64,000 nucleotides of DNA from Rhabdophis nuchalis (lineage: Eukaryota; Chordata; Lepidosauria; Squamata; Natricidae): assembly GCA_039707465.1 (NCBI GenBank), contig CM077651.1, forward strand, positions 19,041,519 to 19,105,518. The letters are read 5' to 3'. The notes below the pieces were generated by a model, which was given only the letters and a program-made list of their open reading frames with translations, was not told the origin of the DNA and did no database searches. The number at the start of each line of letters is the position of its first letter. Within the stretch, counting starts at the first letter, position 1. Shown here in pieces: positions 1-64,000 of this stretch. The position numbers and the translations under genes are program-made.

Positions 1-53
1 AAAAGGGATTCTTATAAAGAAATAATTATATTATTTATAAGAATATTTATAAT

Positions 54-1230
<1,177 letters not shown>

Positions 1231-1379
1231 TTCTCTCCTAGGGAGAAAAGAAAAAAAAATTCTGCTGCTGCATACTCCACATAGGCATCAGGAAGGGCAT
1301 CAGGTCAGTAAATGCTCAGCTCCATCCAGTCGCTCAAACTCTACCCCAAATTAAGGGAGCACTGAGTGTTAAAAAGATA
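1231..1379. other. Possible LINE 3'-end scrap, unclassified
   Basis: The stretch around 1285-1310 (AGGAAGGGCATC followed by a GTAAA-type block) resembles the end of some non-LTR retrotransposons, but it is too short to classify. The remainder shows nothing. Confidence 0.25.
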
Positions 1380-1740
1380 TATATATATGTTTTAGATTTT
1401 TAAGGGCTGATTAATAAATAAGAGACCAGGATGGATCCATTTCGGGCTTATTAGCCCTCTTCAGCTGGCCATACTCCTTCTACTGGGATTTGAACCGGCA
1501 CTCTCCAGCATATCAGGCAAGCCTTTTAATGCCTTGAGCTATCCGGCTTCCCCTGATTACATCAGCCTTACAGAACTCTTTTAATGAGAGAATATTTTCA
1601 CAACTCCTGTTATGGGCCCCTTTAAGGGAGGAGACAGACTGTCATCCTTCTCTGCCTTTCAGCTCGACCCAGAGACCATCTAGGCAGAGAGCCAATGAGA
1701 TTACTGTTGTGTGAATTTTTTAAATATGTGTTAGATTTAT
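1380..1740 (-). mobile_element. Retrozyme-like tandem repeat, locus 1
   Basis: This segment shares its parts, in the same order, with 18069-18658. Call the part with the TTTCACAAC start 'A' and the part with the ribozyme 'B'. Here the end of an A is followed by a B (about 1405-1566) and then another A (about 1594-1735), so a unit junction is preserved and the element was tandem. On the minus strand B carries an A box (1531-1541, TAGCTCAAGGC) and B box (1486-1496, GGTTCAAATCC) upstream of a hammerhead ribozyme. AT microsatellite flanks both sides. Family is unknown to me; architecture resembles Sm-alpha SINEs of schistosomes and animal retrozymes. Confidence 0.7.
1424..1470 (-). ncRNA. Hammerhead ribozyme, type I, copy 1
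   Basis: Read on the minus strand. Stem I 5' strand GGCCAG is 1465-1470. The core box CTGAAGA is 1458-1464 (position 7 is free in hammerheads). Stem II is 1444-1457: GGGCT pairs with AGCCC around an AATA loop. The core GAAA is 1440-1443. Stem III is 1432-1439, TGGATCCA, which can close as a short hairpin or dimerise because it is a palindrome. The cleavage site ATC ends at 1430, and stem I closes with CTGGTC at 1424-1429 (one G-U). All conserved core residues are present. Self-cleavage is inferred from the family, not shown. Confidence 0.85.
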
Positions 1741-2734
1741 ATATATATATATTTATATATATATTTCTTATAATTTTAAATCAATTATAATAATTTATAA
1801 AGTAACAAAACATATTTTATTACACATTGCTTTTTTGCCTACTCATCAGCATCCTGTGTATCTGTTTAGATAAGTAAATATAGACTTCACAACTTTTCTC
1901 TCAAAGGATGACCCAGTAGGTCACAGGATTGTACAGTTGTTACTATTACTATTTTTATTACTGTTCATACCATGTACCAGTAACTGTGTCAATGATATTC
2001 AGAAATATTCCAGTAACAGATATCTGAGGGCAAACTTTTAGCAAGCAATTTTGAAAAGTTATTAGTCAGTTAAATATTATTTTATAAGATATAATTACTG
2101 AAGAGAGAAAAGTCTGTTTGAATCCTAAGCGATATGATATAGTGGTTCTATCTAATGACATCTCAAAGTGCAATTTATACAGAAGAATTATATGGTAACA
2201 CTGATATATTTCTCTCAACTTAATCTGCTGTCCTATTTAGGTCACCTAATCAGTGATTATGGAAATGAAGGCCATTATCTTAAAAGCCAATCGTATCACA
2301 AGTAACCCAGAGCGAAACAAAACCAGAAGGCTTCATATGTTGTAAGTAAATCTGAATATCATTTTTTCTTCCTTAAAAATCTCAATATGATGGAAATTGT
2401 TCTTGCTGAATCTTAAATAAAATAGAATAAAAACATCAAAACACTCCCTTCCCCTCCTCACTTGCACTCACATTGATCAAAAACTAGAACTAATAACTGA
2501 CCTAGGAATGTCAGGTTTATCAATTAGAGGCATGCTGGTAGCATCAAAGAAGAAATGTAAAGGACTTCAAAGAGAATTATTCCTATGCTTACTTTGACTT
2601 TATCTATTGCCCTAGTGGCCTATAAGAGGAGAAGATACAAAAAAAGCAGTGCATGCAGAAATAGAGCTTCAGTATTTGCATCCCTATCAATACAATTTAG
2701 AACTTCAAAACAATTTCTAATGTTCTCCACCAAA
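1741..2734. other. No recognisable gene or repeat
   Basis: AT-rich sequence beginning with a short AT microsatellite (about 1740-1775). I see nothing else assignable. Confidence 0.6.
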
Positions 2735-2992
2735 ATACTTCTTTGAGACCTTAGAGGTCTTCTAGTCCTACCCCTTGTTCAAGCAGAAGACCCTAAACCA
2801 CTTCAGACAAGTGGCTGTCCAGTCTCTTCTTAAAAGCCTCCAGTGATGGGGTATCCACAACTTCTGAGGCAAGCTGTTCCACTGATTAATTGTCCTCATT
2901 ATTAGGAAGTTTATCCTTAGTTCTAGGTTGCTTTATCCTTAATTAGTATCCATTCATTATTATCTCTCAAGTGGTTAGTCGTCCTCCTTGAT
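2735..2992 (-). mobile_element. CR1 LINE 3' end
   Basis: The minus strand carries the typical CR1 terminus: the codons for the last ORF2 residues, then the TCAAGCAGAAGA-like and GGTCTTCTAGTCC blocks (plus strand 2753-2790). The same blocks occur at 33185-33470 and, on the plus strand, at 18800-19175 and 37535-37930. Frame is broken by small indels. Confidence 0.8.
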
Positions 2993-3032
2993 ATATTAGT
3001 TTTAGTATATCATCTTACTGTCCTTCCAGTGG

Positions 3033-3290
3033 CGTCTTCTTCTTCTTCTTCTTCTTCTTCTTCTTCTTCTTCTTCTTCTTCTTCTTCTTCTTCTTCTTCT
3101 TCTTCTTCTTCTTCTTCTTCTTCTTCTTCTTCTTCTTCTTCTTTTTCTTCTTCTTCTTCTTCTTCTTCTTCTTCTTCTTCTTCTTCTTCTTCTTCTTCTT
3201 CTTCTTCTTCTTCTTCTTCCTCTTCCTTTTCCTCTTCCTCTTCTTCCTCTTCTTCCTTTCCTCCTCCTCCTCCTTCTCCTCCTCCTTCTG
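3033..3290. repeat. (TTC)n microsatellite, imperfect CT-rich end
   Basis: A long TTC array, interrupted once by TTTTTC near 3141, grades into TCC-rich sequence. One strand is purely pyrimidine over more than 250 bases, so it can form triplex (H-DNA). The polyserine and polyglutamate frames here are artefacts. Confidence 0.95.
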
Positions 3291-4208
3291 CTGTTGCTTT
3301 TAGCTTATTTAGAACTTGCACATTAAGACAACCTTCCTGCTCCCTATAGCAATAACATAGTTCTTTTGACATACAGGAATGTCTATGTAAACAGTTATTA
3401 CCATGTATATTTTGTTTTGCTTTGGCTGTTTGATGAAAACTTTGAATTGGCATTCATTTCTGTATCCAATATCTTGCTGTTCAATTATGTTTCTTCATTA
3501 ATATTTCCAATTTTGGTATTCTACACAACTTCTTTGCATGTCTTGTCCCTTTCAGATTGCAATTGACCGTAAAATTCATCAATCTCCTCTTTTTCTGTCT
3601 CAACATGCATGGATCATAAATTTGGATCACCATCATATTAAAGCATATGATATCTAATTCTCCTTATGGCAACATCTTTCAGGAATCTATTCTGGGTCCA
3701 TTTTGTTTATTCTACTATGTTGGGTAATAGAATCCACAATTCTATTGTGATTCACAATCAAGGTTTTCACTATCAGTTTATGTTGATTTTATTCAAATCT
3801 ATAAATGTTTTGTGATCCTTGATATATTATATGCAATCAAGTATGAAATAATGTCTCATTCGCATTTGTTTTGAATGTTCTCCCATTGTCTTAAGCTGAA
3901 TATGAATAAGATTGTCATATTTTGGCTGATTGTCCGTTTGTTCTCTTCTGTGTCTCTCTTTATTTGTCTTCTAGGTTATTAAGTTCTTTTCTTCTTCCAG
4001 GTTTATGGTCAACTCACAATCATCTGACTTTGTACTTGCAAATGTCATAAACTTTCATTTGATGAGTGTTTGCAAGAGCTATACATGGTGATCAGAGAGG
4101 GTAAAATGGCTTTATTGGTGCATGCCTTGTTTGTTTCTCCATTTGATTATTGGCAGGTTTCCAACCCCCCTCCCTTGCCCTTGAGCATAGTCCATAACTG
4201 CACAATGA
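3291..4208. other. No recognisable gene or repeat
   Basis: T-rich unique-looking sequence. Short open frames exist but show no recognisable domain. Confidence 0.6.
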
Positions 4209-4214
4209 AGGTGT

Positions 4215-4251
<37 letters not shown>

Positions 4252-4672
4252 TTAGTCAAATTTATATAACCGCACCCTCTCCCCGAAGGGACCCGGGGCG
4301 GTGCACAGGAAGTTAAAACAAACAATATAAAATATAAATAATTAATATCGAATTAAATAGGTTATCCCTGTGCTAAAATTTAAAAAGTTAAAACATAATC
4401 CATTTAAAAACCCAATTAAAACAATTTATAATACAGACTGAAGGCTAAGTAAATAACTTAGGCCAAACCGGCTTGATGGAACAGGAGTGTCTTTAATTTC
4501 TGGCGGAAGGTGCGGAGGTCCGTGGTTGTTCTGAGGTCGGGGTAGGTCGTTCCAGAGGGTTGGGCCCACCACAGAGAAGGCCCTTCCCCTGGGCATCACC
4601 CGCTGGCATTGCCTGGTGGACGGCACCCGGAGAAGTCCCTCTCTGTGGGAGCGAATCGGCCGCAGGGATCTT
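4209..4672 (-). mobile_element. L2-type LINE, 3' end
   Basis: Starts at an (ATTT)n array (4209-4253) that is the A-rich tail of the minus-strand element, followed by the ACCGCACCCTCTCC block and the terminal ORF2 codons (4440-4670). Frame is broken by indels. 5'-truncated at about 4672. Confidence 0.8.
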
Positions 4673-5372
4673 TCCATGTTTTCTAATTTGTGTCACAAAA
4701 GCAGATTTTTCATTCGTTTCTGATTTGATATAAAGCACATACTCAAATTATCAGTGTTAGGTTTGGATCGCTAGATTAGACATCTTACAGTATTTGTTTG
4801 CTGCTATTTCCCCATTTTATGGTCATACTTTATATGCTAAAGGGTTTCAGGGATGAGACCCCTGTAACTCTGGAATTAGCTTCCTTTTCTTTGCCTATGT
4901 TAGCTTGATGGACTTTAAAAAGAATTTACATATATAAGAAGATAAGGACACATCACTTGGTGAAGGGATAGCGGGCAGTAGGCAGGAAGTGGCTCCGGGG
5001 CAAGGCCGAATCCAGCGAATGGTGCATTCCCCAACCCAGTTGAGGTGGGCAGTGGCTCTGGGACCTCGGGGCCCCAACCCCTGACCCAAGGCAAAGGGCG
5101 AGCGGGTGGCATGCATTGCTTACCTTTGGTGAGCTGAGCAAGCAACGCAACTGGTGAGGTGATTAGCTGGGCCGCATGGCAAAGGCAACATATCAATGGC
5201 ATGGGTGGACGGACAGGGCAGCACTTAGAGAGGGCGAGTGGTGAGCAGCCAGAAGGGCCGAGCAAGTGGTGGGAAGGGGTGAGTGGTGAACAGGTGAGTG
5301 GGAGGCGGTGGGTGGGGCCAACCAGGGGTTGTTTTTACCGGTTTGGTGAACCACTTCAAATCGTCCAAACCA
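4673..5372. other. GC-rich insert, possible hAT-type fragment
   Basis: From about 4960 to 5372 the base composition switches to GC-rich, unlike the flanks. The end (5325-5370) contains ACCGGTTTGGTGAACC, a motif resembling the ends of other hAT-like repeats in this window (9070, 29951). The rest of the insert is unclassified. Confidence 0.35.
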
Positions 5373-5484
5373 GTTGAATATATGTCTGTTGATATTTGTT
5401 TTAGTTTTAATGGTAGACATTGGGTTGGGTACTTTGTTTTTCTTTTTATCTACGCCACACTATGGTAAACAAGCAATTATTTTT

Positions 5485-5935
5485 TATTTTTTTATTTTAT
5501 TAAATTTATACCCCGCCCTTCTCCTTGTTAGGACCCAGGGCGGCGCACAGGCATTATTAAAACCACAAAATACAATAAATATCAATTTAAAATATATTAA
5601 ATTAGTTAACCCGTGCTAAAACCCATGTTAAAAACCTTCCCAAATTATAATTTATTTTTAAAAAGTCAGAAACGGGGGCCTATCCTAGGCCGGCTTGTTG
5701 AAATAAATACGTCTTAAGACGTTGGCGGAAGAGGCGGAGGTCCGAGATAGTGCGAAGGTCGGGGGGTAGGTCGTTCCAGAGGGCCGGGCCCGCCACAGAG
5801 AAGGCCCTTCCCCTGGGTGTCGCCAACCGGCATTGCCCCGCCAACGGCACCCGGAGAAGGCCCTCTCTGTGGGAGCGGATCGGACGAAGGGATGTATGGG
5901 GCAGGAGGCGGTCTCGTGGCACAAAGGTTCATATG
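5485..5935 (-). mobile_element. L2-type LINE, 3' end
   Basis: Minus-strand copy: T-rich tail at 5485-5505, the CCGCCCTTCTCC block, then an open 80-codon frame 5680-5922 with SHREGLLRVP and PALWNDLPP. 5'-truncated. Confidence 0.85.
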
Positions 5936-6480
5936 CAACAATTCACTTAGCAACGGATTTGGATAACCAGATCAAATCATTCATAGCAGGCATTATCAGG
6001 GTTTTTCAAAGCAGATCTTAGGTATAAAAAAGCAGTGAGAGAAGCAAATAAAAAATTAGGAAGTTGTCTTTTGGGAAAGCTGAGGATGATGCATTAACTG
6101 TAATCGTTGCATATAATTGTATGTTGGGTTCTTTTGTTATATATTATTGAAGATTGTTAATGTTGCATTGCCTGTGACTATTGCTCTTGTAGTTTGCTCA
6201 GCACTGCCTTGTTTGAAGCTATTTACAAATTCATAAATAACTAAAACATAGCAAATAAATATTACATTACAGCAAATATAAGTAATTCTAGCAGAATTTA
6301 ACAACAGCAATAATATTGCCAATAGCAATAAGCTATTAACTTTTTATTGTTTGTAGCAGATGGACATATTGCAGCTTCCCATTACTTTAGATTCTAAAAA
6401 TGGTATAGACCTATGGTGGGGCCAAGAGGCATTGTTGAAAATAACTAATACAAGAGTAAGTAAGACTTTGTAACCCATCA
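5936..6480. other. No recognisable gene or repeat
   Basis: AT-rich sequence; nothing assignable. Confidence 0.6.
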
Positions 6481-6485
6481 AAGTT

Positions 6486-6600
6486 TTATCCCAAAGGTGT
6501 TTTTTCTCTCTCCAGAAACAACTGGGCTTTCTGGTTTTTCTTTGAAAATGTTTCGTTTCTCATCCAAGAAGCTTCTTCAACTCTGAGTTTAAAACCATCA
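6486..6600 (-). mobile_element. Penelope-like? repeat with degraded hammerhead-like core
   Basis: The minus strand contains GCTTCTTGGATGAGAAAC at 6555-6572 followed by GAAA (6551-6554), shared with repeats at 21425-21510, 21668-21800 and 51945-52060. The upstream box reads TTGAAGA, with the first core C lost. Assignment to Penelope-like elements is inference from the hammerhead-like core. Confidence 0.4.
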
Positions 6601-7055
6601 AAGTTTTGAACATCTTTAAAACTTACCAACTGAAGTTACTTACTTGACTTACCCATAAAAGAGTGAGTTCTTATATAAATCAGCGTAAACTGATGCTGAA
6701 GAACAAATAAACAAAACAAAATCAGGAAAACATCATGAAATGGAGAATGACGTTACCTCAAAGCTGGAATTTTCTCATAGAGGTTCTTAGAAGTATGATG
6801 GCAATGTATGGAAAAAGGGCAAATTAATATTAATAGAAAAGCCCTGAACATTTTTGCCATTGTAAAAGAGGATACGGATTTCACAGGTCCATATGAGTAA
6901 TAAAAAAATAATAATTCACTTTTTATTTTCACATTTTAATAGGTTATATCCAAGCCTAGACCTGTAGGCCCTTTATTTTCTGGTGCCTCATCTTCTCTGT
7001 GGATAAAAACAATGTAATATATATATATAGAAATGAAGACCAGCAAAGCTCCCTT
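6601..7055. other. No recognisable gene or repeat
   Basis: Nothing assignable apart from a short AT run at 7017-7028. Confidence 0.6.
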
Positions 7056-7076
7056 AAATTTGACTGAGACACTTCA

Positions 7077-7171
7077 GAATAGAATAGAATAGAATAGAAT
7101 AGAATAGAATAGAATAGGAATAGAATAGAATAGAATAGAATAGAATAGAATAGAATAGAATAGAATAGAAT
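7077..7171. repeat. (AGAAT)n microsatellite
   Basis: About 19 pentamers with one one-base insertion near 7117, forming the 3' tail of the CR1-like LINE on the minus strand. Confidence 0.95.
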
Positions 7172-7562
7172 TCTTTATTGGACAAGTCTGATTGAACACA
7201 CAAGGAATTTGTCTTTGGTGCATAAGCTCTCAGTGTACATAAAGAAAAAATAAAATAAAATACATTCATCAAGAATCATAAGATACAACACTTAGTGATA
7301 GTCATAGATTACTATTAAGCAATCAAATCGTACTAGGAAACAAATAAAAATACAAATTGTAAAAATACAAGCAAGATGGTTATAGTCATGAATGGGAAGA
7401 GATAGGTACTGGAAGGATGAGAAGAAGAATAGTAATACAGTCTTAGTAAATAATTTGATAGGATTGTGAGAATTAGTTGTTTAGCAGAGTGATGACATTC
7501 AGGAAAAAAACTGTCCTTGTGTCTAATTGTTCTGGTGTGCGGTGCCCTATAGTCTTGTTTTG

Positions 7563-7917
7563 TCCCATCCTCGTCGCCAGTGTTAGATTTCGGGAACAGA
7601 GAGAGTTCGGACTCAGGCTAGCAAAAGAACAAGCCGTTTATTGGCAAAATACATGAGACGCGAAAACTATTTACAGAACAGAAGAAGTGCGGTAGACAGG
7701 GGCTCCCGCGTTTGACAGCTACTTATACGCGAGCTGTCAAACGGGGAGCCAATCAGGATGCTCCAGGACCTAGTTTCCCGCCAGCCGCATCTGAGCCAAT
7801 CAGACGCAACTGGCAGTTTCAGACTTGCTACAGTCTGTTGCTATTGTCCTTCAGGGCAGAGTGGAAGACTTGCGGCCGGTCGTATGTCGAGACCGGTCGC
7901 AAGTCGAGGACTCAACA
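7563..7917 (-). mobile_element. LTR plus short leader, nested in the CR1
   Basis: A 337-bp LTR (7581-7917) on the minus strand begins TGTTGAGTCC and ends CTAACA. Inside it are a TATA box GTATAAGT (plus 7722-7729) and an AATAAA signal (plus 7637-7642) in the correct order. It is followed by an 18-base leader starting CTGGCGACGAGG (7563-7580) that may include a primer-binding site. A solo LTR made by LTR recombination would not keep this leader, and I see no target-site duplication, so this is a truncated or deleted copy. Family is uncertain; Gypsy-like is plausible. Confidence 0.7.
7701..7750 (-). promoter_or_regulatory. LTR core promoter inside a 20-bp inverted repeat
   Basis: GGCTCCCGCGTTTGACAGCT (7701-7720) is repeated inverted at 7732-7750 with one missing base. 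The 11-base loop holds the minus-strand TATA box. Whether the hairpin matters for LTR transcription is unknown. Confidence 0.6.
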
Positions 7918-8043
7918 GGTGGAAGTTGAAACAATTTATGTCTAGGAGGTGAAGGGTCTGTAGATATTTTCACAGCCCTCTTTTTGACTCATGCAGTGTA
8001 CAGGTCTTCAATAGAGGTCCTCAAATTTTACTGAGACACTTCA

Positions 8044-8892
8044 AGCATAAAACTTGTGAGATACTCCTCAACATCTGCCTCAGGAAATGACTCCACTGCA
8101 ACAATCTCTTTTGTCCTCTGGCTGGGAGTCAAGCATCCTGCTAATGTGGGAGTATATCTGAAGGAAGAGACGTTATCGTGAAAAGTAAGAACTGTAATTA
8201 CTAGAGTAATTATAGAGTCATCAAGAGAACATGCGAGACTCTCTGTGTTCCCAATAATTGTTTGGCTAAGTGGGCACAAACAGATTGTTATTGAATCTAA
8301 CCTTCAATAGGACAATTAATTTATTAAAAAGAAACATGTCAGGTACTGGAATCTTCTACCTGAAGATCAATTAGGAAAATATTTTTCTTTAAGAGTTGAC
8401 TGCAAGTTACATAGCTACATATGAAATAGCTGTACGTTAAAACTTCCAGAAGCTCTCCAAGATCTAGAATTGACTTTTTCATACACACAGAATTCAAAAC
8501 ACACAAATGTGCTGCATCTTACTCGGAAAGAAATATAATATTTAAGATTCATCTGCAATTAACCCCTCCCCCACCCATCATCTCTCTCTCACACACACAC
8601 ACAAAATCTGCATTCAGAAGGTATTCACATGGATTAAACAAAGGGGGAAAATACTAAATCTCAAAGCTTCAACAAAGACAAAGCCACAGTGGGATTAATG
8701 TCAAGGAGAAAGGGGCATGTAGGTTTGTGATTGATAGGCCTAAATTCTAACTAAGGAATAATTTTACCATGCTTTACTAAATATTTCAATTTCATGCTTT
8801 TTAATATAATCTTCTTTGGTGTATAGGTGTTCCCACTTTGTCCTCAAGCAGAATCTCAAAAATAGAGCTTACTTTTGCATTTCTATAGGCAA
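8044..8892. other. No recognisable gene or repeat
   Basis: Unique-looking sequence with a short (AC) run at 8589-8603. Confidence 0.6.
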
Positions 8893-9030
8893 AATGTGAT
8901 TCATGGAGAAGAAAATGGCAACCCAGTCCAGTATCTTTGTCATGAAAATCCCATGGACAGCTTTGTCCATGGAGTTGCAATGGGTCAGACACAACTTCGC
9001 AAGAAACAGCAACAACTAGGCAATATCAAC
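8893..9030 (+). mobile_element. Bov-B-like LINE 3' end
   Basis: The string of blocks GGAGAAGAAAATGGCAACCC, TCCAGTATCTTTG, CCCATGGACAGC and CAGACACAACTTCGCAAG (8904-9004) is the recognisable 3' end of Bov-B LINEs, an RTE-clade family abundant in squamates. Only the end is present. Confidence 0.7.
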
Positions 9031-9069
9031 TTTTCTTCTTTCTTCTTCTCCTTCTCTTCATCCTCCTGG

Positions 9070-9281
9070 CAGAGGTGGCATTCTGCCAGGTCAGACCGGT
9101 TCACCCGAACCAATAGCGGAAATTGTGGGTAGCCACACCCACCTGCTCCGGCTCTATGGCATCCCATTTAGGCCCCTTTTTTAGCCAAACTGCATGTGCG
9201 GAAAGCTGAGTACATGTGCTGATGTGGTGCGTGCGCTCACATTTGCAAACTGATGGGGAAGGTAAGTGTATACTACTCCTG
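9070..9281. mobile_element. hAT-like non-autonomous element
   Basis: Starts CAGAGGTGGC and ends ACTACTCCTG, with 8-bp flanks that agree at 6 of 8 bases (9062-9069 and 9282-9289). A related copy is at 29951-30150. No transposase sequence. Confidence 0.6.
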
Positions 9282-9362
9282 TCTCCTGCTATCGTGTGTC
9301 TCTTAAACTCCTTTCTTATTGAAAGAAAATAAAGCTGGCAGCTGTAAGACAGATTTGAGATA

Positions 9363-9592
9363 CAGTGATCCCTCGTTTTCCGCGGCTTCGTTTTCCGCGG
9401 CTTCAGTGCTTCGCGGGTTTTTCAATAGCAAAAAAATGCATTGGTAGGAGGCAAGCGCCCCCTAGTGCTTGCTTTAAACGATTTCCACCAACTCAAGTTT
9501 CCGGTATAGATATACAGAATCCTACTTCGCGGTTTTTCAGTTTCCGCGGAAAGGTCCGGTCCCGATTAGCCGCGAAAAACGAGGGATCACTG
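9363..9592. mobile_element. Tc1/mariner-like (Tigger-like) MITE
   Basis: Terminal inverted repeats CAGTGATCCCTCG and CGAGGGATCACTG are bounded by TA on both sides (9361-9362, 9593-9594). A second copy in opposite orientation is at 57074-57297. Non-autonomous, about 230 bp. Confidence 0.8.
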
Positions 9593-9697
9593 TATACCTA
9601 AACTATCTACTTACTAGGAGTCGAGACTTGCCTGGATTTTTCCTTGCACACAAAAACAATACTGAGAAGAAGAGAAATGATAAAAATCATACAGATA

Positions 9698-10155
9698 ATA
9701 ATGCCCCATACAATTAGTGGTTACAGTCCAGAGTGAATATTTCATGAAATCTAATATCAAAATCACTTTTATATCTGTAATAAAATTGCAAAGGGCCAGT
9801 GATGAGCAGAAGCACTAACAACATTTGGATATGATATCTCTAATTTATACAAAATCTCACAGAATGGACTAGTGTATAGTTTTCTTTTATGCATAGGCAA
9901 TAGAGTACAGAAAAAATATTATGGAATTTAGCCTTCCTAGCCCCCCCCCCCAAAACTGAATTATTACTATGATAGACAAGCATTTGATACCGTCATACTC
10001 TAAAACACAAATTGAGGGTTCTATTCTATTAGACTGCATGATTTATGAATCTTGGGGAAATTCTTCTTTTTACATCTTAGCAATTTAATAATTTGATATT
10101 AGACTTTATAAAATATTCCAGTGGGACTGTAAACACTAATTGTATGGGGCATTAT
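9698..10155. repeat. Long imperfect inverted repeat (64-bp arms)
   Basis: 9698-9761 is repeated in inverted orientation at 10092-10155; both arms contain CCCCATACAATTAGTG and TCTAATATCAAA. The 330-base interior shows no coding. It may be a decayed DNA transposon; no target duplication identified. Confidence 0.6.
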
Positions 10156-10639
10156 TTCAGTGCGTCATAGTACTACCCCAATCACATCTGCTATTAGAGT
10201 TTTAAAAATTCATGCAAATCAAGCCATGCATTTAATGCAACAGAATTGTGCAGGGGGGAAATCTCGATATATTAAAAGGTTATTTGTACAATCAATGTAA
10301 GAAGCAAGAGCTATTTAAAATACTTTACAAAGGGAAATAGCATAATGTTTGCTATAAAATTTCCTATAATAAATGTTCAGTTAATTTTTAAAAAAATCCA
10401 TACTTATTGCTGGATAATTGATGAAGGAAATACAGAATGCTAAAGTTATGCAAAGTTTCAAATATATGATTCAACCCTAAGGAGATCCAATCAAATCTCC
10501 CCTTTGAATTGTCTCTTCAAAACAATTCATGGTATTCAATTTAATTAGTTTCAGTGGCAGGTAAAGGAAGAATTAAGTTTACATTGTTGAGAAAATGGTC
10601 ACAGCTGTGTGATTGCATCAAGAAAATGCATATTTTTTC
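10156..10639. other. No recognisable gene or repeat
   Basis: AT-rich; nothing assignable. Confidence 0.6.
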
Positions 10640-11480
10640 CAAGGTAGATTTGTATCTGTCCCTGAAGAATATCCAGAAACTGGTACAAAGTACAGCACAA
10701 ATAGTTATGTGTGTTTCTCATAAAATACATTTTACATCTCTACTACATGAGCTGCACTGTAAAATGCAAGAGACTAGGAGCCAAATAGGATTCAAAAGTA
10801 CTACAAGTTTATTTCATGCTACCTACACCCAAGAATAAGATCTATTAATCATCGAGGCTAATTGGTACTAGATAAGAGTCAATAGAATTCATGGATGGTT
10901 GGACTTAATTCTCTTGCGGAAGCATAGTAACATCATACTTGGGTTCATACTAGTCATCTTGGGCTCATGCTGGTCCTTGGGCTCATTCCAGTCATCTCCT
11001 GCATGCACTGGTTACCAGTTTGTTTCTGGGTTCAAATCAAGGGGGTGACCTTTAAACCCCTGCATGGCATGGAACCAGGGATCCAATTTCATTTGAATGA
11101 CCACTAGATCCAATAGAGAGGTCTTCTGTCACCTAGACAGCTACAAGGAGCAGAGCCTTCTCTCCTGTGGCATCTGTGTTGTGGAATTTTCTTTCCTTCC
11201 TCCGCCAAGACGAGGATGGCCACAACCTCTTCTCTTCCCAGCTTCTGAATGTCCTTCAAGAATGGTTGTGCTAACAGGTCCAGGAACTCCTGAGGCTGCA
11301 TAAATGAGTGAGGTGGCTCTGTTATTGTCAACATCTTTTCATCTATTATTCCTTATTTTAGTTCTGTTCTTATAGTTTTCTATATAACCATTAAAGAGGA
11401 TGGTTTCGTATATTTATTGTTTTTCTTTTGTTGTACGCTGCTCGTAATCACTTGTCAAACCCATTGTAAAGGTTGGGAAG
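10640..11480 (+). mobile_element. Old, diverged L2-type LINE remnants
   Basis: The frame 10554-10838 contains KLVQSTAQIVM and LLHELHC, which align with LQLVQNAAAR and RKLHWLPV of the younger L2 copies. A second piece at 10995-11180 reads roughly HWLPVCFWVQIK then FKPLHGMEPG through frameshifts. Much more diverged than the other L2 copies. Confidence 0.5.
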
Positions 11481-11849
11481 AAACATATGCAGTTTAAATC
11501 TTGTAGAAGCTACTTTATATCGGTGAAGCACGAAACCTCTTCTGCGGGATGGTTTACCATTCGATTAAGTTACCTTTCAGCTCTAGTTCTCCATATGCTC
11601 TTGTCAGCCTGAAAATTACAGCCCCATTTCGGCAACTGCACTTTGCTTGCCAAGAGCTGGGAAGAACATAAAATGAAGAGGCACTTCTCAAGAAGAGACT
11701 TTTCAACCTCTCCCAGGTCCCAAGTGGGTGGGGGTGTGGACAAGAATGCATATGAATGCAGGGTTTTTTTTTAAAATAACAACTATTTTCTAAACCAAAG
11801 ACCTGAATAAAGAATAATAAGAATAATAAGAATAGAAGAGGAGAGGAGA
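11481..11849. other. No recognisable gene or repeat
   Basis: Nothing assignable; a GA-rich run begins near 11815. Confidence 0.55.
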
Positions 11850-12010
11850 GGAGAGATGAGATGAGAAGAGAAGAGATGGAAGGGACTTTGGAGGTCTTCT
11901 AGTCCAGCCTCCTGCTCAAGAAGGAGAACCTATTCCATTTCAGATAAATGACTGTATTGTCTCTTTTAAGTTTATTTTGGTTCCCACACTTCTTTGGATA
12001 CAAATACGCC
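11850..12010 (-). mobile_element. CR1 LINE 3' end, short
   Basis: GAAGGGACTTTGGAGGTCTT at 11879-11898 followed by CTAGTCCAGCCTCCTGCTCAA is the reverse complement of the CR1 terminus, preceded by a GAGAG-rich tail (11830-11878). Confidence 0.7.
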
Positions 12011-13205
12011 TCTCAATATTCTTCCTTATCTAGGTATAGCACATTCAAAAAATAGCTGTAAATGTGATGAAATCTTTCTGTTAAATATAAACTGCAGTGA
12101 GTATGAAAAAAACATCCTGTGGAGTTAAGATAATATAAATACAAATTAGGAAATATAGTTTTATAATTTAGATGGTGTTCCAAATGGGCTATTTTTACAA
12201 ATACTTGATGCTATCTTTGTTAAATTAGCTTTTTCCCAATTACATCATAATTCAATCCTATTTATAACAAACAATTAATAGCTGACAGTATTTCTTATGT
12301 AGGAAGAATGGAGACATATTTTCAAAGACACCAGGCCTCATAAGAAGCCATTTTCTTAAAAACTGTGCCAAAAGATTTTTTAGTGGTTTAAAAAAAAAAA
12401 AGATATATGGTTAGTCATTATTATTATAATTATCATGTTTTGTTGCACCGTTAGCAGATCTTTAGCCTAGATTTGGCATTTAAAGATAACATCTCAGAAT
12501 GTAAGCTGTTCCAAATAAATCTGCCTTCTGCAACTGACTGATAGTGATTTTGTCAATGCCAATAGCATTCAAGAGGTGCTCCAGTCATTTTCAGATTGAA
12601 CTCAAGATACCTATTATTATTGGTACTTTATTTGCTTTCCCTCACCACTGTCATTCATCTTCTATTTGCAGGCCTTTGTATTTTGTCATTATTATTATTC
12701 CATTTATTATTCAATGCCATTTTAACTCCTGACTGATTTTCATAACCCTTACACTGTGGAGTTTCTGAAACTGCACTACATACATCTCATTACTTTTGCG
12801 TTTTTTTAGAATTTTGCAATGTTAAATATAATACAATCTTGAAGCTGTTGAAATAGTACATGTCAGCAAAACTGATAACTGCAAATAGAATTCCCTGAAC
12901 AGAAAATGTAGGTGATGTATTGCCTATTAAAAAAAAACTATATCTTTGCCACATGGGGATATAATGTATTTACCATATTATGATGATCTTGTGGACAAAA
13001 ATAGAGATCATATAACTTTTGTGATTGTCCTAGATATGTATGATGCTTTCTATAGGATTATTGACAAGAAATATTCTGAAAACTGTGCTGATCTTACTCT
13101 CCTATTTGCAAACAAAGGATATTCAGAAATTGCATATGTACAATTAAACCATCTGAGTACGCAGCACTCAAAGATTTTTACTTTACACAATTAAAGTAAT
13201 CTTTA
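12011..13205. other. No recognisable gene or repeat
   Basis: AT-rich. An 82-codon frame at 12946-13194 is open but matches nothing I recognise. Confidence 0.55.
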
Positions 13206-13692
13206 CGCATCTTTAAAGCGCTCCATGGCTCGGGGCCTAATTATATGCGAGACCGCCTCTTGCCCCATACATCCCTTAGACCGATACGCTCCCACAGGGA
13301 GGGCCTTCTCAGGGTGCCGTCGGCCGGACAATGCCGACTGGCGACACCCAGGGGAAGAGCCTTCTCTGTGGCGGGCCCAGCCCTTTGGAATGACCTACCC
13401 CCCGAATTACGCACCTTCACTGACCTCCGCCTCTTCCGCCAATGTCTAAAGACATACCTGTTTCAACAAGCCGGCCTAGCCTAACCTCCCACGGGGACTT
13501 TATAGAAAGTTTTAAATTGGGTATTTTAAAATTTGGCTTTTAGCATAGGACAAGACAGTTTAATTTATATTTTAAATTATGTATTTATCTTTGTATTTTA
13601 TATGTTTTTTAAATTTCCTGTGCGCCGCCCTGAGTCCTCTGCAGAGAAGGGTGGGATATAAATATAAATAAAATAAAAAAATAAAATAAAGA
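13206..13692 (+). mobile_element. L2-type LINE, 3' end
   Basis: Begins mid-ORF2 (TCTTTAAAGCGCTCCATGGC at 13210) and keeps an 80-codon open frame 13245-13484 ending FQQAGLA, then the 3' UTR with GTGCGCCGCCCTGAGTCC and an ATAAAT-rich tail. 5'-truncated. Confidence 0.85.
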
Positions 13693-14594
13693 TTAGAAAA
13701 GTTCGGTTTTTCCTATTGTTGGAATGTTCTATTATGGAAATCACGACTAATTATTTTAGTGAAAATAGAAAATTTGCAGATACACCAAAATCACATCTGT
13801 TACTATAAAATGGCTATGCAAAAACCTTGAATCGTTTTGAAGATTAAAGATGCATTTTGTGCCATTTCTCATTTTGTTCTTTAATTGCATGGATCCCAAT
13901 TGAAACACTTTTCCATCTTGAGCTGATTGTTAACAAAAGACATATTCATCTTTGCAATGGAATGTCACTACATTGTAGAGAAAATTAAGAGCACTTTGAC
14001 ATATGTTCTTTGTTAATGTATGTTATAAATCATTATATTGAGAGTAGAAGTAAGAGTGAAGATTGAATATATCAGACAAGATTCACTTATTTTCTGTTCT
14101 TTCCTATTTTATGTCAGTTTTGCCACATGTGCACATCAGTTTGTAATTTGTATGAATCACATCTGACAAAACGTATGACTTAGACACTTTCAAGTTTCCA
14201 AATTATATTGTGGGAAGCCATATTTGTTGAAGGACAGGGCTGTATGTGCACTGTTATAACGCAGGATGAGATACCACTTTAGACATCGTGTGCCAGTTTT
14301 GCAAAAAATTAAATTTAATATATTAAATTGTATGAAATATCTAATTAGTGACTTTGAAGAACATCTGGGAAACTATTTGAAGTAATCACCATATTCAGAA
14401 TAATTTTATAGTTTACAGATCAGTGAGAATGTTTTGAATGATATTGCAGAATTACTGTTTCAATTAATTTTTTCTAAAAAAATAGCAATTCAGATTTGCT
14501 TCATTTTAAAAGCTATAATTTAGGTGCTATGTTGAGGGAGAGGGGGTAATGTGGCAGGGGAACATGCACCTTATTAGAGAGAAATCTTTGGTGT
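13693..14594. other. No recognisable gene or repeat
   Basis: AT-rich unique-looking sequence. Confidence 0.6.
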
Positions 14595-14602
14595 CTCCAA
14601 AG

Positions 14603-14733
14603 CAGGGGCGTCAAACTCACAGCCCGCAGGCTGGATGCATCACCCGCTGGCCCTGCCCACCCTCAGTTTAATGAAGGGGGAAAAAGTTGTGATTTGTCAC
14701 GTGACAACAACGTGATGCTGTTTGACACCCCTG
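14603..14733. mobile_element. hAT-like MITE
   Basis: Ends CAGGGGCGTCAAACTC and TTTGACACCCCTG, flanked by 8-bp direct repeats matching at 6 of 8 (CTCCAAAG, CTCTAGAG). Same terminal type as 41676, 48396, 52845 and 60741. Confidence 0.7.
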
Positions 14734-14930
14734 CTCTAGAGTGTTGTATTGGCAAACCTGTACTGAATCTGTAGAAAATAGGTTCAGTATTTTTAAAATG
14801 AGGTTGACTTCAATCTCATAGATAGAAGTCCTTCCGTGCCTTGGAGAGGCCTCACTTTGACATTTTATACGGTACTTGGTAATGTTGACTGAAACCCATA
14901 TGGTGTAGTGGTTAAGGCATCAGTCTAGAA

Positions 14931-15639
<709 letters not shown>

Positions 15640-15870
15640 GTCTAGAAAATTCCAGGCCTACCTTTAATATAAAGCAAGTGTAGTGGCATTGGGCCAGTCA
15701 ATGCCTCACGACTCTAGGAAGGGGATAATGACCAATCATTTCTGAATGACTGCAACTTTGCAAGAAAAGTGTAAGGACTTGTCCAGGCAGTCTCTGAGAG
15801 ATTATGGAAGGGGGTGAAAAGGGACTGATTTAGAATTTAGCCTTCCATTATAATCATTAAGATGTTTTAA

Positions 15871-15881
15871 ACACACGCACG

Positions 15882-15932
<51 letters not shown>
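15871..15932. repeat. (AC)n microsatellite
   Basis: Starts with ACGC-type units and becomes pure AC. Confidence 0.95.
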
Positions 15933-15934
<2 letters not shown>

Positions 15935-16396
15935 TGGAGCTTTATCACTCTGTTCTTTGTAGGTTACAAAATCAGTCACCTATTAGTAGGCCATGAAGCA
16001 GAATCTTGCATTATCATATTATATAAAGTTTGGGTGTAATTTCAGTGAGCCTGTCCTAGAAGAGAACAACAGAAAGAAATACACTGCAGGGAACTACAAA
16101 GACAGCCTAATTTCCCTCATTCGTCTTGTTTCCATCGTTTGACTCGATTGCTGTTCTTTAGTGGGCCTTATTATTTTAATTACTTTATTCATATATACGT
16201 TAGGGGTTGTTATATAATTGAAATAATTCTGTGCACATTGAAAGGTCTGAGATGGAAGATTTCTCTCTCAATATTCCCAGAAGCAACTTGATTTAAGATA
16301 TCTTCATAACGTTTGTATGAATTATTCCAAGTCAACAAAGTACAAAGAAAGGCCCTTAGTGATAGAGGAGAATATTTCTAGATCAGGGTTGAACTG
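15933..16396. other. No recognisable gene or repeat
   Basis: Nothing assignable. Confidence 0.6.
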
Positions 16397-16582
16397 TGGG
16401 GTTCTTGGTGCTCTCTGACTTTGGTTGTTTTCTTGCAGATATTTCATTACCCAAACTAGTTGGCATTAACAGTGCTTCACCGATGATGTTACCTAGTTTA
16501 GGTAAAATTTGTTTAGGTAATGAAATGTCTTGCAAGAAAACAGCAAAGTTTAGAGAGCACCAAGGACCCCTTAATATTGACC
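16397..16582. repeat. Fold-back repeat with hammerhead-like cores
   Basis: 16397-16458 and 16523-16581 are imperfect inverted copies sharing TGTTTTCTTGCA and TTTCATTACC. On the plus strand the right half reads CCGATGA (16479-16485), a TTACC/GGTAA stem, then GAAA (16526-16529). The minus strand of the left half has GCA immediately before a degraded core box and TGC after the GAAA, so a stem I-like pairing is kept. Possibly Penelope-derived. Confidence 0.45.
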
Positions 16583-17670
16583 CTAATAGAATAGATGATA
16601 GAGGTTCTAAAACAATTAGATTTTAATTTCAAAAGAAAATAAGTACTTAATGTGTTAGAAAATGGGGACATTATGATAAAAGTGAACTTCTGTTTAGTAA
16701 TTCACTTTAAATATTAGATTAGAATTATTTGTTCTGTATTTAAGACATTTGAAGTAAATAGCTTTTATTATTCCTCATTTATGCTTCAGCCTACAGAAGC
16801 TGAATATACATTACATGACCGCAAAGAGTTTTTTTCTACATATTGAGGCTATCATCTAGTGATAAGCTGGAATTTTTAAAAACCTTTACGTGATATTCTT
16901 AATGTTTTAGCTGTGGTTATACAAGTCAAAGTGGTAGATTGTCTAAATATGAATAGACATCAACCTCTATTTGATTTGCACTAAAATCTATGTGCAAGGT
17001 GTTATACTTTAAAATGTTTAATCTATAAATACATATTTAGTTAATTTAGGCCAAAAAATGAATTAAAATATTTCTCTGCCTCCCTACTTATTTATTTAAA
17101 GGCATTTCAAGATAGGAAATAATTAGTTTTGCCTTATTTAATAAAACATTATAGTGAAATACAAGATAATTAAGATTTTTTTTAGTTCTTATGTAAAATA
17201 TAACAATAACAACTTAAGTATGGAGTTTAATAAAGAAAAATGAAGCCAATATCATAAATGAAAAAGCTACTTATGTGATTTGCGCTTTTTTTTTTTTTTT
17301 TTTAAGAAAAATGGTTGTTTCTGATTCATGTAAGAGAAAACAGAGTCATTTCCAACTCCCATAACAACAGATAGAATCCATCTATATTACAGGAGAAAAA
17401 CCAAATTGTGCAAATTAATGTATGGTGAATAACCATCTGCAGATACATTAATGCAAATTATATGCAGAAGTCACAGATCATTGCTTAACTGGCCAGTAAA
17501 TTGTAGTTATCTAGTGTGATGTATAGAAAGATAGTTCACTTCTTTTGAGAAGTCCATGAATATTTCACGCAATAAACTTCTAGGCAATATTTGCATAAGA
17601 AGGAAGAATAGCATGTTTCTTTTCTGTGATAATGTGACTTTAGAGCTCATAGGAGCTTTTAATATATATA
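16583..17670. other. Unique AT-rich sequence
   Basis: No gene or repeat seen. At 17408-17466 the 10-bp block ATTAATGTAT recurs inverted as ATACATTAAT, next to ATGCAAAT octamer-type sites. Confidence 0.5.
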
Positions 17671-17672
17671 CC

Positions 17673-17745
17673 GGTGTATGTATGTATGTATGTATGTATG
17701 TATGTATGTATGTATGTATGTATGTATGTATGTATGTATGTATGT
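17673..17745. repeat. (TATG)n microsatellite
   Basis: About 18 TATG units. Confidence 0.95.
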
Positions 17746-17825
17746 ACTGGTCTTATTGTATTCAGGTTCTTGTTGTATTGTTGTATACAACAAGACCAGC
17801 AAACCTACACACATGAAAATCTATG

Positions 17826-18070
17826 AATCTATATCTGTATCTATATCTATATCTATATCTAGATTATATCTATATCTATATCTATATCTATATCTATATC
17901 TATATCTATATCTATATCTATATCTATATCGAGATCGAGATCGAGATCTAGAGATATAGAGATATAGAGATATAGAGATATAGATATAGATATAGATATA
18001 GATATAGATATAGATATAGATATAGATATAGATATAGATATAGATATAGATATAGATATAGATATAGATA
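17826..18070. repeat. Inverted hexamer microsatellite (ATATCT)n / (AGATAT)n
   Basis: The left half (17826-17930) is ATATCT repeated, the right half (17951-18070) its reverse complement, with a GAGATC-rich centre. The whole 245 bp can fold into one hairpin. It abuts the retrozyme-like locus 2. Confidence 0.9.
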
Positions 18071-18658
18071 ATTGTTTTCACAACATCCTGCTAGGGCCCC
18101 ATTAAGGGAGGAGACATACTGTTTCCTTTTCTGCCTTTCGGCTCATCACCAGAGACCATCTAGACAGAAAACCAAGAGTTCTGTTGTGTACATTTTTTAG
18201 ATATGTGTGTTAGTTTTATGAGCTGATCAATAAATAAATCAGAGAGACCAGGATAGATCTATTTCGAGCTTATTAGCTCTCATCAGCTGGCCATACCCTT
18301 TAGTGGGACTCAAACCGGGGCTGTATTGCATATCAGGCAGGAGCCTAGCAATTCAGCCAAGCCGGCTCTCCCTTATTGTATCAGCTGAGATGGGGTATTT
18401 AGTATAGGTAATTGTTTTCACAACATCCTGTTAAGGGGCCCCAATTAAGGGAGGAGATATACTGTTTTCTTTCCTGCCTTTCGGCTCATCACCAAAGATC
18501 ATCTAGACAGAAAGCCAAGAGTTCCGTTGTGTAATTTTTTTTAGATATGTGTGTTAGTTTTATGAGCTGATCAATAAATAATTGGGGCCTCTTAACAGGA
18601 TGTTGTGGAAAAAATTACCTATACTAAATACCCCTGTTTCAGCTGATGCAATAAGGGA
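18069..18658 (-). mobile_element. Retrozyme-like tandem repeat, locus 2
   Basis: Part A (18071-18210), part B with the ribozyme (18220-18408) and a second A (18411-18560) are in tandem; the repeat period is 340 bp, measured between the two ATTGTTTTCACAACATCCTG blocks at 18071 and 18411. A truncated second B (to 18580) is followed by an inverted copy of 18369-18446. On the minus strand B has A box TGGCTGAATTG (18349-18359) and B box GGTTTGAGTCC (18306-18316), then the hammerhead 13 bases on. No protein is encoded. The element must depend on another retrotransposon for mobility. Confidence 0.75.
18246..18292 (-). ncRNA. Hammerhead ribozyme, type I, copy 2
   Basis: Minus strand. Stem I: GGCCAG (18287-18292) with CTGGTC (18246-18251). 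Core box CTGATGA at 18280-18286. Stem II at 18266-18279: GAGCT with AGCTC, AATA loop. Core GAAA at 18262-18265. Stem III TAGATCTA at 18254-18261. Cleavage is expected after the C at 18252. Relative to copy 1, stem II pair 2 is A-U instead of G-C and stem III has A/T instead of G/C at its matching positions, and core position 7 differs. All other bases are the same. Confidence 0.9.
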
Positions 18659-18799
18659 CTTGAAAAATTGTGATAGAAGCATGACCTAATATTTATAATT
18701 AATATAATACTTTACCCTTCATGTAATAACATACCTCAAAGTGATTTACAAAAAAAAATACAATGAAATAATGAATTAAGGTAAAGTCAAATCTATTCT

Positions 18800-19175
18800 G
18801 CAATTGTGTATGTCTAGTTTAATGAAAAGAAGGACTAGGGGAAACATGATAGCAGTGTTCCAATATCTCAGGGGTTGCCACAAAGAAGAGGGAGTCAACC
18901 TATTGCCCAAAGCACATGAGGGCAAGACAAGAAGCAATGGGTGGAAACTAATCAAGGAGAGAAGCAATTTAGAACCAAGGAGAAATTTCCTGACATTTAG
19001 AACAATTAACCAGTGGAACAGCTTGCCTCCAGAAGTTGTGAATGCTCCAACACTGGAGGTTTTTAAGAAGATGTTGGATAACTATTTGTCTGAAGTGGTG
19101 TAGGGTTTCCTGCCTAGGCAGGGGGTTGGGCTGGAAGACCTCCAGGGTCCCATCCAACTCTGTTATTCTATTCTA
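18800..19175 (+). mobile_element. CR1 LINE 3' end with open ORF2 terminus
   Basis: An open 99-codon frame (18804-19103) encodes the CR1 ORF2 C-terminus, with KRRTRGNMIAVFQYLRG, NFLTFRTINQWNSLPPEVV and a final LEVFKKMLD. It is followed by the CR1 3' UTR (GGTTTCCTGCCTAGGCAGGG) ending in a TATTCT repeat. 5'-truncated. A closely related copy is at 37535-37930. Confidence 0.9.
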
Positions 19176-20685
19176 ACTTGCTTTTAAAAAGTTCACTAAA
19201 GCCACCTCTGTCTATCCAACAGTAAACAACCACCCAGGTGAGAAAATCAAGCAACCTGCAGGATATTCACTGTGTAAATAATAGCACCAGGTCACTTTGA
19301 ATACTCAGTTTCTCTTTAGTTTCCTCTTTCTCTCTTTTCTGTAGAACTGTTTAAACTTCACTGGACAGAGCAAGCCTATCTTAGATATTATGGACTATAC
19401 AAACATGTATATTCGTATTCATACACATCAGAATTTCCCTAACCCATAAATTGCTCAATATTTTTAATGGGCACTGCCCTTCATAGTAAATCTCAAGGGG
19501 TCATTTAAATTTCCCATCCACCTTTATTTCAACTCCATGTGTTGATGTATTTGGGGGGAAGGAACTATCCCAAAGTTAGTTACAGGATTAGTAAATATCA
19601 AAAACATATTGGGACCATTACATCATTTCCTTGTATTTAAAAAAGCAAGGACAGTGATATTTCAGTAGGCACTGCAAGTATCTTTTGCATACCCTTTGAG
19701 AACCGTTGCACATTAACATCTCAAATAACGGCTTCAAATGCTTGAATTAATGCATCTCCAGCTAACTTTGAAATGTTATCTTACGTAAATCCATTACCAA
19801 GTGTAATTGTTGATACATATCCAAATGCTTCTGCATTAAAATGTCAAGCACTAAGTGCGGAGTTGCTACTGAGAAAACCCATCTGAGTCTCCTTTGGAGT
19901 TTTATCACTGTTGCAAACACAGAGAGAAAGAGAGAGAAAAAAATTCTCATTACTTTAAGACCACTCATCCTCCTGGAGTTTAACACAGAGCAAGTGATTA
20001 AAGCAGCAACCAAATGAGTCCACATCAAAAGAGAGGTGGCTTTGAGTGGGACGTAATTGCTGAACAGAAACCATACAACAACAATTAGCAAGAGTGGGGG
20101 GCTAATGAGTAACAAGTTATCAAAAGTTAGTTCAGTATTTAAAAAAATGCTGTGATGCCAGAAGTTCTCCGCCTTCTTTTAATACTTATTTCAAATCATT
20201 CTCAGAAATTCACTGCAGGTAGCAAGGCAATAAGGGAGACAGTATAATCCATATATCTCTATATGACAGTTCCTTAGCACGTCTTACAGAGAGATATAGA
20301 TATATTCCTACCATATTTTGCTTTTAAGTATATGGTGTGCGGAAACAAATAAGTGAAATGGCATGTTGGTTAAAGGACAAATGCTAAAAATAACACCAGA
20401 AAGTCGCAAAATAGAAGCATTAAAATGCAGGCTCTTTGGTTATATCACAGATTTAAAAAAAAAAAAAACCAAGTGAAAACATCTGCAATAATCTGCATGG
20501 TAATAAAACGGATGACCTTTGTCTTACAGACTCCTTATTTATTCATTCAGTGGGGTTTTTTCCCCCTCTTATTATCTCAGCGAGAGTTACGTATTTATAG
20601 AGTTGGTTTGATATGGTGGATAAGCTGTTGGGATGGCACTGGGTTTTTCGACTTCAGCTACAGCCATAGAAGCCGAACAAGTGAC
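19176..20685. other. No recognisable gene or repeat
   Basis: Unique-looking sequence. A 117-codon minus-strand frame at 19762-20115 is hydrophobic and matches nothing I know. Confidence 0.55.
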
Positions 20686-20875
20686 TCTGTACCAGCGATA
20701 GGTGGCAATTAATTTTACTACCAGTTTGCTCGTGCACACGCACACACTCGTACGATCGCACACTGCTCTGCACATGCGCAAAAGCTTCTGCACACGACCA
20801 GATGCATCCGGTGTGGGTGGGTGGAGCCTCCCGCCACCACTACCAGTTCACCCAATTTGGGACTCTGTACCCATT
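20686..20875. mobile_element. hAT-like fragment
   Basis: ATTTTACTACCAGTTTGCTC at 20712-20731 and CACATGCGCA (20771-20780), with GTGGAGCCTCCC, resemble interior sequence of snake hAT-like repeats also seen near 9070 and 58234. Ends not defined. Confidence 0.35.
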
Positions 20876-21424
20876 TCTCATATCAAATGACAGGGTTACT
20901 CAGTGCAACAGAGGGAGTGACATGCGAGCTGCTTTGAACTCCTGAAGGGAAGATGCTAACAATGAATCTAATGAATAAAGTAAATCCTAATTAATGGACC
21001 ATTTTGTGGGCAGAGTGTCTGCTAAATCCAAGTGCTGTAATTTGCATAATTTGATTCTGAAGCTGATTTTTTTTAATGCCATTTACATCAATTGATCTCT
21101 TTTGCAAGTAGTGTAACTTGACCTAAAGTGCCCCAGACTGTTTTAGAGATAATGGACTTTGTCCAAACATTTTGGGCAAAGTTCAAAGGAAACGGTTTTC
21201 CCATAACTGAGAGCTAGAGAATTGAGGTTTTACATTGTGTGTATTTCTGGGTGAGTCTGTATTCATATACACACCCACATCCATTTTTCTGAAGCATATA
21301 ATTCACAAAAATGAATCTGAGCTATGATCCAGGAGCAGCAAGAAATTAAGATACTTTAGCAAGTATCCGAAGAATATTAAAAGAATAATTTTTTTTGGGT
21401 GGAAATTCAAAGTTACTTTTTTTA
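20876..21424. other. Unique sequence, possibly conserved non-coding
   Basis: No gene or repeat recognised. 21040-21110 is AT-rich with TTTGCATAATTTG and CATCAATTGATC, the texture of a conserved enhancer, but this cannot be judged from one genome. Confidence 0.4.
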
Positions 21425-21835
21425 TCTTCAAAAGGCAACTTGACTGGTTTTTCTTTGAAGAAGAAGAAAGCATTTCACTTCTCATCCAAGAAGCTTCATC
21501 AGTTCTGATGGTGGGGGGGGGGGGGAAGGAAGGATAGGTTTTGATAAGATGGTGGGTGGATGGAAAGATTGTATTTCCATTCCCCTCACATCCTATCAGA
21601 ACCTATCCTTCCATCCTCCCACCATCTAGTCTCAACTGCCAATACCTATACTTCCATCTCCCCACGATCAGAACTAATGAAGCTTCTTGAACAAGAAGTG
21701 AAATGTTTTCTTCTTTTTCCTCAAAGAAAAAAAAAAGTCCAGATGGACTTTTGAAGGAAAAAAGAAATCACCTTTGAGACAGCTATGACCTGGACAACTG
21801 AGAATGTCCCCTGACATATTTATGAAAAATGTGGT
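21425..21835. mobile_element. Inverted pair of Penelope-like? repeats with hammerhead-like cores
   Basis: Left copy (minus, 21425-21510): core box CTGATGA at 21496-21502, a stem CTTCT/AGAAG and GAAA at 21473-21476. Right copy (plus, about 21668-21800): CTAATGA, CTTCTT/AAGAAG and GAAA. Both have GAA just before the core box and TTC after it. The 160 bases between are also partly palindromic (AGGATAGGTT and AACCTATCCT). Confidence 0.5.
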
Positions 21836-22155
21836 TTTTTTCTTTCTTTCTTTCAAAGTATTCTAACTCTACAGTATATTTGAAGTAAGTAATGCACCAG
21901 GATTATTCCAAAAAAGAATTCAATAAATATGGACACAAAATATGACTTGGTTTCAGAGTGTCATTACAGCAAAGAGTATAAGTCTTCAAATGTGCATCTT
22001 TTATCATTTCTCTCTAGTTGCCATTATGGTCACAATCTCTGATGCAATATATAATAAATTTAGCATTAGTAATAGGGCTAACTAGGTTAATTCACCCTCA
22101 AGTCATAGGCATTATTTTCATCATTCTCTGGATGATGGAGAAATTTAGGCATTGT
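21836..22155. other. No recognisable gene or repeat
   Basis: Nothing assignable. Confidence 0.6.
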
Positions 22156-22163
22156 CCTTAGAC

Positions 22164-22298
22164 CAGGGGTCTGCAAAGTTGGCTCTTTGAAGACCGGTGG
22201 ACTTCAGCTCCCAGAATGCCCCAGCCAGCTATGCTGGCTGGGGAATTCTGGGAGTTGAAGTCCACCGGTCTTCAAAGAGCCGACTTTGCAGACCCCTG
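22164..22298. mobile_element. Palindromic hAT MITE, intact TSD
   Basis: 135 bp, almost a perfect palindrome: CAGGGGTCTGCAAAG at the left and CTTTGCAGACCCCTG at the right, centre CCAGC/GCTGG. Flanked by identical 8-bp repeats CCTTAGAC (22156-22163, 22299-22306). Same family as 28553 and 57569. Confidence 0.95.
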
Positions 22299-22306
22299 CC
22301 TTAGAC

Positions 22307-22917
22307 TATTTTAAGCTATTATTAATACAAGGCTGATTAGTACATGCATGAGAAAAAAAGCAGGTATTACAGTTATTCTTTAGCACTGCAATAGGCTATC
22401 TGAAGTCAGTTTCTAAGCCTTTAAAATCATCCCTCTTTCTTTCTCGCTCTCTCTTTCTCCTCCTACCCTCCTTTAGAGAAGCTAACTTGACCATGATACC
22501 CAAATTTATGGTGACATCAGAAGGAATGAATGTATTCAGAGTATAATGCAGTTAAGAATTAATTGGCTACAGAGGTCAAAAAGCCATCCTTCTCAAAAAG
22601 AAAAAAAGAAGATCACGGAGTCAAATGAACAATGGCTCTTCACACCTTCCCAGACAAAAAAGTCGAGAGGCAAGGCTTCAATTAAATAGGAGCAGATGAA
22701 GACAGGAGACAGGACTACTTGGGTTAAATGCCCAGACCTGAAATGAATATAGATTTACAGTTTATTAGTGCAGTCTTTTGACCTTCACTTGAGAGTTAAT
22801 ACCTTACCTCTTCTTCTGAGCCACAAATATACCCACTGCTTCTCTGGCAGCTTCCTTTATCTGTAATTCTGTAAGAATAATTCCAGAGTTACCATATTGG
22901 TGAAATGATAAATTTAA
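22307..22917. other. No recognisable gene or repeat
   Basis: Contains a CT-rich run at 22431-22470; otherwise nothing. Confidence 0.6.
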
Positions 22918-23115
22918 TAAAAAATAAAATAAAATGAAACAAAATAAAATAAATAAAATAAATAAAATAATAAAATAAATAAAATAAATAAAATAAATAA
23001 AATAAATAAAATAAATAAAATAAATAAAATAAATAAAATAAATAAAATAAATAAAATAAATAAAATAAATAAAATAAATAAAATAAATAAAATAAATAAA
23101 ATAAATAATAAAATG
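22918..23115. repeat. AAATAAAAT nonamer array
   Basis: A nine-base unit (alternating 4- and 5-base A-rich words) repeated about 15 times after a less regular start. Because the unit is nine bases, it translates as a repeating three-residue pattern; this is not a gene. Confidence 0.9.
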
Positions 23116-23159
23116 AACTGAGGTTGTACCACCTAATGTTGATCAGGAATGGATAGTTA

Positions 23160-23461
23160 TGTCAGGGAAATACTTTAAGAGCTGACCAACAGCTACAATG
23201 ATGTAAGGCAGGGAGTGTCAGCAAGGTTTTTGGGCTGATATGACTTTAAGAGGCTGTATATATAAGAGAGGCCCTGTGAGGGTGTCCCTCTCTCCATGTG
23301 TACTTCCATGCTATAGTTGATGATTGATTGTCTGCCTTTGCCTAGTACGTTTATGTATATATATTCCTTGTAGATAAACCACTATTTGAAAGACAAACCT
23401 CTGTTTACTGTATTTTGCTCCTGGATTGTCTCAAAACAGTCACACTGTGTGGAGTCTGACA
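23160..23461 (+). mobile_element. Probable solo LTR
   Basis: Starts TGTCAGGG and ends GTCTGACA, giving a 6-bp inverted terminus. A TATA box GTATATATAAGAG lies at 23256-23268. U5-like sequence with GATAAACC (23374-23381) follows. Flanks agree at only 3 of 5 bases, so the target duplication is weak. Family uncertain. Confidence 0.6.
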
Positions 23462-26400
23462 TCTTATAACAACATTCAAAACATTCAGCTACCCAGAGGT
23501 GTCTACAGGGATGGATGACGCTACAATACAGGTTCTACCTTATTTGTATGCAAGCTGTAACATTAAACAAACATGCATGATTGAGCTTGAGCACAGTAGT
23601 TGGGCTGGATCTTATAAAGGTTTTGCTTGTATTGTTCACTGGTGGAAGCTAATACAAAATCACACTCCAACTAAATAACTTCATAAACTGACATCATTAG
23701 TATAAATGAAGCAGGATTTGATTACAGTACTACAACCGCCGCCTTCACATCTCTAACTATCTCTCCCCACTTCCTCACCCAACCTCACACAGTATTCTTG
23801 AGGCCATCCTCACCCATGGACTGAATTTTTAAACTGAGTGCTGCAAGTGGTCTTGGGAACATATTCTCAATTAGTTTATGTAGAAGGCAGTCATTGTAGT
23901 CTAATGAACAAGCTGTTAGAATGTGGAGACCTTGGTCTGGGTCCCCATTCAACCTTGAAGCTTGCAAGAGATAGAATTGCTTGCTTCATCTTAAGTAAAT
24001 GTTGAAATGAAATTGGAAGGACCAGCTGAAACAATAAAACTGCTGGTGTCCTGAATAATGGTTGAGAACCCAAGTTGAGTTTATGTAAGTATGATTGTGC
24101 AAACAACATTAACTGCATATTTTCAAAGGAAAAGCAACATCAAATGGCCCAAGCCAAGACTGGAAATGGATGATATGACTCAGAATAAAGTCATGCTCTG
24201 TTGTAATTAAAGCTCATGAGCATAGTAATTGTAGGTTTATGGAAATATTGTTTTGGAGGAATTTTATAAATGTCACTATATTAGCAACTTTTTTTTTCTA
24301 CAGCCACAACCAGTCTTCTACAATCTCTCTGTACTATCTATTTAAAGCCACTGTGTAGTAAATTGCACCAGAACCATCCAGGAACAATTTCCCTAAAGCT
24401 TTGAAATTCAATATCATAACTGCAAAAAAATTGTGAAAGCATAGTTGTAGAGTTTATCCTTCAGTGCCCTCTGTGACACGATCCATTTACAGAAGAGATT
24501 TTGTCATCATCAGTTCATCTTGCTATCCATTCTCATCAGTAGTTCTTTAGAATCTTAGAGGCGTTTATAGTGCAGACAGTTGAGATCCTTTAAAAGTCAA
24601 TATACGGCATTTGTATCTTGAAACTGAGATATTAAATATCTGGGGTGAAAAGAAAAGAAAAAAAAATGTAACAGAATCTGCAAACTTTTGCTGAATAAGG
24701 CAGAAGTGAATGTAGGGTGAGTAGGACCATGTCCCACAAATGAATAAAAGTTTTGGCTTTCTTTTTCAGTTGTTATTGTTGCTTTTGGTCTCCAGTAATT
24801 TTCCTTTCTTTTCTTTCTTTTCTTTCTTTTTTCTTTTTTGTTTTCCTCAGACGTCTGACTGCTAAGTACAGTAATATTGCTAAGACCTGGTCTGTACAGT
24901 CAGCACACCATCAAAAGCCACATTTAAAATAAAAACAAATAAAAAAATTGTTCATCACACAGTAGTCTAGACTAAAAGTAAAATTGGTTTCTAGCTTTAT
25001 TCTGCTTTGAGAATTACATTTATAGATGGTCCCCTGTCTACCAATCTTTTCAAAGTCTATTTTCATTTTGCCTTTCTCTAAATAGTAGCTTTGGGAGAAG
25101 AATGTAAGAGTTACATTGATTACCTTGAAAAATGTTAGCCTGAAAGAATGGCTGACCCAAGACCTACTAAATCTCATGGCTAAACAGATTTGAACCAAGG
25201 TTTCCATATTCTAAGTTCAACTGTCAGTTCTCTGGATCATAATATTTTTTTTTCTCTTTTTAGAGTCTAAACTGAGAGCTACACACAGCCTTTGATCTAA
25301 TGTTCCAGATCTCTAGCTGACTCCATGAGGAAAAGTTACAGAATTATACTTATAACTATTGTGAAGAATATTGGAAACCATTTTTCTGTATCTTTCTTTC
25401 TTCTTTTTTCCTACGCTTCTTCACCTTATTTTTCCTTAACTTTTTCTTTCTGTTAGGTTTCTTATTCTTTTTTCTTCTTTACATTAATTTGATTTAGTTT
25501 TTATTTCCTATTTTAACAGTTTCAATTTAAAAAAATCATATTTTAAAAAGAAAGAATAAAAGTGAGTAAGATAGGGCTGGAAAAGAAAGCTCTGAGATAA
25601 GATGGAGAATTTTGCTTTACTATTTATCTACATACTTATTTTTTTATTTATTACATTTCTTTGATGCCCAACTCACAGTGATGTGATTTTTATTCCTACT
25701 GATTGCAAAGTTAAATCCAACTCATTGTGGGATACAACTGCTTATGAAAATAGATTGTTCTAAAAACTTATTTTAATATACACAGGCTTCTATCACACAT
25801 GGGCATCCAATTTCCCAAAGGACTTTAAGACAATCCCACCAAAGGGGCATAATTAGGATAATGCCATATGGAATTAAAAACTACTATATTGGTGTCTCTG
25901 ACCTATAAAATTAATTTAATCCACATCATTTATCCATATATACCACAGCTACCTTGAAATGATTTGAGTTTGGCAGTTTGCCATTTTCCTCTCTCATACA
26001 GAAATCACTATCAATCACTTCAATTAAACTCAAATATTCTCCCTCTTCCTTCTACTTACAATGCCAAAAAAAGTTTGAAAAACAAGATGGATGTAGAGAA
26101 AAGGATATCTACAGTGAGAAGCAAAGGAAAAATAAAAAGGGAATAAAAGGGGGAGAAGAGGAAGAATGAGAAGGGAGAGGAGGAGAAGGAGAGAAAGACT
26201 AGGCAGAAAAAACTTTGTTTAGCTGCTATGAAAAAGGTTAAATTAATCAGGCAATGAATCCAGCTCTAGCTATGGCCACTTTTCAGGTTAATCTTCAAGA
26301 CAACCAGGTTGTAATTCTACCCTTTCATTTATTTTCAGAGTGTCTTTCTTACTCTCGATGGATGTAAAAGTTGGGTTGCAAAAATCTGGAAAAACTCCAA

Positions 26401-26589
26401 AAGGGCAGCCAAAGTTGGATTGAGTCATTCTAACTTATACCAAATGAAAGAAAACACTTTCTTTCATTGACTTTAAGATTTATCTCATTCTTTCATTTTA
26501 GACCTGCATGTTAAACCAAGGAAAATGGTGGGGACTATTTTTATTTCTTTTCTCCTGCAGTTTTTGCTAAGCCGACCTATAAATGACTT
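23462..26589. other. No recognisable gene or repeat
   Basis: About 3.1 kb of unique-looking AT-rich sequence with short CT-rich runs (24800-24845, 25380-25480) and a GA-rich run (26105-26200). No exon with plausible splice context seen. Confidence 0.55.
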
Positions 26590-26599
26590 GTTCAGCAGC

Positions 26600-27153
26600 C
26601 CCAGGGCAGGGCATAGTACTTCACAGAAGGCGTAACTTCTATATCAATCCCATATTCATGTGTGATCACCCACAGATCAAGAGTCCTCTCAGGCCAAATG
26701 GCACTGTTTTTGACCATGGTTGACTGACCAATTTGAGCTTTTTGTGAGGAAGAAGGAAATCTGCAATGCCTACACAGAACTGAGTGATCCATTTCAGCTT
26801 TTTGAAGACCAAGCTAAGGCAAAAGCTGCTGGTGATGATGAGGCAATGTTTATCGATGAGAACTTCTGCATGGCTCTGGAGTATGGGCTGCCTCCCACAG
26901 CTGGTTGGGGCATGGGCATTGACCATCTTACCATGTTCCTGACTGATTCAAAAAATATTGCTGCTGATTCCTGCCATGAAGCCTGAAGACAAGAAGAAAG
27001 ATCCATTGTCAGATTCTAGTGAGGGAACTTCCACTCCAGCAGCTTGTACGAGAAACATGGAGCACAGGGAAAGACATCTCTAGATTTCAACAGGCATGGG
27101 CCACGTTTTTTTTCTCCAGCCATGAATAAATGAAGTCTGTAATTTAAAAAAAG
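26600..27153 (+). pseudogene. KARS1: Processed pseudogene of lysyl-tRNA synthetase
   Basis: The frame 26720-26986 matches the C-terminal catalytic region of cytosolic lysyl-tRNA synthetase: [17 protein letters not shown], then [20 protein letters not shown], and GWGMGID of class II motif 3. The conserved arginine after GWGMGID is histidine here. Upstream (26650-26700) residues like NPIFMCDHPQI are readable in another frame. About three codons are missing near 26800 and a frameshifting deletion near 26963 moves the tail out of frame (PAMKPEDKK readable at 26972-26998). The 3' UTR follows with AATAAA at 27125 and an A-rich end at 27146-27152. No introns, 5'-truncated: a retrocopy, not expressed protein. 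Confidence 0.9.
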
Positions 27154-27220
27154 AAGAAGAGGTAACTTTGATAGAGATGCCCTACCTTGATATTAGGACG
27201 AATGGTCATCAATGAAACTA

Positions 27221-27456
27221 TCCTGTTTCCCCGAAAATAAGACCTCACTGGATAACAAGCCCAATCCGGCTTTTGTGTGCATGTGCTAAATAAGCCCTCC
27301 CAAAAAAATATAGCAATGCAGCAGCAGCCATGAGGTAACCACACTCACCGCCCCCTGCACCTCAAAAATAATAAGACCTCCCCGAAAATAAGGCCAAGTG
27401 CTTATTTCGGGGGTCAAAAGAAAATAAGATCCTGTCTTATTTTCGGGGAAACACGG
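27221..27456. mobile_element. Tc1/mariner-like MITE
   Basis: Inverted ends CCTGTTTCCCCGAAAATAAG and CTTATTTTCGGGGAAACACG with TA on both sides (27219-27220, 27457-27458). CCCCGAAAATAAGGCC motif is repeated inside. Second copy at 32431-32683. Confidence 0.8.
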
Positions 27457-27458
27457 TA

Positions 27459-28021
27459 CTATATAGGTTTTAACAAAATGTGATTCAACTGGAATTCTTT
27501 ATAAGAGATTAAAGCTGAGGGTACATTGTTTTTATGGATAGCTCAGACCATGAACAATCAAATGCCCCTCCATTGCTAAAATGGGGCTTTTCCTCTTAAT
27601 TGGTATTGTCACAAAGAAATATTTTTATTACTATTTTTCAAAAATAACTTGAATGTTTTAAGGAATCATTGACCCTGTTCTGCAATAAATAAATAACTAA
27701 ATAACTAAATAAAAGGTACATGACAAAAGAAACACAAATCCAAAAAGTAGTAACAGTTTTTGGGTAGCCAATTGTGTGTATTTGTGCAACGCAGCAGAGT
27801 GTTCAGTAACTTTTTATTGATTCCTTTGCCTATTTATTATTTAATTTCAGGGTTATAGGTCACTCTAATCAATTCCTTCGGAGTGATGTAAAATTTCCCC
27901 AATCCATAATTTTGGAGTTAAAATAAACAGAACAAATTTAATTAAAAAGTCGTTCAAATTTAACATTTAAAAATGTACATTGAGAATTCACATATAAAAC
28001 TGGGCATCTGGAATATACAGT

Positions 28022-28022
<1 letters not shown>
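27459..28022. other. No recognisable gene or repeat
   Basis: Nothing assignable. Confidence 0.6.

Positions 28023-28023
<1 letters not shown>

Positions 28024-28057
<34 letters not shown>
28024..28057. repeat. (TG)n microsatellite
   Basis: About 16 TG units. Confidence 0.95.
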
Positions 28058-28059
<2 letters not shown>

Positions 28060-28061
<2 letters not shown>

Positions 28062-28544
28062 GTGAGTGTACACTCACACATTCATTGATTTCTGACTCAG
28101 AACAGAACTATACTGCCAGGAACTGCCCCAATCTCCTTTGAGTTCTCAGTCACTACAGCCTGTTGAGTTGCCACCAAGATAACGGGAGGCAAAGCAAAAG
28201 AAACTTCAGCATTTGCCCTTGAAACAAAAGGGTATGTTGATTAATTAATTAATTCCAGTTTGATACAACTTCCATAACTTTGGGTCGCAAAGTATCGGTG
28301 ACAATTCATATGAATCAGCAGCCAATACTACTGCAGCTAAGGATATCTTGAGCCTGTTTCTCTCACAAGCTCAGGGCAAAGTGTGGCTCACTGGATTAAT
28401 TGCAAGATAATTTAATTTTTTGGTGGGGAGGGGTAGTTGCAAAGCAATGGACAAATAGTAAAACAGCAGCTCCAGATGAAGTGGTGAAGATGTCCAGTTG
28501 GTGGCCAGCTGTTACTAAATTAGAAGCAGCATTGTATTCCATTA
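28060..28544. other. No recognisable gene or repeat
   Basis: Nothing assignable. Confidence 0.6.
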
Positions 28545-28552
28545 TTTTAGAA

Positions 28553-28687
28553 CAGGGGTCCCCAACCTTTGCAACTTTAAGTCTGAAGGACTTCAGCTCC
28601 CAGACTTCTCCAGCCAGCTTTGCTGGCTGGAGAATTCTGGGAGCTGAAGTCCTTCAGACTTAAAGTTGCAAAGGTTGGAGACCCCTG
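28553..28687. mobile_element. Palindromic hAT MITE, intact TSD
   Basis: 135 bp with ends CAGGGGTCCCCAACC and GTTGGAGACCCCTG, near-perfect palindrome. Identical 8-bp flanks TTTTAGAA (28545-28552, 28688-28695). Confidence 0.95.
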
Positions 28688-28695
28688 TTTTAGAA

Positions 28696-29557
28696 GATCT
28701 GCACTTGTCTAAGACTATAATAAAGTTTTGATTTGATAATTCAGATCTGAATATGGTTAAAAATGTAAAACAGCTACTCTTTCTCCCTAGTCTTGTTTTC
28801 CACATAGTCTCTCAATGGTGACCATTCTGAATTAGCACCCAAATCACCACTAGGAACACCAAACAAATGAAACAAACAACACCATTTGTTGATGTTACCA
28901 GTTCTCTATTCTTGTTTGTTGATGAAGAAGTTCATATAGCAAATCAGATATGGGGGGAAAAATTCTGTAATTGACGTATTGTAAAGGAGATCCTTACCTT
29001 AATTTGAGAGGTTTCGGCTGTATTTTTCACTTGTGCTAATGTAATGTTTTCAGTGTTAACTGAACTGGGTCCAAGTAGATATTTAATAGTGTGATGGCTA
29101 TAACATGGTTTAGTTGGTAATAGTATGAATCTTTCCATGTTTTAGAGATTCCAAAGCAGCTTAAAGGTGCTGTAACATTATATGAAGGTTACAGAGACAG
29201 GATAAAAAACTATCAATCTAGTGTGCCAAATGGTTTCTTTAAATAGCAACTCTCTAAGTTATGCATATTAAGACATATATTTACATTAGTGGGTACTGTT
29301 TTTTCCCCCTCTTCCTGTTTGCTTTTGTAGTGATATATGGCAATACTTAAACCACTTCTCCAATCAGTACAATCTAATTTAAATAAATGTAAGGATGGTT
29401 TTAGGTCTAAAAGAATGTGGGGAGATCTATCCATAAACTCTCTTGGTTCCATGGATTCATTCAATTAAGGATATTGTGTCCCATTACTTATTTCTGACTG
29501 TGAGCCTATTGGCAATGCTTAATCTCAATGGTGATTTAAAACTGGCTTTATTGTCAT
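28696..29557. other. No recognisable gene or repeat
   Basis: Nothing assignable. Confidence 0.6.
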
Positions 29558-29927
29558 TGTCCCTTAGCAGTAATAAGGAGTTGAGAAAACAGCCAAGTAA
29601 CAATTCTCCCTGAGATAGAATTAGTAAGTTTTATTAGAGAAAGGTCAAAGTGGGAACACAAGGATGCTGGCAAGAAATTTTCCTTCAGATATGGAATGCA
29701 TATATAAATAATTCAAGGGCATTAGAATTCAGTTTCTTCTCCTATGCCTTCAATATCAAGGGAAGGATTTCAGTCTCTTTAGCAAAAGTAAGCTAATTAG
29801 ACATTGCTATTGCTTATCTAAGAAGATAAGTTGGTCAGTTTACAAAGCCTACTATCCACATTACTCTCATCCCTAAGTGCTTATCATGGTAAGGGATGCT
29901 CCTGGAGGAAATAAGCAAAGCATAACA
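29558..29927 (-). mobile_element. Possible LTR
   Basis: On the minus strand the segment runs from TGTTATGC to AGGGACA and includes TAATAAAAC (plus 29625-29633) followed by an LTR-like U5 texture. No clear TATA box and no target duplication, so this is tentative. Confidence 0.3.
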
Positions 29928-29950
29928 AGAGTTTACTTTATACCCACACT

Positions 29951-30150
29951 CAGAGGTGATATTCAGCCGGTTCAGACTGGTTCACCTGAATTGGTAGTGC
30001 AAATTGTAGGTGGGCCTGCTCTGTGCTGTCCAATTTAGGCATGTTTTCAAGCCAAAACGCATGCGCAGAAGGCCGAGGGCATGTGTGGATGGGGCATGTG
30101 CACTCGCATTTGTGAACTGGTAGAGAAAGTAAGTGAATACCACTTTTTAT
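29951..30150. mobile_element. hAT-like non-autonomous element
   Basis: Starts CAGAGGTGATATTCAGCCGG and contains GCATGCGCAGAAGGCCGAG, matching the element at 9070-9281. Its right end runs into the tail of the next L2, which truncates it. Confidence 0.6.
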
Positions 30151-31040
30151 TTTTTTATTATTTAAATTTCTATACCGCCCTTCTCCCTTCCGGGACTCAG
30201 GGCCGTGTACAGGCAGCAATAAAATCAATGATAAAAAATACATGAAATATATATTTTAAAATGTATTAAATAATACGCCTGTACTAAAACCATTAATGAA
30301 ACCTACTAAAACCATTTAAAAATTATGCCAGGCCGGCCGCACGAAATAAATAGGTCTTCAAAGCCCGACGGAAGAGGCGCAGGTCTGTGGTCGTGTGTAG
30401 TTTGGTGGGTAGGTCATTCCAGAGGGCAGGAGCTGCCACAGAGAAGGCTCTCCCCCTGGGGGTCACCAGCCAACATTGCCTGGCCGACGGCACCCTGAGG
30501 AGGCCCTCTCCGTGGGAGCGCACTGGTCGGTGGGAGGTATTTGATGGCAGGAGGCGGTTTTGCAGGTAACCAGATCCCTTGCCATGGGGCGCTTTAAAGG
30601 TAGTTACTAATACCCTGAAGCGCACCCGGAAAGCCACAGGCAGCCAGTGCAGCTTGCGCAGGAGAGGTGTCACATGGGAGCATCTAGGAGCTCCCAGGAT
30701 CCCCCGCACAGCCGCATTCTGAACTAACTGGAGCCTCTGGGTGCACTTCAAGGGAAGCCCCATGTACAGAGCATTGCAGTAGTCCAGGCAGGAGATGACG
30801 AGGGCTTGAGTGACCGTGCGTAAAACATCACAATCCAGAAAGGGGTGCAACTGGCGTATCAGGCGAACCTGTTAAAAGGCCCCCCCTGGCCATGGCTGTC
30901 ATATGATCTTCTAGCGACAGCTGAGAGTCCTGGAGGATGCCCAAGTTGCGAGCCCTCTCTGTGGGGGCCAAAGACTCGCCCCCAATAGCCAGAGCTGGCA
31001 CCAACTGGCTATATCGTGCCACCGGAAGCGACCATGCTGT
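30150..31040 (-). mobile_element. L2-type LINE, 3' half-kilobase of ORF2 and UTR
   Basis: Minus-strand copy with the TTTCTATACCGCCCTTCTCC tail block (30168-30187), a 175-codon open frame 30323-30850 (CLDYCNALYMGLP, KLHWLPVAFRVRF, PALWNDLPT) and an upstream part in another frame (30828-31049), so at least one frameshift. 5'-truncated near 31040. Confidence 0.85.
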
Positions 31041-31139
31041 AAAGATCATCCCATATATTCAGCTAAAGAGGTAGGCACCTATATACAGCAGCAAGGAAAT
31101 AGGAAGGTGCTAGAACTGGGTGAAGGCTGCTTACTGTAA

Positions 31140-31300
31140 TGACAAAGGCACCACTTCAGACTGTGTGGGAGAAGTCAATAGTAAATTACTCTGGTATTTT
31201 ACAAAAAAGCTCACTAGGACAGACAAGATAAAGTGATTGTTGATATAGTGCCAAATGATATACCCCTGAGGTCAACTGAGAAAGATTTGGAGATCTTTCA
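31140..31300 (+). mobile_element. Non-LTR retrotransposon fragment, possibly Bov-B
   Basis: ACAAGATAAAGTGATTGTTG (31223-31242) with the following TATAGTGCCAAATGAT and CTCAGG-like block resembles interior sequence of squamate Bov-B LINEs. From memory only; the frame is broken. Confidence 0.35.
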
Positions 31301-32428
31301 AAGCAGTAATGGTATTTATTGCACAGCTCAATTGAAACCTAGTTGCTGATGCTACAATGTAGGAAAATACAATATAAAGTTGCAAGTAGAGGATTACAGT
31401 GGAATGTAAGAACACTGTAAAGTCAACTAAGTAAACAATAAAATGAATCAATTCCAAATTGACAGCTTACATTTGAATCAATTGAAATGGACTGGAAATG
31501 GAGTCTTTTAGACGATCATAGTATTTATTACTCAGGACCTCACCACCAATGTCAACTGGATTTCATGGACAACATTTTAGTATCATAGTAATGTGGGTTT
31601 TATACCCAAACCACTGATACAGAAGAGGTAAATTGTAGGTTGACTCCAAATTCGATGTAATATACAAGCAAAATGACTTTGCATCTTGACATTGGAGTGC
31701 CCAAATTGAAAATAATCAGTAGAAAAGGAGTTGTATCATATTAACTACCACAAAACTCACTGTGAATATAAATTAACAGAATAGTTAATTAAACCTAATG
31801 TTCACACACAGAGAAAGACTTGAAATACATTTTATGTATTTTTATGCAGCTAATCATAACAAAACTATTGAAATATAATTAGAGGGACTTATGAAGTTTA
31901 GGGATAATCAAACTGCTATTGGAAGTTTGACCTTGTCTATTATTTTTCTATTTTGTGTTGCATCAACAGGACTGCTAATATGGTTCTTAATTGTGGTATA
32001 TTAAGGAGTGTATCTATTTTTCTTGCCTGTATTATATGTTATTTATTAAAATATCTATTAAGACTCTACATTTGTGAAATTTTCCACTTTGGGGGTTAGT
32101 CAAATCATTGTACTGAGGTTAATCAAAGTATTGTACAATATTAGAAAGAAAATTGTACATACAGTTTGCAGCAATGGAAAACTGAAATCTTATTTGACAA
32201 TGTCATTTTAACATTTTATCAAAGAATAAAAAATATTAAGTGATAAGTTCAGCATCTTTCTAGTTTTTCTATTTATAATATGATTTATGTATTTTTTTCA
32301 TTTCTTTTTATTGACTAACTTATCGATGTTGCAATTTTGCTGATCCTTTAAATAAGTCCTTTTTATAAATATTTAAAAATGTAAATGTAAGAATGCCATT
32401 TCTTAATCATTATGGCTTTCTTTTTTAC
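31301..32428. other. No recognisable gene or repeat
   Basis: AT-rich; nothing assignable. Confidence 0.55.
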
Positions 32429-32430
32429 TA

Positions 32431-32683
32431 CCCTGTTTCCCTGAAAATAAGACCTCCCTGGATAATCAGCCCAATCAGGGTTTGAGTGCATGTGCTAAAA
32501 TAAGCCCTCCCCTGAAAATAAGCCCTCCTCGAAAATGTTGCAACACAGCAGAAGCCATGAGGTGACCACACTCTCCACCTTCTGCACCTCAAAAATAATA
32601 AGACCTCCCTGAAAATAAGGCCAAGTGCTTATTTCGAGGGTCAAAAGAAAATAAGACCCTGTCTTATTTTCAGGGAAATATGG
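32431..32683. mobile_element. Tc1/mariner-like MITE
   Basis: Ends CCCTGTTTCCCTGAAAATAA and TTATTTTCAGGGAAATATGG flanked by TA (32429-32430, 32684-32685). Same family as 27221-27456. Confidence 0.8.
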
Positions 32684-32685
32684 TA

Positions 32686-33184
32686 ATAGTAAAATATTAG
32701 CTAATGGAGAAAAATAAATGGGATTTATTATGCAGTCTTTTAAACTGTTATATATTTCATTAAACAATATTATGCTTTGCCATCTATCAAATCAGCCTGG
32801 CAATTAAAGAGAGAATTTTTGGAACTACATTAAGGATTTTAAAATTTACTGACTTAAAAATTATGAACATGCTCCAAGCAAGAAAGAATCAGAATATCTT
32901 GAATAACTTCTAAAGGTTGTCAAAGCAAATTATAAAATTTCATTACAATTAGCCTTTTCTCCCTCAAGTTTCCTTTCACTGCCAGTTGCCCTGAGGAGTG
33001 ACTAAGAATATTCTTCCATGCCGCCAACATCTTAATATTCCTGTTCACTTTCTCAGGTCAGAATTAATGGTTTCTCAGCAGATTAAAAAAAGAAAAGTAA
33101 AATTGCTTTAAGAAATTTAATATTACTCTATAGATGTTTATTCTTTCATCTGATAAGAAGGACACCCTCATATGATCATAACAG
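32686..33184. other. No recognisable gene or repeat
   Basis: Nothing assignable. Confidence 0.6.
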
Positions 33185-33470
33185 AACAGAATAGAAGTGG
33201 GAAGGGACCATAGAGGTCTTCTAGTCTAACCCCCTCCTCAGGCAAGAAGCCCTGTACCATTTCAGACAAATGGTTGTCCAATTTCTTCTTAAAAACTCCC
33301 AGTGTTGGAGCATTCACAACTTCTGGAGGCAAGGTGTTCCACAGATTAATTGTTCTGTCAGGAATTTGTCCTTAGTTCTAGGTTTCTCTCCTTGGTTAGT
33401 TAGTTTCCACCCATTGCTTCTTGTCCTGTTTTGGAGAATAGGTTGACTCCCTCTTCTTTGTGGCAAGAAA
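33185..33470 (-). mobile_element. CR1 LINE 3' end
   Basis: Reverse complement of the CR1 terminus: GAAGGGACCATAGAGGTCTT at 33202, CCCAGTGTTGGAGCATTCAC, then the codons for KERNLE-like residues out to GACTCCCTCTTCTTTGTGGC. Small indels break the frame. Confidence 0.85.
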
Positions 33471-34534
33471 GACAGGCAAGCTGTAGCTGCCCTTTACTCC
33501 ATCACACACAGTATATAAACAAACATCTCATGTGATCTAGATTTATGAATATGAATTGAAAAATTAGGTTCACTTGGTAAAACAGGAAGAAACCAATAGG
33601 TTTTCTTTGTGAGAACTGTAACATATTAATTTGACAAAAAGAACAGCCTTTGATTTTACACAGATACCTTACTCTTACTGTCTAGCTGCAGATAGAAAGA
33701 AAAAGATTTGAAGAGCTTAAATAGAGTCTCATTTACTATCCTTTTAATGTACTTTGCATATTTTCTTTTGGACTCCTTTAGAAATATCCGACTTTTTTGA
33801 AATGTCCATTTGAAGTGTTCCTTAGATAGCTAATCTATAATTGCACAAAATATAATTGAACAATGATTGATTTACTATTAAGGCTGTGCTTTTAGTATGT
33901 ATTGGTGTGTGTCAGAATCTAAGAGCTAATTCTTTTGGGAGAAAAAAAGTTCTTTTCACAGAAGATTATGTGCTAAAGATAAACTATAAAAGATTAACAC
34001 AGGATTTGTTGCTCTAATTTATCTCAAGGGTACAAGAAAAAAAAATGTAATGAGCAAATCAAGGCTAAATGCATCTCCCAAAAATATTCTAAGATATGCT
34101 AGGTATAAAGATAAAATAAAAATGGCTTATGAAATACATCTGATGATCCTTAATATCTACTTTTCTCTATCATTTCTCAGACAATATATCAAATTGTTGC
34201 AACATTGCTATCTATTAAAACTAGAAATTTCAAAGTAAATCCTTTTATGGTTATAAGATTTTTTTTGATTTTGAAAAATTACTGTCCAATTTCATCTAGA
34301 AAGCCACTTCAAGGTTTTTCAGTTTCTTCCTATTAAACAGGCTGAAAAGATGACATTATTTGAAGAGCTGCATTAAATTTAAAAGATGGAGTCCTAAAAA
34401 CTGCTATTTTCCCCTCTTCCCCCGGATTCTCATTGATACATGAATAAAGGCTGCTTTAATAAATAGCAGAAAAGCCTAAGGCAATTATTTCCCTTTTTTA
34501 AAGAGGACATAATTTTAATACTTATTCCTTAAAT
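33471..34534. other. No recognisable gene or repeat
   Basis: AT-rich; nothing assignable. Confidence 0.6.
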
Positions 34535-34620
34535 TCATATACTGTGCCATCTTGGTGACTCCAGACAGTTTACAACAATCAAAGTACAACCAAACATCTG
34601 TAATGAAAATAATTAGTATT
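34535..34620 (-). mobile_element. Old L2-type 3' tail
   Basis: ATACTGTGCCATCTTGGTGACTC-type sequence followed by GTTTACAACAATCAAAG resembles the CCGCCC...GGCGGTTTACA tail of L2 elements in reverse orientation. Short and diverged. Confidence 0.35.
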
Positions 34621-34868
34621 GAAATACCTGCAGGGGTTGCAGACCACTGGAAATGTCTTGATTTTCATCAAAAAACTATCCGGAATTTTAACAAACTTCT
34701 GGAAACTATTATGGAAGACTTGAGTCTCATCCCTAGAGGGAACATTCTTCAACTCTGGAAATCTGTATGCAGTGACATATACTGTAATGGGGCGATTTGT
34801 TTGAGGGTACAGGCAAGTCTAGAAATGTGGTGAGGTAGATCCTTGATTCTCAAAGGGAACCTCTACAT

Positions 34869-36052
34869 CAGAGGCGTCAAACTCAAGGCCTGTGGGACAG
34901 ATCTGGCCTGCAAGGTGCTTAGCTCTGTCCCGTGGGGCCACCCTGGAAGCAGCAAAAAAACAGTCTGAGGTGCCTTGGCCCAGCCCAGACCAACCCAGTG
35001 CTGTTCTACAACATGGTGGCGGCTGGCAGCATGTTGGAGGAATTAAAAAATGGAGCTCGGGAGAAGCACTCATGGCCCTTCCATGCACTGTTTTCACTGG
35101 CAGAGTAGTAGCAAAACAAACTACCAGCAAAAGTGGCATTTGATCACAAGGCAAGGAGGCATCAAGAAATAATTCCCCTTTTGCATTTGAGCATCCAAGA
35201 AGGGACAGGAAAGGAGAAAGAGGAAAGAGGAAAGAGAAAGACTGAGAAGGGAAGATGGGAAGAGAGCAAGGAAGGAAAAAGAACGAAAGGGGAGAAGGAA
35301 AAAGAAAGAAAGGAAAATAAAGAGGGGAGGAAAAATTAAAACATAGGAAGGAAGGAAGGAAGGAAGGAAGGAAGGAGATTATAATGAGAACGAGTGAGGG
35401 TCTGAGGAAAGTTCTGCCTTAGCACTCGGCCACCAGCAGTCCTACTGCTATTTCACCATTCCCTTGTCTCTTCCTCGTGACCTCTCCTGGTGGTATCCCA
35501 TCCTATCACTGAGGATGCTTTGGTTACAAAGCTGGGGCTCCTCATGTGGAGAGGGAGAGGGCCTCTCACACACTTTGCCATCCTGCACACACCATGAGCA
35601 GCCTGGCCAAGGAGAGTGAGCACAACAGCAGCAGCCTTGAGGAGGTAAGCGCAGCTGGGGACCCCCTCAGGAAAGTGGGGCTGTGCTGTGCTGTGGGGTC
35701 CCAGTGCCCTGGGACCTTGAGGGCCAGATTGGGCACTTACCATCTGCTACTGCCTAGGGCTCTGGACAGCCTGTGCAGTCCTCAGGCCATGAGGGTGCTC
35801 CTCATGGCCTGAGAGGGATGGCGAAGCTCCTTTGGAGGACAAGGGTTTGGCCCTCTCCCTTGACTCACCTTCTGCTAGAGACAATGGATCCCCCTCAGCC
35901 CTGCCCGGGCTACCAGAGACACCCCCTATATGAGTGACATCGAGCTGGCCATGCCCACCCTGACCACACCCACCCTGCCTTGCCCATCATCCCCCCCAAG
36001 GACAAACACAACCCTAATGCACCCCTCAATGAAATCAAGTTTGTCATTCCTG
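34869..36052. mobile_element. Long hAT-like non-autonomous element
   Basis: Left end CAGAGGCGTCAAACTC and right end AAGTTTGTCATTCCTG resemble the ends at 41676, 48396 and 60741. Flanking octamers match at only 5 of 8, so the pairing of these two ends is tentative. The 1.18-kb interior is GC-rich with a purine-rich block; no transposase recognised. Confidence 0.5.
35196..35376. repeat. Purine-rich tract ending in (GGAA)n
   Basis: Nearly all A and G on the plus strand, ending in about seven AGGA/GGAA units at 35345-35376. Confidence 0.85.
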
Positions 36053-36060
36053 ATCTAGAC

Positions 36061-37534
36061 TTACATATCAGATTTATATCATGCATACCTGATAATATTT
36101 CCAGGAGTTTGTACTTTGAAGAAAATAAGCTGCTTTTATGTGATACTGTGTTGTGTTTCTGCTTATTTTCTCTGTTCCAGATATGGTAGAGGCAAGCCCA
36201 CCTCTTATTTTTGACCCTGCTGTGCAATGTACGTCAGTCACAATGACTTGGGGAGCATCTTGATGCCGTATTAGCTTTCACTTGGTCTTATTTCATTCAT
36301 TTTATTCCCGAGGACAGCCTTGAGTGCTCAGAGAATGCTGTGTCTGTCATATTGTGATGAACATTGCTTTGAAGGCAGAAGTCTAGTGAGCTAAAAATAT
36401 CTGAAAAAAAATTATGAGGCATCAGTGAAAGTTCCATTTATTGTGTGAAGACATTTTCCCAATGATTGTTAAGTTACTGGAAATTAGAGAATGATTGGAG
36501 GTGAGGAAGACAGCAAAAGAAGATGAGAAGTAAAAGTGAGGTCAAAATGTAAAGATCAATAGTAAAGTGAAAAAGGCATTGATCAATAACCTTGTGAAGT
36601 TGTCCATTAGGTTGCTGATTTTAACTGGAGGTTTTAAATTCATAAGCTTAGTATTTCAACACTTCCCTTATTTTTGTTACTGAGTCCTCTTTCCTCAAGC
36701 TCCACTGCATTGCTTGTAAATTAATAAAGGGAGGATTTAAAAAATCTAATAAAATAAAATGGGAGGCATTCCTGTATCTGCATTCAAGAACTGCTGATAG
36801 GAAAATATCAAATGGTAACAACGATCTGAAGTTGAATATCCTGCTCTAAAGTCTTCCTATTTAGCAGCAACAGGGAATATTTTTCAAGCCAGCCAGCAGG
36901 TTTTTGACATACCTGACTGGCGTAAATGTTACTGGTGATATTGAGGAAGATAGTTTGCTGGATTCCTTTTCTTGGCTTTTTTAAAGATATGGATCATTAT
37001 ATCTACTTTCCACACTTTTGGCCCATGCATTATTTTCCAAAGTCAAGATGCCTGTCTGTATTTATGTAACTATGGACATATTTCATGACTAGTCTGCTTT
37101 TGATTTCTTCTTGTTAAGTTTTTAACAGGAAGGATTACCTGTTCAAAGATTGGGATTTCAATCTCTGCCTTCTGAAGTTCTGGAATGCAATGCATATTAA
37201 GTATTTCCATACTTGGTGGACTTGCCCTCGAGCAGGAATAGATTGGACTAGAATTCAAAACCGGGGTTTTTTAAATTACAGGATGTAGGATTAAGCTGAT
37301 TCCGTTAGGCACAAAGCCAGATAATAAAACTAATTGGTACTTAATTCTCCACATCATCATTGCAGCTAGAATCTCGTTTGCCCAAAAATGGAAAACTAGT
37401 GATATACCATCAGAGACAATGCTAATCACTAAGATTATGGACTGCGCAGAAGCAGACAAACTTACTAGTCTGTTGCGGGACAAGCAAGAATAGGTATTTT
37501 ATACGTGCTGGGATCTCTGGTACGCTTGGCTACA
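36061..37534. other. No recognisable gene or repeat
   Basis: Nothing assignable. Confidence 0.55.
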
Positions 37535-37930
37535 AAGGCTAAAAATATGAGGAACGGTTGCAGGAACTGGGTATGTCTAGTTTAATGAAAAGAAGGACCA
37601 GGGGAGACATGATAACAGTCTTCCAATATCTCAGAGGCTGCCACAAAGAAGAGGGAGTCAAACTATTCTCCAAAGCACCTGAGGACAGGAGAAGAAGCAA
37701 TGGGTGGAAACTAATCAAGGAGAGAAGCAACTTAGAACTGAGGAGAAATTTCCTGACAGTTAGAACAATTAACCAGTGGAACAGCTTGCCTCCAGAAGTT
37801 GTGAAAGCCCCAACCCTGGAAGTCTTTAAGAAGATGTTGAATAGCCATTTGTCTGAAATGGTATAGGGTTTCCTGCCTAGGCAGGGGGTTGGACTAGAAG
37901 ACCTCCAAGGTCCCTTCCAACTCTGCTATT
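37535..37930 (+). mobile_element. CR1 LINE 3' end with open ORF2 terminus
   Basis: An open 102-codon frame (37558-37866) carries KRRTRGDMITVFQYLRG, KLIKERSNLELRRNF and NQWNSLPPEVV, followed by the CR1 3' UTR (TTTCCTGCCTAGGCAGGG) and a CTATTGCATT end. 5'-truncated. Same subfamily as 18800-19175. Confidence 0.9.
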
Positions 37931-39588
37931 GCATTAAAGGAGCTCAAAGAAGCGGAATTAGCAATGCTGACTTAGAACTCTATGTTTCGATTGCACCTCT
38001 TTGCTTTGTTTTCTTTTCTTTCACTCTTTTGCTTTCTGTATTGGAGATATGCACTATATATAAATAAGTGGTAAACGTTAGCTATATTGTATTACTCTCT
38101 GCAATCACTCTGTATCATTTAGCTCTTCATTTTGTACACTTTTGTTTTTAATGATTTAATAAAAAATTTTTTAAAAGTGTTTCCTCTATAAGACTAACAA
38201 TTGCTAGCATAGACATTTTGATGCTAAAAGAATTGGCTTCCAGATAGTGAAGATAAGTCTGGGAACAGAAAGAATAAGTTGCATACAATGAAGCCACTTG
38301 TCCATCACAGAATACTTGGAGTTCTGACCCATAAAAGCCAGTAAATATTTAATTGCGGAAGAATGATAGACATTAAAGCATTAACAAGGCTTTTTATTTG
38401 CTTGCTTGCTTGCTTTATGGAAAACATCTATACAATTAGAAAATCAATAAAATAATTAAAGGACAGAAGGTTAATCACTAGCAAAACAGACACCGGTCGA
38501 TGCATACTATTGGAGGTCTAAAAGTATCAGCTAGTATTTCCATTTGAAGATGCACAACAGATTTTCCTCTCCAAGAACCCCAAAATGTTTAAACAAAAGT
38601 AAAATGTCACACAGTTTTGTTTTAGACTCGGTACTGTGATTTCTTTCCATGGGCTATAAAAATGCTGCAGTTTTAAGATACTAGGCAAAAAATGCAGTTC
38701 TACCCATGAATTATGCATACTTAGAAAATGGCACTGTTTGTTAATATATTGATTAAAATAATTTCCTCTAATTAACTCTAGATAATGTAGATCCTTTTTG
38801 TTTTAAAGCAATCGATTTAAATTCTTAGAGTTAAGTCACACTTATTAAAAGCAGCTCACACCCAAATAAAGTAGATGGAGGATTGCAATTTAAAGCAAGA
38901 AGACATTGGAATTGCAAAGCACAGCACACTGTTGTCCTTAAGGCAAGTGTAGAAAAGTAATCTTCACTGTTCCTACTGAAATCCTGAGCAATCCTATATT
39001 CATTAGATCATTTGCCCTTGATAGTAATAAAGTAGTAAAGAAACAAGGAATTGCTTCCAATTGCTAAAAACAATCTGTTGTACCAGGGAAAACAGATTGT
39101 GGTTACGATTAGAAAAAGGTACCAAGGTGAGTTCCAGCTACACTTTCTGAAACCTCTACAGAGTGTTAAAATACACACTTACAAATGTGAATTGGGTAGT
39201 GGAGAAACAGAATGAATGCTCCCTTTCCAACACTTGGCAGAATTTATTGTCCTTGTAGACACTCAGAATGAGGTGCATCTTTGCTAGGCAGAGATCTTAA
39301 GCTTTAGTCAATGGTGTCCATAGATATAGAGCAGAGCTATTCCGTGCATTGTTTTGCACTAAGAGCAGCTAGTTTTGAGTGGTTTGTATCTAGGAAAGCA
39401 GATGTTTGTAGTGTGAAGATGCTAAGGGCTGATAGGAAAAGTCAAGGATATGAAAAGGAGCCTATTGAATATCCTGTACTAGAAGTCAAGGGCAGGGATG
39501 ATAATGAAGGGTGGGGAAATAGAAAAAGATGGTGGAAAGAGAATTTTTCTTTTTCAAATTTTCTATTTCCTTCCTAACCCCTGGAGCA
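37931..39588. other. No recognisable gene or repeat
   Basis: Unique-looking; short TTGC run at 38398-38414. Confidence 0.55.
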
Positions 39589-40190
39589 GGGCTGAAATGC
39601 TACCGGTTCTGACCAGTTGGCTAGAACCGGTAGCAAAAAATGCTAAGGATTGCCCAAACCGTTAGTTTAAAAAAAAGTTTTAAAAAGTGTGTATGTCGGG
39701 GGAAGAGGTTTCGTGACACTCAGCTGTGTGATCATCAGAACCTTTTTTTCAGTTTTTAAAGCATTTTTTTCCTACCAGTTCAGCAGAATAGGTAGAAAAA
39801 AATGCTTTAAAAAGTGAAAGAGAAAAGGGTCTGACAATCGTGTGGCATAGCTGATTGTCATGGAAACTTCCCCCCCCCCCAGTTTTTAAAGCCTTTTTTT
39901 CCCTACCTATTCGGCTGAACTGGCAGGAAAAAAATGCTTTAAAAACTGAAAAAAAATTGTTGCAACGATCGCATGGAGGTGATCTGCGCGATCATCAGAA
40001 CCATTTTTAAAAACATTTTGAAGCATTTTTTTTCGTGCCAGTTCAGCCGACTAGGTAGATTAAAAAATGCTTTAAACGTGAAATAAAGAGCGTTCGACAA
40101 ACACATGGCTCACAGCTGATTTGCACGATCGTCGCAACATTTCTTTCACTTTTTGAAAGCATTTTTTTTCCTACCTATTGCTGGATTGTA
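39589..40190. repeat. Tandem array of hairpins
   Basis: An ACCGGTTCT hairpin (39600-39638) is followed by three imperfect hairpins of about 70 bp (near 39750-39825, 39878-39950 and 40010-40075) and a partial fourth at 40145. Each pairs TTTTTAAAGCATTTTTTT with AAAAAATGCTTTAAA around a CCTACC...GGTAG centre. Spacing is about 130 bp. Related ends exist in hAT-like repeats, but the family is unclear. Confidence 0.65.
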
Positions 40191-40350
40191 GCCAAATGCT
40201 AGATTTTAAGATAATTGTCAGCAGATAAAATCTGCAGCATTTTGGAGGACCTGAATAAAGATGACAAGTATTATAAGCAGCATTCTTTGGATGGTATTAG
40301 ATAATGAATCACATCATACAGTTAGATCATAATACTATGGAGATGATATG

Positions 40351-40351
40351 T

Positions 40352-40422
<71 letters not shown>

Positions 40423-40449
40423 GATAGATAGATAGATAGATAGATAGAT

Positions 40450-40529
<80 letters not shown>
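40351..40529. repeat. (ATAG)n microsatellite
   Basis: About 44 ATAG units interrupted twice by a GATG slip (near 40421 and 40448). Confidence 0.95.
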
Positions 40530-40531
<2 letters not shown>

Positions 40532-41387
40532 GAGATATGACAGCTCAGAAACATTTGTTATACAGTATACCTTTTTAAAATACCATGAATAATGTTAATT
40601 TTTATTGAGGGGTGCATAGAAAACCCCATCAGAAGTTCAGAAGAAATGAACTGCCTATCTTAAGTTTTCTAAACTAAACTGAAATTCAGCCTAAATGTTT
40701 CTGAAAGGCAAATACAGAAAGAGACAGAATGAGAATGCTAACTATAACTAAGACATTAAATGTTGAAAACTATTTAGAGAGTATTTTTTCCAGCAGTAGC
40801 ACTCTGTGAGTTAATTTATGCTTTTTGTGATGTGGTGAGATTGGAATATGTCATTAAAATACACACATTAATGTGGCAAAGTTATTAAAGCTATAAATCT
40901 CCCCCATGCTACTGATGAATTTAATAAATTACAGGAATGCCATTATTCTGCATTACAAATTTGGGCATTAAACTATTTCATTTTCAAATTTATCATGAGT
41001 ATGGATCTAAATTTTTAAATTTACCATACTAGCAAAAGTGACTGAGAAACCTACATACAAAGAATCTCACTATACTTACTAATTAAAATATTGTACTTAA
41101 AAAAAGGAATCAATACATTTGAGGAAGGAGAAAATATATTAAAATTGTGTACTATTTATTGATAATGAATCACTTAATCAATCAATTTAGTATGCCAATG
41201 GAAAAGAACATGTATCCCTCAGAACTGAACTGTGAAGTCCTTGATAGTCTAAGAATTAAATCATGTGGGGAAAGATTAGTGAAAATATAACAGAAGTGGT
41301 CTAAGTGAGCCTGTACCGTCAAGTTCAAAACAATGATTTTTAAGAAAATATGGCATCCTCTTCAATATGTTAACCTATTAATTCTCC
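40530..41387. other. Unique AT-rich sequence
   Basis: No gene or repeat recognised. 40810-41000 has the look of conserved non-coding sequence but this cannot be tested here. Confidence 0.45.
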
Positions 41388-41440
41388 TCCTCCCCTTCCT
41401 CCCTTCCTCCCTCCCTCCTTCCTTCTTCCTTCTCCTTCTT
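41388..41440. repeat. CT-rich low-complexity tract
   Basis: CCTCC and CCTTC units; pyrimidine-only over most of its length. Confidence 0.85.
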
Positions 41441-41494
41441 TTTGCAAAACACAGATATTTTATAGTCTCTTTAACAGATTATAGAGTTCTCATT

Positions 41495-41635
41495 TCTCAT
41501 TAACAGAGTTGGAAGGGACCTTGTAGGTCATCTAGTCCAACCCCCTGCCCAAGCAGGAGACTCTACTTAGGATCGAACTCACAACCTCCTGCTTGTGAGG
41601 CAAGACCTCCACCTCTAGGCCACAGCAGCTTTAAA
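41495..41635 (-). mobile_element. tRNA-derived SINE with a CR1-type 3' tail
   Basis: On the minus strand the head has A box TGGCCTAGAGG and B box GTTCGATCC (plus 41570-41578), and the body then becomes the CR1 terminus (GCAGGGGGTTGGACTAGATG at 41530-41549). A SINE sharing a LINE tail points to CR1 as its mobilising partner. Confidence 0.75.
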
Positions 41636-41675
41636 TCTATGGAGCCTGGAGAAAAAAGCTTTCAACTGTCTACAC

Positions 41676-41936
41676 CAGGGGTGTCAAATTGATTTCACTG
41701 AGGGCCACATTAGGGTTGTGTTTGACCTTTGTGATCTCCATTTTCGGCTATTATGGCCTCCTGCTACCCTCTGTCAGCAAAAACAGAGCTTGGGGGGGGG
41801 CACTCACAGTCCTCCCAAGTTCCATTTTCGCTGGCAGAGGCACTGTTGACTGGTCGTTTGATGTTTCTAGGGTAGTCCCACGGGCCAGATCTAAGCACCC
41901 CATGGGCCGAATCTGGCCTTGAGTTTGACACTCCTG
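41676..41936. mobile_element. hAT-like element, near-perfect TSD
   Basis: Ends CAGGGGTGTCAAATTG and GAGTTTGACACTCCTG; flanks GTCTACAC and GTCTATAC differ at one of 8 bases. Same family as 48396-48760, which supplies most of the interior. Confidence 0.85.
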
Positions 41937-41944
41937 GTCTATAC

Positions 41945-42904
41945 TGTTCAAGGTTTGGTAGGCTCCATCTTCTCAGGACAGCCTATCTTGCCTACACATT
42001 TCATTCTTTTCATACAACATAAAATAAGGAGTTCCCGGTGCTTATACATTTACTTTTCAGAATAGTACATGAGATGGTGATAGTCTAGTTTTTCTAAATG
42101 GTACTCAAAGAATTGGGATCAAAACGGGATGAGCCGTAGCCATCTTCCCAAAAGTGCATGGGTTTGAGATTCGTTTCATTTAGCCCTATGGAATATCGAG
42201 CACTGAAATAGTTTCGGCTGACCTTGGACTGTCCCACACAAACATTTCAGAAGGAGAGCTCATCTGAAAATGAATATACCATTGACCTGGTAGAGGAAGA
42301 AGAAGCAGGAGGAGACAGGAAAGAGCAACAAATCAAACTTTTGGATTTACAGATGGCATCATTCCCAGATTCATTCATTAGCAAGTGGTAGCTCTACCCT
42401 AACAACAGGGCTGTAGATCTTTTCCCCTGCATTTAGCCAAGGGGTACAAAAAAAATCAACAAAGCTTTACTTCCTTCACCATTACTCTGCCACTATTACT
42501 TTCCTCATGTCTGGCCTGGCAAGTCTTCTAATAGGAAGATTTATTTGTCTATGGATCATATGGCTCTAAACAATGTAAGGACAATAATTTAGGATTCTCC
42601 ATTAGGTTCCTTTTTCAAGGGCTACAGAACAGTGGAGAAATAAGTAGCCTACAGCACTTTCTTCCATTCTCTATGGCAGAGGCTATTTTTAATGAGTCAA
42701 ATCTTTAGATCTTTAGTAAAACCGACTCCTAATTGCCTGTTCAAGGTTAAATCATGGCTCCTAATAATTACTTTACAACAGAGCTATCTTTCAGGAATAT
42801 AGGGTAGATTGGGGGGGGGGGGGGCGGGAGGAAGAACTTTTCCCAGATACTGCGTGGCTTGCATCTGAATCTTTAAAGAAGACTGGCCTTCAACCAAAGA
42901 CAAA
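41945..42904. other. No recognisable gene or repeat
   Basis: Contains a poly-G run at 42811-42824; otherwise nothing. Confidence 0.55.
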
Positions 42905-42906
42905 TA

Positions 42907-43402
42907 CCGTATTTTTGGAGTATAAGACGCACCAAGATTTTGGAGAGGCAAATTAAAAAAAAAGTTTTTGCACTCTGCAGACCTCCCAAAAACAGGCCCA
43001 TTTTCTTTTTAAAAAGGACAATAATAGCCTTTAGGAAACTTGTAGAGTGCTCCTGGAGGGTGGGCCCCTCAAAACAAGCAAAAAAGGCCCATTTTTTGCA
43101 AAAACAGGTCCATTTTTTTGTCAAAAAAGGGGCATGCATAGCCTTTAGGAGGCTTATAGAGTGCTCCTGGGAGCTGAGGGGGCACAATTGTGCAAAATAC
43201 AGCCCATTGGTCATTCATTTCTGCCCTCCCCAGCCCCCAGGAGCACTCTATAAGCCTCCTAAAAGCTCTCCACAGCCATTTTGGTGAAGGGGGCAGGATT
43301 TCAGGAGGAAAGAAAATGCTGTATTCGGTGTATAAGATGCACCCATATTTTTAGCCTCTTTTTTGAGGGAAAAGGGTGCTTCTTATACTCCGAAAAATAC
43401 GG
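42907..43402. mobile_element. Non-autonomous DNA transposon (TIR type)
   Basis: Ends CCGTATTTTTGGAGTATAAG and CTTATACTCCGAAAAATACGG are inverted repeats; TA precedes the left end and CA follows the right. Interior holds inverted GAGTGCTCCTGG and CCAGGAGCACTC blocks. Superfamily probably Tc1/mariner. Confidence 0.75.
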
Positions 43403-44591
43403 CAAGCAGATGCACATACAGAGAGATACTCACAAAAAAAAAATAGAGAGAGCAAGTTTTCATAGAAATATCCTGCATCCTCTAAGCCCTTTCTGATAGG
43501 CAAACTAGAAACGTAAGACTTTCTGTCAGAAGGTCACAGACCTTTAATATCCAATATAATACGAATACACAGCAAGGGGATAAAGCTTCAGATCCACATT
43601 GATACGGATTTTCACTGGGTTTATTGAACTCTGGAAGAGTGGGTTGTTGCTATATTCTTTTTATCTTTCTGTTTAGGCAATGCTCAAAAGAACAGAGATG
43701 AGTTCCTAAGCTAGTACATTCTCTCAATTTACCGCCCTAGAAAGAACTGTTTTAAACATGTTGCCAGCAACAGAAAACGTGGAATGGACAAAAGGACATT
43801 TTGAGCCAGGAGGCAAACCCAGTCTAAAAGGGATCGGTATCACTTTGATAACTTTGGAAAGACAAAATAAAACAACATAGCAGATCGGAGGCTGGTTTAA
43901 GGGTGGAGAAGGCCAGTTTCTCCAATAGGACAAGTTTTCTGACTCTGGAATTACAGTACAAGCAAACTCACTCCCTGAACCACCTGCAGAAGACATGAAG
44001 TAGAATGGGAAAGAATTTAGATTACTTCAGACCTTTTTATTATGCTTAACTAAATTTATCTTGCCCTCGACTAGCACACCTTTGAGACCTTGCAATTTGC
44101 AGGGTTGCATTAATCTACGTCCTGCAGATATAGCTTGAAGAATATTCAGAAGTAACACATTATTACAGAACTGCTTCTCATTATAAAAATAAAACATTTA
44201 TGAGAGAAAAATGGGTCTGGGCTAGTGAAGATATCCCAGTGAAATATTTATTCACTTCAAAACTACTGAAAAAGATATGTTAATGTTTTTTTGAGAATAG
44301 CCTCCATCCTGCTTGAAAATGTGAAGTTCTTCACAAAGTAATAAGTGAAAGTCCTCCACCTTTGATCGTGATTGTTTGATATAATAGCAGGAGAGAAGTA
44401 GCACTTCAGGAGAAGAGTACCAACAGATATGAAGAGAATTAAGCAGGAGAATGATTCTTGACATCCTCTGAATGGACATGTGCCCCAAGCCCACCGATTC
44501 AGATCCAGCAAAAGCTTTATGGCAAAAACAAACATTCTTAAGAGTACAAGAACAAATTAAAATTAAAAGATGGAGGAAGGAGACCATCACT
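43403..44591. other. No recognisable gene or repeat
   Basis: A 125-codon minus-strand frame (44252-44629) runs into the next SINE and matches nothing I know. Confidence 0.5.
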
Positions 44592-44838
44592 AGCATAGCA
44601 AGAGCTTTTAGACTTATATAACGCTTCACAGTGCTTTACAGCCCTCTCTAAGTGGTTTACAGAGTCAGCATATTGCCCCCAACAATCTAGGTCCTCATTT
44701 TACCCACCTTGGAAGGATGGAAGGATGAGTCAACCTTGATCCTGGTGAGATTCGAACTGGCAAACTGCTGGCAGTCGGCAATCAGCAGAAGTAGCCTGCA
44801 GTACTGCATTTTAACCACTGTGCCACTATGACTCTCAA
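44592..44838 (-). mobile_element. tRNA-derived SINE, full-length
   Basis: On the minus strand: head with GTGGTTAAAATGCAGTACTG, a B-box-like GTTCGAATC (plus 44753-44761), body GTTGACTCATCC and GACCTAGATTG, and 3' end with CACTGTGAAGCGTTATATAAG. The same family occurs at 51352-51538 and 51658-51890. Confidence 0.8.
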
Positions 44839-45847
44839 GCAAGGAAAAACATTAAAGGAGGATATGGCTGAAGAATCTGACCTCCCTTATGCTACTTAGA
44901 GGACCCTGAATGGATTGAGAGTTGGAACGTCGAAATATAAAACAAACAGAATAACTTGCCTCTTGGGGTTTTGCTCCTTGGAGTTAGAGTTAGATCAAAG
45001 GTGCTGTTTGGGAGGGGGTGTTCTTCTGAGAGTTCAGATTCTACTTGCTTCGATAGTTCCCTAGATAATGCTAGAACAGGACGTAAGTCCATCCTTTGCT
45101 TATGTGTCCTGGCAGTTGTGCAAAATAGATCCAACTGGAGTTTTCCCCCCTTTTCTATTTTGCAAAAATGGAACTAGTAGATGTGTGTCAGCAGGCTATC
45201 TGGCATTCAGGACGTTTTTCGAAGGGATCTTCTGCAACATGTGGATGCAGCTGGAAGGAACTGATTTGTAGGGGCAGAATCAAGTCGAGAGACTGTTTAT
45301 TACCAACCCTATATCCATCAATGTGTTTTGCCTTCTACATCCAAACTGTATGGTTGCCTTTCCAGAGATTTTTAAAAATAATAATTATTATTATTATCCT
45401 CCCTTGTATGGTCGATGGACTAGGACTATCTTGGAGTGGAATGAACTGAAATGATTAATGTCTCTTTTGGAGCGTGGCTGACATGAGAAATGGAGGGACA
45501 AAAGGTAGAAAGGAATGGTTGGATGGGGGTGATTGGTGACCCATGGAAATTGTTTTAACCTTCAAATTATCCAAGGTTTAAGTGCAGAAGCAGTCATTGT
45601 CATGCTGCTGTGAGAGTGAGGGTGAAATTGACTGGTTCAGTGGCCTGGAAGGAAGACAGTATGAATAGAGTTGGAGAGGGAGGATGTCCCATTAAAGTTG
45701 TGAAGGGATATATATAAACTGTATATATATCTGTAGGAGAAGAGCAGGCAAAACTAGAGGGAGGAGTAAATCACATCATCAGTTTAGAATCCCTGCATTG
45801 CCATGAGAGAACCAAGTCCAGCCCTTCTTGAATTCTGTTCAATCTTA
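44839..45847. other. No recognisable gene or repeat
   Basis: Short open frames (for example 45168-45449) show no domain. A small AATAATAATTATTATTATT palindrome sits at 45377-45396. Confidence 0.5.
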
Positions 45848-46495
45848 TTTTTTTTAAATCATATTTATATCCCGCCCTTCTCCACGAAGGACCCACGGCG
45901 GCGCACAGGAATTTAAAAAACATACAAAACGATAAATACAAAATTTAAAAACATATTAAATTACAATCCTATGTTAAAACCAAATTAAAATCCCCAGTTT
46001 AAAACTATCTAAAATAGCCTGGACGGGAGGTTAGGCTAGGCCGGCTTGCTGAAAAAGATGTGTCCTTAGACACTGGCAGAAGAGGCGGAGGTCCGAGATG
46101 GTACGCAATTCCGGGGGTAGGTCGTTCCAAAGGGCTGGGCCCGCCACAGAGAAGGCTCTTCCCCTGGGTGTCACCAGTCGGCATTGCCCGGCCGACGGCA
46201 CCCTGAGAAGGCCCTCTCTGTGGGAGCGGATCGGCCGAAGGGATGTATGGGGCAGGAGACGGTCTCGCATATAACTAGGCCCCGAGCCATGGAGCGCTTT
46301 AAAGATGGTCGTCAGAACCTTGAAGCGCACCCGAAAGGCCACAGGAAGCCAGTGCAGCTCGCGCAGGATGGGTGTTATATGGGAGCATCTAGAGGCTCCC
46401 GTAATCACCCGCGCGGCTGCATTCTGGACTAATTGTAGTTTTCGAGTGCACCTCAAGGGAAGCCCCATGTAGAGAGCATTACAGTAGTCGAGTCT
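45848..46495 (-). mobile_element. L2-type LINE, 3' end with open frame
   Basis: Minus-strand copy: tail block ATATCCCGCCCTTCTCC at 45867, 3' UTR, then an open 157-codon frame 46031-46504 (RLDYCNALYMGLP, RELHWLPVAFRVRFK, PALWNDLPPEL, FQQAGLA). Truncated at about 46495, where a different sequence begins. Closest in the window to the copy at 60768. Confidence 0.9.
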
Positions 46496-46496
46496 C

Positions 46497-46830
46497 CACC
46501 GCAAATTTATCCACCACAGATTTATTGCTGATCATTAGTTAGCCAGATTCTTGTGCATAGGCTTCAATAAATTGTTTATAGTGCAGCCTACACAAATAGT
46601 CCTGATTCTTCATGTCTGATGATATGGCAGGAAGCTGAGAGCAGGCCATGCTTAATTAAAGCAGGATCAGTGCATGTTTTACTCTGCAGCCCACAGCTTT
46701 TATACCCAAAGCAAAGTCATCACATTACTGAGTGACTTGGACTCTGAATGGTGTTATGAATTTGTTATGAAGTTTATTATGTAATAAGACTACATCATCC
46801 ATTGTGGTTGAAGCAGTTGTTCTTTAGAAT
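46497..46830 (-). mobile_element. Possible LTR
   Basis: On the minus strand, GGGTATAAAAGCTGTGGGC (TATA box, plus 46687-46705) is followed about 165 bases on by CAGCAATAAATC (plus 46521-46532), an LTR-like promoter-to-poly(A) order. Ends and target duplication were not found. Confidence 0.3.
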
Positions 46831-47348
46831 TGAAACCTAGATAGGAAAAATGAAATCCTGTCTTGGACATATGTCCACTTGGGTTTGAATTTGGCATCAG
46901 TTTGGCACCAGCAACCAACTCAGGGACGACGAGTGGGGAGATGGTAGTTGTGATTCATGATAACTTAAAGACTTTGAAAAGCTTTCTTTGCAAATCAGCA
47001 ACTGTCATGTCCCCTCCTACATCAATCCTTGTGGTTTTCTTAGCAACATAAAGGGCTGAACTATAAGAAGAGACTCCAAAAACACCATTGGGATAAGAGA
47101 AAGAATAACCTTGAAAAAGCATGAATAAGAACACATATTGGGTATTATTACATTGATGAGACCCAAAGCATGATGACTCTGTCTGATTGTATGAAAAGGA
47201 AGAAACTACAAGAGACAGTCAGTCACTCAAATGCATATAGGTTACAGGGTCATAACCAACATCTTCAACTGCATCCCAATGTCTGCTGATAAGTTAAAGC
47301 AGCTAGCTCACAAGCAGAACAATTACACAGACGTAGAATTGCAGATGC
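46831..47348. other. No recognisable gene or repeat
   Basis: Nothing assignable. Confidence 0.55.
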
Positions 47349-47751
47349 TGCCAACTTGTGAAATTTCCCTGACCTGCTCCCGAGTTGCCATAGGCAGGGG
47401 GATGGGAAAGCATGCCTTGCAGCTACACCAAGGAATTTACTCCTCAGTCATAACAAGATGTATTCAGGCTGACTAAGTCAAGACCCTCTCCATGAATATC
47501 AACAATGCCTGGAACGGAGTGACTTCTGCAACCTGCAAAATTACCTCCTTGGGGAATGTGACCAGGTGACACACGTTGGTGGGGGAGGGGAAAACAGGGT
47601 CAGAGGCAAGGCATGGAGGGGGTGAAGACAGAGTTGGCTCTGTAATGCTGACATGGTGCTCCTAATAAAAGACTGGATTTTTATTGCCGGATGGCTTGAG
47701 ACTCTTGATTGCACTAGTCAGAAGGTTAGGGCACTAGTCGGAACCCTGACA
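47349..47751 (+). mobile_element. Solo LTR with 5-bp TSD
   Basis: 403 bp, from TGCCAACTTG to ACCCTGACA, bounded by identical pentamers GATGC (47344-47348 and 47752-47756). AATAAA is at 47664-47669, 82 bases before the end, as in an LTR with R/U5. No TATA box is obvious. A 5-bp duplication fits Gypsy or ERV integrases. Confidence 0.8.
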
Positions 47752-48009
47752 GATGCCTTATACCTAAAAAGACAGTGTGGACTTTAAAAAGAAATCAATA
47801 TGGAATAAAAGTAGATTTAACATAAATGAATGGCAGTCCTTTCCAAAATAATTACAGAACTGCTAATAAATGAGAAAAGGAGTGGGTAGATAGGAAAAGA
47901 AACATGTGGTAACATCTAGGTCCTTAAAATAGCATCATATTTTCAATCTTTGTTTTATGACTTAATATTTAAATGTTAGTTTTGAAATTCTACCTGTCAT
48001 CCAACATTT

Positions 48010-48259
<250 letters not shown>

Positions 48260-48395
48260 CATCATCATATCAAATACATTTCTCTAAGTGGCTTACAACA
48301 GTTAGAAGCATAATATTAAAGCCGATATTAAATATTGAACATTTTAATTCTTTAATATTGATATTAACTTGTGATTAAAACAGGACTCTCTAGAG

Positions 48396-48760
48396 CTGGG
48401 GTGTCAAACTCAAGGCTTGCGGGCCGGATCCTTCCCACAGGGTGCTTCGATCTGGCCCATAGGGTTGCCCTGGAAATAGCAAAGGACTCTCCTGTGGTCC
48501 CTCTGCCAGTGCAAAAGGAGTTCCTGAACTCCATTTTCGCTGGCAGAGGGATGCAGGTGGCTGCTGCAGCCAAAATTGGATCCCAGGGGTGCTCCCCCAA
48601 GCTCTGTTTTTGCTGGCAGAGGGCTTCTGGAGGCCATTACAGTGGAAAACAGATGTTGAGCTGGGCATGCCCACCCTGGCCACACCCCTCAGCCCCCCCC
48701 CCCCCAAGTTCAAACACAACCCTGATGTGGCCCTCAGTGAAACTGAGTTTGACACCCCTG
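48396..48760. mobile_element. hAT-like element, near-perfect TSD
   Basis: 365 bp with ends CTGGGGTGTCAAACTC and GAGTTTGACACCCCTG; flanks CTCTAGAG and CTCTAGAA differ at one of 8. GC-rich interior without a transposase frame. Confidence 0.85.
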
Positions 48761-49149
48761 CTCTAGAATAAAATTATTTTTTACTTATTCATCCACAAAC
48801 ACCATGTTAAATTAATCATGGGGAAAGTAAAATACACATTTCATTGTGTATTGCTATCTTAACGAAAGGCAGCTTGGAGGTTGCTATTCTAATCTTCTAG
48901 CAAGAAAATTTGCTATTGATACTGATACTGTCTGTAGATGCTTTATTTTTTTAAAAAAACGGGGGGGAAAGAAGCATTGTGTGAGTGAATATGAAGTGTT
49001 GTTGCTAACAATGTAATGCTTTGCTCAAGGATATATGCCTGTTGTACTGGATTTTACAGATATTTCTGTTTTGTGTACATAAACATTATCATCTTAACAT
49101 AATGAAGGGTGGTGAGTAGGTTTCACATTAAAAAAAAACACCTTACAGA
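48761..49149. other. No recognisable gene or repeat
   Basis: Nothing assignable. Confidence 0.6.
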
Positions 49150-49235
49150 GTATAATAGGGTTTCCTGCCTAGGCAGGGAGTTGGACTAGATGACCTCCAA
49201 GGTCCCTTCCAACTCTGCTATTGTATTGTATATTG
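49150..49235 (+). mobile_element. CR1 3' terminus only
   Basis: TAGGGTTTCCTGCCTAGGCA at 49157 followed by GGACTAGATGACCTCCAAGG and a TATTG repeat tail. Severely 5'-truncated. Confidence 0.8.
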
Positions 49236-49939
49236 TATAATGCATTATGAAGCAAAGAAGACCCGTGTTTCTCACCTATTTAATCACAACTACTTACTTA
49301 TACCTAGTGACTGGAGGACCACAAAGATACTTCAAAATGAAATTATTTAATATATTGCGTTATATAACAAATCCAACTTTGTCATAGATAGATTTTTTTG
49401 GGTAGTCCTTTGTTGATTAAGGTACATGCACTTGGGTGAGAAAGGAGGGGAGAAGAAATATTTATTTTTGTCTAAGCTTGTAGGCATCTTGGATTGCTTT
49501 GATTATGAAATAAATGAAGCAATAAAATGAAACACACAAACTTTGGTGCTATTTGTTGGCTCAGAGTCCCTTTATGTTCCAGTAGAGTCAAATAAAGCTC
49601 TGATTGCTTTGATAACATTCAGTGACGAAGATATCAGGAAAGAACTAGATACTAGATCAACCTTTTTTCCACAGACCTTCCAGAACTATGGACAGCACAT
49701 CTTGTTTAATTATTTAAAAGATTGATACGGCTGCTAACGTAAGGCAAATTTAGATGTGAAGGAAGTTAGCACTCGTTCCTCTACTAGAAAAATGAAATAT
49801 CCTATTTAAAAAGCAGAGTAGTATATTCCTCTGGATGAGAAATAGGGAAAGATGTTTTAGGCAGGAATCAGACACACTCTTAGAAGCTCCCCCACCTCTG
49901 TCAATGGACCATTAAGGCCTGAGTCAATCTATTCTACAT
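49236..49939. other. No recognisable gene or repeat
   Basis: Nothing assignable. Confidence 0.6.
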
Positions 49940-50262
49940 AACAAAAATCCACCCCCTTCAGGCAGAGCCATTTCATTGCCATTCGTTGTACCACCCACCA
50001 TGTTTCAACCAAATGTAGCACACAGACAACCTACAAACCTAGCTATGACCTATGACATCAACCAATCAGGATACTCTTCCTGTGCAACAGGAAGTTCAAA
50101 GCCCAGAGAGGGCATAAAACCCAGGGACTCTCAGCATCTTTTCCCTTTTCACCCAGGAGCTCCAAGGCACATGATCCTGTTCAATATTAAATCATTTTTT
50201 CCAAACAGCCTCCGTGTTTCCAGTGTCTTTCTCCTCACCTGGAACTGAACCCAGAAGGACAT
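49940..50262 (+). mobile_element. Probable LTR (3' part of U3 to U5)
   Basis: A CCAATCAGG box (50060-50068), TATA-like GCATAAAACCCAGGG (50110-50124), ATTAAATC poly(A)-like signal (50187-50194) and a U5-like stretch ending GAAGGACA lie in the right order and spacing for an ERV LTR. The left end and target duplication were not found. Confidence 0.5.
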
Positions 50263-50394
50263 TGCTTGCAAAAGATGGCTTATAACAACCCTAAAACCAA
50301 TAAATGAAAGAGTAACTAAAATATACAACCATAAAGAAAAACCCTGCACTTCAATCCCTCCCCACTTTTGGATGTCTCACAGTGGGTTTACCTA

Positions 50395-50690
50395 GCCTGC
50401 TTCCATGCGTTCTACTATATAAATTCAGTGCCTCAGTCTTAGGCCAAGTCTTAATAGCTTTGCAAAAGGCTAGAAGAATAGAGACCCATCAAATCACTGA
50501 TGGGAAGGAGTTCCACAAGATAGAGGCAGCCAAAGAAAAGGGCCGGTTCCAAGATCCCCACTAGATGGCAAGATTTCAGGGAGGACACATTCAGTGGGCA
50601 CACACTGTCTGATCTACTGAGATGGGCAGATATTCTCAGGAAAAGACAGTCCTGAAAATAACTAAGTGCTGTGTGCCATGTAGGGCTTCT
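50395..50690 (-). mobile_element. Old L2-type LINE fragment
   Basis: GGAGTTCCACAAGATAGAGG (50508-50527) and CCATGTAGGGCTT (50678-50690) correspond to the conserved minus-strand blocks of L2 ORF2 ends (TCGTTCCAGAGGG and CCATGGAGCGCTT in younger copies). Diverged, frame lost. Confidence 0.5.
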
Positions 50691-51290
50691 TCAGTGCCAC
50701 CACTTCAACACCAGTTCCATAACAAGGAAGGCTCAGCACCATCTTTACTTTCTTAGGAAACTGAGGAAGGCACAGATTCCACCACACATCCTTACAACCT
50801 TCTACAGAGGGACCATCGAGAGCACCCTGAGCAGCTGCATCACCACCTGGTTTGGGAATTGCACCGTTTCGGATCGCAAGACCCTACAGCGAATACTGAG
50901 GATGCCAGAGAAGCTCATCGGGGTTGTTCTTCCCTCTGTCATGGACATAGACACTACACGTTGCATTCGTAAAGCCAGAAACATTGTGACTGACCACACA
51001 CACCCCTCATACACATTCTTTACTCTCCTGTCATCTGGAAAAAGGTACAGAAGCATTTGGGTCTGCACCAATAGACTGTGTAACAGTTTCTTTCCACAAG
51101 CCATCAGACTCCTTAACACTCTTTAAGTTTAGAGCTTTACATAGTTCTGCGTTCTTCTCTTTTTCTTTTTATCTATGTTGTCTGACGTAGTACTGTACCT
51201 TGGTCCTGGGGAAACGTCGTTTCGTTCCACTGTGTACTGTACTGTACATTGTTGAAATGGCAATAAAACCTACTTGACTTGACTTGGAAG
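50691..51290 (+). mobile_element. Rex1-like LINE 3' end
   Basis: The open frame 50671-51126 encodes QHHLYFLRKLRKAQIPP, TTFYRGTIESTLSSCITTWF, and a terminal GKRYRS...NRLCNSFFPQAIRLLN, which I recognise as the ORF2 C-terminus of Rex1-type (Babar) LINEs of the CR1 group. The 3' UTR ends with GGCAATAAAACC and CTTGACTTGACTTGG. 5'-truncated. Confidence 0.75.
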
Positions 51291-51351
51291 CAGAAGAAAA
51301 AAGAGAGATACATTGAGCATGTAAGTGAGTTTCATGAATGCATGAAGAGAC

Positions 51352-51538
51352 ATGATGTTGCAATGGTTAGAATGCAGTACTGCAGGCTTACTCACTGCTT
51401 ACTCCAGGAATTCGATCCTAACTAGTCCAAGGTTGACTCAGCCTTCCATCCTGCAGAGGTCAGTATAATGAGGACTCAGATTGTTGGATATAATATGCTG
51501 ACTCTCTAAACCGCATATAAGTGCTTTCGCTATTGCTA
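51352..51538 (+). mobile_element. tRNA-derived SINE
   Basis: Head GCAATGGTTAGAATGCAGTA with B-box-like ATTCGATCC (51410-51418), body GGTTGACTCAGCC and 3' end CTTTCGCTATTGCTAT. Same family as 44592-44838 and 51658-51890. Confidence 0.75.
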
Positions 51539-51657
51539 TCTCACCATTTAATTTGTGACCCTGAATGCTGAACAAGACTTCTATTGACTTGATCCAGCAG
51601 AGCTTTGCGTACTGAAGAGAGGTGGTATCATTGAAGGAGGGGGACTCATTACGAACA

Positions 51658-51890
51658 GCAATAGCACTTAGACTTATATACACTTCATAATGCTGTACAG
51701 CCCTTTCTAAGTGGTTTACAGAATCAGCATATTGCCCCCCAAAATCTGGGTCCTCATTTTACCAACCTCGGAGGGATGGAAGGCTGAGTTAACCTTGAGC
51801 CAGTGAGATTTGAACTGCGGAACTGCAGCTAGCAGTCAGCTGAAGTAGCCTGCAGTACTGTACTCTAACCACTGCACCACCTCGGAATGC
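51658..51890 (-). mobile_element. tRNA-derived SINE, inverted relative to neighbour
   Basis: Full minus-strand copy: 3' end at 51661 (AGCAATAGCACTTAGACTTA), body, and head CAGTGGTTAGAGTACAGTAC (reverse complement of 51855-51874). It faces the copy at 51352 tail to tail across 120 bases. Confidence 0.8.
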
Positions 51891-51944
51891 TTCCATAAAG
51901 ACAGTGTCGGCATTAAATTGATCTCCAAAGCAACATCTGAAACA

Positions 51945-52060
51945 TGTCCCAAGCTTCTTGGATGAGAAGCAAAATGTTTTCAAGGAAAAACCAAGAATAT
52001 CCACTTTACTTTTGAAAATGACCTTTCGGACGACCAGGATAACACCTGAAGCACTCGCCT
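51945..52060 (+). mobile_element. Penelope-like? repeat, hammerhead-like core degraded
   Basis: AAGCTTCTTGGATGAGAAGC at 51953-51972 keeps the stem II-like hairpin, but the following core reads AAAA instead of GAAA and the upstream core box is lost. Related to 6486 and 21425. Confidence 0.4.
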
Positions 52061-52844
52061 TGTCAAGTTCACGGAGAGCCACAGTATTGAACATTAATAA
52101 ATATGGTGATCCAAAAGTTTATAAGAAATTATCCCCTTATTTGAGACCCTCAGTCCCATCACTTGTTCACCTTTAAATTTTGCTCCTGAATATGGCAAAG
52201 GTGTAGATGTCTTTAAAAAGCAACAACAAAGTTTAAAAACTCTATTCAAATTTAGCACCTGTAAAACTATCACTAATTCCTAAGGCTGATCATCTATTAT
52301 GCCAGGCAATTAACCGTAATGGGATCCAAGCAATCACATTCTGCCTATCTTTTCTGCGGGATGCATTAAGTCATCCCTGTAGAGATGTAAAATTCCAGCA
52401 ATGCTAAATTGTGTGTGCTGGATAGAAGTTCAACTGCAGCCTCAGGAAAGTTTCTGCTTTCATCACAGTTTGCGTAATTATATGTGCTAATCTCCATTCC
52501 ATCACTTAACTAATTAGCACAAGCTGGCTTCAAATCTCTTTGTTTAAAGAACACATATAAGGTGCCAGAATATAAAGTAGATGTGAACTTTTGCTTTCTT
52601 AATGATGAGGTGCAAAATTTCAGTATTTGCTAAGCAGTGTTGGCATATTGAAAGAAATACACAAGAGAATGGGAAATTTGAGGCCAAAGAAATGTAACCT
52701 CTAAAATTATCTCACCTCAAAGATTCTTTCATCATATCTGACATTCTATCTTTTCAGTCTGCAGCACTGGAAAACTATCCTTCATATTTACAATAATAGG
52801 TAAATGTGATTATGTGATGCACTGGTGCTTATAATGGTGAAGGA
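52061..52844. other. Unique sequence, possibly conserved non-coding
   Basis: No gene or repeat recognised. 52465-52550 (GCGTAATTATATGTGC, TAACTAATTAGCAC, CTCTTTGTTTAAAG) has a dense set of homeodomain- and SOX-like words, the look of a developmental enhancer; this is impression only. Confidence 0.35.
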
Positions 52845-53085
52845 TTGGCCCATGGTGCCTCTGTCAAGCGAAAGTGGAGCTCGGGAGGGCTGAGGGCGGC
52901 CTTCTTGGGCTCCATTTTTACTGGCAGAGAACTGCAGCAGGTCATCACAGCTGAAAACGGACACCTGAAGGACTGCATGAGGGCTGCAAGATATCAAACT
53001 GGCCACACCCACTCATCCCTCCCACGAGGTCAAACACAACCCTGATGTGGCCTTCAATGAAATTGAGTTTGACACCCTTGATATA
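52845..53085. mobile_element. hAT-like element, left end lost
   Basis: The right half matches 48396-48760: AGGTCAAACACAACCCTGAT, then GAGTTTGACACCCTTG at 53065-53080. The left terminus is not seen. Confidence 0.6.
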
Positions 53086-53319
53086 CACGCCTCCAGTGAA
53101 TCTGGACATTTAATCAACAAATACAAAAAAGAAATAAAGACCGTTTTCCAATATCTTCAGCCACCCACTCCAGACATCCATACAAATGTAGTAGTTTCCC
53201 CTTTGTTTTTAATAAGCATCCACCTACATTACTGTATTTATTTCTAAGGATGGAAAGCATTTACTAAACCAAACTATTGGTCTATCTAATTTAATACTAT
53301 GTCAGGAAGGACTGGAGAA

Positions 53320-53547
53320 CATTTTGGGGGTTGAAGTTGAGAGTTTCCATATTTTCTGAGATAGCCTGAACTGTAGTAGGAAGAAACATATTACATTTAC
53401 ATGACCATATCTTGGGATTTGTTTATTTTTTATCCTTTTCATCATACAAACCCCAAATACAGTCATGTAAATGTAAAATGTTTCTGCCTCCCACAGCTCT
53501 GACTATCTCAGAAAATATGGAAACTCTCGACTTCAATCACCAAAATG
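53320..53547. repeat. Fold-back element (about 101-bp arms)
   Basis: 53320-53421 and 53447-53547 are inverted copies with scattered mismatches, sharing GAGAGTTTCCATATTTTCTG and ACATTTACATGAC, separated by a 25-base loop. It is not coding; a MITE is plausible, but no target duplication was found. Confidence 0.75.
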
Positions 53548-53791
53548 TTATATGTGCCCTTATTTTTTGGCAATTGTCTCTGGTGGTTTAAAAAGAAAAA
53601 AAATGCAGAAAGATTGAAGATACTGTTTAGCCCAATTTCACAAAATAAGCTTGCATGATACTTAAAACTAAAGGGGAAAAAAAGAACCTTAATCTTGAGA
53701 AGGAATCTAAAGAAAATGAAATTACGAAAAATGTATATACCGGTACAAAAATATTGTACTGAGGAAACAAAGGTGAATTGTTGCATATATT

Positions 53792-54307
53792 ATGCAGAAT
53801 CGTTTAGCTCTTGATGACTTATTGGCAAAAGAAGGGGGAGTATGTGATAAATTTAATTTGACTAATTGCTGTATTGAAATTGATGATAGTGGAAAAGTCA
53901 TTCAGGAAATATCAGAAAAAATGGTAAAAATTGCTAATGTGCCTGTACAAACATGGCATGGTTTAAATTTGAAAGAAATGTTTGGTTCATGGTTTCCAAA
54001 ATTACCCGGTTTGCAAGCTATTGTAGCTTTAATTGGTATGATTGCTTTAGGATGTATTGTTTTACCTTGTGTTTTGCCTATTTTTGCTCGTGCAATTTCT
54101 AATAGCTTATCTTTGTTTGCTGAGAAACGAGCTATAGCTCACATCAATGCTTTGTGGGAACAGAAGTATGCTCCTGAGCCCCAGGGAGACCCCCTGGAGA
54201 AGAAACCGTTAACCCTGGGCAGTGACGAGGAGGAAGAGGTAATTGTCAAACACCAAATCAAACCCCCCCTCAGGCTGCTGTATTGTGACGAAGACCATCT
54301 TTTTTGA
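53792..54307 (+). pseudogene. env: Retroviral env, transmembrane-subunit fragment
   Basis: A 171-codon frame, open to its natural stop, carries the C-terminal part of a class I retroviral envelope. Visible in order: an NR-A-LD-LL-like immunosuppressive-domain segment (residues 2-13), GGVC followed by CC after seven residues (a CX7CC, where CX6CC is usual), an ectodomain tail with a tryptophan-rich WHGL stretch (about 50-70), a membrane span (about 73-95), and a long acidic cytoplasmic tail with DEEEE near residue 146. Just upstream lies an in-frame stop in host flank (53774-53776), so the surface subunit, signal peptide and fusion peptide are absent. With the 5' LTR also deleted, expression is unlikely; a membrane-fusion role is not possible for this fragment. 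Confidence 0.85.
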
Positions 54308-54327
54308 AAAAATAAAAACAGAGGAGA

Positions 54328-54733
54328 TGTTGCATTATGACACTACATCACGTGCTAAGCATTTTTGTTTGTGTAGACTGGTTCTGACCGGTCGGAAATA
54401 AACAAGGAAGCTGGCATGGAAAGTTACTAGCACACCCTCTGACATTCAACACCTTGGAGAAAAGTTCCCACCTTCTTGCAACGTGCTGACTATCAACAAA
54501 GAGCACGTGACTCCTATTCTATTGTGTGAATTTCCTTTTATGGTCATGATTTGTGTATTTGTTTACATGATGTTGCATGCTTAACTCTGCCTTCTGATAA
54601 AGTTAATAAAAGGGCTTGCAGGCTTTTGTCTGTGCGCCGTTCCACCCCACTCGAAGAAGAATTTGGTGTCGTTTTTCTTCCCCCTCACCCGTGGGCCTGC
54701 CCGCCTGATAACTGCGAGAATGTTATCACAACA
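54328..54733 (+). mobile_element. 3' LTR of the endogenous retrovirus
   Basis: 406 bp, TGTTG...CAACA with 5-bp inverted ends, preceded by the polypurine tract AAAACAGAGGAGA. A TAATAAAAGGG motif at 54604-54614 is either the TATA box or poly(A) signal. It is the only LTR left in this locus. Confidence 0.85.
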
Positions 54734-54739
54734 GTGAAT

Positions 54740-55899
54740 TTTGCAGAATCTTTTCTTAAGGAGTACTTCTGTGTGGAGCTCTTAAGAGTAATTTCCGTTT
54801 GCAATTCAGTTTTTAAACATAGCATTTGTCCCTTATGTCTAAGGCATTCAATAAAGAAGATTGTGTATTGATAATGGCTATCAGTAAAAAAGAAAACTGT
54901 GCATGTATTGGTGAACATGGAAGAGAACAATAAGTAACTCTGATACATGAAATGACTCTGTTAAACATTTATCTCATGTCTTAAATCAGTGGATCACCAT
55001 TCAATAAAAGCAGACAGTTTACAATCTGAAAAAGTGAAATATAAACCACACAACTGTGTGTGTGGGGGGTGAATACTCAAGTCACAGTTCTTCAAACAGC
55101 CAGTACTTAATAAAACAGTACTTGAAAAGTAAACATAATGGCTGTAATGCAGCTAGAAAGTATGATTTTGTTCTTCATATAACTTGCTGAAATGTCAATC
55201 TTTGTCTGAAAGAATGATTTAAGATTATGTTTTCTATATTTAAATTTAAAGAGACAAATTTTCCAGGGAAAGAAATGTTACGGTAGGTGAGAAAAAGTCT
55301 ATCCAATAAATTGATGCTAAGATAGCCATATTAGTAGGTATTTCAATATAGATTGTAATAATTCATTTGGCAGGAAGGTCTGCTGAAATTAGTTGAAGTT
55401 ACACATGAGGTTATATTGTACATTGCTTATAGCTCAGCCTATGAAGAACATATCAACCTAATTAATTGTAAAATAATTAGATTTGCATGAAACTAAAAGC
55501 AAACTATCATCAACCTCATTGAAATGTCCTGTCCAATTAATGAAAACACTAACCAACATCAAGGTTGATCATAGATAATTGTCCCCTAGTGGTTCAATTA
55601 CCAAAATAAATTTGTAACAAAGAGAGAATCACTGTTGTACTTACATTTCCTAGTAGAACACAAACCATGACTATTGTTAAGGAAAATATATTTTCCATCC
55701 AAAACCATCAACAAAAATATTATTTATAAACAATTATCTTTATAAACACAATCAACATAAATTAACAAATACAATCATTCACCACAAGTCTTAATTCTAC
55801 TCAAACCTCTTATAGAGTGAGACTTTTCATCTATTCAGTTACTCTAATATATGATACATTTCATCAGTATAATCCTTTATCAAAAATTCAGACAAAAAT
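54740..55899. other. No recognisable gene or repeat
   Basis: AT-rich; nothing assignable. Confidence 0.55.
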
Positions 55900-57062
55900 C
55901 TGTCAAAAACAGATGATACCAGGGGAACCTTATTACATTATTTGACAAAGTGACTCAACTAGTGGCCCAGTGAAATGCTGTGGACATACTATAGTTGGAC
56001 TTTAGTAAGGCATTTGACAAAATAGACAACAACCTATTTTTGTTAAGATTGAAATTGGGATAGATAGCATTACCACTAGCTGGATTTGTAACTGCCTAAC
56101 CAACTGCGCTCAGTGTGTAGTCCTCGGTGGAACTGCATTCTTGGAGTGAAGCATGCAAAAAGGAATCTCAAGGTTCTAGTTTAAACCCAATACTCTTCAA
56201 CATACAATTTAGATTAGGGCATAGAAGAGAAATTCATAAAATTTGCAAATGACACCAAGCTGGGGGGAACCAACACATTAGAAGGTAGGCTCAAGATCCA
56301 GAAGGATCTTGATAGACTTGAACACTGGGTTCTAGCTAACAAAATACAATTCAACAGAGAGAAAAGTAAGATTCTATACTTAGGCAAGAAAAAAAAGGCA
56401 AGGTATAAAATAGGTAGCACCTGGCTCATCAGTAGAAACTGTGAGGGGGATCTAGGAATCCTAGTGGGCCACTGCTTAAGTACAAGCCAGGAGTGTGCAG
56501 CAGTTGCCAAAAAGCCAATGAAATCCCAGGTTGCATCAATAGAGGGATAGTATCAAGATCAAATGAAGGTATAGCACCACTTTAAACTGCACTAGTAAGA
56601 CCCCACCTGGAGTACTGCATCTACTTTTCGTCATCCCAATGCAAAAAAGATGCTGAGACTCTAGTAGAGAAGAACAAAGTCATTAAGGGATCTGGAGGCT
56701 AAACCTATGATGAATGATTGAGGGAACTAGATATGTTTAGTCTAACAAAGAAAAGGAGTGGGGATGATAGATAGCAGCCTTTCAATATTTGAGTGACTGT
56801 CATGGAGAAGAGGGGGTGAGTGTATTCTCCAAAGCATGTGAAGGGAAGACAACAAGTAATGGTTGAAAGATCATTAGAGAGATCCAGCCTAGAATTAAGA
56901 AGAAATTTCTAGTCAGTGAGAGCCATTAATCAATGGAACAGCTTGCCCTCAGAAGTTGTGAAAGCTCCATCATCACAGGTTTTTAAGAAGAGATTGGATA
57001 GACTTTTGTTCGGAAACGTATAAGGTCTCCTCCAAGATCCCTTCCAATTCTGTTATTCTAGA
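55900..57062 (+). mobile_element. CR1 LINE, decayed ORF2 from palm to 3' end
   Basis: The longest CR1 copy here. The palm A motif reads F-S-K-A-F-D-K (around 56006-56028). The catalytic motif normally FADD reads FAND (56245-56256), so one catalytic aspartate is lost. Later parts include SRNCEGDLGI-like codons, HLEYCI, and the terminal NQWNSLPSEVV-like end (56928-56962), and a CR1 3' UTR. Many frameshifts. Confidence 0.8.
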
Positions 57063-57073
57063 ATTTAGTTGTA

Positions 57074-57297
57074 CAGTAATCCCTCGTTTTCCGCGGTTAA
57101 TGGGGACCGGAACTTTCCGCGAAAACCGGAAAACCGCGAAGTAGGATTCGCTAGGAAACTTGAGTTGAGGACATTGTTTAAAGCAAGCACTAGGGGGCAC
57201 TTGCCTCCTACCGATGCATTTTTTTTCTGTATTTTTAAAAAATCCGCGAAGCACTGAAGCCGCAAAACTTGAAGCCGCGGAAAACGAGGGATTACTT
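57074..57297. mobile_element. Tc1/mariner-like (Tigger-like) MITE
   Basis: Ends CAGTAATCCCTCG and CGAGGGATTACTT with TA on both sides (57072-57073 and 57298-57299). Same family as 9363-9592, opposite orientation. Confidence 0.75.
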
Positions 57298-57568
57298 TAC
57301 TGCCCATTGAAAAGTATCAAATGACCACATAGAACTTTTATTTATCAAATATAAATTAGTATAGGAACCTACTGATAGGATCTGATGTACGTCAGGACCT
57401 GGGGCATTTTACAAAATAATAAGCAGTAATTATTAGGAAACTGACAATTGGGCCATCTGCAGATAAAATGAAAAGCCAATTTAACCACAAATTTGATTTT
57501 TTGAATCCCTCTGTGGATATCCTAATATACAACCTCTCCCATTCAGAATCTGAATTTTCTCTTTAGGT

Positions 57569-57670
57569 CAGGGATGTCCAAACTTGGGAACTTTAAGACT
57601 TGTGGCTGGCTGGGGAATTCTGGGAGTTGAAGTCCACAAGTCTTAAAGTTCCCAAGTTTGGACATCCCTG
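57569..57670. mobile_element. Palindromic hAT MITE with internal deletion, intact TSD
   Basis: Ends CAGGGATGTCCAAAC and GTTTGGACATCCCTG, flanked by identical CTTTAGGT (57561-57568, 57671-57678). Part of the left arm is missing compared with 22164 and 28553, leaving 102 bp. Confidence 0.95.
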
Positions 57671-57678
57671 CTTTAGGT

Positions 57679-58233
57679 GTTACCATTGATCCACTCAAAG
57701 ACTTATTCTCTGTATTGATTTAAAGCCTTGTTTCCATTTTGTGGTAGTGAATTCCACACAATCGTTACTTTTTGTAGTTAAAAAACCCTCACTTTTTCTG
57801 CCTTCTTTCATCTGCTATCAATCAAATGTGTACAACAGGGAATGCAGGTTAGGCGTACTGCTGTTTTGTATGAAATTAAGATCAACATATAATTCTAAAT
57901 GCTGTTCAATATTATGAGACTTTCTTGTATGGTAACGCTAGCTGTTGTTGTTACAAAACTTAACAGATGTTGCCAATACCCTTTTTGCTTTAACATAAAT
58001 TCTCAGATGGGATAACAGAGCATCTGAATAGATGGCAACATCTGGTAAGATGATTCTAACTCTCCTAAAGGATTTTCTGCTGGAGTGAAAGAGGAATATG
58101 GAATGGAGGTGCTTATTATTTTTGGTATAATCTTTCTTGTCTGAAATTCAGCAAAATTGTCCTTTTCTAATATTGTTTTGTAAGAACAAGATTGAATTTG
58201 GACTGAAATCCACAGTTTTTTGTATGTGTGTGG
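57679..58233. other. No recognisable gene or repeat
   Basis: Nothing assignable. Confidence 0.6.
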
Positions 58234-58330
58234 CAGTGGTGGGATTTAATTTTTTTTACTACCAGTCCTGTGGGTGTGGCTTGGTTGGGGTGGCATGGCT
58301 TGGTGGGCATAGCAGGGAAAGCATACTGTA
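58234..58330. mobile_element. hAT-like left end
   Basis: CAGTGGTGGGATTTAA start followed by TACTACCAGTCCTGTGGGTG and repeated GGCTTGGTTGGGG-type words. The right end is not found. Confidence 0.4.
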
Positions 58331-58765
58331 AAATCTCCATTCCCTTGCCATTTTTCCCAACTAAGGAAGAAAAAAAACCCCAAATATGTTATCTGGCAGG
58401 AAAAGTAAGGAGCTTTGCTATAGACAGACAAAAGTTCTGTAGTCAAACTTCTGTAGTACAATAGTGACATCAAGTGGACATTTTTCTGGTCTTCCCAGTG
58501 AGTGAAGGAAAAGTTTATGACCTTGGTCAAACTAAAAAAAAAATATGTTGGGTTTGCTGAGTTGATATTTGACAACAGCCACTTGGAAATTCCAAGGCTA
58601 TAGACTCAACTACAAAAGTTGAGAGGGAAATCTCAAATGGCACTGCTAAACTACCTTATTTACCAGGTAAACTGTATGGATATATATTTATATATGTCAT
58701 CGTAGGTCAACTTTACCAACTTAATCTCAGTCATTTACCCACTAGTTAAGTAGATTGCTTAGATT
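58331..58765. other. No recognisable gene or repeat
   Basis: Nothing assignable. Confidence 0.6.
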
Positions 58766-58827
58766 GTATGTATGTATGTATGTATGTATGTATGTATGTA
58801 TGTATGTATGTATGTATGTATGTATGT
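58766..58827. repeat. (TATG)n microsatellite
   Basis: About 15 units. Confidence 0.95.
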
Positions 58828-59215
58828 TTTTTATAATATTTATAGATTACTCAATCAAACCAAGTTGCGACAGTTTAAAGTGAAAATAAAACCAAACATA
58901 CGATAAAATCCCATTCAAAGATAAAACCCATAGAACAAGTCACTGTATTATCTTAGCAAACTTGAAATCCTTCTGGCTGAGTAGCATCTTTGCCACCTTC
59001 CCAAGTACCATAATTTGCCAAAAGGACTTTTGCAGTAAGTCTTCCACTGGATTGAGTAACCATAGACCTATTCGTGTCTCCATTCTTCTTATCTTTGATA
59101 AGCCGGATATAGAGAGAAATTTCCATCCAGTATGCATGAGTAGGCTCCTTTAATTAGGATGAGAGTTTTGCCCTGATTTTTCATGGAGCCTGGCCATATG
59201 GAGTTCAGTACAGTA
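58828..59215. other. No recognisable gene or repeat
   Basis: 58845-58935 (ATCAAACCAAGTTGCGAC region) could be an old LINE tail; not assignable. Confidence 0.5.
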
Positions 59216-59480
59216 CAGTGGTGGGTTGCAGGTGGTACACCCCAATACGGGCATACCGGTGTCTACCTGGAACACTGGGTACCATTCCAGTATGGTGCTC
59301 CAGAGGGCCCACCCGCCTGCCTGAGCTCCTTACCTGTATTTGAGCTCTTCGGCGCTTTTGCGTACAGAGTGCACAGCACCTGCGCGACACTCCGCCAAGC
59401 AGCTGGAGCGTCATGGAGGCTCACGGAGGCGTTGCAAAAGGTAATGATGCAAGCGTGCACTGTACGTAAGCCAAAGCAAG
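59216..59480. mobile_element. hAT-like fragment
   Basis: Starts CAGTGGTGGGTTGCAGG and is GC-rich with ACCGGTGTCTACC and CCATTCCAGTATGGTG. The right end is not defined. Confidence 0.4.
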
Positions 59481-59813
59481 GCCCACAATGCAGGTATAAT
59501 TGAAGCAGATATCATCTAGAAACACACACATTATAGTTCATAGAATCCAAGTTGTAGTATTTGTCTCCGTATCTGTCTGAGTAGTCTTAGATTTAGCCTC
59601 CAGACCCTTCATCACTTTTGTTGCTGTTCTCTGCATACTTTCTAAGATCTCAGCATCTTTTTTGTATCATGGTATCCAAAGAGAAGAGCACCATGAGTCA
59701 CAAGAAAGTTATATTTATATGCTAAGAAACATTGATAACTAAAGGGAACAATATAATTGGGTGATAGAAGTAGATGGACCAGTGGTATAAAAATGTATAA
59801 ATAATCTGGTACT
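59481..59813. other. No recognisable gene or repeat
   Basis: Nothing assignable. Confidence 0.6.
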
Positions 59814-59829
59814 ATTCCTAATATCATAG

Positions 59830-60135
59830 GCACACGGTGACTCAGTGGCTAAGATGCTGAGCTTGTTAATCAAAAGGTCAGCAATTTGGTGGTTCAAATC
59901 CCTAGCGCTGTTATTTGTCCCAGCTTCTGCCAACCTAGCAGTTCGAAAGTATGTAAAAATGCAAGTAGAAAAATTGGTGGGAAGGTAACAATCTTCCATG
60001 GACCTTCGGTGTTGGCCACAGGACCATGGAGACATCTTCAGACAGCACTGGCTCTTCAGCTTTGAAATGGAAATGAGCACTGCCCCCTAGAGTCGGGAAT
60101 GACTAGCACATATGTGTGAGGGGAACCTTTACCTT
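59830..60135 (+). mobile_element. Sauria SINE, full-length with TSD
   Basis: tRNA-like head (A box TGGCTAAGATG at 59846, B box GGTTCAAATCC at 59891), the central CCAGCTTCTGCCAACCTAGC and the Bov-B-type tail CTAGAGTCGGGAATGACTAG. Flanked by a 16-bp direct repeat with one mismatch (59814-59829, 60136-60151). This family is specific to squamates and relies on Bov-B for mobilisation. Confidence 0.95.
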
Positions 60136-60151
60136 ATTCCTAATACCATAG

Positions 60152-60732
60152 TAAAAAGTGATAATACATCTGAACAAAACAAAAAAAAAAAATACAGGAA
60201 AAAATGACTAAGTCTAGTGTACCTGGGTTGTATGAGCACTAGATGGCAGCAAAGAGTTATAGAAAATTCCCACTCTTGGCCACTAGCTAGTGGTGATCTG
60301 AATTTTTGCAACTCTACCTGTCTATAAAATGTAAGCAGATGAGAAACAGAATGATAGGGAATTCAGCAATGAATCCTCTTATTATATGCTGGTCACAGCT
60401 CAAGGCCAGTGGTGTTTTTCTCTCCCTATCAGAAGGTACACAATATGAAGAAAAACTGCATGTAACTTGCACAAAAATATTGCTCCTAATTGTGATTTAT
60501 AACAAACCAGAAGGAAGATATAGGTGACATCATCATGCTAACTATGTGTAATTTCTGTAAAATAAATTTAATTAATTTGCATTCAGTTAAATTAAGCATT
60601 TTTTAAATCTTGGTTCAACCCAGTTTCTTGAATAAAACTCTTCTCAAAAGCAGCAATAGTGCCAAATATAACTTTCAACCTAAAATATAATTACACATTC
60701 TTCATTTATGCTCATTTATCTGCCTGCAAATG
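60152..60732. other. No recognisable gene or repeat
   Basis: Nothing assignable. Confidence 0.6.
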
Positions 60733-60767
60733 AATTATACCAGAGGGGTCAAACTCATGACCCCACT

Positions 60768-61672
60768 GAGTGGCTGTGGTTTCCGGCACCCCGGTTCAGC
60801 CAGATTACTCCAACTCTGGCCATTGGGGGCGAACACCGGCCCCCGTGGAGAGGGCGCGCAATTTGGGTGTCCTCCTGGATTCCCGGCTGTCCATGGAGGA
60901 CCATGTGGCGGCCGTGGCCAGGGGGGCATTTCATCAGGTACGCCTGATGCGCCAATTGCGCCCCTTACTGGACCGGGCTGCCCTTCGCACAGTCACTCAG
61001 GCCCTCGTGACATCCCAACTGGACTACTGCAATGCTCTCTACATGGGACTTCCCTTGAGGTGCACTCGAAAGCTACAGCTAGTCCAGAATGCAGCCGCGC
61101 GGGTGATTACGGGAGCCCCCAGATGCTCCCACATAACACCGATCCTGCGCGAGCTGCACTGGCTTCCTGTGGTCTTTCGGGTGCGCTTCAAGGTCTTGAC
61201 GACCATCTTCAAAGCGCTCCATGGCTCGGGGCCTAGTTATATGCGAGACCGTCTCCTGCCCCATACATCCCTTAGACCGATACGCTCCCACAGAGAGGGC
61301 CTTCTCAGAGTGCCATTGGCCGGACAATGCCGGCTGGCGACACCCAGGGGAAGGGCCTTCTCTGTGGCGGGCCCAGCCCTTTGGAACGACTTACCCTCTG
61401 AACTCCGCACTATCACCGACCTCCGCCTCTTCTGCCGGTGTTTAAAAACACACTTATTTCATCAAGCCGGCCTAACATAGCCTCCGCTGGGACAAATATT
61501 AGACAGTTTTAAATGGGGGATTTTAATTTGGTTTTAGCGCAGGTTTTGTCATTTAATAGGTTTTTTAAATTATATTTGGTGCTATTTTGTATGTTGTTTT
61601 AAATTCCTGTGCGCCGCCCTGGGTCCTCTCGGAGAAGGGCAGGATATAAATTGAATAAATATTAATAATGTC
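60768..61672 (+). mobile_element. L2-type LINE nested in a hAT element
   Basis: 5'-truncated L2 with the ORF2 C-terminus, a 3' UTR with GTGCGCCGCCCTGGGTCC and the end GGCAGGATATAAATTGAATA. It inserted into the hAT and so is younger than it. Confidence 0.9.
60770..61480 (+). pseudogene. C-terminal fragment of L2-type LINE ORF2, best preserved
   Basis: A 236-codon frame without stop or frameshift. In order it shows LGVLLDSRLSMEDHV, QLDYCNALYMGLP, LQLVQNAAARVITG, RELHWLPVVFRVRFK, RPIRSHREGLLRVP and PALWNDLPSEL, ending LFHQAGL. These are the post-palm region of L2/CR1-group reverse transcriptases. The start methionine is internal; the palm motifs and endonuclease are missing. The lack of lesions over 700 bases indicates recent activity of this family. 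Confidence 0.85.
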
Positions 61673-61901
61673 ATCATGGCAACGTCATGTGATATATCAT
61701 GACTCCAACTCCCCTTTGCTAAACCAGGCATGGGCATGGCCAGTGCGTGACGCATCTGGCCCATGGGCTGGGAGTTTGACAGCCCTGAATTATACCCTCA
61801 ATTATCACTTATGATATAAACAGACATTTCCAAATGAGATGTAGTATCACTAGGAAGCATAGTTAGCATGATTTTGTTTCTCTGGTATTACTCAAATTAA
61901 T

Positions 61902-62480
61902 TGTTGTGGCCCAACTGTGGCTAGCAGAGCTGGCAGGAGATTTGCACAGTGAGAAGGTTGAGGAGGAACATGGGCCAGTCCTGGAGTCTGGGGAAGGCTC
62001 TGATGAGGGCTCTGTGTCAGAAGCAGACAGTGGGGCAGAGCTATATGCCAATTATCAGCTGCCTTCACAGTCAGACATCAGTGAGGCAGACAAACAACTG
62101 GAGCCTGTTCCCAGTGTGCCCATGCACCGAGTTGCCAGACTAAGAGAACAGCTAAAGAAGAGGGGTTGACGTGTGAGTAAAACCACAGGTGGACGATGAA
62201 TGGCCCCTCCCAGAGGAAAAAAAGAGCAGGGAAAGGGGAGTGGAGTTTGCAGGAGACAAATAGTTTGATTAATTGGATTGCAATTCTCCGAGACTTCTTG
62301 CCACATTTTGCACATATCAGCCTGGCAGCTCTCAAAGCCAGATAAGGTCTGTGATTATAAATCCTCCTTTGAAAGACTTTTCTGGATGCGAATGAGCAGA
62401 ATTTACAGTAAATTAATAAAAGGGGTTTTTGTTGGGACCAGGAGTTTGCTTCGTGCTCTTGGGAAGCCTCGGTCAGAACA
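61902..62480 (+). mobile_element. Solo LTR with 5-bp TSD
   Basis: 579 bp from TGTTGTGGCC to GGTCAGAACA, flanked by identical TTAAT (61897-61901 and 62481-62485). AATAAA is at 62415-62420. An open acidic frame lies in the 5' part. Probably a Gypsy- or ERV-type LTR of a squamate family; the exact family is not recognised. Confidence 0.85.
61906..62169 (+). other. Acidic open frame inside the solo LTR
   Basis: 87 codons starting at a GTG four bases into the LTR. It is rich in Glu, Asp and Ser (EKVEEEHG and SGEGSDEGSVSEADSG), then turns basic at the end (LREQLKKRG). No domain recognised; it may be the trace of a coding sequence that ran into the LTR or chance. Confidence 0.3.
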
Positions 62481-62485
62481 TTAAT

Positions 62486-63339
62486 AAACACATTAATACA
62501 ATCCATTAAATCACTTTTGGATCTGTAAATGAAGAGCAAACAAACAAAGCCTACCACACAGTCTTATTTTATACCTTCCATTTTAATTTGACACTCATTC
62601 TCTAAATTTTAAGATGTAGCCCAGTTTATCTGGTGATTTCCCTTGACTTTCTTTTCTCTTTCAGTAATGAATTTATTTTCTGTGAAAATATAACCTTCAA
62701 CTATGAGACTCAGCCAAGCAGTATGATGGCTTGTTGTTGTTTTTTGGTACCTTCCATTTGTTCAATTATTTTAGCTCGTCATCTTTATTTAGCACTTTAA
62801 ATCGCAAGAAATTTACATTCTATGTTCAAAGCATTTCCTTTCCTCAAACATTTCCATCAAATAACTTTGATAGATAAGCTATTTGATGGATCAAAGTTAT
62901 TTCTTTTATTTGATTTTTTTTCTCCACCCACTTAATTCTTCTTTCTGACTCAGGGGAAAAAAATCATGCAATGTTACTATAAATAATGCAAATATATGAG
63001 ATTATACTTACTGTGGCAGTGAGATCCATAATTAACCCTAACCTAGAGCTTCTTTGTTGAAAAAAGAAAAAAAATAGATTTTCTATCCCAGATGAGCTTT
63101 GGTTACATGTGTTAGTGGATTAAGCATTAATTCTTTCATATTTCTAAATTATTGGGATTCGGGAAATCTGAATAGTTATATTAGCTGGCAAATTTCACTC
63201 ACACTACACATATTTTCTACAAGTGTCTGGAGTGGGGGGAACAAAGGAAATAGACATTTATGATTAGTATGTATTTGTATTTATGCCCACACAATGATAC
63301 ATGATTGGTTGCACAAGGTTGTTTTCAAAAGAGGGGAAA
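62486..63339. other. No recognisable gene or repeat
   Basis: AT-rich; a small perfect inverted repeat AAATAACTTTGAT / ATCAAAGTTATTT sits at about 62860-62904. Confidence 0.55.
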
Positions 63340-63395
63340 GGAGGGAGGGAGGGAGGGAGGGAGGAAGGGAGGGAGAAAGGAAAGAAGGAAGGACG
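63340..63395. repeat. (GGGA)n purine tract
   Basis: GGGA and GGAA units, purine-only on the plus strand. Confidence 0.9.
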
Positions 63396-63414
63396 GTTAG
63401 AAAAAAAGTAATCT

Positions 63415-63750
63415 AGAATAAAAAATAGAATAGAATAGAATAGAATAGAAAATAGAATAGAATAGAAAATAGAATAGAATAGAATAGAATAGAATACAAT
63501 AGAATACAATAGAATACAATACAATACAGTATAGACTAGACTAGACTAGACTAGACTAGACTAGAATAGAATAGAATTCTTTATTGGCCAAGTGTGATTG
63601 GACACACAAAGAATTTGTCTTTGGTGCATAAGCTCTCAGTGTATATAAAAGATATATGTGATAAATCATGATCATAGTCATGATAATTACATTCATCATA
63701 CCACAGAGATAGTCATAGGATACTAATAATTATAAATTGAAATCTATAAT
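63415..63750 (-). mobile_element. Snake-type CR1-L3-like LINE 3' end, second copy
   Basis: The minus strand ends ...GGCCAATAAAGAATTCT and runs into the pentamer tail at 63421-63575. Sequence 63576-63660 matches 7172-7260. It is truncated or rearranged beyond about 63700. Confidence 0.8.
63421..63575. repeat. Mixed pentamer array (AGAAT, ACAAT, AGACT)
   Basis: Begins as AGAAT with AGAAA slips, then ACAAT-containing units (63493-63530), then about eight AGACT units (63535-63565), then AGAAT again next to the LINE. Confidence 0.95.
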
Positions 63751-64000
63751 CCTGAACCCAACATACTTGTGGGAGGACAAGTACATAGGTAATATCTGTG
63801 TGTAGATACAGACAATATCTGTGTAGGGGGAAGGAACTGTCCAAGAAGCCAAGTGGATACCTGGTAAACATAGTCATGCTACCAAACCTTCTACATGTCT
63901 GATTCACTTTTCATATAACCCAAACTGTGCCCATTTGTGGATGCTTCCTGAAACATGTTAAGCATATATACCTATCTTCATCAACACCATCACCTCCTTC

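Follow-up and report, generated by a model that had tools for sequence, protein, structure and literature searches.

What does a complete hammerhead ribozyme do in a dispersed repeat, and how did that repeat reach the places where it now lies? The question arises from a 64-kb stretch of DNA (the window, 64,000 nucleotides in full), for which the original prediction had placed two such ribozymes on the minus strand, at 18246-18292 and 1424-1470. Our answer, to which we give a probability of about 0.74 as one joint claim, is that the repeat is a non-autonomous, retrozyme-like element of ~340 nt with a tRNA-related head and a Penelope-type insertion cycle, whose RNA the hammerhead processes. The earlier interpretation is supported in part; it did not include the tandem, retrozyme-like nature of the unit, the insertion of two arms head-to-head at 18056-18658, a dimeric geometry or a link to Penelope-like elements (PLEs).

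The ribozymes of the window and their repeat unit

The coordinates, core residues and stems I-III of both hammerheads were predicted correctly, as was their strand. Each possesses the complete type I core (CUGANGA, GAAA, UH) and three stems (Table 1); the bounds 18246-18292 take in two further pairs of stem I, G-U and G-C, beyond 18248-18290. The subfamily A copy consists of stem I CCAG/CUGG, CUGAUGA, stem II GAGC/GCUC, GAAA and the stem III palindrome UAGAUCUA, and by hammerhead convention its cut is predicted between 18252 and 18251 (minus). In the subfamily B copy we find CUGAAGA, stem II GGGC/GCCC and the palindrome UGGAUCCA, with a predicted cut between 1430 and 1429 (minus). The two 43-mers differ at exactly the five positions that had been described, namely N7 and two complementary double changes, one affecting both sides of stem II pair 2 and the other both sides of stem III pair 3.

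A search with covariance models, which had been suggested as a check, gave a divided result. Rfam Hammerhead_HH9 (RF02275) spans the full model in both copies, with scores of 31.9 and 31.0 bits and E values, in the 64-kb window, of 4e-4 (18248-18290) and 8e-4 (1426-1468). These scores, like the best one in four other loci (35.2 bits), do not reach the curated cut-off of 52 bits, and a default Rfam scan of the window therefore reports no hammerhead.

Table 1. Features in and beside the two element copies of the window
Feature	Position	Strand	Basis or remark
Type I hammerhead, subfamily A	18248-18290	minus	letters, Rfam match, stem-pair check
Second type I hammerhead, subfamily B	1426-1468	minus	letters, Rfam match, stem-pair check
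(AGATAT/TATATC)n microsatellite	17952-18070		adjoins 3' (sense) end of element
tRNA-related head	18303-18373 (bounds by eye)	minus	letters; family-wide box statistics; tRNA-Ala alignments of six other units
Body downstream of cleavage site	18056-18251	minus	ends near s2 in (TATATC)n microsatellite
Body of preceding, 5'-truncated unit, same arm	18374-18581	minus	segment mapping
Inverted second arm, head-to-head with 18056-18581	18583-18658	plus	segment mapping
Element copy around second hammerhead	1382-1741	minus	ends near s1 in short TA stretch

The window element at 18056-18658 is a single head-to-head insertion. Its minus-strand arm, 526 nt in length, exceeds one unit and has its 3' end at unit position 195, near one of two preferred sites, s2 (defined below), while the plus-strand arm has its 3' end at unit position 224, which is neither preferred site. 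Within the window head lie an A-box-like TGGCTGAATTGC (18348-18359, minus) and a B-box-like GGTTTGAGTCC (18306-18316, minus). An inverted repeat at 18419-18607 resembles MIR8565 in Rfam (E 0.11); the reading as a hairpin or miRNA was rejected because the repeat spans the head-to-head junction. Near-perfect inverted repeats elsewhere in the window, at 22190-22272 and 28579-28661, have sub-cut-off miRNA matches on both strands (mir-5408, mir-3160) and are likely to be MITE-like foldback elements. By eye, the related ORFs at 508-1287 (-), 30323-30871 (-), 46031-46531 (-) and 60770-61480 (+) resemble a LINE reverse transcriptase in its C-terminal portion, and an ORF of 176 aa at 53777-54307 (+) resembles a retroviral envelope protein in its membrane portion.

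Six units measured from cut to cut are 337-349 nt long, and among the first 100 places with an exact subfamily A match (exact-A places) there are six same-strand neighbours 325-348 bp apart. The order within the unit is a tRNA-related head with pol III boxes, the hammerhead and the body. A B box with at most one mismatch occurs in 81 of the 99 aligned rows (of 181) that hold enough upstream element, as compared with 0.3% of mononucleotide shuffles, and in 92 of the 99 the ribozyme follows the best match at a distance of 24-28 nt. The signal of the A box is less strong: 63/99 rows match it with one mismatch or none, versus about 20% of shuffles. Six units were scored against a tRNA-Ala comparison sequence and against 2000 shuffles. 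Their scores range from 26 to 56; three of the six (A_L010, C_L017 and C_L021) exceed all shuffles, and for the others the score was reached by 1/2000 (B_L001), 3/2000 (A_L011) and, at worst, 32/2000 (A_L003). ARAGORN detected no tRNA in the window or in 27 loci, and a search with Rfam tRNA at E up to 5 found none in four loci. The description of the repeat as pol III-type is thus supported by the B box and by three of the six units, without confirmation from ARAGORN or Rfam tRNA.

The element shares with tRNA-derived SINEs the tRNA-related head with A and B boxes, and with metazoan non-LTR retrozymes a unit in the range of 150-450 bp, dimers to multimers and a type I hammerhead. No coding region like that of the Anolis Poseidon element PAc was seen in the 340-nt unit. 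By analogy, it would work as though a tRNA SINE had been joined to a metazoan non-LTR retrozyme.

Stem III comprises three pairs closed by GATC, too weak a stem to hold alone. An isolated 83-nt strand folds otherwise: the hammerhead is not its optimum, and shuffled sequences fold as well as it does (z -0.33). A longer stretch of the window copy, 340 nt, has a more stable fold than 99 of 100 shuffles (z -2.77). For two copies folded together the optimum is a double hammerhead with one extra stem II pair (-35.0 and -43.2 kcal/mol for the window variants) and a 10-bp palindromic stem III, a kind of dimer that any palindrome favours. The central GATC remains G-C in 171 and A-T in 177 of the 181 rows, and loop 2 varies. 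This predicted geometry fits that of the dimeric ribozymes reported from axolotl (PMC7229834).

Copy number and covariation

The genome searched, plausibly that of a snake, comprises 1.918 Gb in 348 contigs, and all genome-wide repeat counts are lower bounds. With up to three mismatches the 43-nt ribozyme motif has at least 8,440 matches (4119 + 4321) and its reversed control none; for a 21-nt body pattern, up to one mismatch being allowed, there are at least 10,809, and its reversed control again gives 0. The hammerhead belongs to an interspersed family of thousands of copies. The exact ribozyme pattern is absent from the viral and prokaryote contigs searched. At 84129376-84152904 on contig C5, seven same-strand ribozyme copies with a common A/C mismatch in stem II lie at spacings that are mostly near multiples of 1,038 bp (three units), which is probably a satellite-like array.

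Our sample consists of 73 DNA pieces, all except the window on contig C1. Besides the window it includes the first 8 matches of the 43-nt list, 19 regions picked from the same list with a preference for neighbouring matches (copies side by side are therefore overstated; a twentieth region, L009, coincided with the window and was left out), 25 of the first 30 body-pattern matches (L035, L036, L038, L039 and L056 were dropped as overlapping) and 20 further regions along the body-pattern list. Hammerhead-like rows with up to seven substitutions, a filter that itself favours likeness to the motif, numbered 203, of which 181 were kept after the removal of overlapping loci.

The full core and all 11 stem pairs are found in 107 of the 181 rows, and 74 are not intact; 43 rows are exact subfamily A copies from L001-L028, loci that the search had chosen for such copies, and of the other 138 rows 64 are intact. 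Two-sided, pair-preserving changes occur at six of the 11 stem pairs (I.1, I.3, II.1, II.2, II.3 and III.3), while N7 is free (T 134, A 37, C 9, G 1). Covariation in stems II and III, for which an alignment of genomic copies had been proposed, is therefore present in pairs 1, 2 and 3 of the former and pair 3 of the latter. For the seven motifs that each occur in at least three loci, standard pairs make up 100% at the 11 stem pairs versus 12-34% with slid partners, and there are 10 two-sided cells versus 0. When all 90 distinct rows are taken, decayed ones included, 91.2% of cells pair versus 16-35% with slid partners, and two-sided cells number 84 versus 8-18; the count of stem pairs showing such changes, 5, does not exceed that of the slid versions (1-5). 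Stem II pair 2 is G-C in 43 of the sampled rows, and exact matches genome-wide give 15,906 copies with A-U against 84 with A/C and 93 with G/U. Uncompensated copies, the finding that was to have spoken against a working fold, are thus a small minority.

Judged from these alignments, conservation of a working fold, with two-sided changes in stems I, II and III across several subfamilies, is well supported. It is a property of the source elements; individual copies decay. In five comparisons of units from subfamily A with units from B or C, 38 of 45 positions of the hammerhead region are identical, the differences being paired changes, loop 2 and N7, and the remainder of the unit is at 56-61%. 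Cutting therefore seems to matter to the element. At cleavage position 17, A replaces C in 21 of the 181 rows, among them in L007, and some of these rows have stem I CUAG/CUAG; A at this position is tolerated by hammerheads.

Insertion signature and Penelope-like elements

We mapped 226 element segments onto the unit, in which position 1 is the first base after the cut. Two sites, s1 (44-70) and s2 (179-206), were delimited after a first histogram from 28 pieces. In the 73 pieces, 180 of 221 3' ends fall at s1 (80) or s2 (100), compared with 19 of 223 5' ends at the same places; s1 lies about 48 and s2 about 195 nt after the cut, a distance of about 146 nt. The cleavage site itself accounts for only 3/221 3' ends. 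Simple repeats of 10 bp or more adjoin 152/221 3' ends versus 29/223 5' ends. A LINE-type single 3' end was rejected in view of the two internal sites. The 5' ends in the sampled loci peak at unit positions 10-39, 130-149, 270-289 and 330-339, perhaps in structured regions, for example the T arm.

Adjacent segments are arranged head-to-head (-+) in 58 cases, tail-to-tail (+-) in 13 and in the same direction in 13 (++ 10, -- 3); the 45 loci taken in body-pattern list order contribute 31 of the 58 head-to-head pairs. Where both arms end at a defined site (n = 34), the pair is s1/s2 in 31 cases, s2/s2 in three and never s1/s1, a proportion reached by 0 of 100,000 permutations and found alike in the list-order loci (19/20) and in the remaining loci (12/14). 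The other 24 of the 58 pairs, the window's included, have an arm at neither site. In 55 of the 58 the arms belong to the same subfamily (random mean 36.9, maximum 45). Of 81 s1-ended segments, 70 continue through the cleavage site, and 62 of the 226 segments are longer than 341 nt, with a maximum of 1314; the template was therefore circular or an uncut multimer. Two internal starts of reverse transcription, extension at both ends and a simple-repeat or AT-rich target are features of mobilisation by a Penelope element, which the copies display as a genomic signature only.

Pieces of a PLE are present in the same loci. One matches reverse transcriptase (RVT_1) with 31.3 bits, above the cut-off, in a degenerate copy, and another matches GIY-YIG with 21.6 bits, just below the cut-off of 22.6; they are located on opposite strands of two neighbouring loci, and no intact PLE helper was found. 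The minimal hammerhead of this PLE has at least 3,436 genome matches and, by eye, overlaps a start codon as in Anolis Poseidon. PLE 3' ends (n = 51) fall at two sites 28 nt apart, t1 (22) and t2 (24), with five elsewhere; t2 is the end of the PLE query, and run-on copies would for that reason also count there. A simple repeat follows 20 of the 24 t2 ends and 17 of the 22 t1 ends (37/46). Eight of nine classified head-to-head pairs are t1/t2, and in the first 100 PLE places adjacent ribozymes no more than 500 bp apart (n = 24) are head-to-head in 20 cases and tail-to-tail in one. The PLE shows a two-site, head-to-head pattern like that of the element. Among the matches listed, 8 of 65 exact-A places lie within 2 kb of a PLE place (random mean 0.2, maximum 4), which a shared target preference would explain. 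By eye, the letters CTCAnAAAAC recur at s1 and t2, and ACCTA at s2 and t1, weakly so in subfamilies B and C; this likeness is only a lead.

Biochemical data exist for the Anolis Poseidon protein, which initiates reverse transcription internally, at two sites, cuts both strands and extends them, and favours AT-rich DNA (PMC11167929). According to the same source, the Anolis PLE inserts unprocessed RNA in vitro, and ribozyme mutants leave insertion unchanged.

From these data we surmise the following cycle. Pol III would start at the tRNA-derived A and B boxes, or another polymerase would read through, giving an RNA of one or more units. Two hammerheads with weak stems III would pair through the palindrome, in the geometry of the co-fold optimum, and cut after AUC, as reported for axolotl. 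The RNA, of one or several units and perhaps closed into a circle by a host ligase, may then bind a Penelope-like protein. This protein would break microsatellite DNA, and both DNA ends would prime reverse transcription at s1 and s2, one site per end; joining of the two cDNAs at variable 5' ends would yield head-to-head inserts. The insertion pattern of this last step is seen as a genomic signature in the sample, and a Penelope-like enzyme is suggested by the like signature of the PLE. We would give even odds to a stronger version, in which the amniote tRNA-headed retrozyme is an obligate Penelope satellite that carries both reverse transcription start signals, one RNA templating both sides of a break in a microsatellite with one start site per DNA end. 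If true, this would be a bidirectional target-primed mechanism that explains the tandem and inverted structure of retrozymes and PLEs.

Competing explanations and known systems

An ordinary tRNA-derived SINE moved by a LINE, with an incidental hammerhead and with dimers and inversions that stem from twin priming and later recombination, would have the head with A and B boxes, the simple repeats next to 3' ends and the LINE reverse transcriptase-like ORFs of the window in its favour. We consider it unlikely, given two internal 3' sites, mostly one per arm, in place of a single 3' end, segments that cross the unit boundary and a PLE with the like two-site, head-to-head pattern. More plausible, and still doubtful, is a cycle without circular RNA, in which uncut multimers of the RNA serve as template and the action of the hammerhead is confined to transcripts. 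The uncut junction is present in genomic copies, and the insertion of unprocessed RNA by the Anolis PLE, indifferent to ribozyme mutants, agrees with it (PMC11167929). Against it stand the ribozyme kept in a unit that has otherwise diverged, where cutting seems to matter, and the abundant circles formed by related retrozymes (PMC7229834).

Satellite DNA spread by unequal exchange, with the hammerhead as a relic, could account for tandem spacing near one unit and for the array on contig C5; it is highly improbable in the face of thousands of genome matches, of sampled copies with defined 3' ends and microsatellite flanks, and of two-sided changes kept in several subfamilies. Still less credible is chance or shared descent with a fold that is not under selection. 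The original prediction rested on two copies, and the rows that are not intact would suit such a view, which has against it the six stem pairs with two-sided changes, the free N7, the low slid controls and the genome counts at stem II pair 2. A chance fold was rejected on the genome matches of the 43-nt motif and the slid-partner controls, and chance or descent is very unlikely for the family, although individual old copies are broken. The earlier preference for selection or inheritance of a working fold over chance has thus been borne out, by covariation in several subfamilies and by the motif's genome-wide abundance against the reversed control. The reading of the hammerhead as processing ribozyme of a Penelope-type, tRNA-headed element has points against it as well, namely that in vitro the Anolis PLE does not need its ribozyme for insertion (PMC11167929), the sub-cut-off Rfam scores, the lack of a model-called tRNA, the fold of the isolated strand, the tally of stem pairs over all 90 distinct rows, the degenerate PLE pieces, the position of t2 at the query end, and the head-to-head pairs that have an arm at neither site or are s2/s2.

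PLEs have been proposed as the movers of retrozymes on the basis of shared features and co-occurrence (PMC7229834). Since the sampled insertions share PLE-like two-site junctions and match PLE biochemistry in vitro, the question of which enzyme moves metazoan retrozymes becomes directly testable, and one purified protein and one 340-nt RNA make up the test system. With this family the range of high-copy retrozyme-like elements reaches a probable amniote, a possible internal promoter is added to them, and a comparison becomes available for intronic hammerheads such as HH9, whose domestication has been proposed.

The view that hammerheads in a pol III-type repeat of a snake are not well described holds for squamates in the open-access papers searched, but a tRNA-related SINE with a hammerhead is known in schistosomes (PMC2770079). 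A search of the open-access literature for hammerhead ribozymes together with squamates gave no paper; a named entry may exist in Repbase or in subscription papers. The main text of a paper on squamate SINE satellites (PMC10702118) does not contain the words "hammerhead", "ribozyme" or "Penelope". As vertebrate retrozymes, PMC7229834 names those of axolotl and other amphibians, and "reptil" and "lizard" do not occur in its main text. The two-site bidirectional signature is the surprising part; the combination of tRNA SINE and hammerhead has a precedent in Sm-alpha.

Among known systems, the metazoan non-LTR retrozymes, especially the 330/350-bp repeats of axolotl, also have a type I hammerhead whose stem III is short and whose tetraloop is palindromic, and like our element they occur as units of 170-400 nt, dimers and multimers in high copy number, with PLEs in the same genome (PMC7229834). 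The two-site head-to-head signature of the element is not among the retrozyme features taken from that paper. A review describes retrozymes as seemingly without promoters (PMC7761336), unlike the element with its tRNA-related head. The Schistosoma repeats Sm-alpha and Sj-alpha are likewise tRNA-related SINEs with a type I hammerhead and very high copy number; compared by description, their head is tRNA-Gln-like and their host an invertebrate, whereas the element's head is tRNA-Ala-like (PMC2770079). For the intronic HH9 hammerheads of amniotes, RF02275 being the best-scoring Rfam family for both window copies though below cut-off, domestication from a retroelement ribozyme has been proposed, with reference to Xenopus repeats (PMC6155905, PMC3088659); they exist in few copies at conserved intronic positions, from which the element differs by its thousands of matches. 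The insertion signature has its counterpart in Anolis Poseidon PAc, in which reverse transcription starts internally at two sites, both strands are cut and extended, the target is AT-rich and a hammerhead lies near the start sites. As an autonomous element PAc has an ORF together with a minimal hammerhead (PMC11167929), while ours is non-autonomous and has its two sites ~146 nt apart.
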